Positions 1-39,958 of a stretch of DNA of 39,958 nucleotides are shown piece after piece. Each line of letters opens with the position of its first letter. The first letter of the stretch is position 1. The stretch spans positions 1 through 39,958 of IMG/VR virus record IMGVR_UViG_3300025128_000115; one strand, 5' to 3'. The translations under genes and the position numbers were made by a program. The notes below the pieces were generated by a model that saw only the letters and a program-made list of their open reading frames with translations, was not told the DNA's origin and did no database searches. The DNA is from a virus.

Positions 1-1273
1 GACTGGGTGAACCATCCCAAGGTTTGCTATCAATCCATTCAGCCACTGGGTTGTATTCATCAGCTAACACCTTCAGATAATCTCTAACTCTGGTATAAGG
101 TACTCCCATCTTGATACAGCGATCCTCGACTTCAACCAGACTGGCTTCATCCTTCATATCAGCAATAAAATTCATGTTTGGAACATCTATCTCCATCTTC
201 TTCTTAATGACATTGTAATTCACCTCGATAGAGTGCGTTTTCATCACTCCTAAGACGTTTTCTTTAATGTTAAGCATCCTACCCTTGTCCGACTTGGTAA
301 AGTTGTATTCGGTGGGCGTGTCGATTATTTTTAGCGTGGGTAACTCGTTGCCAGCGTGGTCATTATAATCGCCCTTGGTTTCTGGCATGTGTACTTCAGC
401 CATCCCTTTGTTTTTGATGATCCACTGCTTGGCTTTAATCGCTTCCTTTTCTCCAGTCTTACTGTCATCGTTATCTGCGATAAAAACATGCTTCCTGTCT
501 TTCAGTTTCTCGAAAACAGCCTTAGTTACTTTCTCAAGGTTATAAGCATCAAAAGCAATGAACACTGGCATTGACATGTCTTGATGCACACTAGCTCCTG
601 TTGCATAACCTTCGGCATAGTAAATTGTGTCACTACTTTTCAATACTTCCTGTCCTAATATGAAAAAGCTACCGCTTTTTCTGGAACCAGTAAGGAAGAG
701 CTTTTTGCCTTCGTTGTTTATGTATTGTAGACCTACGATGGATAGGTTGGTGTCGTAAAGCGGGATCATTAAGTTGCCTTTTTTATCCTCTCTCAAGCCA
801 TAAGACAAAACGCCTTTCTTTTCCAAATAGGGATGTTTTTCACAAGGAGTGGCTTGCTCCCATAGAGTCTGCGCCTTTTTAGCCGCCTTGCCGTACTTCT
901 CGGCTTTCTTAATCTCGGCTTCTTTTTGTAAGCGCACAATTTCTTCTTTGTGTGCCTTGGTCATACGATAACTTTTCTTATTTTCAGGCAACCAAGTCGC
1001 TGTCGGCTGGTCCGTAGAGATTCTATAATCTCCGACTCTCCCAAAAGGCACGCTCTGATTTAACCAGAGTTGATACCAGCCAGACAGCTTCCTGTCACCA
1101 CCTAAGTTGATGAAAGCACGACCAATACTTCCATCAGTTACCAACCCATGTTTCTTATCTGGCTCCATACCATGTTCAGCCATAAAGCTGAGAAACTGGG
1201 TTTGATAATCTGTAAAATTTTGTGTGAGTGGTCTATCGAAGTTTTTGGTTGGTCGTTTTATTTTTAATGCCAT
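1..1273 (-). CDS. Primase/helicase, N-terminal part (cut by window edge)
   Basis: This frame opens with ATG at 1273 and runs without a stop to base 1, giving 424 codons with the C-terminus outside the window. The middle contains a TOPRIM-like segment as in plasmid and phage primases: YYAEGYATGASVHQ, an FDAYN-type strand, then FIADNDDSKTGEKEA with the acidic metal-binding pair. The last visible residues, YNPVAEWIDSKPWDG, match the entry into VapE/VirE-like phage helicases, so the missing part is probably an SF3-type ATPase. The likely role is primer synthesis and unwinding at the phage origin. The gene is divergent from the SSB-like gene at 1362, from which it is separated by an 88-base promoter region. 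The ribosome-binding site (AAAGAG) is weak. The family call rests on motif recognition only. Confidence 0.75.
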   Translation of the reverse strand, partial: MALKIKRPTKNFDRPLTQNFTDYQTQFLSFMAEHGMEPDKKHGLVTDGSIGRAFINLGGDRKLSGWYQLWLNQSVPFGRVGDYRISTDQPTATWLPENKKSYRMTKAHKEEIVRLQKEAEIKKAEKYGKAAKKAQTLWEQATPCEKHPYLEKKGVLSYGLREDKKGNLMIPLYDTNLSIVGLQYINNEGKKLFLTGSRKSGSFFILGQEVLKSSDTIYYAEGYATGASVHQDMSMPVFIAFDAYNLEKVTKAVFEKLKDRKHVFIADNDDSKTGEKEAIKAKQWIIKNKGMAEVHMPETKGDYNDHAGNELPTLKIIDTPTEYNFTKSDKGRMLNIKENVLGVMKTHSIEVNYNVIKKKMEIDVPNMNFIADMKDEASLVEVEDRCIKMGVPYTRVRDYLKVLADEYNPVAEWIDSKPWDGSPS

Positions 1274-1290
1274 TTATTTGCTCTTTGGGG

Positions 1291-1318
1291 TTGCGTTCTT
1301 TATTAAAGTATGTAAAAT
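1291..1318 (+). promoter_or_regulatory. Putative promoter for the replication block
   Basis: TTGCGT (1291-1296) and TAAAAT (1313-1318) are separated by 16 bases in the divergent region between the primase and the SSB-like gene. This fits a sigma70-type promoter with a start near 1325, about 37 bases before the ATG at 1362, which has a GGAGA site at 1350-1354. The match is modest and AT-rich DNA produces such matches by chance. Confidence 0.4.
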
Positions 1319-1361
1319 ACTACACTAATTTAGACATTTATCAACCTAATGGAGAACAATA

Positions 1362-2000
1362 ATGGGATTAAATTTAAAAGCAGAAGGCAATGACTTCGAA
1401 CAACTTAGTGCTGGTGAGCATCTAGGAGTATGTTATCGGATCGTTGACCTCGGCACCAGAGAAGAGCAATATAAAGAAAACCCGCCCAAGAAAAGAACAT
1501 TAATTCATGTGACATGGGAAACACAGGAAGAGCTAATGGAAGATGGCAGACCATTTGCAACTGGTCGCTCTTACACCGCATCTCTTAATGAAAACGCAAC
1601 ATTCTATAAAGACTTAGTAACTTGGCGTGGTAAACCTTTCAGTGAAGAAGAATTAAAAGGATTTGATGTCAGTAAAATGCTTGGCGTACCAGCCAACATT
1701 CATATTGAACATAATGACGATGGCAAACCTCGTATAAAAAATATATTCAAACCAGATAACTTCAAAAGGACTGAAACAATTAATGCAGCGTTTGTTTTTG
1801 ACTTGGATATATATTGCAATGAGTTTAACGGCAATAGCAGTGATGAAACAAAAGCGATGTGCGATATTTTTGCCGAATTACCAGAATGGCAAAGAAACCT
1901 GATCGAAGACAGTTATGAATATTTAGCTGCTAATGATGGCACAACACCAGTTGAAGAAGATGTTGTTGATCCAGACTTTGATGATGATATTCCATTTTAA
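1362..2000 (+). CDS. SSB-like single-stranded DNA-binding protein with acidic tip
   Basis: A 212-residue protein with a GGAGA ribosome-binding site before its ATG. The C-terminus is strongly acidic and ends in DDDIPF, the classic tip by which bacterial SSB recruits partner proteins. The body (residues 1-170) is beta-rich and resembles phage replication proteins that accompany RecE-type exonucleases, but I cannot place it in a named OB-fold family from motifs alone. It is the first gene of a plus-strand block with a DUF3310 gene and an exonuclease, which supports a role in coating single-stranded DNA during replication or annealing-type recombination. An alternative is an uncharacterised phage replication accessory protein that merely uses the same tip. 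Confidence 0.6.
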   Translation: MGLNLKAEGNDFEQLSAGEHLGVCYRIVDLGTREEQYKENPPKKRTLIHVTWETQEELMEDGRPFATGRSYTASLNENATFYKDLVTWRGKPFSEEELKGFDVSKMLGVPANIHIEHNDDGKPRIKNIFKPDNFKRTETINAAFVFDLDIYCNEFNGNSSDETKAMCDIFAELPEWQRNLIEDSYEYLAANDGTTPVEEDVVDPDFDDDIPF

Positions 2001-2005
2001 TTGCG

Positions 2006-2046
2006 GAGCAGTGGGTTTTAATCATCATCACCTTTTCCCACTGCTC
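2006..2046 (+). promoter_or_regulatory. Perfect 10-bp hairpin between two early genes
   Basis: GAGCAGTGGG (2006-2015) pairs perfectly with CCCACTGCTC (2037-2046) around a 21-base loop. It lies just after the stop of the SSB-like gene. No U-run follows, so it is not a standard intrinsic terminator. It could stabilise the 3' end of the upstream message or act as an attenuator or processing site before the DUF3310 gene. Confidence 0.6.
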
Positions 2047-2093
2047 TTGCCATGAGAAAACCAATGAAAAATGGTCTGGAAGAGTTAGATAAT

Positions 2094-2420
2094 ATGAGTA
2101 AAGAAGATAGAAAGAAAACACTCAAAGATGTGATGCAGTCAGTTTCAAACAAAGAAGACTTAATTAATTCACCACCACACTATCGGCAAGCGCCAATGGA
2201 ATCAATAGAATACATTAAGCAACAGCTTGGTGACGACTATCATGCTTATTTGCTCGGCACAGTTTACAAATATTTACATCGCCACAAGTATAAAATTAAC
2301 AAAGTAACAGGCAAGCCAGACCGATACAACGACCTCAAAAAAACTCAGTGGTATTTAAATCGTCTGTTGGAAGTGGTTGGTGAAGAAGAGACTGACATTT
2401 ATTGTGATGAGCCATTCTAA
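2094..2420 (+). CDS. DUF3310 family protein
   Basis: A 108-residue protein if started at ATG 2094, which has GGAAGAG upstream. An in-frame ATG at 2052 would add 14 residues but has no ribosome-binding site and abuts the hairpin arm. The core has the DUF3310 pattern: INSPPHY near the start, SIEYIKQQLG, YLLGTVYKYLHRHK, then DLKKTQWYLNRLLE. DUF3310 proteins are common in phages near nucleotide and replication genes, and their biochemical role is not established. Here the gene sits between the SSB-like gene and the exonuclease, consistent with an accessory role in DNA metabolism. Confidence 0.8.
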   Translation: MSKEDRKKTLKDVMQSVSNKEDLINSPPHYRQAPMESIEYIKQQLGDDYHAYLLGTVYKYLHRHKYKINKVTGKPDRYNDLKKTQWYLNRLLEVVGEEETDIYCDEPF

Positions 2421-2438
2421 TGTCAACAGGAGAAGAAA

Positions 2439-3212
2439 ATGGAATTTAAAGAAGGCGTTTATGAGGGATTACCTTTTGAAGAATATAACGAGATAGAGGC
2501 ACTGAGAGCCTCGGACCTAAAAGATGTTGATAGGTGTGCTTATTCATGGAAACACAAAAAAGGATTTAAGCAGTCACCAGCTCTACTTGAAGGTCGAGTG
2601 CAACACACTTGTTTTTTAGAGCATGAGAACTTCGATCAAGAATTTATTATTGAACCACAAATTAATAAGAGAACCAAAGCTGGCAAAGAAGAATACGCAG
2701 CGTTTTTAGAAGAAGTCGGCAACTTAACACCAATTACCAGCAAGATGTATGAAGATTGCATGGAGAGAAGGGAAACACTCAAAGACTTTATTCCTGATGA
2801 GAATGACAAAGTAGAGCTCACCCTATGCTACATGTATCATGGTCATCCATTCAAATCCAGACTGGATTGGTACGATGGAGAATATGTCTGGGATTTAAAA
2901 ACGTGTCGTGATGCTTCACCAAGGGGATTTAGAAGCGCTGTTAATCTGTTTAGGTATCATATGCAAGCATCTCTTTATGTTGATGCCTGTAGAGCGCTTG
3001 GAATGACAGCCAAAGGATTTTTCTTCTTGGCTCAAGAAAAGTTACACCCTTATCCTCATGGCGTTTACACCTTATCAGCAGAAGCATTGAAGTACGGACA
3101 AGCCAAGAATGAACAGGCGCTACACACTTTATTGGTTGCTCAAGAGAACGATACTTACAACCCTTATAATGTTAAAGGAATACAAACCATTGAGTTAGGC
3201 GACTTATGGTGA
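2439..3212 (+). CDS. RecE-like PDDEXK exonuclease
   Basis: A 257-residue protein with an AGGAG site before ATG 2439. It has the layout of phage exonuclease VIII-type nucleases: the N-terminal segment YNEIEALRASDLK, a helix LLEGRVQHTCFLEH, and the catalytic core SRLDWYDGEYVWDLKTCRDA, where the Asp and the D-x-K pair fit the PD-(D/E)XK signature. Next comes a glutamine/tyrosine helix, FRYHMQASLYVDACR, typical of RecB-like nucleases. The expected activity is 5'-to-3' resection of double-stranded DNA for single-strand annealing. The SSB-like gene upstream could cooperate with it, but no annealing protein of the Beta/RecT type is seen in the window. Its end overlaps the convergent oxygenase gene by 9 bases. 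Confidence 0.8.
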   Translation: MEFKEGVYEGLPFEEYNEIEALRASDLKDVDRCAYSWKHKKGFKQSPALLEGRVQHTCFLEHENFDQEFIIEPQINKRTKAGKEEYAAFLEEVGNLTPITSKMYEDCMERRETLKDFIPDENDKVELTLCYMYHGHPFKSRLDWYDGEYVWDLKTCRDASPRGFRSAVNLFRYHMQASLYVDACRALGMTAKGFFFLAQEKLHPYPHGVYTLSAEALKYGQAKNEQALHTLLVAQENDTYNPYNVKGIQTIELGDLW

Positions 3213-3926
3213 AGCATTTTCATAAAGGTAATCTACCCTAGATCTATCATAAAGCCAGAACACCAATAAGTAACGATCTCCACGATCCACCGCTAAACCA
3301 CGATGTAGGTTGGTAAAGCTCGGAAATATTAGAGCGTGTCCTGTGGGTATCGGATTAACGACACCATAATTATGAAACTCGGTGCCACCGCCTTTGTATT
3401 TGCCAGTGTTGAGGGGCACCACAACTGTCATATCTGCACTTTCATCGTGATGCCAAGCGCCTTGTTTTTTATCAATCAGATTGTAGTTGGCAATTTGCAC
3501 ACTAGAAACCGAAGAACATTGTCGCTGCCACAAAGCCATAAAGATTGGATTGAGAACAGTTTGCACCACAAACCACATGTTTCTATAAATCTCTGGGCAG
3601 GTTTCTTTTAAAACTATCTCTGGTATTTGTCTGAGCTCATCTTCGTGCTCATTGGGCTCAAATGAAAAATGTTTATTCATATAACCAATCTCGTTCAACA
3701 TCATTTTGCAGAACTTTCTTCTGAACAACGGAATACGATAAATGTCTGGGTGTATTTTTTTGATGTGTTTATGCACTGGAGTTTTTTCCATTTTGTGCAA
3801 GCCCTTCGTGGCTGTAAACTTAGTGATTAAGGGCACAGTCTCTTGGACCGCTTTGTAAGTGCTATGGGTAATACCCCAATGCGATTGCATGGATAGCAAA
3901 TAGTTTTTTAAACGATAATCTGTCAC
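3204..3926 (-). CDS. 2OG-Fe(II) dioxygenase (prolyl-4-hydroxylase-like)
   Basis: A 240-residue protein. The catalytic jelly-roll is in the second half: HHDESADMTVVVPLN supplies the H-x-D iron ligands, GGGTEFHNYG is the conserved strand after them, and LHRGLAVDRGDRYLLVFWL gives the distal His and the 2-oxoglutarate-binding Arg. The region PDIYRIPLFRRKFCKMMLNE is the usual entry segment. Such enzymes hydroxylate protein side chains or act on nucleobases; the substrate here is unknown. The gene starts with GTG at 3926 inside an inverted repeat and has no ribosome-binding site, so it may be leaderless. A later in-frame ATG (Met-Glu-Lys-Thr-Pro) is possible but would lose part of the N-terminal helix region. 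It is convergent with the exonuclease gene. Confidence 0.8.
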   Translation of the reverse strand: MTDYRLKNYLLSMQSHWGITHSTYKAVQETVPLITKFTATKGLHKMEKTPVHKHIKKIHPDIYRIPLFRRKFCKMMLNEIGYMNKHFSFEPNEHEDELRQIPEIVLKETCPEIYRNMWFVVQTVLNPIFMALWQRQCSSVSSVQIANYNLIDKKQGAWHHDESADMTVVVPLNTGKYKGGGTEFHNYGVVNPIPTGHALIFPSFTNLHRGLAVDRGDRYLLVFWLYDRSRVDYLYENASP

Positions 3927-3951
3927 ACGATAAATATACCATGTGACAGAT
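3918..3951 (-). promoter_or_regulatory. Inverted repeat and possible leaderless promoter
   Basis: ATCTGTCACA (3918-3927) and TGTGACAGAT (3942-3951) form a perfect 10-bp inverted repeat around 14 bases. On the minus strand the spacer holds TATATT, a good -10 element, which would place the transcription start at or next to the GTG start codon (3926). The arrangement looks like a repressor operator straddling a promoter for a leaderless message. No convincing -35 is visible. Confidence 0.5.
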
Positions 3952-3976
3952 CAGATTGTTAGTCAGTCTTCCAGTC

Positions 3977-4192
3977 TTACTTATTTTCGAAGTGTTCTAT
4001 GATTATATCATTACAGGCATCAACTAACTTATTAGCCAATTCTTCATCTATAGAAAGAGAATTCACAACATGAGCCCTTCTTCCATGGAGGCGAAAAGCA
4101 TGTTCACCTTCTCCATTCTTCAAAGCCTTTAGTATGTAAAACTGATATTCTTTTCCAAAAAAGTCTTCATGCTTTGCTGTTTTACTAGTCAT
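3977..4192 (-). CDS. Small unknown protein, end of coupled gene chain
   Basis: A 71-residue protein of no recognised family. The ATG at 4192 overlaps the stop of the upstream gene as TGATG and is preceded by GGAGGTG, so translation is coupled. The sequence is charged and soluble-looking, with no membrane segment. It is the last gene of a chain of seven small minus-strand genes that begins at 5631; such chains near the replication block usually encode early host-takeover or nucleotide-metabolism helpers. No specific function can be assigned. Confidence 0.7.
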   Translation of the reverse strand: MTSKTAKHEDFFGKEYQFYILKALKNGEGEHAFRLHGRRAHVVNSLSIDEELANKLVDACNDIIIEHFENK

Positions 4193-4395
4193 CACGCACC
4201 TCCGGTGGTTTTATTATTAAAACTGTCAAGCCAATCGAGGGTTTTTGCAACCTCATTTAGCAACCCTTCGTTCTCTGCATAGCCACCTAAGTGCTCTACT
4301 GCTTTCACGACATTTGGATTTTTGTTTGGCTCATGTATCTTTATGGAAACCAATTTGTCTCCTTTATTGATTGTTACTATTGATTTATCATTCAT
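4192..4395 (-). CDS. Small unknown protein in coupled gene chain
   Basis: A 67-residue protein starting at ATG 4395 (GGAGGTGAG just upstream, TGATG overlap with the previous stop). It shows a short beta-rich N-terminal half (SIVTINKGDKLVSIKI) and a helical C-terminal half (LLNEVAKTLDWLDSF). No known family is recognised. Its place in a chain sharing the same strong ribosome-binding sites suggests co-expression with the DUF2958 gene upstream. Confidence 0.7.
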   Translation of the reverse strand: MNDKSIVTINKGDKLVSIKIHEPNKNPNVVKAVEHLGGYAENEGLLNEVAKTLDWLDSFNNKTTGGA

Positions 4396-4595
4396 CACTC
4401 ACCTCCAATGTTGATTAAGTTTGGATTACTAAAGTCTGGAGCTTCGCCATTATAGGTTGCAATTCTTGTTATAAAACCTTTGGTCTTGCAAACCTTTTCA
4501 GCTTCATTTATTTCTTTAACATCAAAAGATGTTAGAGCTATGTTCTCCATGTAATCAGCATCACCATTTTTTCTAATGTATAAAATATATTCCAT
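4395..4595 (-). CDS. Small unknown protein in coupled gene chain
   Basis: A 66-residue protein starting at ATG 4595 with GGAGG eight bases upstream. An in-frame TTG a few codons earlier is a worse choice because it would sit before the ribosome-binding site. The N-terminus MEYILYIRKNGDADYMEN and the phrase AEKVCKTKGFITRIATY look like a compact alpha/beta domain. No family is recognised. It lies 11 bases downstream of the DUF2958 gene. Confidence 0.7.
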   Translation of the reverse strand: MEYILYIRKNGDADYMENIALTSFDVKEINEAEKVCKTKGFITRIATYNGEAPDFSNPNLINIGGE

Positions 4596-4606
4596 TACGC
4601 ACCTCC

Positions 4607-4933
4607 TCAAGTGTCAATGTGTCCAGCTTTTCGAGCATCACTTGCATACTCAGCCAGAGTTTTAGTTGGATCGAAATACATGTCTCGCTCAATCCCTAAG
4701 CCCATCGGCAAAGTAATTGACTCAAGTTCATGCAGGCTCACATAACCAAGTTCGGGATGACCCATCCCAAGATCACACAATCCAAAGAGATTTCCAGTCT
4801 CTTCATCGTATTCACTGATAAGCCAAGTCGCTGCACCCATCGGGTTGAACAACTTTAAGTACGGCATATCAACATTTGCATCGCCAATATTTTTTGATAG
4901 TTTGGCAGCTATCTCTTTAGTGATTAGTTTCAT
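4607..4933 (-). CDS. DUF2958 family protein
   Basis: A 108-residue protein starting at ATG 4933 behind GGGGGTGAG. It carries the DUF2958 pattern: MPYLKLFNPMGAATWLISEY, then LFGLCDLGMGHPELGYVSL, and later IERDMYFDPTKTLAEY. DUF2958 proteins are found mainly in plasmids, integrative elements and phages, and their function is not established. It overlaps the C-terminus of the upstream gene by 17 bases, an overlap longer than at the other junctions in this chain. Confidence 0.8.
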   Translation of the reverse strand: MKLITKEIAAKLSKNIGDANVDMPYLKLFNPMGAATWLISEYDEETGNLFGLCDLGMGHPELGYVSLHELESITLPMGLGIERDMYFDPTKTLAEYASDARKAGHIDT

Positions 4934-5285
4934 CACTCACCCCCTTCGCTATCTTTTCTAATAATTTTTTAATGTGCTCTGGCACTTCTGGTGGTTCTGG
5001 ATCTCCAGCCCAGCCTTCTGGCTCCCAGACAGCCTCTTCCCAATTAGTCGGCATAATAAGATCAATAACATTTCTTGTGTCTCTCCCCTCATGCACCGCT
5101 TCATCCAAGAGCTCACCAATCAAATCAAAAGGAATAGTGGTTTCAATCACAGCCAGACCGCCATACCAAGTAGTTGATTCTATTTCCTTCATGTGGTTCC
5201 ACACCTCATTAGGATCAGAAGAAGCTCGCCCAGCCCAATCACCAGTTTCCGTATTAATAATTAAATAAACATTCATTTCTTTCAT
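4917..5285 (-). CDS. Unknown 122-residue protein in coupled gene chain
   Basis: Starts at ATG 5285 with GGGGGTGGG directly upstream and a TGATG overlap. The N-terminus MKEMNVYLIINTETGDWAGR suggests a small alpha/beta domain; the centre is acidic, and the segment WEPEGWAGDPEPPEVPEHI is proline-rich and probably a linker. No catalytic motif or membrane segment is seen. No family is recognised. The neighbouring small genes share its ribosome-binding site style, so it belongs to the same early operon. Confidence 0.7.
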   Translation of the reverse strand: MKEMNVYLIINTETGDWAGRASSDPNEVWNHMKEIESTTWYGGLAVIETTIPFDLIGELLDEAVHEGRDTRNVIDLIMPTNWEEAVWEPEGWAGDPEPPEVPEHIKKLLEKIAKGVSDETNH

Positions 5286-5515
5286 CACCCACCCCCTTCG
5301 TTATGGATTCTTCTTATTTCCTTGAAGAAATTTCCTAAGATTTCATTTCTGACATCTTTGTTTTCTCGACAAGCCTTATACCAATCATTCACGCTTATGT
5401 CATACATTTCACTTAATGTTTTTATATAGTGGTCAAAGCCAACAAAGTGCCATGCAATCACAACATGCTTTTTTGAGTAATTATCTGTAGTTAAAATGTC
5501 GCTATAGTCAGTCAT
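5285..5515 (-). CDS. Unknown 76-residue protein in coupled gene chain
   Basis: The ATG at 5515 is chosen over an earlier in-frame start because GGGGGTGATCGG precedes it and because it forms an ATGA overlap with the stop of the 39-residue gene upstream. The protein (MTDYSDILTTDNYSKKHV...) is mostly helical and charged and ends in GGG. No family is recognised. Confidence 0.7.
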   Translation of the reverse strand: MTDYSDILTTDNYSKKHVVIAWHFVGFDHYIKTLSEMYDISVNDWYKACRENKDVRNEILGNFFKEIRRIHNEGGG

Positions 5516-5631
5516 CCGATCACCCCCAGAGTTATAAGAGCGAACCAAACGATTCCGATTGGAGCTCCAACGAAAATGTTAAAGTTAAGAATTGGGCAGT
5601 GCAGGTCTAGTATGTCGTTAATAAAAGCCAT
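5512..5631 (-). CDS. 39-residue membrane mini-protein
   Basis: ATG 5631 follows an AAGGTG ribosome-binding site, and the stop (5512-5514) overlaps the next start as ATGA. The product begins MAFINDILDLHCPIL and continues with one hydrophobic segment of about 20 residues (IFVGAPIGIVWFALITLGVI). It is the first gene of the minus-strand chain, immediately behind a promoter. A single-span early phage peptide could act on the host membrane or an inner-membrane enzyme. It was found by reading the strand directly, since it is short. Confidence 0.65.
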   Translation of the reverse strand: MAFINDILDLHCPILNFNIFVGAPIGIVWFALITLGVIG

Positions 5632-5676
5632 AATTTTTTCACCTTTGTTTTTGTTATTAATTATCATCACATCTAT

Positions 5677-5705
5677 AATATACACTTTTTTATAAAGAAG
5701 TACAA
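5677..5705 (-). promoter_or_regulatory. Putative promoter of the minus-strand small-gene chain
   Basis: On the minus strand TTGTAC (5700-5705) is followed after 17 bases by TATATT (5677-5682). The spacing is optimal, and the predicted start lies about 40 bases before the 39-residue gene. It faces away from the plus-strand promoter at 5762, so the two early units diverge from one control region. Confidence 0.5.
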
Positions 5706-5729
5706 CTATTTATACACCTATTTATACAT

Positions 5730-5771
5730 TTATTTACAAATATATTTACTCAAATAATTGTTTGTAAATAA
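5730..5771. promoter_or_regulatory. Inverted-repeat operator between divergent promoters
   Basis: TTATTTACAAA (5730-5740) and TTTGTAAATAA (5761-5771) form a perfect 11-bp inverted repeat with centres 31 bases apart, about three helical turns. The right arm covers the -35 of the plus-strand promoter. Upstream, ATTTATACA occurs twice within 5708-5729. The repeat looks like a two-site operator; the ribbon-helix-helix-like gene just downstream is the obvious candidate binder. Confidence 0.5.
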
Positions 5772-5790
5772 GTGCAATTTTGTATATACT
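5762..5790 (+). promoter_or_regulatory. Putative promoter of the ribbon-helix-helix-like gene
   Basis: TTGTAA (5762-5767), a 17-base spacer and TATACT (5785-5790) form a good sigma70-type promoter, starting near 5797, 26 bases before the ATG. The -35 lies within the right arm of the inverted repeat, so a bound repressor would block it. Confidence 0.55.
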
Positions 5791-5822
5791 TCTCTAAACC
5801 AAAAATAATCTGGGAGAGAAAA

Positions 5823-6014
5823 ATGACATCAGTTGATACTGAGATGACGAGTGTTAAATATCCAAAGGGTCGCAAGAGCCTAGCGGTAGATGTAGATACC
5901 TATAACATGCTGCAAGACATTTGTGTTGCTGAGAGAAGATCTAAGATAGATCAGCTCAAAGTGCTCATTGAAACAGCGCATGGTGGGTTGATAGAACAAC
6001 AAGAGACAAATTAA
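5823..6014 (+). CDS. Small ribbon-helix-helix-like DNA-binding protein
   Basis: A 63-residue protein starting at ATG 5823 behind GGGAGAG. The pattern KSLAVDVDTYNMLQDIC followed by RRSKIDQLKVLIETA resembles Arc/CopG-type ribbon-helix-helix domains: a short beta strand, helix A, a turn, then helix B. Such dimers bind paired half-sites in the major groove, and the inverted repeat immediately upstream is a natural target, so autoregulation of the divergent early promoters is likely. An in-frame TTG further upstream lies inside the promoter and is not credible. The family call is by pattern only. Confidence 0.55.
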   Translation: MTSVDTEMTSVKYPKGRKSLAVDVDTYNMLQDICVAERRSKIDQLKVLIETAHGGLIEQQETN

Positions 6015-6268
6015 TGTTTGGCAAAGCCTTTAAAAAGAAGCAGGAAGCTGTTTCTTACCAGATAGAACACCCTAAAGAAATACTGGATTTGTTTAGCCGA
6101 CTAACGCTACACCATCAAGTTGCATTGCTTCGTTTAATCTCAAGGAACATAATTCTCGACATCGGTAAGCATGTTGTGATGGGTTATGAAATGAATTTTG
6201 AAGTCGATGGCGCTTTCATTAAAGCCAGTGCAGACGAAGACCTATACGAGACTTCCGATACCGCCTAG
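6014..6268 (+). CDS. Unknown 84-residue protein coupled to the regulator
   Basis: The ATG at 6014 overlaps the regulator's stop as TAATG, so the two are translated together. The N-terminus MFGKAFKKKQEAVSY is basic; the centre (EILDLFSRLTLHHQVALLRLISRNIIL) is helical; the C-terminus is acidic. No family is recognised. It overlaps the end of the convergent 755-residue virion gene by 27 bases, so early and late transcripts meet here with no terminator visible between them. Confidence 0.65.
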   Translation: MFGKAFKKKQEAVSYQIEHPKEILDLFSRLTLHHQVALLRLISRNIILDIGKHVVMGYEMNFEVDGAFIKASADEDLYETSDTA

Positions 6269-8509
6269 CTGTCGCATAGCTATCTCTCGATCCTTTTCTT
6301 CTGGAAGGATAGTAGCTGACGCTAACTGCATTGGGTTGAGATCTGGCTCAAACGCTGGTGTTGCTATGTCTGGCATTTGAAAGTCTTGTATTTGACCTCT
6401 TAAATCCTCTGTTACAGGTGTGCCCATGTAAGGTCTGTTTTTTTCTTCTGTTACCTCTTCAACACCCTCAACTATTGTCCTAGCTCCAGTTTGTTTTATT
6501 CCGTATTCTGCCTTGTTAAAAACATTATAGATCTCATCTATTGTTTTTGTTGCATCTGGGTCAATTAAAAGATCAGCCATTTTTTTCATGTATGCTTCTT
6601 TCTGTTGTATAGCTACTCCTCTTGTTAAGTCATCGCCAACTTGTCCAGACAAAATGCGACCGGGAAATCTTGCTATTGAAAGACCTAAATTTAAGGCTTT
6701 TGTGCTCATGCTTTTAGCTTCTTTTGTTATAACCTCTTCCATCGCCCCAAAAGGCTGTGTTGAAGAATAACCTCTTGGAACCTTATTAAAAGCTAAACCC
6801 ATAAAGTCCATCATCTTTGACCAATTTGCAAACTCTTCTGGTTCCAGCACCTCTTCCATCATGTTCATAACATTTGATTTAGACATAAACTTTTGAAAAG
6901 CTGGCATGCCACCTTCAAGAGAAGCGTTACTAAACTTGTCTAGGTTTTGCAGTATAAACTCTTTCTTAACATCTGCCCAAGCGTCTGGATCAGCAGTCCT
7001 AAGAAGTCTTTTAGCATTTCTCAAAGATTTAGTAGAAACATTTGGATCAAACAAATTTTTCATTGCTGTTGCAGTTTGTTTATCGGTCATCAACTTTGAT
7101 AGTCTCCCGATAGCGCTTTTTTCTATTTGTAACATTGCTGGCTTGTTTGGGTCCCAAACTCTTCTGGCTAATCTATAAAGTGGCTCCGCTTCATCCATGA
7201 TCGAAGTTAAGTCCTCCATAACTCCCAACATATTGCCAAAGTCATCTGTACCTTTTTTCTTCATTTTCGTTAAAAGTTCTTGCATGCCACTGGTTCTTCT
7301 CTGATCTAAAGATGATAAGTCGTCAATTAAATTTCCATCTGCATCAAAAAACATTTTTTTAAGTTTTGTGAAATTCTTAATGGTTGCCTCTGAAGGAGAA
7401 ATGGTATTTAAAAGCTCCCCAGTTTCTTTATCAAAAATTTTGCCATCTAATATGTTGTCAATTTGTTTAACAACTGATTGGACATTATCTACCTTGATTC
7501 CGTCTGGTACATTTTTAATATAATCGTATAGTCTCCTTGCCCTTGTCTTTCTTCTCTTAACAAGCTCATCAATTGTAAACTGACTGGCTTTTTGTATCCT
7601 TGTGTTTATGTCTCCAATTGTTTTTCCAGAACCAATGTTGTCTGCAAAAAGCTCAACCGCTTCCCTAACCTGTAAAGCTCTGCTTCCATAAAATTGTCTA
7701 ATATTTGTTACTTGTGGTTGTGCAGATAGAAAATATTGAATGCCAACTCCTTTGTTTACTATTTCACCAGCCTCTGCTGCGGTTAAATCAATTCCCATTT
7801 TCCCAGCCTCTTGTATAATTGTGCTTGCGTCTTCTCTAAGCTCAACCAAGTATCTTAAAGAATCTTCTCTGCCTAAAAACTTGTTGACTATCTTTCGTGT
7901 TGGACCCATTCCAAAAGGAATTGCAGAAAAAGAGCTAGATATACCGAGATCACGAATTGCTGTTGAAACCTCCTCTGGTGGCAAATTATAAAACTGGTCG
8001 ATTAATGCAGCTCTTCCTGTTCTGGCTACGCCACCTATTACGAGATTCCCACCAATACCACCAACAGCAGTGGCTCCCAAAATTGTAGCGCCAGCAACCC
8101 AAGGATTTTTTGGACCTCTGGCTGCAAGCTCTAATCCTTTTTGAAAACCTTTTTGTGCGCCAACAATACCGCCAGCGACATCCGCAACAAAAGTGCTGGC
8201 TGGAACAAGATTTGGAACAATCTTATCCCCAAAAACGCCATAACCAGCTAAATCTGGAAACTCTTTTTGCCAATCTCCAGTGCTATCATCCCAATAAAGA
8301 AGATCTCCTTGGTCATTAACTTTGTATTTAAAAGGAGCATTTGGATTATCTGGGAACCTTTCAGAAGCCAAATAGTCAATCATGGCATCTTGGTTCATAA
8401 ACAAATTTGACCTTGTTTTACGCAACATGTAATTATCGCTGGCTTGATTAATTTTCTGTTGCTTTAAAACTGTGTTTTTAAAGGTCTCTTGGTCATCGAC
8501 AATTCCCAT
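6242..8509 (-). CDS. Large virion protein, probable ejection/internal protein
   Basis: A 755-residue protein, the last gene of the late region. Residues of about 105-180 form hydrophobic Gly/Ala-rich segments (VADVAGGIVGA and ATILGATAVGGIGGNL) of the sort found in proteins that insert in the host membrane during DNA ejection. The remainder is long, helical and charged. No lytic transglycosylase or other enzyme motif is visible. Position after the tail-hub and other large low-complexity proteins is the usual place for internal virion proteins of podoviruses. The assignment is by context and composition, not by homology. Confidence 0.55.
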   Translation of the reverse strand: MGIVDDQETFKNTVLKQQKINQASDNYMLRKTRSNLFMNQDAMIDYLASERFPDNPNAPFKYKVNDQGDLLYWDDSTGDWQKEFPDLAGYGVFGDKIVPNLVPASTFVADVAGGIVGAQKGFQKGLELAARGPKNPWVAGATILGATAVGGIGGNLVIGGVARTGRAALIDQFYNLPPEEVSTAIRDLGISSSFSAIPFGMGPTRKIVNKFLGREDSLRYLVELREDASTIIQEAGKMGIDLTAAEAGEIVNKGVGIQYFLSAQPQVTNIRQFYGSRALQVREAVELFADNIGSGKTIGDINTRIQKASQFTIDELVKRRKTRARRLYDYIKNVPDGIKVDNVQSVVKQIDNILDGKIFDKETGELLNTISPSEATIKNFTKLKKMFFDADGNLIDDLSSLDQRRTSGMQELLTKMKKKGTDDFGNMLGVMEDLTSIMDEAEPLYRLARRVWDPNKPAMLQIEKSAIGRLSKLMTDKQTATAMKNLFDPNVSTKSLRNAKRLLRTADPDAWADVKKEFILQNLDKFSNASLEGGMPAFQKFMSKSNVMNMMEEVLEPEEFANWSKMMDFMGLAFNKVPRGYSSTQPFGAMEEVITKEAKSMSTKALNLGLSIARFPGRILSGQVGDDLTRGVAIQQKEAYMKKMADLLIDPDATKTIDEIYNVFNKAEYGIKQTGARTIVEGVEEVTEEKNRPYMGTPVTEDLRGQIQDFQMPDIATPAFEPDLNPMQLASATILPEEKDREIAMRQLGGIGSLV

Positions 8510-8511
8510 AG

Positions 8512-10113
8512 TTATAAACTCGCTATTTGTCTATTAATATCCGCTAATAATTGGTTGGCACTTTCTAATTCATCATCGTCATATTCTTTATTATTTATCT
8601 TGCTAATTATATTATCTCTCTGCGCCTCTAATTCTGATCTTGTGCTATTAATAACAGTAGGCGCATTAGAGCTTGGTGGTGGTCCGTCTTTACCGCTTTC
8701 ATACCATTGTTTAACTTTTTTATAGTTTTCTATATCCGCCCTTTCAAGTAAAGATTGTTTTTCATCTTTACTAAACAATGCGTTGTCTTTTTTCCATTTT
8801 ATTGCAAACAAGTCTAAATCATCTTTTACTTGTTTAGCGGTGCGCTTTACTCCAGATTCTTCAGCAAAGTCTTCTATTCTTCTTTTTTCCACCATATATG
8901 CTTCAGCAAACTCTTCCTGTCTATTTGCTATTCTGTCCATATAGCCCAACATTTCAAGATAACCAGCATAAGTTCTGCCCATTGTTGGCGCTGCTTGTAA
9001 AAACATTTCCATCTCTCTGTTTGAAATAGCACCTTTGGTTAAAGCCACAGTTGCCATTGCAAAACCAACTCCCAACTGATTTCCCAAGTCTTCTTTGGCA
9101 AGCCTGTCCATATTAACAACTCCCAAGTCCAAACCAGCCATAAAGTTTCTTATAGGGTTTGTTAGTTGGGGAACCAAACCAAACCTTTCTGGATAGAGCC
9201 CATTTTCTGTTAGTTTACTAGCATTGTCTCTAGCTTGCGTTATTGTATCTCTAGTTGATGAGGCTGCCAGCGATTCTTCCAAAATTTTGTCTTGAAATGC
9301 TCTCTGTGATTTATCAGCTTCCTTGTCTCCAGTAGTCTCTGTCGTCTGGTCTATGTTTACAACACTGCTAGGATCTTTTTTAATTACCCAACCAGAACCA
9401 GTCAACGCATCTATTACGCCCCTATTTGTCGAGTTATCTCTCTTGCTAACAAAAGATGGAGAACCAATCGTTTCTTCTCTGCCCAACAATCTATTTGTTT
9501 CTTCGGTAACAACGCCCTCAAGGTATAAATGCTCTTTAGGATCGTTTGCATCTTTAATTCTTTGTAATGCTATTTGATTTAAAAAATCTTCAGCCTTTTG
9601 TTCATCTTGCATAGCTAATTGAGCAGCTTGCAATCCCATTTGTTGCATAGATTTCCGATTCTCTGCTTCAGCAGCTCTCATTCTTTCAGAAGCTCTTGTA
9701 AAACCAACACCCAGTCCTGTGTAAGCCGAAGCACCACCAGTGTTTGGTGTGGATAATAAACCAGCACCTAACTCACTAGCCAGATCAAAAAAACTCATCT
9801 TAGGCGCTTGATACATATAAGGAGACAGTCGCTCTTGATACTTCTCTACATTGGTATCAAAATCACCGCCCATCGCAGTTATTTGCGCCTTTCTTTGTTC
9901 TTGTTCAAGTTTAGCTCGTTGAGCCAACATTTCTTGAAGATAAGCAAACTGCTCGTCTGGAGATATTCGATCATCTGCATCCTCTGTCAAACTTCTTTCT
10001 TCTGGTATCGGTGGACCCATAATCTGTATTTCTGGTCTTCTGCCTTGAACAGTAATCTCGTCTATCACGCTATTATCAACAGCAGTTGGGTCTCTGTAAA
10101 TGTCTATAGCCAT
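8512..10113 (-). CDS. Virion protein, probable ejection complex member
   Basis: A 533-residue protein located 2 bases upstream of the 755-residue gene. The N-terminal 60 residues are acidic and disordered-looking; residues 60-190 are coiled-coil-like (QEMLAQRAKLEQEQRKAQ) and include a Gly-rich patch. The C-terminal half contains VALTKGAISNREMEMFLQAAP and long helices, a pattern often annotated as a structural protein in marine phages. It is likely to be packaged and ejected with DNA. No enzyme motif is seen. Confidence 0.5.
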   Translation of the reverse strand: MAIDIYRDPTAVDNSVIDEITVQGRRPEIQIMGPPIPEERSLTEDADDRISPDEQFAYLQEMLAQRAKLEQEQRKAQITAMGGDFDTNVEKYQERLSPYMYQAPKMSFFDLASELGAGLLSTPNTGGASAYTGLGVGFTRASERMRAAEAENRKSMQQMGLQAAQLAMQDEQKAEDFLNQIALQRIKDANDPKEHLYLEGVVTEETNRLLGREETIGSPSFVSKRDNSTNRGVIDALTGSGWVIKKDPSSVVNIDQTTETTGDKEADKSQRAFQDKILEESLAASSTRDTITQARDNASKLTENGLYPERFGLVPQLTNPIRNFMAGLDLGVVNMDRLAKEDLGNQLGVGFAMATVALTKGAISNREMEMFLQAAPTMGRTYAGYLEMLGYMDRIANRQEEFAEAYMVEKRRIEDFAEESGVKRTAKQVKDDLDLFAIKWKKDNALFSKDEKQSLLERADIENYKKVKQWYESGKDGPPPSSNAPTVINSTRSELEAQRDNIISKINNKEYDDDELESANQLLADINRQIASL

Positions 10114-11534
10114 TAGATGTTATAAGGCGTTTGGTTTTGATTGTTACCTTGGTTAAAGAAATTGCCCAGAGCTCCCAGTGTGCTTAAACCAACACCCAAG
10201 CCAGCTTGTAATGCACTGGGCTGTGGAGCGTAGGTTGTTGTTGTTTGTTGTTGTCCGCTTGGCACTGTCTGAACAAAAGGCAACAGCGATTGGTATTGAG
10301 CCAATGGCGCTTGTTGTGCTTGTAGAGCGTTTGCTCTTTGAGCTTCTAGTTGTTGTTGTGCTAATTGTTGTTGCATTCCGCCAGTGCCTAGCAATTGGTT
10401 TGCACCAAATGCTCCAGCTTGTTGCGCTTGTCCACCAAGGTTCTGTAAATTAGAACCCAAGCCCATTTGTGCTTGAGCTCTTTGTTGTCCTATTTGGGCT
10501 TCAAGACCGCCTAAATTGCTAAGAGCACCAGCTTGTGTTTGTTGTGCACCAAATCGAGTGCCAGCCAATGAGCTTAATCCAGACGCTAAACCGCTTTGCG
10601 CTCCCAATTGTTGACCAGCTAGACCAGTCAATGTACCAGTTAGGTTTTGTCCAGCACCCAGTCTTGATCCAGCCATACCAGCTAAACCAGATGAGGCAGC
10701 TCTTCTAGCTGCTTGTTGTCTAGCAAATTCGCCCATTCCCATCTGCTGTGCTTGTGAGAAGCCACCAGATCTAATATTAGCTAATGACTGACCTAGACCC
10801 CTACCTAGTGCTTCTCTTCGTTCTGAAGCGCCTAAACGAGCTCTTGATCCAAATGCTGACTCTCCGCCTGTCTGAATATCTCTAGCTCGTTGTGCCATAT
10901 CTTGTTTGTCACCAGCTTTCATAACATCTTCGATGGTTTGCTGAACGACACGATCTTCATACGGATCATAAAATTGTTGTGCCATTGATGGATCGTAAGC
11001 ACCAGTGGTTTGTCTTAATAAGTCTTCTGATTCACCCAAACGAGTGCCATAACCAGCAACATCACCCATAGCCCTGCCACCCAAAGCGCCCAATTGCGTT
11101 CCAAAAGCGCTAGTAGCGCCTCTTTGTATGGATTCTATATCACCTAATTGACCTTGTAGTGAGCCAACACCACCCTGAATAGCACCTAGAGATTGTAGCT
11201 CTCTCATTCTAGCTTGATCTAATCCAGAACCAAGCTCTCCTATAGATGCACGATAAGCTGATTCAGCATCACTCAAATAAGGTTGTTGTATGCCAGCTTG
11301 TTCTCTGGTCATTTGCATGGCTCTTAACTGGTCTTCTGACAGCCCAGCTACTTCTTGTGGAATAACTCTAGGTCTGCCTTGTTCGTCATAGAAAGTTCTT
11401 TCGGCTGCTCTAAAAGCACCGGGTATGAAACCGCCTTGACCATCTAAACCAAACAACAGCTCTCTGGTTAATGGGTCAACGCCTGTTTCAATACGATTTA
11501 TACCACTAACATAAGGATCTTGTGTCTCAGGCAT
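10113..11534 (-). CDS. Gln/Gly/Ala-rich virion protein
   Basis: A 473-residue protein started at ATG 11534, which follows GGGAGCAGAG and overlaps the upstream stop; an earlier in-frame ATG at 11555 lies deeper in the upstream gene and lacks a better ribosome-binding site. From about residue 130 it is almost entirely Gly, Ala, Gln, Leu and Ser in imperfect repeats of the type GLAGQQLGAQSGLASGLSS. The C-terminus has a hydrophobic LQAGLGVGLSTLGALGNFF segment. Such proteins in podovirus-like genomes are candidates for the membrane-spanning ejection channel. Function is inferred from composition and position. Confidence 0.55.
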   Translation of the reverse strand: MPETQDPYVSGINRIETGVDPLTRELLFGLDGQGGFIPGAFRAAERTFYDEQGRPRVIPQEVAGLSEDQLRAMQMTREQAGIQQPYLSDAESAYRASIGELGSGLDQARMRELQSLGAIQGGVGSLQGQLGDIESIQRGATSAFGTQLGALGGRAMGDVAGYGTRLGESEDLLRQTTGAYDPSMAQQFYDPYEDRVVQQTIEDVMKAGDKQDMAQRARDIQTGGESAFGSRARLGASERREALGRGLGQSLANIRSGGFSQAQQMGMGEFARQQAARRAASSGLAGMAGSRLGAGQNLTGTLTGLAGQQLGAQSGLASGLSSLAGTRFGAQQTQAGALSNLGGLEAQIGQQRAQAQMGLGSNLQNLGGQAQQAGAFGANQLLGTGGMQQQLAQQQLEAQRANALQAQQAPLAQYQSLLPFVQTVPSGQQQTTTTYAPQPSALQAGLGVGLSTLGALGNFFNQGNNQNQTPYNI

Positions 11535-14500
11535 TAGCTCTGCTCCCAAATTCATCCATCAAACCATACATTAATTGCGTTCCACGCTCTCTGTCTTCGC
11601 CAAGACTGGGCACTAAATTAATAATGCCACCTTGATTCTTCTGCATCACATAACTTCCAGCACCTCTAACACCTCTGCCTGTCATCACAAACTCACCATC
11701 TGACAACATCGCTGGTATCTCATCACTGGTTTCAGTACCTATTCCATTAATGTGCCCATTCATTGGTTGAAAGTCTTGCATGGCAACAGCGCCACCATTA
11801 GCAAATCCTCTAGCATTAGGCATTGAAAGATAAGGACCATAACCTGAACCTAAAATTGGCGGCACTGATCTTTTTGCCATTTGAGCCATGCCACCCATAT
11901 TCATGCCACGAACCTTCCTGCGAGGTCTTCTTCTTATCTTTTCAGTAATACTGGACAATCCACCAACAGGTCTTTCAGGAATATTAGGCATAGGAAACAT
12001 TACTGAAGGAATAGGCATAGTTTCCAATTGTTGTATTATTTCAGGCGGAAGCATCGGTATTACTTGTTGTACTACTTCTGGAGGCAACGAAGGCATTACT
12101 TGTTTTATTTGTTCAGTAGGCAATGAAGGTATTACTTGTTGTACTACTTCTGGAGGCAACGAAGGCATTACTTGTTTTATTTGTTCAGTAGGCAACGAAG
12201 GCATTACTTGTTTTATTTGTTCAGTAGGCAACGAAGGTATTACTTGTTTTATTTGTTCAGTAGGCAACGAAGGTATTACTTGTTTTACTTTTTCTACTAC
12301 CGCAGGAGCCATAGGCATAGTCATAGGTTTGTCGCTTAGTCCCATTGGTGGGGGCTGTCCTACATTCGGATCAAAAGAGGGTGGTGGTGTACCAATTCTA
12401 GGTGGTCTAACTTCACGAATTGGTTCAGGAGTGCCTTGCGCTGGCATCACTGCGTTATATAAGGATAAAACGTCTGGTGGAGATCCTTTATTACCCCTTT
12501 CAGGTTTATCGCTTGGTCCTAAAGGTATTGAAGGCATTGGTGTACCAATTCTAGGTGGTCTAACTGATCTTCCTAATGGAACGCTGGGAGAAGCAGAAGG
12601 CAAAGGAGAAACATAAGGAGTGCCATCAGGGTTTAAACCCATAGGTGTCGGCTCTGGTGCGGGAACTATTGGTGATTCATAGGGATTTAGACCCATAGGA
12701 TATGGTGGCGGTGTACCAACAGGCTCTGGAATCCGAATATTGCCTTGGTTAAGCAGCTTTCTGCCAACGCTCATAGGTCTATCACTCGGTCCCAAAGGTA
12801 ATGAAGGTAACGGTCTGCCAATTCTGGGCGGTGGTTGTCCTAAATTTGGATCAAATGGTGGTGGTGGTGTACCAATTCTAGGTTTGTCAATGTCCATTGG
12901 TCTTCTAGGTGGTATAGGGAAAGGCTTACCACTTGGTCCAACAGTAGGCGTGTCTGGTGGTATTATAGGTGTGTCAGGGCGTGTCGGTTTCCATCCTTGA
13001 GGTTTATACCAAAATGGATCTATCCAATAAGGAGTAGATGAAAAACGCATTGGGTCTTTGCTCCATGCTTCTTGGTCTATTCTTAGCTTTTCTAATTGTT
13101 CTGGTGAGGGTCCACCTTGTCCCATATAAGGGTCTTGAGGTGTTGTTGGCGGAGCTGGTTGTGTTGGAGTGGGCATAGGTCCTTGTTCTAATGGGTGAAC
13201 AAATGGTCTTGAATCTACTGGTATAGGCTGTGGTGACTGTGGATCAGGAGTAAACGGAATAGGTCTATCGCTTGGTCCTAAAGGAACGCTGGGAGAAGCA
13301 GCCAATGGTGATGAAGGCGGTGGAGTTGGCGTTTCAATATTTTCACGCATTGCATCTTTCGCTGCAAGATAGTTTTCTGGAATTTCAAAATTTATAGGTG
13401 CTGGTGGTAACGGCATCATAGATGGTACCGCAACTGGTCTTAGCACCTGCATTGGAACACCTCTTACTTCACCGCCATAAGCAGCGTTTATTGGAAGGAT
13501 AGTAGCTGATTCATCAAGCGGTTTTCCACCACTTAGCTCTGGAATTGTGCCTCTTGGCAACAAACCAAACTCAACTGGGTTCGGGGCTTCTTGCCCCATT
13601 CTTCTAGCTATCTCAGCTTCTATATTAAATCTTCCTGTTGGACCCATCGCTGTCATTGGTGTGATCGGCACTCCTTTCATGTTCTTAGTGTCTTCGTAAG
13701 CCAGTTTGCCTAAACTAGCAGCTAAAGCTCCAATTCCAGCCATGCCTAGCGCATTACCCAAGCCGCCACCGCCACCGCCAAGTAAACCGCCACCGCCAAG
13801 CAAGCCACCACCGCCAAGTAGACCACCAGCTCCTGCTACGCCACCACCAGCAGTAGCAGCACCAGCACCACCAGCAATTTGTTGTATTATATTTCCAGTG
13901 TTAGGGTCTATCGAATATCCAGCTTGTTTGACCATATCTGCCCCATAAACATTACCAGCTTGATCGGCATAACCAGTAATCTGTCCAGACGCATTTGTTA
14001 CTGGCTCTAATCCAGCAGCCATACCTTCGGCTCCAAATAAATTTCCTTGTAATCCGCCAGTTAGTCGCTGTATGCCAGAACCAGATCGTGACAACAACTC
14101 ACTTGGATCAGTTGCCCCAAAAGGCAATCCGACCTCACCTGTAATTTTATTAATATATTCCCCAGTATTTGGCTCTAGGATATAATCATCTGGATTTGCT
14201 GATTTAAACACGCCTTTAACATTTGACATCAAGCTATCACCGCCAAACATACTGGTTCCGCTTTTATTAAATAGGTCAGCTATACCACCCTGTCCAGCAA
14301 CACCAGTGTTTGCCCATGCACCAGAAAAGCCACCGCCAGTTTTAAAAGCATCAAAACTTTCTCCAAAGCTAGGTCCAGTTCTTAAAGGACCAGCCACTGA
14401 TAGTAATGCCAGTGGGCTTGCATCGCCTTTTGCGACATCATAAACAGTTAGGGCTTTATCAGCCATTGCTGCTACTGGTTGCCAAGGACCGGGTATAAAT

Positions 14501-15129
14501 TGAGCTATTTTAGCGACTGGTCGTACTATCTTTTTGGCAAACTTGGCTATTTTTTTGAAGAAACCAAACTCTGGAAGCCCTGTGTGTGGGTTTAACTTAA
14601 CCCCACTATCCAGTGCGCCAATCCCTTGTATGACACGACTTTCTGGCATGATGTCGTATTGGTCAAATTTTCTTTCAAGATACGACTCAAACTCTGGGTC
14701 ATCTTCAAGCAATGCTGGCGGAATGATAACATCACCGGGTTCTAAATGAGCTAATACAGTATCCGAACCAGTGCCCATATGTTGTATCTCCATAGCTTGT
14801 TCTGCTAATGGAGCTTGTGCTTGTTGAGCCATTGCTTCAAATGATCCTATAGCCTGTGATTGCTCTTCTGGAGTTAGAGCACCTTGCTCTGCTTCAATCT
14901 CCATCAACAAACGCTGTTTGTCTTCGTCAGTCATTTGACCCACGCCCTGTCCAGCGCTGGCTGGCAGTGGCATTGGTACTGCGTCTGGCTTGTTCCTAGG
15001 GTCATAAGGTCCAGATATAAATTCTGGAGGAGGACCAGAAGGATCATAAGGCAAGTTTTGTACTGGATTTCTTGGTCTGTCGCCAATCAGCGCATCTATT
15101 CTTTGTTGTAATTGTTCGCTTATTGCCAT
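11527..15129 (-). CDS. 1200-residue proline-rich virion protein with tandem repeats
   Basis: The longest gene. It starts at ATG 15129, one base after the 103-residue gene's stop. Residues 120-140 contain DTVLAHLEPGDVIIP, and the C-terminus contains SDEIPAMLSDGEFVMTGRGV, two phrases I associate with large structural proteins of marine podoviruses. The middle has a Gly-rich hairpin-like stretch (GGGLLGG repeated three times), then roughly 450 residues of Pro-rich sequence with recurrent PLGPSDRP and PPRIGTPPP units, then seven 12-residue repeats. It probably joins the tail tip or ejection assembly. Such low-complexity regions may be extended spacers. No enzymatic motif is visible. Confidence 0.6.
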   Translation of the reverse strand: MAISEQLQQRIDALIGDRPRNPVQNLPYDPSGPPPEFISGPYDPRNKPDAVPMPLPASAGQGVGQMTDEDKQRLLMEIEAEQGALTPEEQSQAIGSFEAMAQQAQAPLAEQAMEIQHMGTGSDTVLAHLEPGDVIIPPALLEDDPEFESYLERKFDQYDIMPESRVIQGIGALDSGVKLNPHTGLPEFGFFKKIAKFAKKIVRPVAKIAQFIPGPWQPVAAMADKALTVYDVAKGDASPLALLSVAGPLRTGPSFGESFDAFKTGGGFSGAWANTGVAGQGGIADLFNKSGTSMFGGDSLMSNVKGVFKSANPDDYILEPNTGEYINKITGEVGLPFGATDPSELLSRSGSGIQRLTGGLQGNLFGAEGMAAGLEPVTNASGQITGYADQAGNVYGADMVKQAGYSIDPNTGNIIQQIAGGAGAATAGGGVAGAGGLLGGGGLLGGGGLLGGGGGGLGNALGMAGIGALAASLGKLAYEDTKNMKGVPITPMTAMGPTGRFNIEAEIARRMGQEAPNPVEFGLLPRGTIPELSGGKPLDESATILPINAAYGGEVRGVPMQVLRPVAVPSMMPLPPAPINFEIPENYLAAKDAMRENIETPTPPPSSPLAASPSVPLGPSDRPIPFTPDPQSPQPIPVDSRPFVHPLEQGPMPTPTQPAPPTTPQDPYMGQGGPSPEQLEKLRIDQEAWSKDPMRFSSTPYWIDPFWYKPQGWKPTRPDTPIIPPDTPTVGPSGKPFPIPPRRPMDIDKPRIGTPPPPFDPNLGQPPPRIGRPLPSLPLGPSDRPMSVGRKLLNQGNIRIPEPVGTPPPYPMGLNPYESPIVPAPEPTPMGLNPDGTPYVSPLPSASPSVPLGRSVRPPRIGTPMPSIPLGPSDKPERGNKGSPPDVLSLYNAVMPAQGTPEPIREVRPPRIGTPPPSFDPNVGQPPPMGLSDKPMTMPMAPAVVEKVKQVIPSLPTEQIKQVIPSLPTEQIKQVMPSLPTEQIKQVMPSLPPEVVQQVIPSLPTEQIKQVMPSLPPEVVQQVIPMLPPEIIQQLETMPIPSVMFPMPNIPERPVGGLSSITEKIRRRPRRKVRGMNMGGMAQMAKRSVPPILGSGYGPYLSMPNARGFANGGAVAMQDFQPMNGHINGIGTETSDEIPAMLSDGEFVMTGRGVRGAGSYVMQKNQGGIINLVPSLGEDRERGTQLMYGLMDEFGSRANA
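12028..12279 (-). repeat. Seven tandem 36-bp coding repeats
   Basis: Seven contiguous 12-residue units within the 1200-residue protein. They are of two kinds: V(I/M)PSLPTEQIKQ (units 1, 2, 3 and 5) and V(I/M)PSLPPEVVQQ (units 4 and 6, with a variant in unit 7). The alternation of the two kinds at units 4-6 suggests a two-unit duplication. The near-identity at DNA level points to recent expansion or contraction. Confidence 0.9.
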
Positions 15130-15130
15130 A

Positions 15131-15442
15131 TTAACTCGTTGTTACAGTTACGCTCCCTATACTAAATGTAGCACCCAATCCTACTGGATAGGTTTGATGG
15201 CTATACAAATCCCTTAAAGAATTACCATCAAATGCTTGGTGAATCGCTCTAGTAGTATTAAATATTATAGCACCAGTTGCAAATTGTAATGTATCTATTT
15301 CATCATCGTTGTAGCTGGGCACTTGGTCTGGGTCAATTGCACTCAAGTTAATTTCTAAGATACGGACCAGCCTATTATAGAGCTCTGCTGTGACTGTACC
15401 AGTTTCAGCTAATGGTAAACGAGTGGGTAAAAGTTTGCTCAT
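15131..15442 (-). CDS. Small virion-cluster protein with IGSVTVTTS terminus
   Basis: A 103-residue protein whose ATG overlaps the upstream stop (ATGA). It has a helical N-terminal half (ELYNRLVRILEINLSAID) and a beta-rich C-terminal half that ends IGSVTVTTS. Nearly the same ending occurs in the 105-residue protein at 19453. No known family is recognised; between two large tail genes it is probably a tail component or chaperone. Confidence 0.65.
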   Translation of the reverse strand: MSKLLPTRLPLAETGTVTAELYNRLVRILEINLSAIDPDQVPSYNDDEIDTLQFATGAIIFNTTRAIHQAFDGNSLRDLYSHQTYPVGLGATFSIGSVTVTTS

Positions 15443-17337
15443 CTCTTGCCAGAAGGCTGAACATCAAGTCGAGTGCTCCCTAGTCGCCACTTATAATCCT
15501 TGCGATCAGCAGTTGAATCATCGTCATCAGACTCAAAACGAAGCACAAACTGCCGACCTCTAGCTCTCACATAGCTTTGATTGGTAGTCGATGTTATCTG
15601 GTTTGTAGAGGATGTAGACAGGCTTTCCCCATTAAAATTCCTGTTTTTCAACACGATATTAACAGCTCCATTCGGAGATGTGCCTACTGCGTTGACAAAT
15701 TTAATGTCTGGAATGATTCTTTTAATAAAGGCAAACTGCTCACCATCGCCAAAATCTAGGTCTGCTGACTCGATATAAACATTATCCATTGGATCAGTGT
15801 CGTTGTTATAACCGTTTTCATGTTCATATAGATAATAAGCACTAGACGACACGCCAGTTGCTTGTGGTTTGTTTTGTATACCACTATCAACCCAAGCATG
15901 ACGAACCAGAGACCCTATTGACCAAAGGTTTTCTTCGTAATTATACATTGCGTAACGAGATATTTCTTTGGTGCCATCTTCTATAGAAGGATAGAAAAAC
16001 CATACTTCAGAGAACTCGGAGTTAAGAGCTACATGGCATTTGTGTGATTGTGACTGATCTAGGTCCAAAAACACATACTCTTGCACAGAGCATGGAATCT
16101 TCTGAACAGCACCATTATAAAAGTAAAAGCCTTGCTTGCTCATATAGAAAACTCCACTTGGAGCATTAACACAGGCTTTAGGACCTATCAAACCAGCGCC
16201 TTGATTAATTAAATTGATAGCAAAAGTCAATGGTGGTCCTATAAAATTCATTGAATACAGAGAAGTATCGGTCCAAATCAACACTTCTTGTCTCGCCTTT
16301 AATCCGCCAATAATAAGAGATCCACTAGATAGCCTAAGAGAACCAGCCGAATTGGTTGTTTTGGGTTCAAACTCCAATGAGTCTTCTTGATCTGAAAACG
16401 CTATAAACATAGGGTCAATAACGCCAGTTCTATCGTTGTTGGAATCTAACGGATCAGCGCCCAAGATAATTAAATGCCTGTCTGTTTCAGATGTAATGAC
16501 CTGTAAGCCAAGGGTTGGCACTTTGTTAGCACCAGAGATGCCACTCAAAGCCACTGCTCTTGTTGTTAAACCATTGTTTTCAACCCATTTATAGATCCCG
16601 CCAGCTCTGGGATTGATGATTAAATCTTCACCAAAGTTATCGTTAGTCCACAGCCTTAATTGGTTGGCATCGTTAAAAGATCCAGATGAGCCGAAGGTTC
16701 CAGAACCCCACGCATCAACACCCCAACCAGTGCCTTGCACATAATCATCTAGTCCGACATTAATCTGATAAGCGCCAACAACGCTGCCCCCGCCATTACC
16801 GCTATCACTACCATTAGCTGTAACTGTATCTCCGTCAGTGTCTTTAGCTTCAACAGTATAAACACTGGTACTGGTGATAGTGGCAATTTGATATTCCTGA
16901 TTAAGAACAGTTGCAGTAATTAAACCGCCTAGAGTAGCGGCACCACTAAAAGTAACAAAATCGTTTTTAACTGCTCCATGACTTGTATCAGTAACAGTAA
17001 TGGTAGCATCACCATTAGACGCTGAAAAAGTTACATCACCAGCAGATGTGGTAGCTCTTATTGGCGTAACATCGTTGTAAGTGCCACCAGCTTCAATATA
17101 ATATTTTAGAGTAGTGCCTATCCCAGTAAAGCGAGTCCCAGCTAAAGACACCCACTGGTGTAGAGCTCTTGCTATACCTAAGAAAGCAGTAGTCGAATAT
17201 TTAACCCAACCACCAATCTTCTCAGCTCTATTTTTTCTAAATCTAATGTAATTAGCATCAACCCAGCCACCTTCGTTGCTGTAGTCGGTTTCTTCTTTAT
17301 TGATACCAGCTTTGAAATTAAATTTTGCTAAAGGCAT
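15439..17337 (-). CDS. Tail hub/DNA-stabilisation protein (P22 gp10-like)
   Basis: A 632-residue protein. It opens with LAKFNFKAGINKEETDYSNEG and has VDANYIRFRKNRAEKIGGW, a phrase typical of P22 gp10-like proteins that plug the head-tail channel and hold packaged DNA. The rest is beta-rich with repeated strand patterns, compatible with a propeller-like hub; an inserted beta domain at about residues 100-185 (DGDATITVTDTSHGAVKND) resembles Ig-like inserts. Expected location is below the portal. The AAGGAG ribosome-binding site lies in the loop of a hairpin (17340-17363). The call rests on N-terminal motifs and gene order. Confidence 0.65.
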   Translation of the reverse strand: MPLAKFNFKAGINKEETDYSNEGGWVDANYIRFRKNRAEKIGGWVKYSTTAFLGIARALHQWVSLAGTRFTGIGTTLKYYIEAGGTYNDVTPIRATTSAGDVTFSASNGDATITVTDTSHGAVKNDFVTFSGAATLGGLITATVLNQEYQIATITSTSVYTVEAKDTDGDTVTANGSDSGNGGGSVVGAYQINVGLDDYVQGTGWGVDAWGSGTFGSSGSFNDANQLRLWTNDNFGEDLIINPRAGGIYKWVENNGLTTRAVALSGISGANKVPTLGLQVITSETDRHLIILGADPLDSNNDRTGVIDPMFIAFSDQEDSLEFEPKTTNSAGSLRLSSGSLIIGGLKARQEVLIWTDTSLYSMNFIGPPLTFAINLINQGAGLIGPKACVNAPSGVFYMSKQGFYFYNGAVQKIPCSVQEYVFLDLDQSQSHKCHVALNSEFSEVWFFYPSIEDGTKEISRYAMYNYEENLWSIGSLVRHAWVDSGIQNKPQATGVSSSAYYLYEHENGYNNDTDPMDNVYIESADLDFGDGEQFAFIKRIIPDIKFVNAVGTSPNGAVNIVLKNRNFNGESLSTSSTNQITSTTNQSYVRARGRQFVLRFESDDDDSTADRKDYKWRLGSTRLDVQPSGKR

Positions 17338-17339
17338 AA

Positions 17340-17363
17340 GTAAACTCCTTGATAAAAGTTTAC
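17340..17363 (-). promoter_or_regulatory. Hairpin holding the ribosome-binding site of the tail hub gene
   Basis: On the minus strand GTAAACT (17357-17363) pairs perfectly with AGTTTAC (17340-17346), leaving a 10-base loop that ends in AAGG. The Shine-Dalgarno AAGGAG straddles the loop and the 3' arm, so folding may limit initiation of the 632-residue gene. Confidence 0.45.
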
Positions 17364-17378
17364 CACAAAATTATTACA

Positions 17379-17804
17379 CTAAGCTAAACGAATAATAGCG
17401 CCTGTGGCTGTAGGGCTTGGGAATACAACCGTAAAGTCTCCAGCAGTGGATGTTTTGTCTCCACCAAAATCAATGGCACATAAGGCTTTATTGCTATTGG
17501 TTGAGTTATATAGCAAACAACCTCTAGCAGTAACAGTGGCTGTGCCAAATGTTAAGTCAGCAAAATCACAAACAGCAGTTGTTCCACTGGTAGCTGGGGT
17601 CACATTTGTCAATGCGGAACCGCCAGCGCTATAATTAGTACCACTTACTTCTTGTGAAGTTGAATACGCAGTAGTCGCAGCACCCATTGTTGCTGAACTT
17701 GTGTATAACGCTAATTTAATAGAGTCAGCTCCATTGGTTAGATTGTGACCCTCAACAAGAATCTCTTGTTTAAAACTTGTTGCTATTGCAGATGTAATTG
17801 CCAT
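17379..17804 (-). CDS. Beta-rich virion protein, possible tail or decoration subunit
   Basis: A 141-residue protein rich in Thr, Ser and Ala with alternating hydrophobic residues (KLALYTSSATMG, AVCDFADLTFGTATVTARG, GDFTVVFPSPTATGAIIRLA), consistent with a small beta-sandwich. Proteins of this composition next to tail genes are usually structural. No family is recognised with certainty. It lies 1 base downstream of the 94-residue gene. Confidence 0.55.
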   Translation of the reverse strand: MAITSAIATSFKQEILVEGHNLTNGADSIKLALYTSSATMGAATTAYSTSQEVSGTNYSAGGSALTNVTPATSGTTAVCDFADLTFGTATVTARGCLLYNSTNSNKALCAIDFGGDKTSTAGDFTVVFPSPTATGAIIRLA

Positions 17805-17805
17805 T

Positions 17806-18090
17806 TTAAAGCTCCTTAATAATCTTAGCCATGTCGCTGTGACCTTGGCTATTTAATAATCCTACAATAGTTACTCTATCAGATTCTATGGCACTTTTCA
17901 TACCATTTAATATTATGACATAAATATGCTTTTTAAACTGTAAAGCCTGTTCTCTTATATGAGGTGGTGCTTCGGCTGAAATATCGCAAATTTTATTGGT
18001 TATCATCTCAGCCCAAAACTCTGGGTCATGCCCTTTGTTTTGCGTTGTATGAACGCTGACTTGACCTAGTTGTATAAAGCTGTCTGTCAT
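17806..18090 (-). CDS. Conserved small phage protein of unknown function
   Basis: A 94-residue, mainly helical protein (HDPEFWAEMITNKICDIS, then PPHIREQALQFKKHIYVII). The ATG overlaps the previous stop as TAATG. The FWAEM...PPxIREQA pattern is familiar from marine phage genomes, where it is annotated only as conserved hypothetical; that recollection is unverified. Its place between adaptor and tail genes suggests an assembly role. Confidence 0.6.
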   Translation of the reverse strand: MTDSFIQLGQVSVHTTQNKGHDPEFWAEMITNKICDISAEAPPHIREQALQFKKHIYVIILNGMKSAIESDRVTIVGLLNSQGHSDMAKIIKEL

Positions 18091-18809
18091 TATCCTTTAT
18101 ATGGCTCTGGTGGAACAATCTCTTCTTGCAAAGTTAAATTGTATTCTGAAAGTGTAGACTCTATATCTTCATAAGGTGCAATAATCCACTTCTCTTCATG
18201 TGGTACTGCTACTAATGGTTTTGCTAACCTATGATAACCATACAATCGTTCAGTTGCTGGCACACAAGAATCGAGCACTGTTGAGCGTGGTGAAACACCC
18301 ACAGTAATACCATTCTCCATCAGCTTGCATAACCAAAACTCGACACAAGCTCTACCAGCTTCAGCAAAATGTAAATCACTTGAATAGGAAAAGTCTATGC
18401 CAAACAAGTCAATCGCTGCTACTTTATTGTATAGAGCAAAAGCAATAGCGTAAGCAACTGTGTTGTTAAAGTAAGCACACTTAGCAGAGTTAGCAACTTC
18501 AACCAACGGATACAGCACTGCATTAGGCACTCTTTTGTCTAGCTCACAGGTGTATATTGGTATCTTTAACTTAGGCAGAATCTTTTTCATTACCTTAGTT
18601 TGTTTACCAGCGTCATTGGTATCGAAAAAACGACTTGCTGGGTCCATCATAAACAAACGATCTAGGTTAAACACAGAAGCTGCTGAGTTAATGCCCCAGA
18701 CTTCATCCCAGTCTTTGCTGTTTTCTTTTGAGATCACATAGTCTATTTGAGATAAACCTAGACCTATTAAGGCAATTCGCTTGCCTTTGAGCGACTTAAT
18801 GGGCTTCAT
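18090..18809 (-). CDS. MptE/DUF115-like protein (sugar or nucleotide-binding fold)
   Basis: A 239-residue protein with a Rossmann-like opening, KGKRIALIGLGLSQIDYV, followed by WDEVWGINSAASVF, LDRLFMMDPASRF and YFNNTVAYAIAFALY, then IDLFGIDFSYS. This pattern resembles DUF115/MptE-like proteins, a group that includes proteins linked to flagellin or surface glycosylation. An unrelated nucleotide-binding enzyme is possible. It is unusual among structural genes and could modify virion proteins or mask the host surface. Start overlap is TAATG. The assignment is moderate at best. Confidence 0.45.
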   Translation of the reverse strand: MKPIKSLKGKRIALIGLGLSQIDYVISKENSKDWDEVWGINSAASVFNLDRLFMMDPASRFFDTNDAGKQTKVMKKILPKLKIPIYTCELDKRVPNAVLYPLVEVANSAKCAYFNNTVAYAIAFALYNKVAAIDLFGIDFSYSSDLHFAEAGRACVEFWLCKLMENGITVGVSPRSTVLDSCVPATERLYGYHRLAKPLVAVPHEEKWIIAPYEDIESTLSEYNLTLQEEIVPPEPYKG

Positions 18810-19456
18810 TACGAGATACCGAGTCTTAGACTATCGTATCTATATTCATCCCTAGTTTCTCTTCCTTCACTTAAATTCTTCATTCGAGCCACACTCTCCT
18901 TGAATCTTGCTTCAAAGTTGGCAATGATTTCTGGGGACTCTTTTAAAAAGATAGCTCCTTCTACTAAACTGCCATATAGCAACGCATCACTATAATCTGT
19001 TGAAAGAACTGTTGTTCCACTGTCACTACCACTTGTCAATGAAGCTGGTTTATATAAATAATGTAATTCACAAGTATAAGCTGAATCTGGAATTGGAGCA
19101 AGAGCGAAGGAACTTTGACTGAAAATAGAATAATATTTAGGCTGTCCTGTCACTGTCGTTGTTGGGCTATATTCTTTTAGAAAAGAAGCGTGTTTTAAAT
19201 CTAAATAGGTGTAGGTGTTACTACTAATGATAGCCAAGCTCATTGGCGCTAAAAAATCTGTTGGACAAGCTAGAAAACGATTATCAGTAGCAGTTTGACC
19301 TTGAACATTCTTTCTTTGCTCTGGTAATTGCACCATTTTCAATATGCGGTCTTCGGATTCAGTGATAAAAGTAGGCAACTGCGTAGTAAAAGTGCTCTCG
19401 CTAGACTCTAAGTAGTCTCCAATTGCTGTTTTCAATGTTGAATATGTAAAACTCAT
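18809..19456 (-). CDS. Head-tail adaptor/neck protein candidate
   Basis: A 215-residue protein with the layout common to phage adaptor proteins: an N-terminal helical domain (YSTLKTAIGDYLESSESTF, then LPTFITESEDRILKM), a beta-rich middle (FLACPTDFLAPMSL... YYSIFSQSSFALAPIP) and a C-terminal helix (ANFEARFKESVARMKN). Podovirus adaptors that sit under the portal share this plan. It overlaps its neighbours by a few bases on both sides. The 231-residue gene at 19770 has a similar plan, so the two may form successive rings. Confidence 0.6.
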   Translation of the reverse strand: MSFTYSTLKTAIGDYLESSESTFTTQLPTFITESEDRILKMVQLPEQRKNVQGQTATDNRFLACPTDFLAPMSLAIISSNTYTYLDLKHASFLKEYSPTTTVTGQPKYYSIFSQSSFALAPIPDSAYTCELHYLYKPASLTSGSDSGTTVLSTDYSDALLYGSLVEGAIFLKESPEIIANFEARFKESVARMKNLSEGRETRDEYRYDSLRLGIS

Positions 19457-19770
19457 GTTGTAGTAATGGTAACAGAGCCAATCTCACAATCAACTTCAAA
19501 AGTCGTTAGTTGAGCGCCTAGCTTTCCTAAACCTACATTGGTGTAAACTGTAAAAAAATTATTGTCGTCAGCAGTATCTGGTCTTGGGTTTTTTAATGCT
19601 TCTGCATCTGCTGTTGCTGGTCGAGGATTAAGCTGTGGATGTTTTGGACTCCATTGATCTGGACCAACAAGTAAGCCATTCCATGTCATCTTCATCTCAT
19701 CTAACTTATAGCGGAATCCTGTGATGTCACAGATTCCCCAAGCCTTTTGACCTGACGCATAAGTAGCCAT
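19453..19770 (-). CDS. Small virion-cluster protein with IGSVTITTT terminus
   Basis: A 105-residue protein. The N-terminal half reads WGICDITGFRYKLDEMKMTW, a phrase recurrent in marine phage head-tail clusters as I recall it, followed by a Pro/Asp-rich middle (NPRPDTADDNN). It ends IGSVTITTT, nearly the same as the 103-residue protein at 15131. It sits between two adaptor-like genes, so a connector or tail role is likely. Confidence 0.6.
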   Translation of the reverse strand: MATYASGQKAWGICDITGFRYKLDEMKMTWNGLLVGPDQWSPKHPQLNPRPATADAEALKNPRPDTADDNNFFTVYTNVGLGKLGAQLTTFEVDCEIGSVTITTT

Positions 19771-20465
19771 TAGGGTGTGTTATAACCTCTCAAGTCTGGG
19801 CTAACGCGAAAACTAGCTCTCTCCTCATCTTGAGTCATAGCCCTTAAAAATTCTTCTTCGTATAATTGTTTTAGCATTCCAGTTCTATCTGGAGCCTTTT
19901 TCAATGAGATATAATAGGCTAGACCAGCAGCTAAACATGGATAGAAACGATAAGGCATTTGCATGGTATTCGATCCGACATCAGCATCATCCATTCTGGT
20001 TAAAACATTCATATATATGGTATATGTGCTGGACTTATCTGGGGCTGGGAAAACAGTGATAGTAGGAGACAATTGCTTGTCCACCATAAACTGATTGGGC
20101 TTTCCTGTCGTGCTTTTGCTCGGATAAGATGAATATTCTGCCCTGCTGATTCTTGTCATAGGCAGATCAGTAATCACTGAATTAGTGGTTTCACGAATAA
20201 AAGCGTCTAATACATCAATTGGTGCTGTAGCATTCGTTGAATCTATATTGTAAACAGTAGTGTCTTCAACCATAGCGACAGTCTTTTGATTGACAGTCCA
20301 TTGATTCAAACCACGATTGGACCACTCAGCTAGTAAAAGATTAAGGCTTCTTTGTGCGGTTTTGAGGTCGTATCCAGTTCTAAGCTCTATACCACAGCGT
20401 TCAAAGGCTTCTTCAATAAACTCACCAACATCGGGTTCAAAGTTCTTGCTACCAGAGGTTGCCAT
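19770..20465 (-). CDS. Head-completion/tail adaptor protein (P22 gp4-like plan)
   Basis: A 231-residue protein that begins with a short disordered part, then VGEFIEEAFERCGIELRTGYDLKTAQ and a helix LNLLLAEWSNRGLNQW, as in proteins that attach below the portal ring in P22-like and T7-like phages. A beta domain follows (TISPTITVFPAPD-type strands), then helices with LPYR-like packing (MQMPYRFYPCLAAGLAYYIS). It probably bridges portal and tail. The ATG lies directly behind the stop of the 34-residue gene. The family call is by layout and gene order. Confidence 0.6.
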   Translation of the reverse strand: MATSGSKNFEPDVGEFIEEAFERCGIELRTGYDLKTAQRSLNLLLAEWSNRGLNQWTVNQKTVAMVEDTTVYNIDSTNATAPIDVLDAFIRETTNSVITDLPMTRISRAEYSSYPSKSTTGKPNQFMVDKQLSPTITVFPAPDKSSTYTIYMNVLTRMDDADVGSNTMQMPYRFYPCLAAGLAYYISLKKAPDRTGMLKQLYEEEFLRAMTQDEERASFRVSPDLRGYNTP

Positions 20466-20570
20466 TTATTTTCTCCTTTTTGCTTTTTTACCTACCTTTT
20501 TAGCGTATGCTTTAGCTTTTTTCTTACCAGCCTTTGTATATGCAAACTTCTTTTTACCGACTATTGGCAT
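20466..20570 (-). CDS. 34-residue lysine-rich mini-protein
   Basis: ATG 20570 to a TAA at 20466-20468, immediately followed by the next ATG. The product, MPIVGKKKFAYTKAGKKKAK plus a further Lys/Arg-rich tail, has about half basic residues. I recall similar tiny KKFAYTxxGKKxAKAY proteins in other marine phages. A nucleic-acid-binding or capsid-internal role is likely from charge; nothing more can be said. It is too short for routine gene finding. Confidence 0.65.
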   Translation of the reverse strand: MPIVGKKKFAYTKAGKKKAKAYAKKVGKKAKRRK

Positions 20571-20576
20571 AAAAAA

Positions 20577-20981
20577 TTAACCATATTTTTTGACTAATTT
20601 GAGTACAATCATATAGGTATCGCCACTGCCATGCCCCAATGTTGTAAAATCAAGATCACCAGTAACACCGCTTCCAGCGTTATTGGGTATTGCTGTAAAG
20701 TCATCGTAATATTCATCGCCAGTCGAATCAGAAGGAAGGTTGATAGCTAACACATTAGCAGTTGCATCAAAATCAATTTTGACACTCATGCCAACAGTTG
20801 CCCACCACACTCTGGCTATATCAACTGAGCTACAAGTTACACCAGCAGAATTTGAGCTTAATGCCGAAACATCTACCTTTTTTACAGCAGCTTCACCAGT
20901 GCCATCGCTGACATTGGTGAATTTCATAACAGCTATTCTTTCGCCATCTTGTATTGTTTGCGAAGTTACCGCGTCAGCCAT
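20577..20981 (-). CDS. Beta-rich virion protein, possible decoration subunit
   Basis: A 134-residue protein of alternating strands: GERIAVMKFTNVSDGTGE, VDIARVWWATVGMSVKIDF, ANVLAINLPSDS, then DTYMIVLKLVKKYG. No signal peptide or membrane segment. Proteins with this composition in the neck region of marine phages are usually structural. No family is recognised by name. It lies 10 bases downstream of the 293-residue gene. Confidence 0.55.
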   Translation of the reverse strand: MADAVTSQTIQDGERIAVMKFTNVSDGTGEAAVKKVDVSALSSNSAGVTCSSVDIARVWWATVGMSVKIDFDATANVLAINLPSDSTGDEYYDDFTAIPNNAGSGVTGDLDFTTLGHGSGDTYMIVLKLVKKYG

Positions 20982-20991
20982 AAATTACTCC

Positions 20992-21873
20992 TTACTCAAA
21001 GATGATTCTATTAATGGCTTGGTAGTGAACATCCAATGCTTCTGCTGCTCCAGCACCAGCTTCTATTCCAATATAAGGAATAAAGTCAATATCATCAGTC
21101 ATCGCTGCTGATTTTGTAGTGCCTTTAACTACTGCTGTACCACCAGTAGAGCCAGAAGTTGTAGTAATGTCATATTGTATGCCATTAACAAACATAGATA
21201 ATTTTCTATCAGAATCAATTTTTATTCTTAAATGATAAGTTGTGTTTGCAGCTACAGTAATAGGTAAAGCACTAATATAATCAGTACCACCTATGCTATG
21301 CACAAAATGAAGCAGTGTAAAATCAGTGAATGCTTCTGAGTTAGTCGCGTCAGTCTGGAACTTAAAATACGCTTGGTCCGCATCTGTGGCGACCAATTGA
21401 TCGTTGGTTAGCTTTAAACCAGCCCACCATTTTTGATTATCAATTGCATTCGTTGACACTGAGCACTCCCATTCTGTTTGGTTCTCAGAACCCCATAACA
21501 CTCCTGTCCAAGCTGTAAAAGCTGTGTCCAAGTGTGGCGCAATGATTGCCTGATCTTGGTCTGCACCAGCAGTTGTAATAGTCAGCCCAGCTCTTGTCGT
21601 ATCAAAAGTACATAGAGCAGTTGTCATATTGGTTCCTAGAACCTCAAAGTTTTTACTGGCAGCTCTTGCTACTTCAACAGTATATACTTGGTCAATGTCT
21701 GCATTGAGCGCTGGTCTTTTCTTAAAATATGATGATAGGTAGTAACGCCCAGTATTCTTGGTAGCATCGTTTAACTGTGATACATCGCTAATTTCACCAG
21801 TGCCTGAAGCCTTGCTAATGATGTCGAAACCATTTTCGGACCTAACTGGTCCACTAAATGTTGTGTTTGCCAT
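20992..21873 (-). CDS. Lectin-like (jelly-roll) virion surface protein
   Basis: A 293-residue protein with an AGGAG site before ATG 21873. After about 75 residues the sequence becomes strand-rich, and the segment TTYHLRIKIDSDRKLSMFVNG is the type of strand pair found in concanavalin/laminin-G-like sandwiches. The phrase WGSENQTEWECSVSTNAID fits an earlier strand of such a fold. It may decorate the capsid or form a surface spike. It is the first gene after the non-coding region, so it may be controlled by the promoter at 21967 and the leader hairpin TTATCG/CGATAA near 21909-21946. Confidence 0.5.
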   Translation of the reverse strand: MANTTFSGPVRSENGFDIISKASGTGEISDVSQLNDATKNTGRYYLSSYFKKRPALNADIDQVYTVEVARAASKNFEVLGTNMTTALCTFDTTRAGLTITTAGADQDQAIIAPHLDTAFTAWTGVLWGSENQTEWECSVSTNAIDNQKWWAGLKLTNDQLVATDADQAYFKFQTDATNSEAFTDFTLLHFVHSIGGTDYISALPITVAANTTYHLRIKIDSDRKLSMFVNGIQYDITTTSGSTGGTAVVKGTTKSAAMTDDIDFIPYIGIEAGAGAAEALDVHYQAINRIIFE

Positions 21874-21966
21874 AATTCTTTCTCCTGTGAAAAAATAAGT
21901 CTTATCGTCTCGGCTTGTCTGCTAGGTCAGTCGATAAAACAAAATATATTATCCTAGATAACATAA

Positions 21967-21975
21967 ACTATAGCA
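21967..21975 (-). promoter_or_regulatory. Putative extended -10 promoter for the lectin-like gene
   Basis: On the minus strand TGC-TATAGT (extended -10; TATAGT at 21967-21972) lies about 95 bases before ATG 21873. It could restart transcription after the capsid terminator. The -35 is not convincing, and the region is AT-rich, so this remains tentative. Confidence 0.35.
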
Positions 21976-21993
21976 TAAAAAAGGAGCGTGTCG

Positions 21994-22107
21994 TTAAGAA
22001 ATTAACTTAGGTCGAATCAACTTGGTTGTTTTGTAAACAACTTTGCCATCGCCCTCTTTAAAGACGATCTTTCTACCAAAGTCCCAAGTGCTATCTTCAC
22101 ATTTATT
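21994..22107 (-). pseudogene. Protein-like frame without a start codon
   Basis: Between two in-frame TAA codons lies a 37-codon frame that reads like a real protein end: CEDSTWDFGRKIVFKEGDGK followed by VVYKTTKLIRPKLIS. It has no ATG, GTG, or usable TTG at its beginning. An ATG in a shifted frame (22103-22101) begins immediately above it. It may be the 3' remnant of a truncated gene, a frameshifted mini-gene, or an exon of an interrupted gene. Confidence 0.4.
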
Positions 22108-22117
22108 TTAAACAAAA

Positions 22118-22353
22118 AAAATTAGAGGCGTTACCTTCCGGTCAACTATTCGCGAGTATGCCCATGGTTTTCTCAACTCTTAACTCTGCTCCTTACTAAC
22201 ACCACAGACTCGGACAAGTTTATTACTATGCGTGTTTTCAGTGGCTCGATCTTTTCAGACTCCACGATTTCTCATCGCTTCGGAAACTAAGGGACTGATA
22301 AATTATCAGCTATGCCTTTACCTCTAACTTTTTTCTGCTTTTTAAAGAACTCA
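22118..22353 (-). ncRNA. Candidate structured non-coding RNA of unknown class
   Basis: The minus strand from about 22353 to 22118 folds into a closed multi-branch structure. TTAGAGG (22321-22327) pairs with CCTCTAA (22122-22128), followed by eight U residues (22114-22121). Inside are: a hairpin CTGATA/TATCAG (22295-22309); a hairpin GTGG/CCAC plus TCT-GAAA-AGA (22241-22265); a helix AACACGCA with TGTGGTGTT (22198-22206 and 22229-22236, one bulge); and GTT(G)ACC-GGAA-GGTAAC (22130-22146). Two loops are GNRA tetraloops only when read on the minus strand. It is preceded by a consensus -10 and a terminator, so it looks independently transcribed. It is not tmRNA by its ends. It could also be a 5' leader of the next gene. 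Confidence 0.6.
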
Positions 22354-22359
22354 ATTAGT

Positions 22360-22387
22360 ATTATACATATTGTGCAAAAATGTGCAA
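22360..22387 (-). promoter_or_regulatory. Promoter of the candidate RNA
   Basis: On the minus strand a perfect TATAAT (22360-22365) lies 16 bases after TTGCAC (22382-22387). TTGCACA occurs twice, ten bases apart (22371-22377 and 22381-22387), one helical turn, in the -35 zone, which could be an activator site. The expected start is near 22353, and the position just after a strong terminator supports a real promoter. Confidence 0.6.
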
Positions 22388-22423
22388 CTATTTATACTAA
22401 TAAATTACATTTATTTTAGGAAT

Positions 22424-22454
22424 AAAAAAAAAGGGCTCTTCGTAGAGCCCTTTT
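22424..22454 (-). terminator. Strong intrinsic terminator after the capsid gene
   Basis: On the minus strand AAAAGGGCTCT-ACGA-AGAGCCCTTTT forms an 11-bp stem with a four-base loop, followed by a run of T (nine in all). It lies about 40 bases after the capsid stop. The A-run on the other side makes it potentially bidirectional. It separates the capsid transcript from the non-coding region. Confidence 0.9.
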
Positions 22455-22493
22455 AATATAATACTGAGTGATAAAGTGTATTACGACTTCAAA

Positions 22494-23411
22494 CTAAGCT
22501 CCCTGTGAACCATAGATTCCACGCCAGTTAGACCAGCCAAAGCTATATCGTTCTCTAGCTTTGTATCTGATATTACCAGTTGAAAAATCTGGTTCCATGT
22601 TGGTTTCCATACCTGTTCTTTGGAACATTTTAAGCCCTTCGCCTTGATCTGTTACAGATGTAAGCAAGAAGAACGCATCTGGATCAGTCAGATAATGATT
22701 GACAGTATAACCACCAGAAAGAACACCAGTGTTCTTAATAGCGTTAATGTCGTTGTCTGCTGTTCCAGATCTTAAAGGACTGTTCAATATTCTGTCAGCA
22801 ATAAAGGTCAATTGTGGTGGAACCACAAGTTTTGAACTTTGTACTGATATTGTTAGTCCGCGATCATCTGTGAAGGTTGATATATCAATAAGTGCATCTT
22901 CTAATGAAGTTTCATTAAGATCTGCCATTGTTGTTGCTCTGTTAGCGGCAGAACCGCCACCAGCTAGTGGATGGGATGTGTTGATTAACGACACGCCATC
23001 ACCGCCAGTATAACTAGAACTAAACGCATTATTGAGTACATTAGCGCCTTTCACTTCTTTGGTGTTACCCATAGAGCGAGCCAGTGCTTTTGTATATCGT
23101 TTGCCCAGCGAATCATATAAATTATCCTCTACCGCTTCCTCAGTTAAAGCAAAAGCTAACGCAATCGTATCATGCGTATATCTTGCTGTATAACTTTCAG
23201 TAGCGTTGTCGAAATCTACACTTCCGCCTTCAGTTTTTGTTGGAGCTGAACCAAACCCAATTATTAACACTTCTTCTTCAAAGGCTTTTTGCGAGTCTTC
23301 GATAGAAAAAATTTCGGAGTATTCTTGGTTATACTGATCGTATTCCATTCCGAAAAGGCTGTTTAAACCGGGTTCCAATTCTTTAGCTAATTGTGCTCTT
23401 GAAATTGCCAT
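22494..23411 (-). CDS. Major capsid protein (Mu gpT-like)
   Basis: A 305-residue protein with the features of Mu gpT/HK97-fold major capsid proteins: FEEEVLIIGFGSAPTKTEGG, then IALAFALTEEAVEDNLYDSL, RSMGNTKEVKGANVLNNAF and SLINTSHPLAGG, later LTFIADRILNSPLR, and near the C-terminus IRYKARERYSFGWSNWRGIYG. It is placed after scaffold and decoration genes and before a strong terminator, as expected for a highly expressed subunit. It forms the icosahedral shell. Confidence 0.85.
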   Translation of the reverse strand: MAISRAQLAKELEPGLNSLFGMEYDQYNQEYSEIFSIEDSQKAFEEEVLIIGFGSAPTKTEGGSVDFDNATESYTARYTHDTIALAFALTEEAVEDNLYDSLGKRYTKALARSMGNTKEVKGANVLNNAFSSSYTGGDGVSLINTSHPLAGGGSAANRATTMADLNETSLEDALIDISTFTDDRGLTISVQSSKLVVPPQLTFIADRILNSPLRSGTADNDINAIKNTGVLSGGYTVNHYLTDPDAFFLLTSVTDQGEGLKMFQRTGMETNMEPDFSTGNIRYKARERYSFGWSNWRGIYGSQGA

Positions 23412-23421
23412 GATTAATTAC

Positions 23422-24009
23422 CTATGCTAATCCAGCACCTTTCTGCCCCATTATGTGGTTTTGAATCACACAAAGAACATTGGTGTTGGCGGATGAAACA
23501 TCCGAGTTATCAGGGTCCTGTGATATATCTAACGCTTTCAGAGGTAACGTAGCGGTGGTTGCACCAGTAGTTACATCTAATTCAACATTAGATTGTCCAG
23601 AGTAAGTGTCGCCAACAGGACTGTTTTCAACTATTTCGAAATTTCCAAACAAGTCAGCTACTGGAAAAGCAGCATCAGCTTGAACTTCAAAAACAACATT
23701 AGCATCGTCAATCACATTAGCAACAATATCCGAAGCAGAAATACTGCCGGGATAATAGTTTTTGAAGACTTGTTCGCCTGTAGTGGGATCGGTATAAGAA
23801 ACACCATTAAACACACCTACGATTGGAACAGTCCCAGAGGCAGCATGTCTACCGAGTACACCAGCAGTTAGCTGAGTAACCAAGTCGCCTTGGTATATCG
23901 GTGTCGTTGCGCCACTTGCTATTCTATATCGGTTTTGACCGCCAGAATAGGGTGCTCCGCCCATCATACGAACAGGTCTACATCCAAAAGGGGCATCTTT
24001 ATTTGCCAT
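23422..24009 (-). CDS. Capsid-associated (decoration-type) protein
   Basis: A 195-residue protein directly upstream of the capsid gene. It starts MANKDAPFGCRPVRMMGGAP, then YRIASGATTPIYQGDLV and PIVGVFNGVSY, a pattern common to capsid-neighbouring proteins of marine phages. The rest is strand-rich (NVVFEVQADAAFPVADLFGN). It is probably displayed on or stabilises the shell. No enzymatic motif is seen. Confidence 0.65.
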   Translation of the reverse strand: MANKDAPFGCRPVRMMGGAPYSGGQNRYRIASGATTPIYQGDLVTQLTAGVLGRHAASGTVPIVGVFNGVSYTDPTTGEQVFKNYYPGSISASDIVANVIDDANVVFEVQADAAFPVADLFGNFEIVENSPVGDTYSGQSNVELDVTTGATTATLPLKALDISQDPDNSDVSSANTNVLCVIQNHIMGQKGAGLA

Positions 24010-24032
24010 TAGATTAGTCTCCTGTTAAAGAG

Positions 24033-24509
24033 TTACTTTTTTCCAAAAGTAACTTGAGTTTCCCTCTTAGCATCATATTTCACATATCTACCATCTCTAG
24101 CTGAGTCATTAAACATAGTGTTGTCTAACGCTTCATTAGCTTTTCGAGTTGTATCCTCATAATGGGATCTTCTCTCTTCGATAGTTTCAAGTGGAATCTT
24201 CGCTAATACGAGTCCCTCGTTATGTACTACGCCAGCTAGTCTACCTTTTTCTTTAGTCGCAAATGCCCAGCCTTCAGGTAATTCGGAGCCTTGAACAAAC
24301 TCCCAACCCTCACGCAATCTATAACTTATGTTATTAGCATCTTCTTGACCAAGATACGACTCCCTTATCCATCGGTATTCATAACCTTCAGGTGGTGGGG
24401 GTGTCTCTAGTTTTCTTACTGGTCGCCAAGGTTTTCTACGAGCTAATTTATCGTGTGTCTCGGATTCACGCGTGTTTCTGGCATTGTCTACATTTTTCAT
24501 GTCATCCAT
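24033..24509 (-). CDS. Virion-cluster protein between scaffold and decoration genes
   Basis: A 158-residue charged protein. Its core PPPEGYEYRWIRESYLGQED and GWEFVQGSELPEGW suggests a small conserved domain; the ends are highly charged and probably disordered. The ATG overlaps the scaffold stop as TAATG. Similar proteins stand beside scaffold genes in related phages in my recollection, without a known function. It may be an assembly factor. Confidence 0.55.
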   Translation of the reverse strand: MDDMKNVDNARNTRESETHDKLARRKPWRPVRKLETPPPPEGYEYRWIRESYLGQEDANNISYRLREGWEFVQGSELPEGWAFATKEKGRLAGVVHNEGLVLAKIPLETIEERRSHYEDTTRKANEALDNTMFNDSARDGRYVKYDAKRETQVTFGKK

Positions 24510-25438
24510 TATGCTGTCTCCCTTTGAGAAATTCGTTGTTTTTCTTTAGCAACTCTTTTTAACCATTCGTCTTCCGACATATTATATGGTTTGAGTCCCC
24601 GAAGACGCTCTACTTCTGACTTTGAAAAAGTCACGCCATTCTTTTTACCTTGTGTTTTTTGCCGACTTCCTACGGAAGCAGATGTGACTCTTTGCACAGT
24701 GGGTCTACCATCTTTTGTTTTGGCTTTTTTATCGCTTCCCACATTTGGGTAAACATTAAAAATTCTTGTGTCCAACTCTTCATAATAATCGCTTGAATCT
24801 GGCTCATAGCCTTCGTTGATTAAATTAAAATGAGTAAAGTAAGCATACTGGCTGGCTTCTGCATTTCTTGGGTCATCTTGATCGCCATACCAAGGATTTT
24901 TCTCGGACCAGTCTAGCGCCTCTCTTGAAGGAGCTGGTTGTTGTGGCTGTTGTTGAGCCATTTGTGGTTGAATCGGCTGTTGAGCTTGTTGTTGTTGTTG
25001 CACAGTTTGCCTATTCTTAGCAACTCTTAGCTTTTCTTTTTGTATAGATAGATCGCTTTTAAGCGTGTCTGCCTTTGACATTAACTCAGCATCTCCAGAA
25101 GCAACTGCCTTCTTATACAGCTCATCAGCCTGTTGTTCTTTTGCTTGAACCGACTGTTCTTCGGCAATAAATAAATTCTGATTTAATTGGCTACTATGAT
25201 TTCTAAGAGCCATAATTTCAGCATCTCTTTCAGCAACCATTCGCTCTGCTTGCTCTGCTCTATCTTTTTCAGCCCTGATTTGCTGATTCTTTTTGTTGAT
25301 TCTTTTAGAAACTTTTTTAGTGTACTGGTCTAGCTCTTCTTCACTAGCAACCTCTGCTTGAGGAGCACTAGATGGCTCTTCAACCAAACTAACTTGGATC
25401 TCTTCTTCTTGTATTTGTTCTTTCTGTTCTTCTGTCAT
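24509..25438 (-). CDS. Scaffold protein
   Basis: A 309-residue protein with typical scaffold composition: an acidic N-terminus, a long coiled-coil (AEQAERMVAERDAEIMALRN), a Gln-rich linker (about residues 155-180), and a Lys-rich helical C-terminus. It lies between GroES/portal and the capsid gene, the usual place for scaffolds. It would direct shell assembly and be removed during maturation. No protease domain is seen. Confidence 0.65.
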   Translation of the reverse strand: MTEEQKEQIQEEEIQVSLVEEPSSAPQAEVASEEELDQYTKKVSKRINKKNQQIRAEKDRAEQAERMVAERDAEIMALRNHSSQLNQNLFIAEEQSVQAKEQQADELYKKAVASGDAELMSKADTLKSDLSIQKEKLRVAKNRQTVQQQQQAQQPIQPQMAQQQPQQPAPSREALDWSEKNPWYGDQDDPRNAEASQYAYFTHFNLINEGYEPDSSDYYEELDTRIFNVYPNVGSDKKAKTKDGRPTVQRVTSASVGSRQKTQGKKNGVTFSKSEVERLRGLKPYNMSEDEWLKRVAKEKQRISQRETA

Positions 25439-25854
25439 TATAAACTCACTATATCATCTGGATTTAAGATTGTCGCTATAACTTCATCATCGTTGATGAT
25501 TCTAACCTCTTCTCCATCTTCCAATTTAAACCTTGCTCCAGCATATCTTCCAATCAATACCCATTGACCTTCCTTACACCAAGGCGCTCCATATTTAGTA
25601 TCACTATAGCAAAGAGGACCGCACTTGACCACATAAGCAACCACAGTCGCTAATTGTTCTTTGTCAACAGTCTCCTTTGTTAGCAGGATACCACCCTTTG
25701 TTGCTCCCTTACCACGATAAGGCAACACCAAAATCTTCCAACCAGTTGGTTGTGGCATTCGCTCTAATGATGACCCATCTATTTTTTCTGGATTAAGAAC
25801 TGCGTTCTTAGGGTCAACATAAGCCGAAGCTATCTCTACTTTAGCATTTTCCAT
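25438..25854 (-). CDS. GroES-like co-chaperonin
   Basis: A 138-residue protein of the Cpn10 fold: PTGWKILVLPYRGKGATKGG carries the start of the beta-barrel and the mobile-loop region, GGILLTKET is the chaperonin-binding loop with its hydrophobic tripeptide, WVLIGRYAGARFKL and VRIINDDEVIATI are later strands. It is longer than bacterial GroES (about 97 residues), with a 30-residue N-terminal extension and an insert containing two Cys. It probably works with host GroEL to fold the capsid protein, as T4 gp31 does. Phage GroES genes are known from marine phages. Overlaps both neighbours by one base. Confidence 0.8.
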   Translation of the reverse strand: MENAKVEIASAYVDPKNAVLNPEKIDGSSLERMPQPTGWKILVLPYRGKGATKGGILLTKETVDKEQLATVVAYVVKCGPLCYSDTKYGAPWCKEGQWVLIGRYAGARFKLEDGEEVRIINDDEVIATILNPDDIVSL

Positions 25855-26039
25855 TAGCTTTCTCTATTAAAGTAATTTTTTATAAAATCTTGTATATTGT
25901 ATATCTCTTCGAGCTTACCTTGCAAATATTTGTGATGTTCCATGTCGCTGAGGCTGCCACTCATATAGGTGTCTTTGATTTGTTCAAGCTCTTTATCAAG
26001 CTCTTTGTTGAGCTGTTCAGCAAAATCAATTGAGTCCAT
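25854..26039 (-). CDS. Small acidic helical protein
   Basis: A 61-residue protein (MDSIDFAEQLNKELDKELEQ...), almost wholly helical and acidic. The ATG follows 31 bases after the Lys-rich gene and the stop overlaps the GroES-like start as TAATG. No family is recognised. The composition is that of a small assembly or adaptor peptide. Confidence 0.6.
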   Translation of the reverse strand: MDSIDFAEQLNKELDKELEQIKDTYMSGSLSDMEHHKYLQGKLEEIYNIQDFIKNYFNRES

Positions 26040-26070
26040 TTATTTATTGCTCGAAATCGTTTTTTTAGTG

Positions 26071-26361
26071 TTACCCTTTTTTAGAGGCACTTTTTTTCTT
26101 TTTCACTGCTTTTTTAATTGTCTTAGCTGCTTTCTTCACAGCCTTCTTAGCTTTTGGCTTAACTTCTTCAACAATTTTTTCTGCCACTCCAGACTCTTTA
26201 GCTATTCTAGCCATTTTCTTGGCAATCCTTGCTTCATTTTTAGCATGAGCTTCAGCTTTTTGCGTTGCTTCTTTTTCTGTATCAATAACTTCTTGTTTTC
26301 TGTCAGCTATTTTTTGTTCACGCAGTTTAATTACCGCTTCTTTTATGTAAGATGTCGTCAC
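26071..26361 (-). CDS. Lysine-rich histone-like protein
   Basis: A 96-residue protein started at GTG 26361 behind GGGAGA, just after the portal stop. Residues 1-65 are a charged helix; the last 30 are a run of Lys/Ala resembling a histone H1 tail (KPKAKKAVKKAAKTIKKAVK). It could bind packaged DNA or RNA or interact with acidic scaffold/portal proteins. The similarity to H1 is compositional only and does not prove homology. Confidence 0.65.
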   Translation of the reverse strand: MTTSYIKEAVIKLREQKIADRKQEVIDTEKEATQKAEAHAKNEARIAKKMARIAKESGVAEKIVEEVKPKAKKAVKKAAKTIKKAVKKKKSASKKG

Positions 26362-28845
26362 TTAATTTCTCCCAAATCGTTGTTCTAATTCAAGCAGCTT
26401 CAACTCTGCTTGTTGTTCTAATCTATCAAGACCCAATTGTAGCTTATCATCAGCAATTGCTTTTTGCACATCAATTCGTTCTTGTGTCATTTGTGCGTCT
26501 ATTGCTTGCTCTTGTTGTTTTTGCTGTTGCTTACCAATAAACTGCTCTTGTTCCATATTGAGCTCTTTATCTTTTAGCTCTAACTCTTGTTGTCTGATAG
26601 CAACCAGTGGATCGCCTTGATCTGCTTGTCCTATCGAAGATAAGAACTGATTAGTGAGCTCCGCAAGTATTGGTGAGCTCATTTGATCCAACATCATTTG
26701 TAGCTCTTGTTGGATTTGCATGGATTCTTCTGGTGTTACTTGTTGCATCTGCTGTTGTAACATCATCATTCTTTCTTGCATTTCTGGTGGCATTTGTTGT
26801 TCGGCAACCTGTGTCGCCAAAAACTGAAGATGTTGCATAACGTGACTAATAATAATTGACTGGAATTGTGGGTTGTCTTGTACCACCTGTGTTAAAAATA
26901 AACTCTGATGAGCACTAACATGTGACTCATGGTTCTGTGGAGCAAACGCTTGAGCTGGTTGTCCTAGTAATAAACCACTATTTTCAATACCAGCATCTAT
27001 CGGTTTAGGTGTCATATCTGGTGGTGGCTGTAATAAAGACTCAATGTTATCTATTCCTAAAGCTCCATACATTCTCTTATAGGCTTCAAAAATACCCATT
27101 GGTCCATGCACTTCTGGTGCAGATTGAACCATTTGTAAGAGCTCTTGTGCCATTGTAATTCTTTGACTTTGTGAAAATATATTGGGATCAGACACTGGAA
27201 CAATATCGACACGATCATCAAAATCACTAATTTTAATGTCTCTGGTTCCAGAGCCAGTCTCAAAATTATATTCTGGTGGTAAATAGTCAGCAAAAACATC
27301 AGCCAACAAATTAAACTCAACCTTTTGTGCATAATGCAACCGCTTTTGTATAGCTGACATAACTTTGGTTCCACGCTCTAATAGTGCAACAGTCGTGCCC
27401 ACAGGCATCGCTTGGTTCATATCACCTACATTCATATCAGCAATAGCTGCGAATCTTTTTCCAGAATCAACCAATAAACCAAGTAATTGCATCAATACAT
27501 TGCTAGGCTCTTTAATAGGCAATGGAATTAAATTTTCTCTAAGAGATCCGCCAGTCGTGTCGATGTCTCTAAACTCACCGGGCTGTAATGGATCTGCTTC
27601 ATCTCTGATACGCATACCTCTGGCTTTAAAACCAGCAGGCAAGTTGGCGAGTGTTCCAGCGTCTATCAGTTGTCTTAGTATTGATGTTGATGCCTTAGAA
27701 ATACCGCCAATCATGTGAGAAAGACCTAGACCATAAAATCCTAAACCGGGTAGGAATTTATATTGAACAAAGTAATCAATTTTATTTTTATCTTGGTCTT
27801 CTGGGTTATAGTTTCGTCTAATAGCAAGCACTGTGTTGGCTTGTTCGTCTATAGTCACAATATAAGGCAATTTCAAACCAGTGGGCTCTCCTTCTATGCT
27901 TATGTCTTCATAGCCCTCTAGGTCCAAGATGGTATGCACTTCATATATGGTTCTGTTCCTGTCTTCTGTATAATCTGGGGCTACGCCTTCTATTTCATCT
28001 ATTTCAGTTGTTATTTCGCTTCTTTCTTCGTAAGATTCATCTGGTATTGGCACATCTGCATAGAAACCAGATAATTGTTGTTTTCTAATTTCATTCTTGG
28101 ACATACTAATGACATGTGTAACTCTTTCTGCTGAATACATGTCTGGTGCTTCATAAGGCACAATCAAATCTTCAGGTGGAATAAACTTTGAGACTGCTCT
28201 TTTTAATACAAAGTCAAAATATATCTTTTTAAATGCCGAACCAGCTAATGGTAAATAAAAGAGCAACTGGTCAAGCTCTGGGTCGTATTCTTGCATTACA
28301 TTCATAATGTAATAATTCATAAACTCTTGCACTCTTTCAGCCTGTGATTCCGTTTCGGCAGTTCTCATGCCGATAATTTGAGTTTTAACTGGACCTTTAG
28401 CTGGTAAAAGCTCTTTATAGGCTTGCGCTTGGAATTGTGTAACAGCTTCAGCAAGTATTGGGTGTATTACACCACTAGACCCTTCAAATGGTTGTGATCG
28501 ACTTTCATCAAACTTCATGCCCAAGTATTTCAAGCCATCTATATAGGTTTTTTCCCACTCTGATCTCGAATCTAGGTCGTTTTTAATTGAGCTGCATAGG
28601 TCAGATGAGAGCTTGGAAAGCGTTTCTTCGTCTAATGATTCAGCGAGGTTTGCAAAAAAATCTTCTTCTACAGGCTCTTCTTCAGTCATTTCTCCATCTA
28701 AGATGAGATCATCACCAGACACAACAATGCTTAACGCCTCTTCTAGCGCTTCTTGTCTGCTTTGTTCTGGTATGATTTCAATGCTAGAGCCAGACTCTAT
28801 AATATCTGGATCATTTTCTGTGCCTAATTTTCTCTCTACGACCAT
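26362..28845 (-). CDS. Portal protein
   Basis: An 827-residue protein. Residues 75-180 contain DSRSEWEKTYIDGLKYLGMK, QPFEGSSGVIHPILAEAV and QAYKELLPAKGPVKTQIIG, and the central part has FYLPLAGSAFKKIYFD and IPPEDLIVPYEA, a pattern of podovirus-type (P22-like) portals. The C-terminal 230 residues are Gln/Met-rich helices, fitting the long barrel seen in P22-like portals. It forms the dodecameric entry pore at one vertex. It follows the terminase gene and precedes scaffold/capsid genes, as expected. Confidence 0.8.
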   Translation of the reverse strand: MVVERKLGTENDPDIIESGSSIEIIPEQSRQEALEEALSIVVSGDDLILDGEMTEEEPVEEDFFANLAESLDEETLSKLSSDLCSSIKNDLDSRSEWEKTYIDGLKYLGMKFDESRSQPFEGSSGVIHPILAEAVTQFQAQAYKELLPAKGPVKTQIIGMRTAETESQAERVQEFMNYYIMNVMQEYDPELDQLLFYLPLAGSAFKKIYFDFVLKRAVSKFIPPEDLIVPYEAPDMYSAERVTHVISMSKNEIRKQQLSGFYADVPIPDESYEERSEITTEIDEIEGVAPDYTEDRNRTIYEVHTILDLEGYEDISIEGEPTGLKLPYIVTIDEQANTVLAIRRNYNPEDQDKNKIDYFVQYKFLPGLGFYGLGLSHMIGGISKASTSILRQLIDAGTLANLPAGFKARGMRIRDEADPLQPGEFRDIDTTGGSLRENLIPLPIKEPSNVLMQLLGLLVDSGKRFAAIADMNVGDMNQAMPVGTTVALLERGTKVMSAIQKRLHYAQKVEFNLLADVFADYLPPEYNFETGSGTRDIKISDFDDRVDIVPVSDPNIFSQSQRITMAQELLQMVQSAPEVHGPMGIFEAYKRMYGALGIDNIESLLQPPPDMTPKPIDAGIENSGLLLGQPAQAFAPQNHESHVSAHQSLFLTQVVQDNPQFQSIIISHVMQHLQFLATQVAEQQMPPEMQERMMMLQQQMQQVTPEESMQIQQELQMMLDQMSSPILAELTNQFLSSIGQADQGDPLVAIRQQELELKDKELNMEQEQFIGKQQQKQQEQAIDAQMTQERIDVQKAIADDKLQLGLDRLEQQAELKLLELEQRFGRN

Positions 28846-28860
28846 ATTAAATATAGTCTA

Positions 28861-28992
28861 TCATTTTAGAAGCGTGTTTCGCATCTTTTTGGTCATACGA
28901 AGATCCACATAAGGCGGGAAAACCAATGTTTTGGCTTTTTTGTCTCTTGGTGGCAAAAAATAAGACTTTATTTTTTTTAAAAAAACTATCAT
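28861..28992 (-). CDS. 43-residue basic protein between terminase and portal
   Basis: The ATG (28990-28992) overlaps the terminase stop as TGATG, so translation is coupled. The product begins MIVFLKKIKSYFLPPRDKKA and continues KTLVFPPYVDLRMTKKMRN; it is basic with one short hydrophobic start. It fills the gap between terminase and portal and was found by reading the strand. No family is recognised. Confidence 0.6.
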   Translation of the reverse strand: MIVFLKKIKSYFLPPRDKKAKTLVFPPYVDLRMTKKMRNTLLK

Positions 28993-30476
28993 CAATAATA
29001 CACTACTCTATTTTTTCTTAATAATTTTACTTCATCTTGATAATCTTCGTGCAAAGATAGAAAACCACCTTGCCTAAATCTCATCAATGCCATTGTCGCG
29101 CTATCGCAAAAGTCATCGTGATCTCCATAAGGAAACGATGCCATTTCCTCTCTCACTTCGTCTGCGAACACTTCGTCTGGAGCCCAAACCATACCAGATT
29201 CAAAAATTGGTGCAACACTATTCATTCTTGCAACTTTATCTTGACCTCTGCTTGGAGTGTAAGATGTTACTGGTATTCCCATTCGCCTTAATTCTTGAGC
29301 CAAAGGTGTTCCAGATGCTTTTGCTTCAATTAAAATACAGTCTGGTTCCCAATATTTATATTCATCCCAAGCCAATCTTTTGAGCTCTGGGAAGTCAACT
29401 CGTACTCTTTTTGCATCAAGAAGTATTATGTTAGGTGTTGCATCGTCTTCATGTTCAAAGATAGCCCAAGTGGTTATTGCAGAGTAATCAGCAGTTTCTT
29501 TTTTAGAGAAAGCTGTGTCATAACTTTGTATCACATAATTGTAGGCTGGTACTTTTTCTTCATGCCATTTATTCCACCATTCTCTTTTGACAATTGAGCC
29601 TTCTTCGGCTGTAGGGTTTTGCATCCATTGCGCATTCCATTTGGACACTGGCAGAGATGCTTTAACGCCTAATAATTCTTCTTTTTTCCAAAACTCGCCC
29701 CATAATGGATTTTCAGTTTCTGGCATAATGGCTGGAAATTCAACAATTTCCCATTGATCTGAATGGTCATCGCCTTGTTTTTTTAGTAATTGACCAACCA
29801 AATCTTTGGTGCTCCACCTCGTCATAACTATGACAATAGTTCCACCGGGTTGTAAACGCTGTCTAGGTCCAGATGTGTACCATTCATAGGCTGATTCTAA
29901 TGATTTTGGTGATAATGCGTCTTGCTCTGAATGTGGGTCGTCAATGATAAGCAGATCAGCACCACGACCTGTAATAGCACCGCCTACGCCAGCAGCAAAA
30001 AACTCACCTTCCATGTTACTTGTCCATCGACCAGCCGATTTATTGTCTGCTTGTAGTTTGAGCTCTGGAAAAATAAACCTAAATTCATCACTGTCTATTA
30101 AATTTCTAACTTTACGACCAAAACGAACAGCTAATTCTGCTGTATGCGTACATTGAATAATTTTTAATTGACCATTCAATCCCATCATCCAAGCTGGAAG
30201 ATAGGTTGAAGCAAACTCTGACTTTGTATGTCTTGGCGGAAGACAAACGATTAATCTTTTGAGTTTGCCTTCTGCAATCCTATTAAACTTTTCTGCAATG
30301 ATTTTATGATGATTGCCTTCTATAAAACCACCCCATATATATTTAATAAACTGCATAAAGTCTTGACGACACGCATCTTGAGTATCTATCTGCTCATAAC
30401 GATTGATTAATGCAAAGGCTTCGTCTTTCTCTTGTTGAGAAAGTATGTCGAAGTCTTTTATAAATGTTTCTTTCAT
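28992..30476 (-). CDS. terL: Large terminase subunit
   Basis: A 494-residue protein with all main motifs: Walker A-like PPRHTKSE (residues 80-87), Walker B LLIIDDPHSE (about 174-183), the coupling motif VMTRWS (about 217-222), and the RNase H-like nuclease with YDTAFSKKETADYSA and IEAKASGTPLAQEL. These match ATP-driven headful or cos packaging motors. No small terminase gene is recognised in the window. A perfect 12-bp inverted repeat lies immediately upstream (30480-30522). Confidence 0.9.
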   Translation of the reverse strand: MKETFIKDFDILSQQEKDEAFALINRYEQIDTQDACRQDFMQFIKYIWGGFIEGNHHKIIAEKFNRIAEGKLKRLIVCLPPRHTKSEFASTYLPAWMMGLNGQLKIIQCTHTAELAVRFGRKVRNLIDSDEFRFIFPELKLQADNKSAGRWTSNMEGEFFAAGVGGAITGRGADLLIIDDPHSEQDALSPKSLESAYEWYTSGPRQRLQPGGTIVIVMTRWSTKDLVGQLLKKQGDDHSDQWEIVEFPAIMPETENPLWGEFWKKEELLGVKASLPVSKWNAQWMQNPTAEEGSIVKREWWNKWHEEKVPAYNYVIQSYDTAFSKKETADYSAITTWAIFEHEDDATPNIILLDAKRVRVDFPELKRLAWDEYKYWEPDCILIEAKASGTPLAQELRRMGIPVTSYTPSRGQDKVARMNSVAPIFESGMVWAPDEVFADEVREEMASFPYGDHDDFCDSATMALMRFRQGGFLSLHEDYQDEVKLLRKNRVVYY

Positions 30477-30479
30477 AAC

Positions 30480-30550
30480 GAGCTAGATAGATAGTAGTGA
30501 CAAGTGTGGTTCTATCTAGCTCTAAGCACTAATGGAGAAGTGCCTAGTGC
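30480..30550. repeat. Two inverted repeats upstream of the terminase gene
   Basis: GAGCTAGATAGA (30480-30491) and TCTATCTAGCTC (30511-30522) are a perfect 12-bp inverted repeat around 19 bases. Just beyond, GCACTA (30526-30531) and TAGTGC (30545-30550) form a second, shorter one. No U-run follows, so this is not a standard terminator. The site next to the terminase gene could be a packaging (cos/pac) site, an RNA processing site, or a binding site. Confidence 0.65.
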
Positions 30551-30569
30551 AAGTATAGAATATTCGATT

Positions 30570-30956
30570 TTATTCTTCTTCATTTTCTTCATCAATCTCT
30601 TTGTAATATCCTACAATGTGTAATATTTGTTCTATATATCGAGTAATTTCGCCCATTGTCATGCTTAAATTCTCATAACCTTGGGAAGTTAGCCCATAAT
30701 ACGCGACTCTTGGTTCTTCGCCCGCTTCAATTGCCTCTAAATACGCCTGCATCACATCAGGAGAGAGTATTCTCCACTCAATTGCAGCCGATTCAATGGG
30801 TTCTGGCAGTGGTGGATGATAAATAGGCGCTCTTTTTGCCACGCTGACCACTTCCACAGGCTTTACTTGCGGTTCCCTGTTCGCTAAATCACCTAAAAGT
30901 GAATAGGTGCCACACCCGTTAATTAGTAGTAGAGGTATTATCAGCAGCTTTTTCAT
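30570..30956 (-). CDS. Outer-membrane spanin (o-spanin) lipoprotein
   Basis: A 128-residue protein from ATG 30956. The N-terminus MKKLLIIPLLLINGCGTYSL is a lipoprotein signal with lipobox INGC. It overlaps the i-spanin gene by 38 bases in a different frame, the classic Rz/Rz1 arrangement. The mature protein is rich in Pro in its first part (HPPLPEPIE), then has an unusually long acidic C-terminal domain, longer than most Rz1 proteins. It would sit in the outer membrane and join the inner-membrane spanin to fuse the membranes at lysis. Confidence 0.75.
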   Translation of the reverse strand: MKKLLIIPLLLINGCGTYSLLGDLANREPQVKPVEVVSVAKRAPIYHPPLPEPIESAAIEWRILSPDVMQAYLEAIEAGEEPRVAYYGLTSQGYENLSMTMGEITRYIEQILHIVGYYKEIDEENEEE

Positions 30957-31341
30957 CAAATTGATCTGGATTAGTTATTGTGGTTAGATTAACCATTACT
31001 CTTGCCGAAGCCTTATTAACTTTGCCTTGTAATAAGGTGGGTTTAGCTAGAGCCATGCCTTCAAGATTGTGTTTAGCAAATTTATTTCTTAGGTTCGTTA
31101 CTTGCGCTTGGCTTGCAGAGTATTGGGAGTTCAGGTTTTGAATCTGAGCTTGAGTCTTTTTAGCCGATTCAAGGGCTTTTACAATCTGTTCGTTTTGTTC
31201 TTGAACAGTTCTTTCAAGCACCGCCTGATTATTAATGGCGGTTTGTAGTTCTATCTTTGCTTTATCTAATTTAGCAAACATAATCGCATTAATAGACGCT
31301 GATATAAAGAAAGCTACACCTAGAGCTATAGCTAGTTTCAT
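30919..31341 (-). CDS. Inner-membrane spanin (i-spanin, Rz-like)
   Basis: A 140-residue protein with one N-terminal membrane segment (LAIALGVAFFISASINAIMF) and a long coiled-coil. The C-terminal part LRNKFAKHNLEGMALAKPTL followed by LQGKVNKASARV matches the tail of Rz-type spanins of large marine phages (R-x-K...HNLE...KP..L...N.A). It would span the periplasm in complex with the o-spanin at the last step of lysis. The ATG overlaps the 55-residue gene's stop as ATGA. Confidence 0.75.
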   Translation of the reverse strand: MKLAIALGVAFFISASINAIMFAKLDKAKIELQTAINNQAVLERTVQEQNEQIVKALESAKKTQAQIQNLNSQYSASQAQVTNLRNKFAKHNLEGMALAKPTLLQGKVNKASARVMVNLTTITNPDQFDEKAADNTSTTN

Positions 31342-31505
31342 TTATCTTTTTTTATTTTGACGTTTACAGTTGTGTAGGCTTCATTAATATCAGGTGTTGA
31401 TTTATCATCACCCACATATTTACCATCTTCATCTCTGGAACGAACCCTTTTCTCTTCATAACCAAGAAAAGTTTTTTTAAACCAATTACTTAAACCAATA
31501 GCCAT
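31338..31505 (-). CDS. 55-residue unknown protein in the lysis cassette
   Basis: ATG 31505 is behind GGAG and the stop overlaps the i-spanin start (ATGA). The product starts MAIGLSNWFKKTFLGYEEKR and continues with an acidic, polar middle and a basic end. It has an amphipathic N-terminal helix but no transmembrane span. It sits between the holin candidate and the spanins. It could be a small lysis regulator. No family is recognised. Confidence 0.6.
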   Translation of the reverse strand: MAIGLSNWFKKTFLGYEEKRVRSRDEDGKYVGDDKSTPDINEAYTTVNVKIKKDK

Positions 31506-31517
31506 ATTATTCTCCGT

Positions 31518-31913
31518 TTATTCTTTTTCACCTTTAAAACTCTTTGAGCTTCCTGATGTTCCTGCATACAATCCAAACCATGCTGCGCCTGCACCAACAA
31601 CAATAGATATTAAGCCCGATTGTTCAAAACTAGGCTCTGGTAAATCCATAAACCAAAAAGTTGTGTAATAGAGCAAGTACATATAAATAGATAAAAATGC
31701 CCTTGGAAATATTCTCCAGCTATCAACGGCTTGAGCTACAAAGATAATCTTTTGATAAGGGTTGTTGTTATTAACATCCTCCAACTCCCTGATCTTGTCT
31801 TTAAGTCCACCGATCTCTTCGATCATTGCCATAAACTTATTGAGGTCCATTTCGACTTCATTTCGATCCATGTCGCCACCAAATCTACCGCTAGGATAAT
31901 GCTCATCACTCAT
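31518..31913 (-). CDS. Holin candidate
   Basis: A 131-residue protein with a charged N-terminal half (a coiled-coil at residues 20-50), then two probable membrane segments: FPRAFLSIYMYLLYYTTFWF (about residues 69-88) and SGLISIVVGAGAAWFGLYAG (about 99-118). The C-terminus is Lys-rich, as in holins. It is immediately upstream of the spanin genes. No endolysin gene is recognised near it. The call rests on topology and place. Confidence 0.6.
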   Translation of the reverse strand: MSDEHYPSGRFGGDMDRNEVEMDLNKFMAMIEEIGGLKDKIRELEDVNNNNPYQKIIFVAQAVDSWRIFPRAFLSIYMYLLYYTTFWFMDLPEPSFEQSGLISIVVGAGAAWFGLYAGTSGSSKSFKGEKE

Positions 31914-31920
31914 AATTCAC

Positions 31921-33705
31921 CTATACTGTATATACATCCAAGGCATCAGCCTTGCCTTTAACTTTAATTGTTGTTATTAAGTTTAACTCAAATTTTGTGA
32001 ATTGCGCAGTATTTTTGCCTATGAGCAAATCAACACCCACCTCTTTGGTTGCCGATTCAAGTCGTGCTGCCGTATTTACCGCATCGCCAATAGCGGTATA
32101 GTCAAACCGACTGTCGCTGCCCATATTGCCTATAACAGCTTTACCTGTATTAATACCTATGCCGATGGCAACTGAGGGCATTCCTTTCTTTTTAAACTCT
32201 TTATTCAAGTCTTTCATGTTCTTCATAATGTCTAAAGCACAATCAATTGCTCTTGTTTCGTGATCTAGTTGATCTAGGGGCGCATTAAATATCGCCATCA
32301 TTGCATCCCCAATATACTTATCCACCATGCCTCCGTGTTTTTGCACCGCTTTTTGCTGTGCGGTCAGTGCTTTATTCATAATGTAGGTAACATCCTCTGG
32401 TGGAAGAGACTCGGAAAGAGAGGTAAACCCTCTAACGTCTGTGAATAAAAACGTAGCGTATTTCTTTTCACCCCCTAGTTTCAATAACTCTGGGTTGTTT
32501 TGTAGCTTTTTCACCTGTCTAGGATCAAGATAGTGTTCAAACTGTTTCTTAATTTGTTGTCTTAATTTGTACTGTTCTCTGAATCTTAAATAGAATGCAA
32601 CAGTCGCAGTTATAAATTGAGAGATCAAAGTCCAAGTGAAGTCTAATAAGATTCCATTGGTCTTTATAAAATAAATTTCAGTGTAAGCGGTAGCAATCAT
32701 TACCATTAATCCGAAGACCAACCCCCAAGTAATGCCGAACAAATGCAGTATAAACCAAACAAGAGACACTGAGGCTATAAGTGTGAGCGTTTCTACAGCC
32801 TTTGAATAGTCAGGGATATAAGGACTATCTTGTATAAGAATAGACTCAGATAACGCTGTTTGAATCTTGTGTGGCTCTAGTAAGCCTACTGGCGTTGCCA
32901 ACTGAGGCATAACACCTGCGGCTGTTACACCTATAAATATAAACCTTCCTTCTATATCAGCCTTGTTAGACCACAGATCAGATAGACCAAATTGCGGTGT
33001 GTTCACCCAGCTTATCCACTTTCTTCCTAAAGAATCAGTAGGCACTGCGGGTATTCCTTTGACTCTTACTTCTTCTATTCCGTTCTCGTTTGTTTTAATT
33101 AAATAAGTATCAGCACCTGCTAAAACTTTTAAAACTTCCGTACCATAAGATGATACCCAACCATCAGGAGTACGCATTAATAACGGCATTCGCCTAACTA
33201 ATTGGTCTACATCTGTTGGTGCTACGGCTATCCCTTGATAGGCGCTGTCCTTTAAAATATCTATGTTCTCTATAACCCCTGTGGCTTTATATCCGCCTTT
33301 GTCTTCACCTAAGATTACTGTACCTGTGGTTACAGGATACACTCCGTTCTCATTTTCAAAGGTTGCTAAGACGCTTGGAATCCTTTGCAGACTTTCAGCA
33401 AAGACTTCATCTCCTCCCAACCTGTCTTCTTGAGGGAACGCAATTACCCAACCTACTCCTATAGCGCCTTTATCAATTAGAGCGCTTTGTATATCCGCCA
33501 ATCTTTTTCTCGGAAAAGGGTAGCCGCCTTCTCGCTCCACATCCTTTTCAGTGATATTAAGTATAGAGAAATAACCAGAAGGTATTTTGTCTTCAACAAG
33601 AGCATCAAATGTTTTGAGCTTCAATATTTCTAAAGCTGTCCAGTTCTGGACAAAAGGAAAAACCAAAACAACTAAGAGTATTAGCAGTTTTAAATGCTTA
33701 ATCAC
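31921..33705 (-). CDS. CHASE2-domain class III adenylate cyclase
   Basis: A 594-residue membrane enzyme. After an N-terminal membrane segment (residues 4-20), residues 25-300 form a CHASE2-type extracytoplasmic sensor (DALVEDKIPSGYF, IGVGWVIAFPQEDRL, FIFIGVTAAGVMPQLATPVG). Three membrane helices lie at about 303-373. The C-terminal cyclase domain (about 410-594) has the metal Asp in FTDVRGFT (D423), VDKYIGD (K463, D467), and YTAIGDAVNTAARLE with N544 and R548. The Lys together with Thr537 in place of the usual Asp fits the class IIIb adenylate cyclases. It would make cAMP at the host inner membrane. The start is GTG, overlapping the curlin-repeat stop by 8 bases. A CHASE2 cyclase in a phage late region is very unusual. 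Confidence 0.85.
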   Translation of the reverse strand: MIKHLKLLILLVVLVFPFVQNWTALEILKLKTFDALVEDKIPSGYFSILNITEKDVEREGGYPFPRKRLADIQSALIDKGAIGVGWVIAFPQEDRLGGDEVFAESLQRIPSVLATFENENGVYPVTTGTVILGEDKGGYKATGVIENIDILKDSAYQGIAVAPTDVDQLVRRMPLLMRTPDGWVSSYGTEVLKVLAGADTYLIKTNENGIEEVRVKGIPAVPTDSLGRKWISWVNTPQFGLSDLWSNKADIEGRFIFIGVTAAGVMPQLATPVGLLEPHKIQTALSESILIQDSPYIPDYSKAVETLTLIASVSLVWFILHLFGITWGLVFGLMVMIATAYTEIYFIKTNGILLDFTWTLISQFITATVAFYLRFREQYKLRQQIKKQFEHYLDPRQVKKLQNNPELLKLGGEKKYATFLFTDVRGFTSLSESLPPEDVTYIMNKALTAQQKAVQKHGGMVDKYIGDAMMAIFNAPLDQLDHETRAIDCALDIMKNMKDLNKEFKKKGMPSVAIGIGINTGKAVIGNMGSDSRFDYTAIGDAVNTAARLESATKEVGVDLLIGKNTAQFTKFELNLITTIKVKGKADALDVYTV

Positions 33706-34411
33706 TTTGATTTATGGTGATGGTCTTATTACAGTTGGTACTGCAATTATAAGTAGCTGTAATGCTTTTATTGGTTGTTCCTGATTGTGTGGCATCCACA
33801 TTATAGTCGTCTGTATAAAAATTAAGCCTCATGTAATGATCGCCACTCCCTGATTGTGTAATCTCTGCGTCATTATTATCAGCAGAAGTGCTGGCATATA
33901 TCTTAGCGTAATGTTCCCCTGTCCCTGATTGAGTTATGGTAAACTCTGAATCGTCACCAAAAGCTCTTATCTCGCCTTCTTTATCATCGCCTGTCTGGGT
34001 GATTTTATAAACATTGTCATCACCCTGCATATAGATTTCGGCATCATTATCGTTGCCGTTTTGTATTACATCCATGTCGTTTGAATCATCATCAGCATCA
34101 ATATAACCAAAGTTATCATTGCCGTCTTGATCTATTTTATACTCATTACCAGTGTGATTAGCCACCTGACTATAGGCTCTGGCGGTGTTGCCAGTGCCGT
34201 CTTGATCTATGTCTATGGTTGCATTGCTGCAATTATGGGTAGTGTAAGTGCCTTCAGATATTCCACACCATACTCTAGCGGTGTTGCCCGAACCTATTTG
34301 ATCTATATAGATAACCGTTGAGCTTCCTTTTATTCTAACCTCAGTAGAATTGTCTCCCGCATAGGCACAGAGGGCAGATAAACTAATCAGACTGATTAAT
34401 AACGATCTCAT
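33698..34411 (-). CDS. Secreted curlin-repeat protein 2
   Basis: A 237-residue protein with a signal peptide (MRSLLISLISLSALCAYA) and a mature N-terminus GDNS. It has about nine repeats of the curlin type, with pattern (I/V)-x-I-x-Q-x-G-x-x-N-x-A, e.g. IYIDQIGSGNTARVW, IDIDQDGTGNTARAYS, FTITQSGTGEHYAKIY, ending ITINQSD. Such repeats build CsgA/CsgB amyloid fibres. Unlike Escherichia coli curlins it contains paired Cys (WCGIS with HNCSN, and YNCSTNCN), suggesting disulfide-locked turns. A strong GGAGGAGG ribosome-binding site precedes ATG 34411, so it is likely well expressed. Its start overlaps the FecR gene by 29 bases. Confidence 0.85.
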   Translation of the reverse strand: MRSLLISLISLSALCAYAGDNSTEVRIKGSSTVIYIDQIGSGNTARVWCGISEGTYTTHNCSNATIDIDQDGTGNTARAYSQVANHTGNEYKIDQDGNDNFGYIDADDDSNDMDVIQNGNDNDAEIYMQGDDNVYKITQTGDDKEGEIRAFGDDSEFTITQSGTGEHYAKIYASTSADNNDAEITQSGSGDHYMRLNFYTDDYNVDATQSGTTNKSITATYNCSTNCNKTITINQSD

Positions 34412-35483
34412 TCTCGCCTCCTCCGTTCACTGTAACATTAATTAATCTCCCTGCTGACAGTATCTGAATGTTATAACCACCTGACTTATCCAGCTCCAAA
34501 TCTATCGTGTTCTCTACCTGTCTGAACAAGGTAAAGATTTCTCCCTCTACAAAAGTATAGACTTGAGCGTTAGGATCAAAGCCGGGTACTATGCCCTCTA
34601 GTTTTACTCCGTCTAGCTCTCCTGCGGCTCCTTCATCTTTACCGCCTGCGGCTACTGTTTCAATCATTTCTAATAGGTCTTGTAAAAAGTCTACTGCCAA
34701 TAAGTCTATATCCAGTCGGGTGATCTCCTCTTGTAGCTCGTCTTTAGATAAGTCACTGTCATCATCTAAATCGTTTTCCTCTAAGAAATCAGCATCCAAT
34801 ACATTGGTTGAGCTTTGTGATTGTTCTTGTACCGCTTGTTGTACCTCATCGGGTGGGGTAATTATTAAAAGATTGTCTATAAAGCCCAACGTCATGTTCG
34901 ATAGGGTAACTGGTTTTGTAGGCGGGCTTTCGGACATACTAACCATTGTGGCTTGAAAAGGCTGATTCAATACTTCAATGCCTGCCATTGTTTCTACTGT
35001 AATTTCGCCAGAGCTACTGCCGTCAGGACTAGGAAGTAATATAACTAGACTCCTTCCTAGTTCATCAACGGTGGTTGTAAAATCTGTTCCTCTAACCGCT
35101 ACTGTAGCGCTAGGTGTTCTTATCTTAATGTTCTGTTTATCTATTTTTCCAAGCGCACCAGTAATAAATCTGGCTGTTCCGCTTGCCATCTTGAGCGCCA
35201 TCTTGCTCTTGCTTGGGTCAGGATCATAGATATATTCATCAATAATAATCTTGCTATGCTCAGTAAGACGAATGATAGTAGAATCAAGAAATGTAATGCC
35301 AATACGACCATTACCAGTGCGCACATCATCATAGCTGAAAATACCAAGAGCAGTCTTGGCAAGCAGTTTATCTGATTGATCTTTTCGTAAAACCTCTCCA
35401 TTTCCTCTTAATTCCGATATTTCACCTATCTCTGCATAAGAGTTTAATGAAAAAATTAAAGCAATTAACAGCCACTTGTGCAT
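34383..35483 (-). CDS. FecR-domain protein with curlin-like C-terminus
   Basis: A 366-residue protein with a signal peptide (MHKWLLIALIFSLNSYA). Residues 18-190 carry a FecR domain, with the hallmark IRTPSATVAVRGTDF (121-135) and GDDV-like SYDDVRTGNGRIGITF. A 140-residue acidic/helical middle follows (LDDDSDLSKDELQEEI). The last 45 residues look like degenerate curlin strands (NTIDLELDKSGGYNIQI) and end VINQSD, the same ending as the curlin-repeat protein downstream. No membrane anchor beyond the signal peptide is visible, so it is probably periplasmic or surface. FecR proteins usually regulate sigma factors or, when beside CHASE2 cyclases, may form a sensory pair; the role here is inferred. 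Confidence 0.8.
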   Translation of the reverse strand: MHKWLLIALIFSLNSYAEIGEISELRGNGEVLRKDQSDKLLAKTALGIFSYDDVRTGNGRIGITFLDSTIIRLTEHSKIIIDEYIYDPDPSKSKMALKMASGTARFITGALGKIDKQNIKIRTPSATVAVRGTDFTTTVDELGRSLVILLPSPDGSSSGEITVETMAGIEVLNQPFQATMVSMSESPPTKPVTLSNMTLGFIDNLLIITPPDEVQQAVQEQSQSSTNVLDADFLEENDLDDDSDLSKDELQEEITRLDIDLLAVDFLQDLLEMIETVAAGGKDEGAAGELDGVKLEGIVPGFDPNAQVYTFVEGEIFTLFRQVENTIDLELDKSGGYNIQILSAGRLINVTVNGGGENEIVINQSD

Positions 35484-36148
35484 TGGTCTATATCTATAGT
35501 CCCACTGCTTGTAGTCGATGTTATAACCACCACATCAGATACCGAACCAGTGCTGTTGATCTGATCTATGTCTATATTGTTGGTGCTACCTGTAATTACC
35601 GCAGTAATAGAATGATCTGCATTACCTGTTTGCGTGGTATCAATATCGTTTGAATCGCCATCAACATTCCAGTTATTTATACAGCCAACCACCTCACAAG
35701 TAGCATTAATATTGTTTGAAGTCCCTGCTACTATTATATCTTGGTTCCCTGCTGTGGCAGTGGCTGCTGCTCCTTGTGTAAGTGCCAGCACATTAGAATC
35801 CCCAGTTGCCGCGTAATCAAAATCGGTATTGGCTACATCTCCTGTTGCCCCTAAAGCTAGGGTGGTGATGTTGCTATCTCCAGTGTGTGTTGCTGTGAAT
35901 GAGGAGCTATTACCTTGAGCCACTGTTGCCGCCAATGTGTTTGTATCACCTATTTGATCTATGTCCACAACCATTGAGGTACCAGTAAAGGTTGCTCTAG
36001 CTTGAGAAGTACCGACTTTATTGGTTCCCCCTATTTGATCTATATTCATTGTCAGCCCAGTTCCTGATTGGGTTATATAAATGTCGTTGTCCCCTGCAAA
36101 AGCAAAAGGGGCAAATAAGATTAAAGCCAGCCTAATTAGTTTGTTCAT
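35465..36148 (-). CDS. Secreted curlin-repeat protein 1
   Basis: A 227-residue protein with a signal peptide (MNKLIRLALILFAPFAFA) and mature start GDND. The N-terminal repeats are clear (IYITQSGTGLTMNIDQIGG, VVDIDQIGDTNTLA), the middle is degenerate and Ala/Thr-rich, and repeats return in the C-terminal part (IDTTQTGNADHSITA, NIDIDQINSTGS). It ends IDIDQCTSGC, and has a second Cys pair in CEVVGC. It is secreted across the inner membrane by Sec and probably exported by the adjacent CsgG. It and the second curlin protein are diverged: one may be the nucleator and the other the major fibre subunit. Confidence 0.8.
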   Translation of the reverse strand: MNKLIRLALILFAPFAFAGDNDIYITQSGTGLTMNIDQIGGTNKVGTSQARATFTGTSMVVDIDQIGDTNTLAATVAQGNSSSFTATHTGDSNITTLALGATGDVANTDFDYAATGDSNVLALTQGAAATATAGNQDIIVAGTSNNINATCEVVGCINNWNVDGDSNDIDTTQTGNADHSITAVITGSTNNIDIDQINSTGSVSDVVVITSTTSSGTIDIDQCTSGC

Positions 36149-36962
36149 AATTATAATCCCACATTTGTTGTTCCAAGCCCTTCATAATCAGAGTATAAAC
36201 CGCCTCTTCGATAGCAGCTCTAGTTGCGTAGCCTATGGCTTCGTTTTCTGTGTAGCCTGTTTCTATTTCGACCAACTCAGTGCCCATTTCTACAAAGCGG
36301 AACACATCTCGGCTCACTCCTGCACTCAAAACAGTTTTGCTTATCATACAATTTATCATAACTTCCCCTGTTTGAACAAGAATAGCTCTTAAAGAAACGG
36401 TAATTTCATCTTTTCTCCATTGATTACTAGAGCCAATTCCTAAGTACCTAGCGCCATTCCCGCCAGTTCCGATATTGGTGTCGTATTGAACAATTCCGCC
36501 CTCGATAATCAAGCCTGCAAACAATAAAGGCTTTAAGGAGTTGCCTTCTTCTCCGTCATAGGTCTGTCTAGTTTGCTTTATAAGCTGTCGCTCTCTAGTT
36601 AAGGCATCTAGTGAGGAGCGCTCCACAACAACAAACCATGTGCCTTTTCCTGCACTCCTAAGAGCATCTATAAGGTAATTATCAGACCCTTGTGTAACTG
36701 CGGTGCTAAATAATGCCATCTTCTGTGAGCTTTTGCGTTGCCCAGTAAGGTCAGTAAAATTATACACAGCAACCACGGCTTGCTGATTCGGTGGTCTTAA
36801 TTCAATTAATTTCTGTTGGGTGGGTCTAACAACTTCTGGTTCTTCGACACATTCAAGAATATCAGCACACCCTGAGTGACCCACAGGTGCAAAACTAGCA
36901 CACCCTGATAGGATAAAAGGCAATAATGCCAGTAGGCTTAAATTCCACAATCGTCTGAACAT
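36132..36962 (-). CDS. csgG: CsgG curli secretion pore
   Basis: A 276-residue lipoprotein (lipobox LSGC, Cys21), the size of E. coli CsgG. The core matches that family: VVAVYNFTDLTGQ, LFSTAVTQGSDNYLIDAL, TWFVVVERSSLDALTRERQ, then IIEGGIVQYDTNIGTGGNGARYLGIG, ITVSLRAILVQTGEV, SKTVLSAGV, VFRFVEM, GYTENEA and AIEEAVYTLI. This protein forms the nonameric outer-membrane channel for curli subunits. At the constriction loop the Phe is kept (LFST), but the Tyr and Asn of the E. coli channel are not (SSQKMAL replaces the aligned PYPASN). It overlaps csgF upstream and a curlin-repeat gene downstream. Confidence 0.9.
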   Translation of the reverse strand: MFRRLWNLSLLALLPFILSGCASFAPVGHSGCADILECVEEPEVVRPTQQKLIELRPPNQQAVVAVYNFTDLTGQRKSSQKMALFSTAVTQGSDNYLIDALRSAGKGTWFVVVERSSLDALTRERQLIKQTRQTYDGEEGNSLKPLLFAGLIIEGGIVQYDTNIGTGGNGARYLGIGSSNQWRKDEITVSLRAILVQTGEVMINCMISKTVLSAGVSRDVFRFVEMGTELVEIETGYTENEAIGYATRAAIEEAVYTLIMKGLEQQMWDYNYEQTN

Positions 36963-37411
36963 ATCCCAAATATCCCTACGGGAATAATAATCTCTGTTAT
37001 TGTCCCGTCCTCATCAATAACTGTAAGTGTTATGCTGGCACCATCGTTTACAAACTTTATAGTGCTGCCTTCCAACACGATACTGCCCCCCGTACCGCCT
37101 TTTTCCGAATCAAATAATGACTCCGCTATGTCTCTTGAGAGTTGACTGTATACTCTACTTTCTAGGTTTCTTAAAAACTTAGCAAGGGTGGTGTTATCAG
37201 CTTCTCTTTCAGCATCCTTTAATGCACTCTCTATGTCTTCAGCTATTTCATCTCTGCGTGTTTTTTCCTGTTCATCAATAGTTAAATAGTGAGAAGAAGT
37301 GCCTATACCACTAAATGCGGGGCTTTTGAAACCTTGGACTATTTCATCTCCTGATGCTGTCGCAGTAAAACCTAATAGAACAAGTATCGAATAATAAATC
37401 AGCCATTTCAT
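36938..37411 (-). CDS. csgF: CsgF curli assembly factor
   Basis: A 157-residue secreted protein: signal peptide MKWLIYYSILVLLGFTATASG, then the CsgF-type plug region EIVQGFKSPAFSGIGTSSHY, a helix (RVYSQLSRDIAESLF), and a C-terminal beta domain with IKFVNDGASITLTVIDEDGT and ITEIIIPVGIFG, as in CsgF. In known systems CsgF binds the CsgG channel from outside and couples secretion to nucleation. It is somewhat longer than E. coli CsgF (138 residues) and ends with a Cys pair (CSDDCGI). It overlaps the csgG start by 25 bases. Confidence 0.85.
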   Translation of the reverse strand: MKWLIYYSILVLLGFTATASGDEIVQGFKSPAFSGIGTSSHYLTIDEQEKTRRDEIAEDIESALKDAEREADNTTLAKFLRNLESRVYSQLSRDIAESLFDSEKGGTGGSIVLEGSTIKFVNDGASITLTVIDEDGTITEIIIPVGIFGICSDDCGI

Positions 37412-37653
37412 TTCTTTTTCTTCTCGTTTTCTTTCATCTGTAAAACAGTATTAACTTTTTGTTGTAGTCTTATCATATCGTTATCCAGCATTCTAATCTG
37501 ATCTATTAGCTTAATAAGGGTTAGGTGCATATTTTTAATGGTTGGGTTTATAACTCTTATAATCGTAACCCAAACAAAATAAACAAAATAACCAAGACCA
37601 ACCATTGCCACAATTGGAAAGCCGAAATCGGCAATCAACCCTACAATGTCCAC
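37408..37653 (-). CDS. Membrane/coiled-coil protein upstream of csgF
   Basis: An 81-residue protein started at GTG 37653 behind AGGAGAG, with TAGTG overlap to the previous stop and ATGA overlap to csgF. One membrane segment (FPIVAMVGLGYFVYFVWVTI) is followed by a helical, basic coiled-coil ending in Lys. Its C-terminal part (RMLDNDMIRLQQKVNTVLQM) resembles that of the 98-residue neighbour (TINNDMIRLDTSVSAALEL), so the two are probably related. Because both lie next to csgF they may serve the curli module, or they are holin-like phage proteins. Confidence 0.65.
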   Translation of the reverse strand: MDIVGLIADFGFPIVAMVGLGYFVYFVWVTIIRVINPTIKNMHLTLIKLIDQIRMLDNDMIRLQQKVNTVLQMKENEKKKK

Positions 37654-37949
37654 TAATCTCTCCTAGCGTCTATCGTTCCATCTTCTACAAAATTTTCCGT
37701 TCTAGCTATTCTGTCAAGATCAGGCGTAAGCTCAAGAGCCGCACTGACGCTAGTATCAAGGCGAATCATGTCGTTGTTTATGGTTTTAACTCTGGTAATT
37801 AGGCTCTCAGTAAAGCCTCTGAGGGTATTGATTTGATTAATCACGCCACCCATAATTTGTTTCATAATGATAAAAATAAATGCCCCTGCCACCAATGCCC
37901 CTGCAATGGGAGCGCCAACTTCTGCAATTAGGGTAAATACATCATTCAT
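37653..37949 (-). CDS. Membrane/coiled-coil protein, relative of its neighbour
   Basis: A 98-residue protein from ATG 37949; an in-frame TTG ten codons earlier would put a second hydrophobic stretch in front, so the start is uncertain. Membrane segment: GAPIAGALVAGAFIFIIMKQ. The remainder is an amphipathic helix with the NNDMIRLDTSVSAAL motif shared with the 81-residue protein. The stop overlaps the next GTG (TAGTG). Function unknown. Confidence 0.6.
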   Translation of the reverse strand: MNDVFTLIAEVGAPIAGALVAGAFIFIIMKQIMGGVINQINTLRGFTESLITRVKTINNDMIRLDTSVSAALELTPDLDRIARTENFVEDGTIDARRD

Positions 37950-38364
37950 AAGGGGTAGAATTAAAAATACCTTTATCAATTAGCTTTTGACGATTAACAA
38001 GGTGCTCTGCCTCAATATCATCTTTGCTTTGCCCATGATATTTTACTGCATGATGTTCTTCTATCATTAATTCATTAATATTAATATCATCAACAACCAT
38101 TTCTCCAAGAATGCGACCAAATTTACCTTTCTTGTCTTTTCTTGTTCTTATAACAACACTGCCTTTATCTAGCCAAGATTTAAGAAAATCTTTGCTTATA
38201 AGCCCTCTGGCTTTTTCATCTTTATCTCTGGTTCGAGATTCTGGTGTGTCAATACCGTATAAACGGACACGACTGGCATAAGCAATATCAAAGCCAAGGT
38301 CAATGAGGACATCAACCGTGTCGCCATCAACAACCCTTTTTACTTTACAATTATATTCGTACAC
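37942..38364 (-). CDS. SNase-family (thermonuclease-like) nuclease
   Basis: A 140-residue protein of the staphylococcal-nuclease fold: NCKVKRVVDGDTVDVLIDLG opens the barrel, RVRLYGIDTPES holds the conserved Arg and Asp of the active site, GKFGRILGEMVVDD carries the second Arg, and LNxxLIxxHHAVKYHG-type ending (INELMIEEHHAVKYH) follows. The start GTG 38364 is chosen because it forms a TAGTG overlap with the 43-residue gene and matches the usual start of the family; a longer frame would add a hydrophobic leader. It may degrade host nucleic acid or act after lysis. Confidence 0.75.
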   Translation of the reverse strand: MYEYNCKVKRVVDGDTVDVLIDLGFDIAYASRVRLYGIDTPESRTRDKDEKARGLISKDFLKSWLDKGSVVIRTRKDKKGKFGRILGEMVVDDININELMIEEHHAVKYHGQSKDDIEAEHLVNRQKLIDKGIFNSTPYE

Positions 38365-38495
38365 TAGAGCCACCCAAAAGAATGGAACAAGTCCCAAAGG
38401 ACATAGATAAAACAAATCCAAAATGCTTTACGATAGAAAATATGCTTCTCATATAAAGGTTTAGATATTTTTCCAAGTTTATATAATTCTTCCAC
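38364..38495 (-). CDS. 43-residue membrane mini-protein
   Basis: Starts GTG 38495 just behind AGGAAG, and ends in TAG that overlaps the nuclease GTG start as TAGTG. The product MEELYKLGKISKPLYEKHIF continues with a hydrophobic, Trp/Phe-rich segment (WICFIYVLWDLFHSFGWL) that could span the membrane. The coupling with the nuclease gene supports it as real. It could be a small toxin, holin-like or pinholin-like peptide. No family recognised. Confidence 0.55.
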   Translation of the reverse strand: MEELYKLGKISKPLYEKHIFYRKAFWICFIYVLWDLFHSFGWL

Positions 38496-38504
38496 CCATG
38501 CTTC

Positions 38505-38672
38505 CTACCCCTTGTCCTTTGCTTTGCCTATGTTCAGGGCACATATATCAATAAACTTATAAAGCTTACCGATCCATACATCGTCTTTAGGTGTTTTAGT
38601 CACAGCAGCAATTAAACTGCTGGCACTGATTATTGCCATAATAATGGCTAAGAAATTTGCAAATGTTTGCAT
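38505..38672 (-). CDS. 55-residue membrane protein
   Basis: ATG 38672 follows an AGGAG site and the frame ends at 38505. The product starts MQTFANFLAIIMAIISASSL, a likely membrane segment or signal, followed by TPKDDVWIGKLYKFIDICAL. I recall similar small TPKDDxWIGK proteins in other marine phages, with no known function. It may be a lysis or superinfection-related peptide. Confidence 0.65.
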   Translation of the reverse strand: MQTFANFLAIIMAIISASSLIAAVTKTPKDDVWIGKLYKFIDICALNIGKAKDKG

Positions 38673-38695
38673 TAGTTATCTCCTATTATTAAAAA

Positions 38696-38866
38696 TTATG
38701 TTCCAAATATTATTCCTGCCATTCCAACCACTAAGGTAATTAGTGTGGCAACAATAAAATGTTCGAGTCTTTTGACTCTGTTAATAACTTCCAACCACCG
38801 TTCTGCACAGACAGCTTCGTGGCTCTCTATTTTGGTATTAAGGGTAGCCACAGTCATCTTGCTCAT
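38696..38866 (-). CDS. 56-residue XhlA-like membrane protein
   Basis: ATG 38866 lies behind GGAGG and overlaps the oxygenase stop as ATGA. The product has a charged helix (KIESHEAVCAERWLEVINRV) followed by KRLEHFIVATLITLVVGMAG, a single C-terminal membrane segment. This order resembles haemolysin XhlA-type small phage proteins, which act with holins. The resemblance is by layout. Confidence 0.55.
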   Translation of the reverse strand: MSKMTVATLNTKIESHEAVCAERWLEVINRVKRLEHFIVATLITLVVGMAGIIFGT

Positions 38867-39648
38867 GCAGCCTCCTCAACCTCCCAACAATTAAGGTTAG
38901 AAGCAACCGTTCGTCTCTCGCCTTCGCCTTTAAATGGATAAACCATGTGCGATAGCCAAGCAGGAAAAATATATAACTTGCCGACTTCGGGTTTTACTTC
39001 AAAACTTTGTGGTGGTCTAAGTCGTTCCACATTCATTATTTCATTACGCCCATAATTAAAGCATAGATAGCCGTCACATACTCCTGAAGAGTTATATTTA
39101 CTGTATAACGCATCCCCAGTAGTCGGTTGGTCGAGTATTTGTTGTGGCACTTTAGTCCAAGAAGTTGTCGATAGTCCCATTATGGTTTTAGTGCCATGGT
39201 CATGTATCGGGTTGTAATCGCCTGCGTAACTATGCACTGACCACGTTTCATCCACTGCAACTTGTCTATTCTTGCTTAAAGAAGACCCTGTGTTTTGCAT
39301 AAAATGATTGATGTATTGTGCGCCCAGACTGGTTATAAACTTAGAATAAGACCTAACCTTTTCATGCTCTGGGTCCATGTTCAATTGCTCACCATGAGCA
39401 ATCTGTCCCACTAGAGTCCCTGCCAATGATTCTTTGTCCTCGGATTCTCGTAGTTCATCAAGATATTCGTTTAAATCAGTGACCATTGCCTCGGGCATCT
39501 GGGTTTCCAATACGAAAACCGCAGGCATGTTCCAGATATTGACATTAATATCTGTCTCCTCGACAGGCTTTGCCTTCTTCTTATCGGAATTATCGTCCCA
39601 ATAAACGAAATCTGGATCGGTTTTCGCTTTCTTCTTCTTTTTAGCCAT
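38863..39648 (-). CDS. 2OG-Fe(II) oxygenase (PF13759-like)
   Basis: A 261-residue protein. The N-terminus is a Lys-rich tail (MAKKKKKAKTDPDFVYW). The catalytic region holds WSVHSYAGDYNPIHDHGTKT, KLYIFPAWLSHMVYPF and ERRTVASNLN, the pattern of the 2OG-Fe(II) oxygenase family common in marine phages and cyanophages: iron ligands in HDH/His and an Arg near the end for 2-oxoglutarate. Its substrate is unknown; proline or asparagine hydroxylation, or nutrient-related oxidation, are possibilities. It is the second oxygenase in the window and unrelated at the motif level to the one at 3204. Confidence 0.7.
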   Translation of the reverse strand: MAKKKKKAKTDPDFVYWDDNSDKKKAKPVEETDINVNIWNMPAVFVLETQMPEAMVTDLNEYLDELRESEDKESLAGTLVGQIAHGEQLNMDPEHEKVRSYSKFITSLGAQYINHFMQNTGSSLSKNRQVAVDETWSVHSYAGDYNPIHDHGTKTIMGLSTTSWTKVPQQILDQPTTGDALYSKYNSSGVCDGYLCFNYGRNEIMNVERLRPPQSFEVKPEVGKLYIFPAWLSHMVYPFKGEGERRTVASNLNCWEVEEAA

Positions 39649-39650
39649 TT

Positions 39651-39958
39651 CTAGCTAGAAGGTACTGCAAAGGCTTCGTCTGGTACAGGGGGTACTACAG
39701 GGCTAGTTATAACACTTTCCACTTGACTCGCAAAGACTGCATCCCACTGTGAAGTCGGACACATTGCGGTCAAAGCTGCCAGATTAAACGTGCCTTTAGC
39801 TGCTTTGGTGAAATCACCGTCTGCGGCTACAGCCATAGTAGAAAACGTGCTAGTGTAATAGGTTGCATCACCTTCACTGTCGTTCTCGTAGGTCATTTCC
39901 AAATGCCACTCTTCCACTTTACTGGATTTAACATAGGGAATGGACTTCGTTAGCTTTT
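39651..39958 (-). CDS. Unknown protein, 5' end outside the window
   Basis: The frame is open from the right edge (39958) to a TAG at 39651-39653, 102 visible codons. An in-frame GTG at 39917 is an internal candidate start without a ribosome-binding site, so the gene probably begins outside. Visible sequence: KLTKSIPYVKSSKVEEWHLE, a compact region with strands (EGDATYYTSTFSTMAVAADG), then a Pro-rich tail (SPVVPPVPDEAFAVPSS). No family recognised. Confidence 0.55.
   Translation of the reverse strand, partial: KLTKSIPYVKSSKVEEWHLEMTYENDSEGDATYYTSTFSTMAVAADGDFTKAAKGTFNLAALTAMCPTSQWDAVFASQVESVITSPVVPPVPDEAFAVPSS

Follow-up and report, generated by a model that had tools for sequence, protein, structure and literature searches.

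A candidate RNA gene occupying the cargo slot downstream of a marine phage capsid gene

What occupies the gap between the major capsid gene and the gene that follows it in this viral genome? The window, by which we mean the whole 39,958-nt stretch of DNA analyzed, codes almost exclusively on the minus strand. A first-pass annotation, made from the sequence alone, placed 620 bases between the two genes, a size that we confirmed, and proposed that they hold a separately expressed non-coding RNA. We examined this interval, its borders and its counterparts in related phages; the coordinates of all features are collected in Table 1.

The capsid protein has cultured relatives in HTVC023P, HTVC027P, CRP-901/902 and DSL-LC04, at 57-64% identity. 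On the other side of the gap, the next gene encodes a putative virion protein, and the gene at the equivalent position in DSL-LC04 is annotated as cement protein. The strong terminator reported behind the capsid gene was found as described, with its 11-bp hairpin and U-run at 22454-22429. Elsewhere in the window, a curli-type cluster (31921-36962, minus strand) encodes CsgG, curlin repeats, FecR, and CHASE2 with adenylate cyclase; such a cluster is known cargo of HTVC023P-type pelagiphages (PMC9599517).

Table 1. Features in and around the interval between the capsid gene and the next gene, with positions in the window
Feature	Position	Strand	Remark
Major capsid gene, Mu gpT / Phage_capsid_4 family	22494..23411	-	upstream slot border
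PK1, H-type pseudoknot, GAAGT-C-GTAATAC-ACTTT-ATCACTCA-GTATTAT	22458..22490	-	just past capsid stop
Intrinsic terminator of capsid transcript, 11-bp hairpin and U-run	22422..22454	-	
Cassette-boundary spacer TAAAATAAATG, first copy	22408..22418	-	after capsid terminator
Slot promoter TATAAATAG-TTGCAC-16-TATAAT, tandem TTGCACA boxes	22360..22396	-	matrix from 15 relatives
Putative non-coding RNA, ~235-240 nt, ending in U8	22114..22352	-	
Closing helix, 5′ strand GTTAGAGG	22321..22328	-	partner CCTCTAAT at 22128-22121
Cassette-boundary spacer TAAAATAAATG, second copy	22100..22110	-	right after RNA U-run
Start-less slot-gene remnant, ~35 codons and stop	21997..22107	-	homology begins near 22100
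Promoter of next transcript, extended -10 TATAGT	21967..21994	-	-10 box 21972-21967
PK2, H-type pseudoknot, CTAGG...GTTTTATCG-ACTGACCTAGCAGACAAGCCGAGA-CGATAAGAC	21899..21957	-	predicted 5′ end, next transcript
Next gene, putative virion (perhaps cement) protein	20992..21873	-	downstream slot border
Second slot-type promoter, ahead of small-gene operon	5655..5714	-	75% match, 26.2 bits

We surveyed 113 intervals that separate a capsid gene from its downstream neighbor, each measured up to the pseudoknot PK2 described below. Most of these (92/113) span 58-170 nt and have no cargo; the other 21 each include a slot of 500-2512 nt. When the ten slots of 500-730 nt were read singly, nine were found to carry a protein gene, and only that of the window does not. 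Among the first 80 loci, the window has the sole slot that is wholly frame-free, apart from loci cut by a contig end. By inspection of translations, the slot genes of relatives encode nucleotidase-like, helicase-like, zinc-ribbon and unnamed small proteins. EVA or VA is a frequent C-terminus of otherwise unrelated small slot proteins (in L004, L005, L006, L019, L032, L047 and others); the apparent reason is a coupling site, similar to GGAGGTAGCGTAATG, that overlaps these ends.

A TATAAT promoter with tandem TTGCACA boxes had been claimed for the slot, and we located it as TTGCAC at 22387-22382, a 16-nt spacer and TATAAT at 22365-22360, with the second TTGCACA box inside the spacer. In relatives, a TGTATAAATAGTTGCA-n-TTGCA-n-TATAAT-like element follows the capsid terminator, and this promoter family is kept in at least 15 of them, in front of small accessory protein genes. 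Using a matrix trained on the slot promoters of 15 relatives, with the window left out, we found that the predicted promoter of the window is the best-scoring site of the whole 40 kb (35.2 bits, compared to 26.2 for the runner-up), well above chance. As far as sequence can tell, the locus therefore has the own promoter expected of a phage sRNA. A slot-type promoter is also present at 5655-5800 (minus strand), together with several extra TGTATAAATA-like repeats and before small overlapping genes.

Taking the start of the putative RNA from the -10 box places it at 22352. Its U-run lies at 22121-22114, so the end coordinate first given for the RNA (22118) cuts this run. As expected of a phage sRNA, the RNA lacks coding capacity: no ATG frame in the slot exceeds 35 aa, the longer frames have no protein-family match in PHROGs, and tblastx finds no relative other than contig L133, which is from the same phage. 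The tblastx and PHROGs results on the longer frames likewise gave no sign that the RNA originated as a protein fragment.

The two ends of the RNA pair in a closing helix (GUUAGAGG/CCUCUAAU) that is extended by A6/U8, and the extended helix scores better than 1000 of 1000 shuffles, with the A and T runs supplying part of this score. The closing helix proposed in the first-pass annotation holds, but the total fold energy is ordinary (z of -1.0 to -1.7, namely -1.74 for 256 nt and -1.05 for 22118-22352) and several coding windows have a lower z. Two GNRA loops had also been noted; GGAA and GAAA loops do form in the minimum-energy fold, which supports them weakly, and GAGAA is a pentaloop in that fold. 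Likewise, the expected U-run end is present as U8, but the hairpin that stands beside the U-run in a standard intrinsic terminator is missing. The terminator listing for the window contains no local hairpin at the RNA 3′ end, and the U-run is abutted only by the long-range closing helix. Termination would therefore need this helix.

Where the RNA ends, the sequence TAAAATAAATG provides a second marker. It occurs exactly twice in the window, once after the capsid terminator and once after the RNA U-run, and it stands behind the capsid terminator likewise in L004, L006 and L107, with a shorter form in other relatives. Because it follows both the U-run and capsid terminators, we read it as a cassette boundary, giving the order promoter, RNA, U-run, spacer. 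From directly after the cassette (22100-21874), the window matches L091 with 100% identity, and in L091 the counterpart of the short start-less frame found here is the end of a longer gene that runs upstream to the contig edge. The counterpart in L094 is an open frame of ~390 codons with zinc-ribbon motifs. With no more than the final 35 codons left in the window, and no start codon, the cassette has replaced the front portion of a cargo gene.

Two further contigs carry the RNA. L084 is identical to the window across the whole slot. L133 has an identical RNA over 215 nt and differs from the window by 10 mismatches and 3 gaps over 5238 aligned bases, with 6/10 mismatches and 2/3 gaps crowded into ~60 bases of spacer and promoter (22369-22430). 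This crowding suggests that the edge of the cassette is a hot spot of mutation or recombination, and it fits a history of recombination there.

The cassette layout, the absent coding sequence, the replaced gene and the closing helix can each be read from the DNA itself, and the conserved promoter, the boundary after the U-run and the lack of a frame make the separately expressed non-coding RNA of the first-pass annotation likely. We propose that an accessory cassette spans 22396-22100 (minus strand), consisting of the slot promoter, an RNA of ~235 nt and the U-run, and that it fills a cargo slot separating the capsid gene from the next virion gene. The promoter that drives small accessory proteins in relatives would here drive an RNA. 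This RNA would be transcribed from the slot promoter, its 3′ end would form at the U-run with help from the closing helix, and it would most likely act in trans in the infected cell, either through base-pairing or through contact with a host protein, in an accessory role and not as a component of the virion or the packaging machinery. On balance, we favor this account of the cassette as an accessory phage RNA gene, probably encoding a trans-acting sRNA.

We looked for the RNA elsewhere. Its class had been given as unknown, and in covariance-model searches of Rfam 15, at gathering and relaxed thresholds and over the window and relatives, no family reached the cut-off for the RNA; the sub-threshold matches fall on or around the capsid terminator and not on the RNA. 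A blastn search against phages and plasmids gave chance matches only, and the RNA is absent from the 50 related viral records searched, many of which are fragments. Exact and degenerate RNA patterns in IMG/VR and in bacterial genomes found, among the matches listed, only L084 and L133, both from the same phage; all remaining matches are isolated words of 16-23 nt. Every copy of the RNA that we found is thus in the same phage, on near-identical contigs, and these searches gave no homologue outside the one phage species and no sign of long-term conservation. Pairing of the RNA to phage translation starts was not above that of shuffles, 27/40 of which were at least as strong.

This restricted distribution raises the alternative that the interval is recombination debris, in which a promoter was joined to non-functional DNA after loss of the cargo and yields at most noise transcription. 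An orphan sequence in a single species, an ordinary fold energy and a gene remnant directly adjoining would all be expected from such an event. It is harder to reconcile with a closing helix that lines up with the U-run, with a boundary spacer placed after that U-run, with a G+C content of 42% compared to 25-34% in the flanking non-coding stretches, or with an RNA that is unchanged in the second contig (L133), whose promoter region differs. We regard debris as unlikely, although it is the alternative that we take most seriously.

A narrower version of the preferred account, the accessory RNA gene, is that the RNA serves in counter-defense or as a sponge, a decoy of a host regulator or defense protein. 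Its cargo-slot position and host-type promoter would fit such a role, its A-rich segment and U8 end would be compatible with an Hfq-type chaperone, and there is precedent in phage anti-sRNAs, AgvB among them (PMC4104026). However, no target was identified and no repeat or mimic was recognized, and we consider this sub-case doubtful. AgvB, an anti-sRNA of EHEC prophages, is itself a phage-encoded small RNA (PMC4104026; review PMC12197685). Like sRNAs of this type, the slot RNA is short, non-coding, located in an accessory region and under its own promoter, its expression being predicted from that promoter. In contrast to AgvB, the slot RNA has ~235 nt with a closing helix and comes from a marine phage, and no sequence relation between the two was shown.

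The slot is flanked by two H-type pseudoknots, PK1 and PK2. The evidence for these as RNA structures is stronger than that for the slot RNA, and they are new relative to Rfam and to the open papers searched. PK1 recurs right behind the capsid stop in many related phages, and we found 24 distinct matches to it in 806 kb. In stem 1 (36 distinct sequences), 99.4% of cells are paired, with C-G, G-C and U-A exchanges and a score of 0.378 compared to 0.072 for shuffled sequences. In stem 2 (29 sequences), 100% of cells are paired, which is partly selection because the collecting descriptor required stem 2 pairing; all 7/7 pairs are changed on both sides, and the score is 1.075 compared to 0.240 for shuffles and at most 0.201 for slid versions. 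The pair-type exchange and the stem 1 result are free of this selection, as stem 1 pairing was not required. PK1 also has a conserved loop, ATTACTCAA. Several phages (e.g., L073 and L106) lack a terminator, and in these PK1 runs directly into PK2. Readthrough of the capsid stop codon at PK1 was discarded by inspection, as the reading frames either end after a few codons or cross the terminator.

PK2 sequences were gathered by the loop alone, requesting neither the CTAGG partner nor stem 2 pairing, and all 122 distinct sequences nonetheless carry the upstream CTAGG partner and pair in stem 2. In this stem, 8/9 pairs are changed on both sides. Stem 1 is invariant in the 122-sequence set and fully compensated in HTVC023P (CCTAG/CTAGG) and L012 (CCGTG/CACGG). 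A -10 box (at least 5/6 match) lies 3-12 nt before PK2 in 88/115 sequences, compared to 8/115 in a control interval, and PK2 is therefore probably the very 5′ end of an mRNA. Where its start is readable, the gene behind PK2 begins with variants of MANSTFSGP. PK2 is also found in the cultured phages HTVC023P (L389, near 3494-3550) and DSL-LC04 (L390, near 3455-3510), so that these two phages share both a related capsid and this element with the window. Blastn against the phage collection matched the slot RNA in none of the HTVC023P-type phages, and the intervals read in them contain no such cassette.

PK1 and PK2 both show what would be expected of a new cis-element, namely compensatory changes in both stems together with a conserved position and loop. 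Neither has a match in Rfam, the Mu-gpT-DE family included. That RNA (RF03012) is linked, by its name, to Mu gpT capsid genes and was a natural candidate for the pseudoknots because the capsid of the window matches Mu gpT. We rejected it, as a search of 13 records with the Rfam model gave nothing over the 49-bit cut-off; one match in L005 overlaps PK2 at 10.7 bits, compared to that cut-off of 49. One could guess that PK1 and PK2 protect mRNA ends or mediate translational control by a virion protein.

PK2 bears directly on a further suggestion of the first-pass annotation, that the RNA is a leader controlling the next gene, and on the related reading of it as a cis-acting attenuator of the structural operon. 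The RNA lies upstream of that gene on the same strand and ends in a U-run, as a leader would. However, the next gene is preceded by a separate -10 box (21972-21967) and by a conserved 5′-terminal pseudoknot of its own, and the RNA is therefore not taken to be its leader; moreover, the truncated gene lies between the two, and the relatives examined do without such an RNA. We consider this reading very improbable.

The prohead RNA (pRNA) of phi29 is a phage RNA whose ends pair, and the slot RNA is of roughly similar size, also with paired ends. A core function, as packaging RNA or ribozyme, had been among the roles suggested, and a structural RNA of the virion would be a further one; the position beside the capsid gene and the closed multi-branch fold would suit such a function. 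Unlike phi29 pRNA, the slot RNA sits in a variable cargo slot and has no Rfam match to a ribozyme or packaging RNA, and the conserved presence in the lineage that marks a phi29-type packaging RNA was not seen in the 50 related records, many being fragments, where the relatives examined have protein genes or nothing in its place. Because the RNA is absent from the related records searched, a packaging or core role is scarcely credible.

As accessory loci are annotated by reading frames, RNA cargo is easily missed, and a protein gene swapped for an RNA under the same promoter offers a clean case in which to ask about the purpose of such slots. We tentatively suggest, as a possibility on which we would not insist, that a phage accessory slot can carry RNA genes as agents of counter-defense or host takeover, of which this would be the first of its class, and that the slot is framed by two new RNA families, pseudoknots that end the capsid mRNA and start the next virion mRNA, which may regulate virion-protein dosage or mRNA stability.
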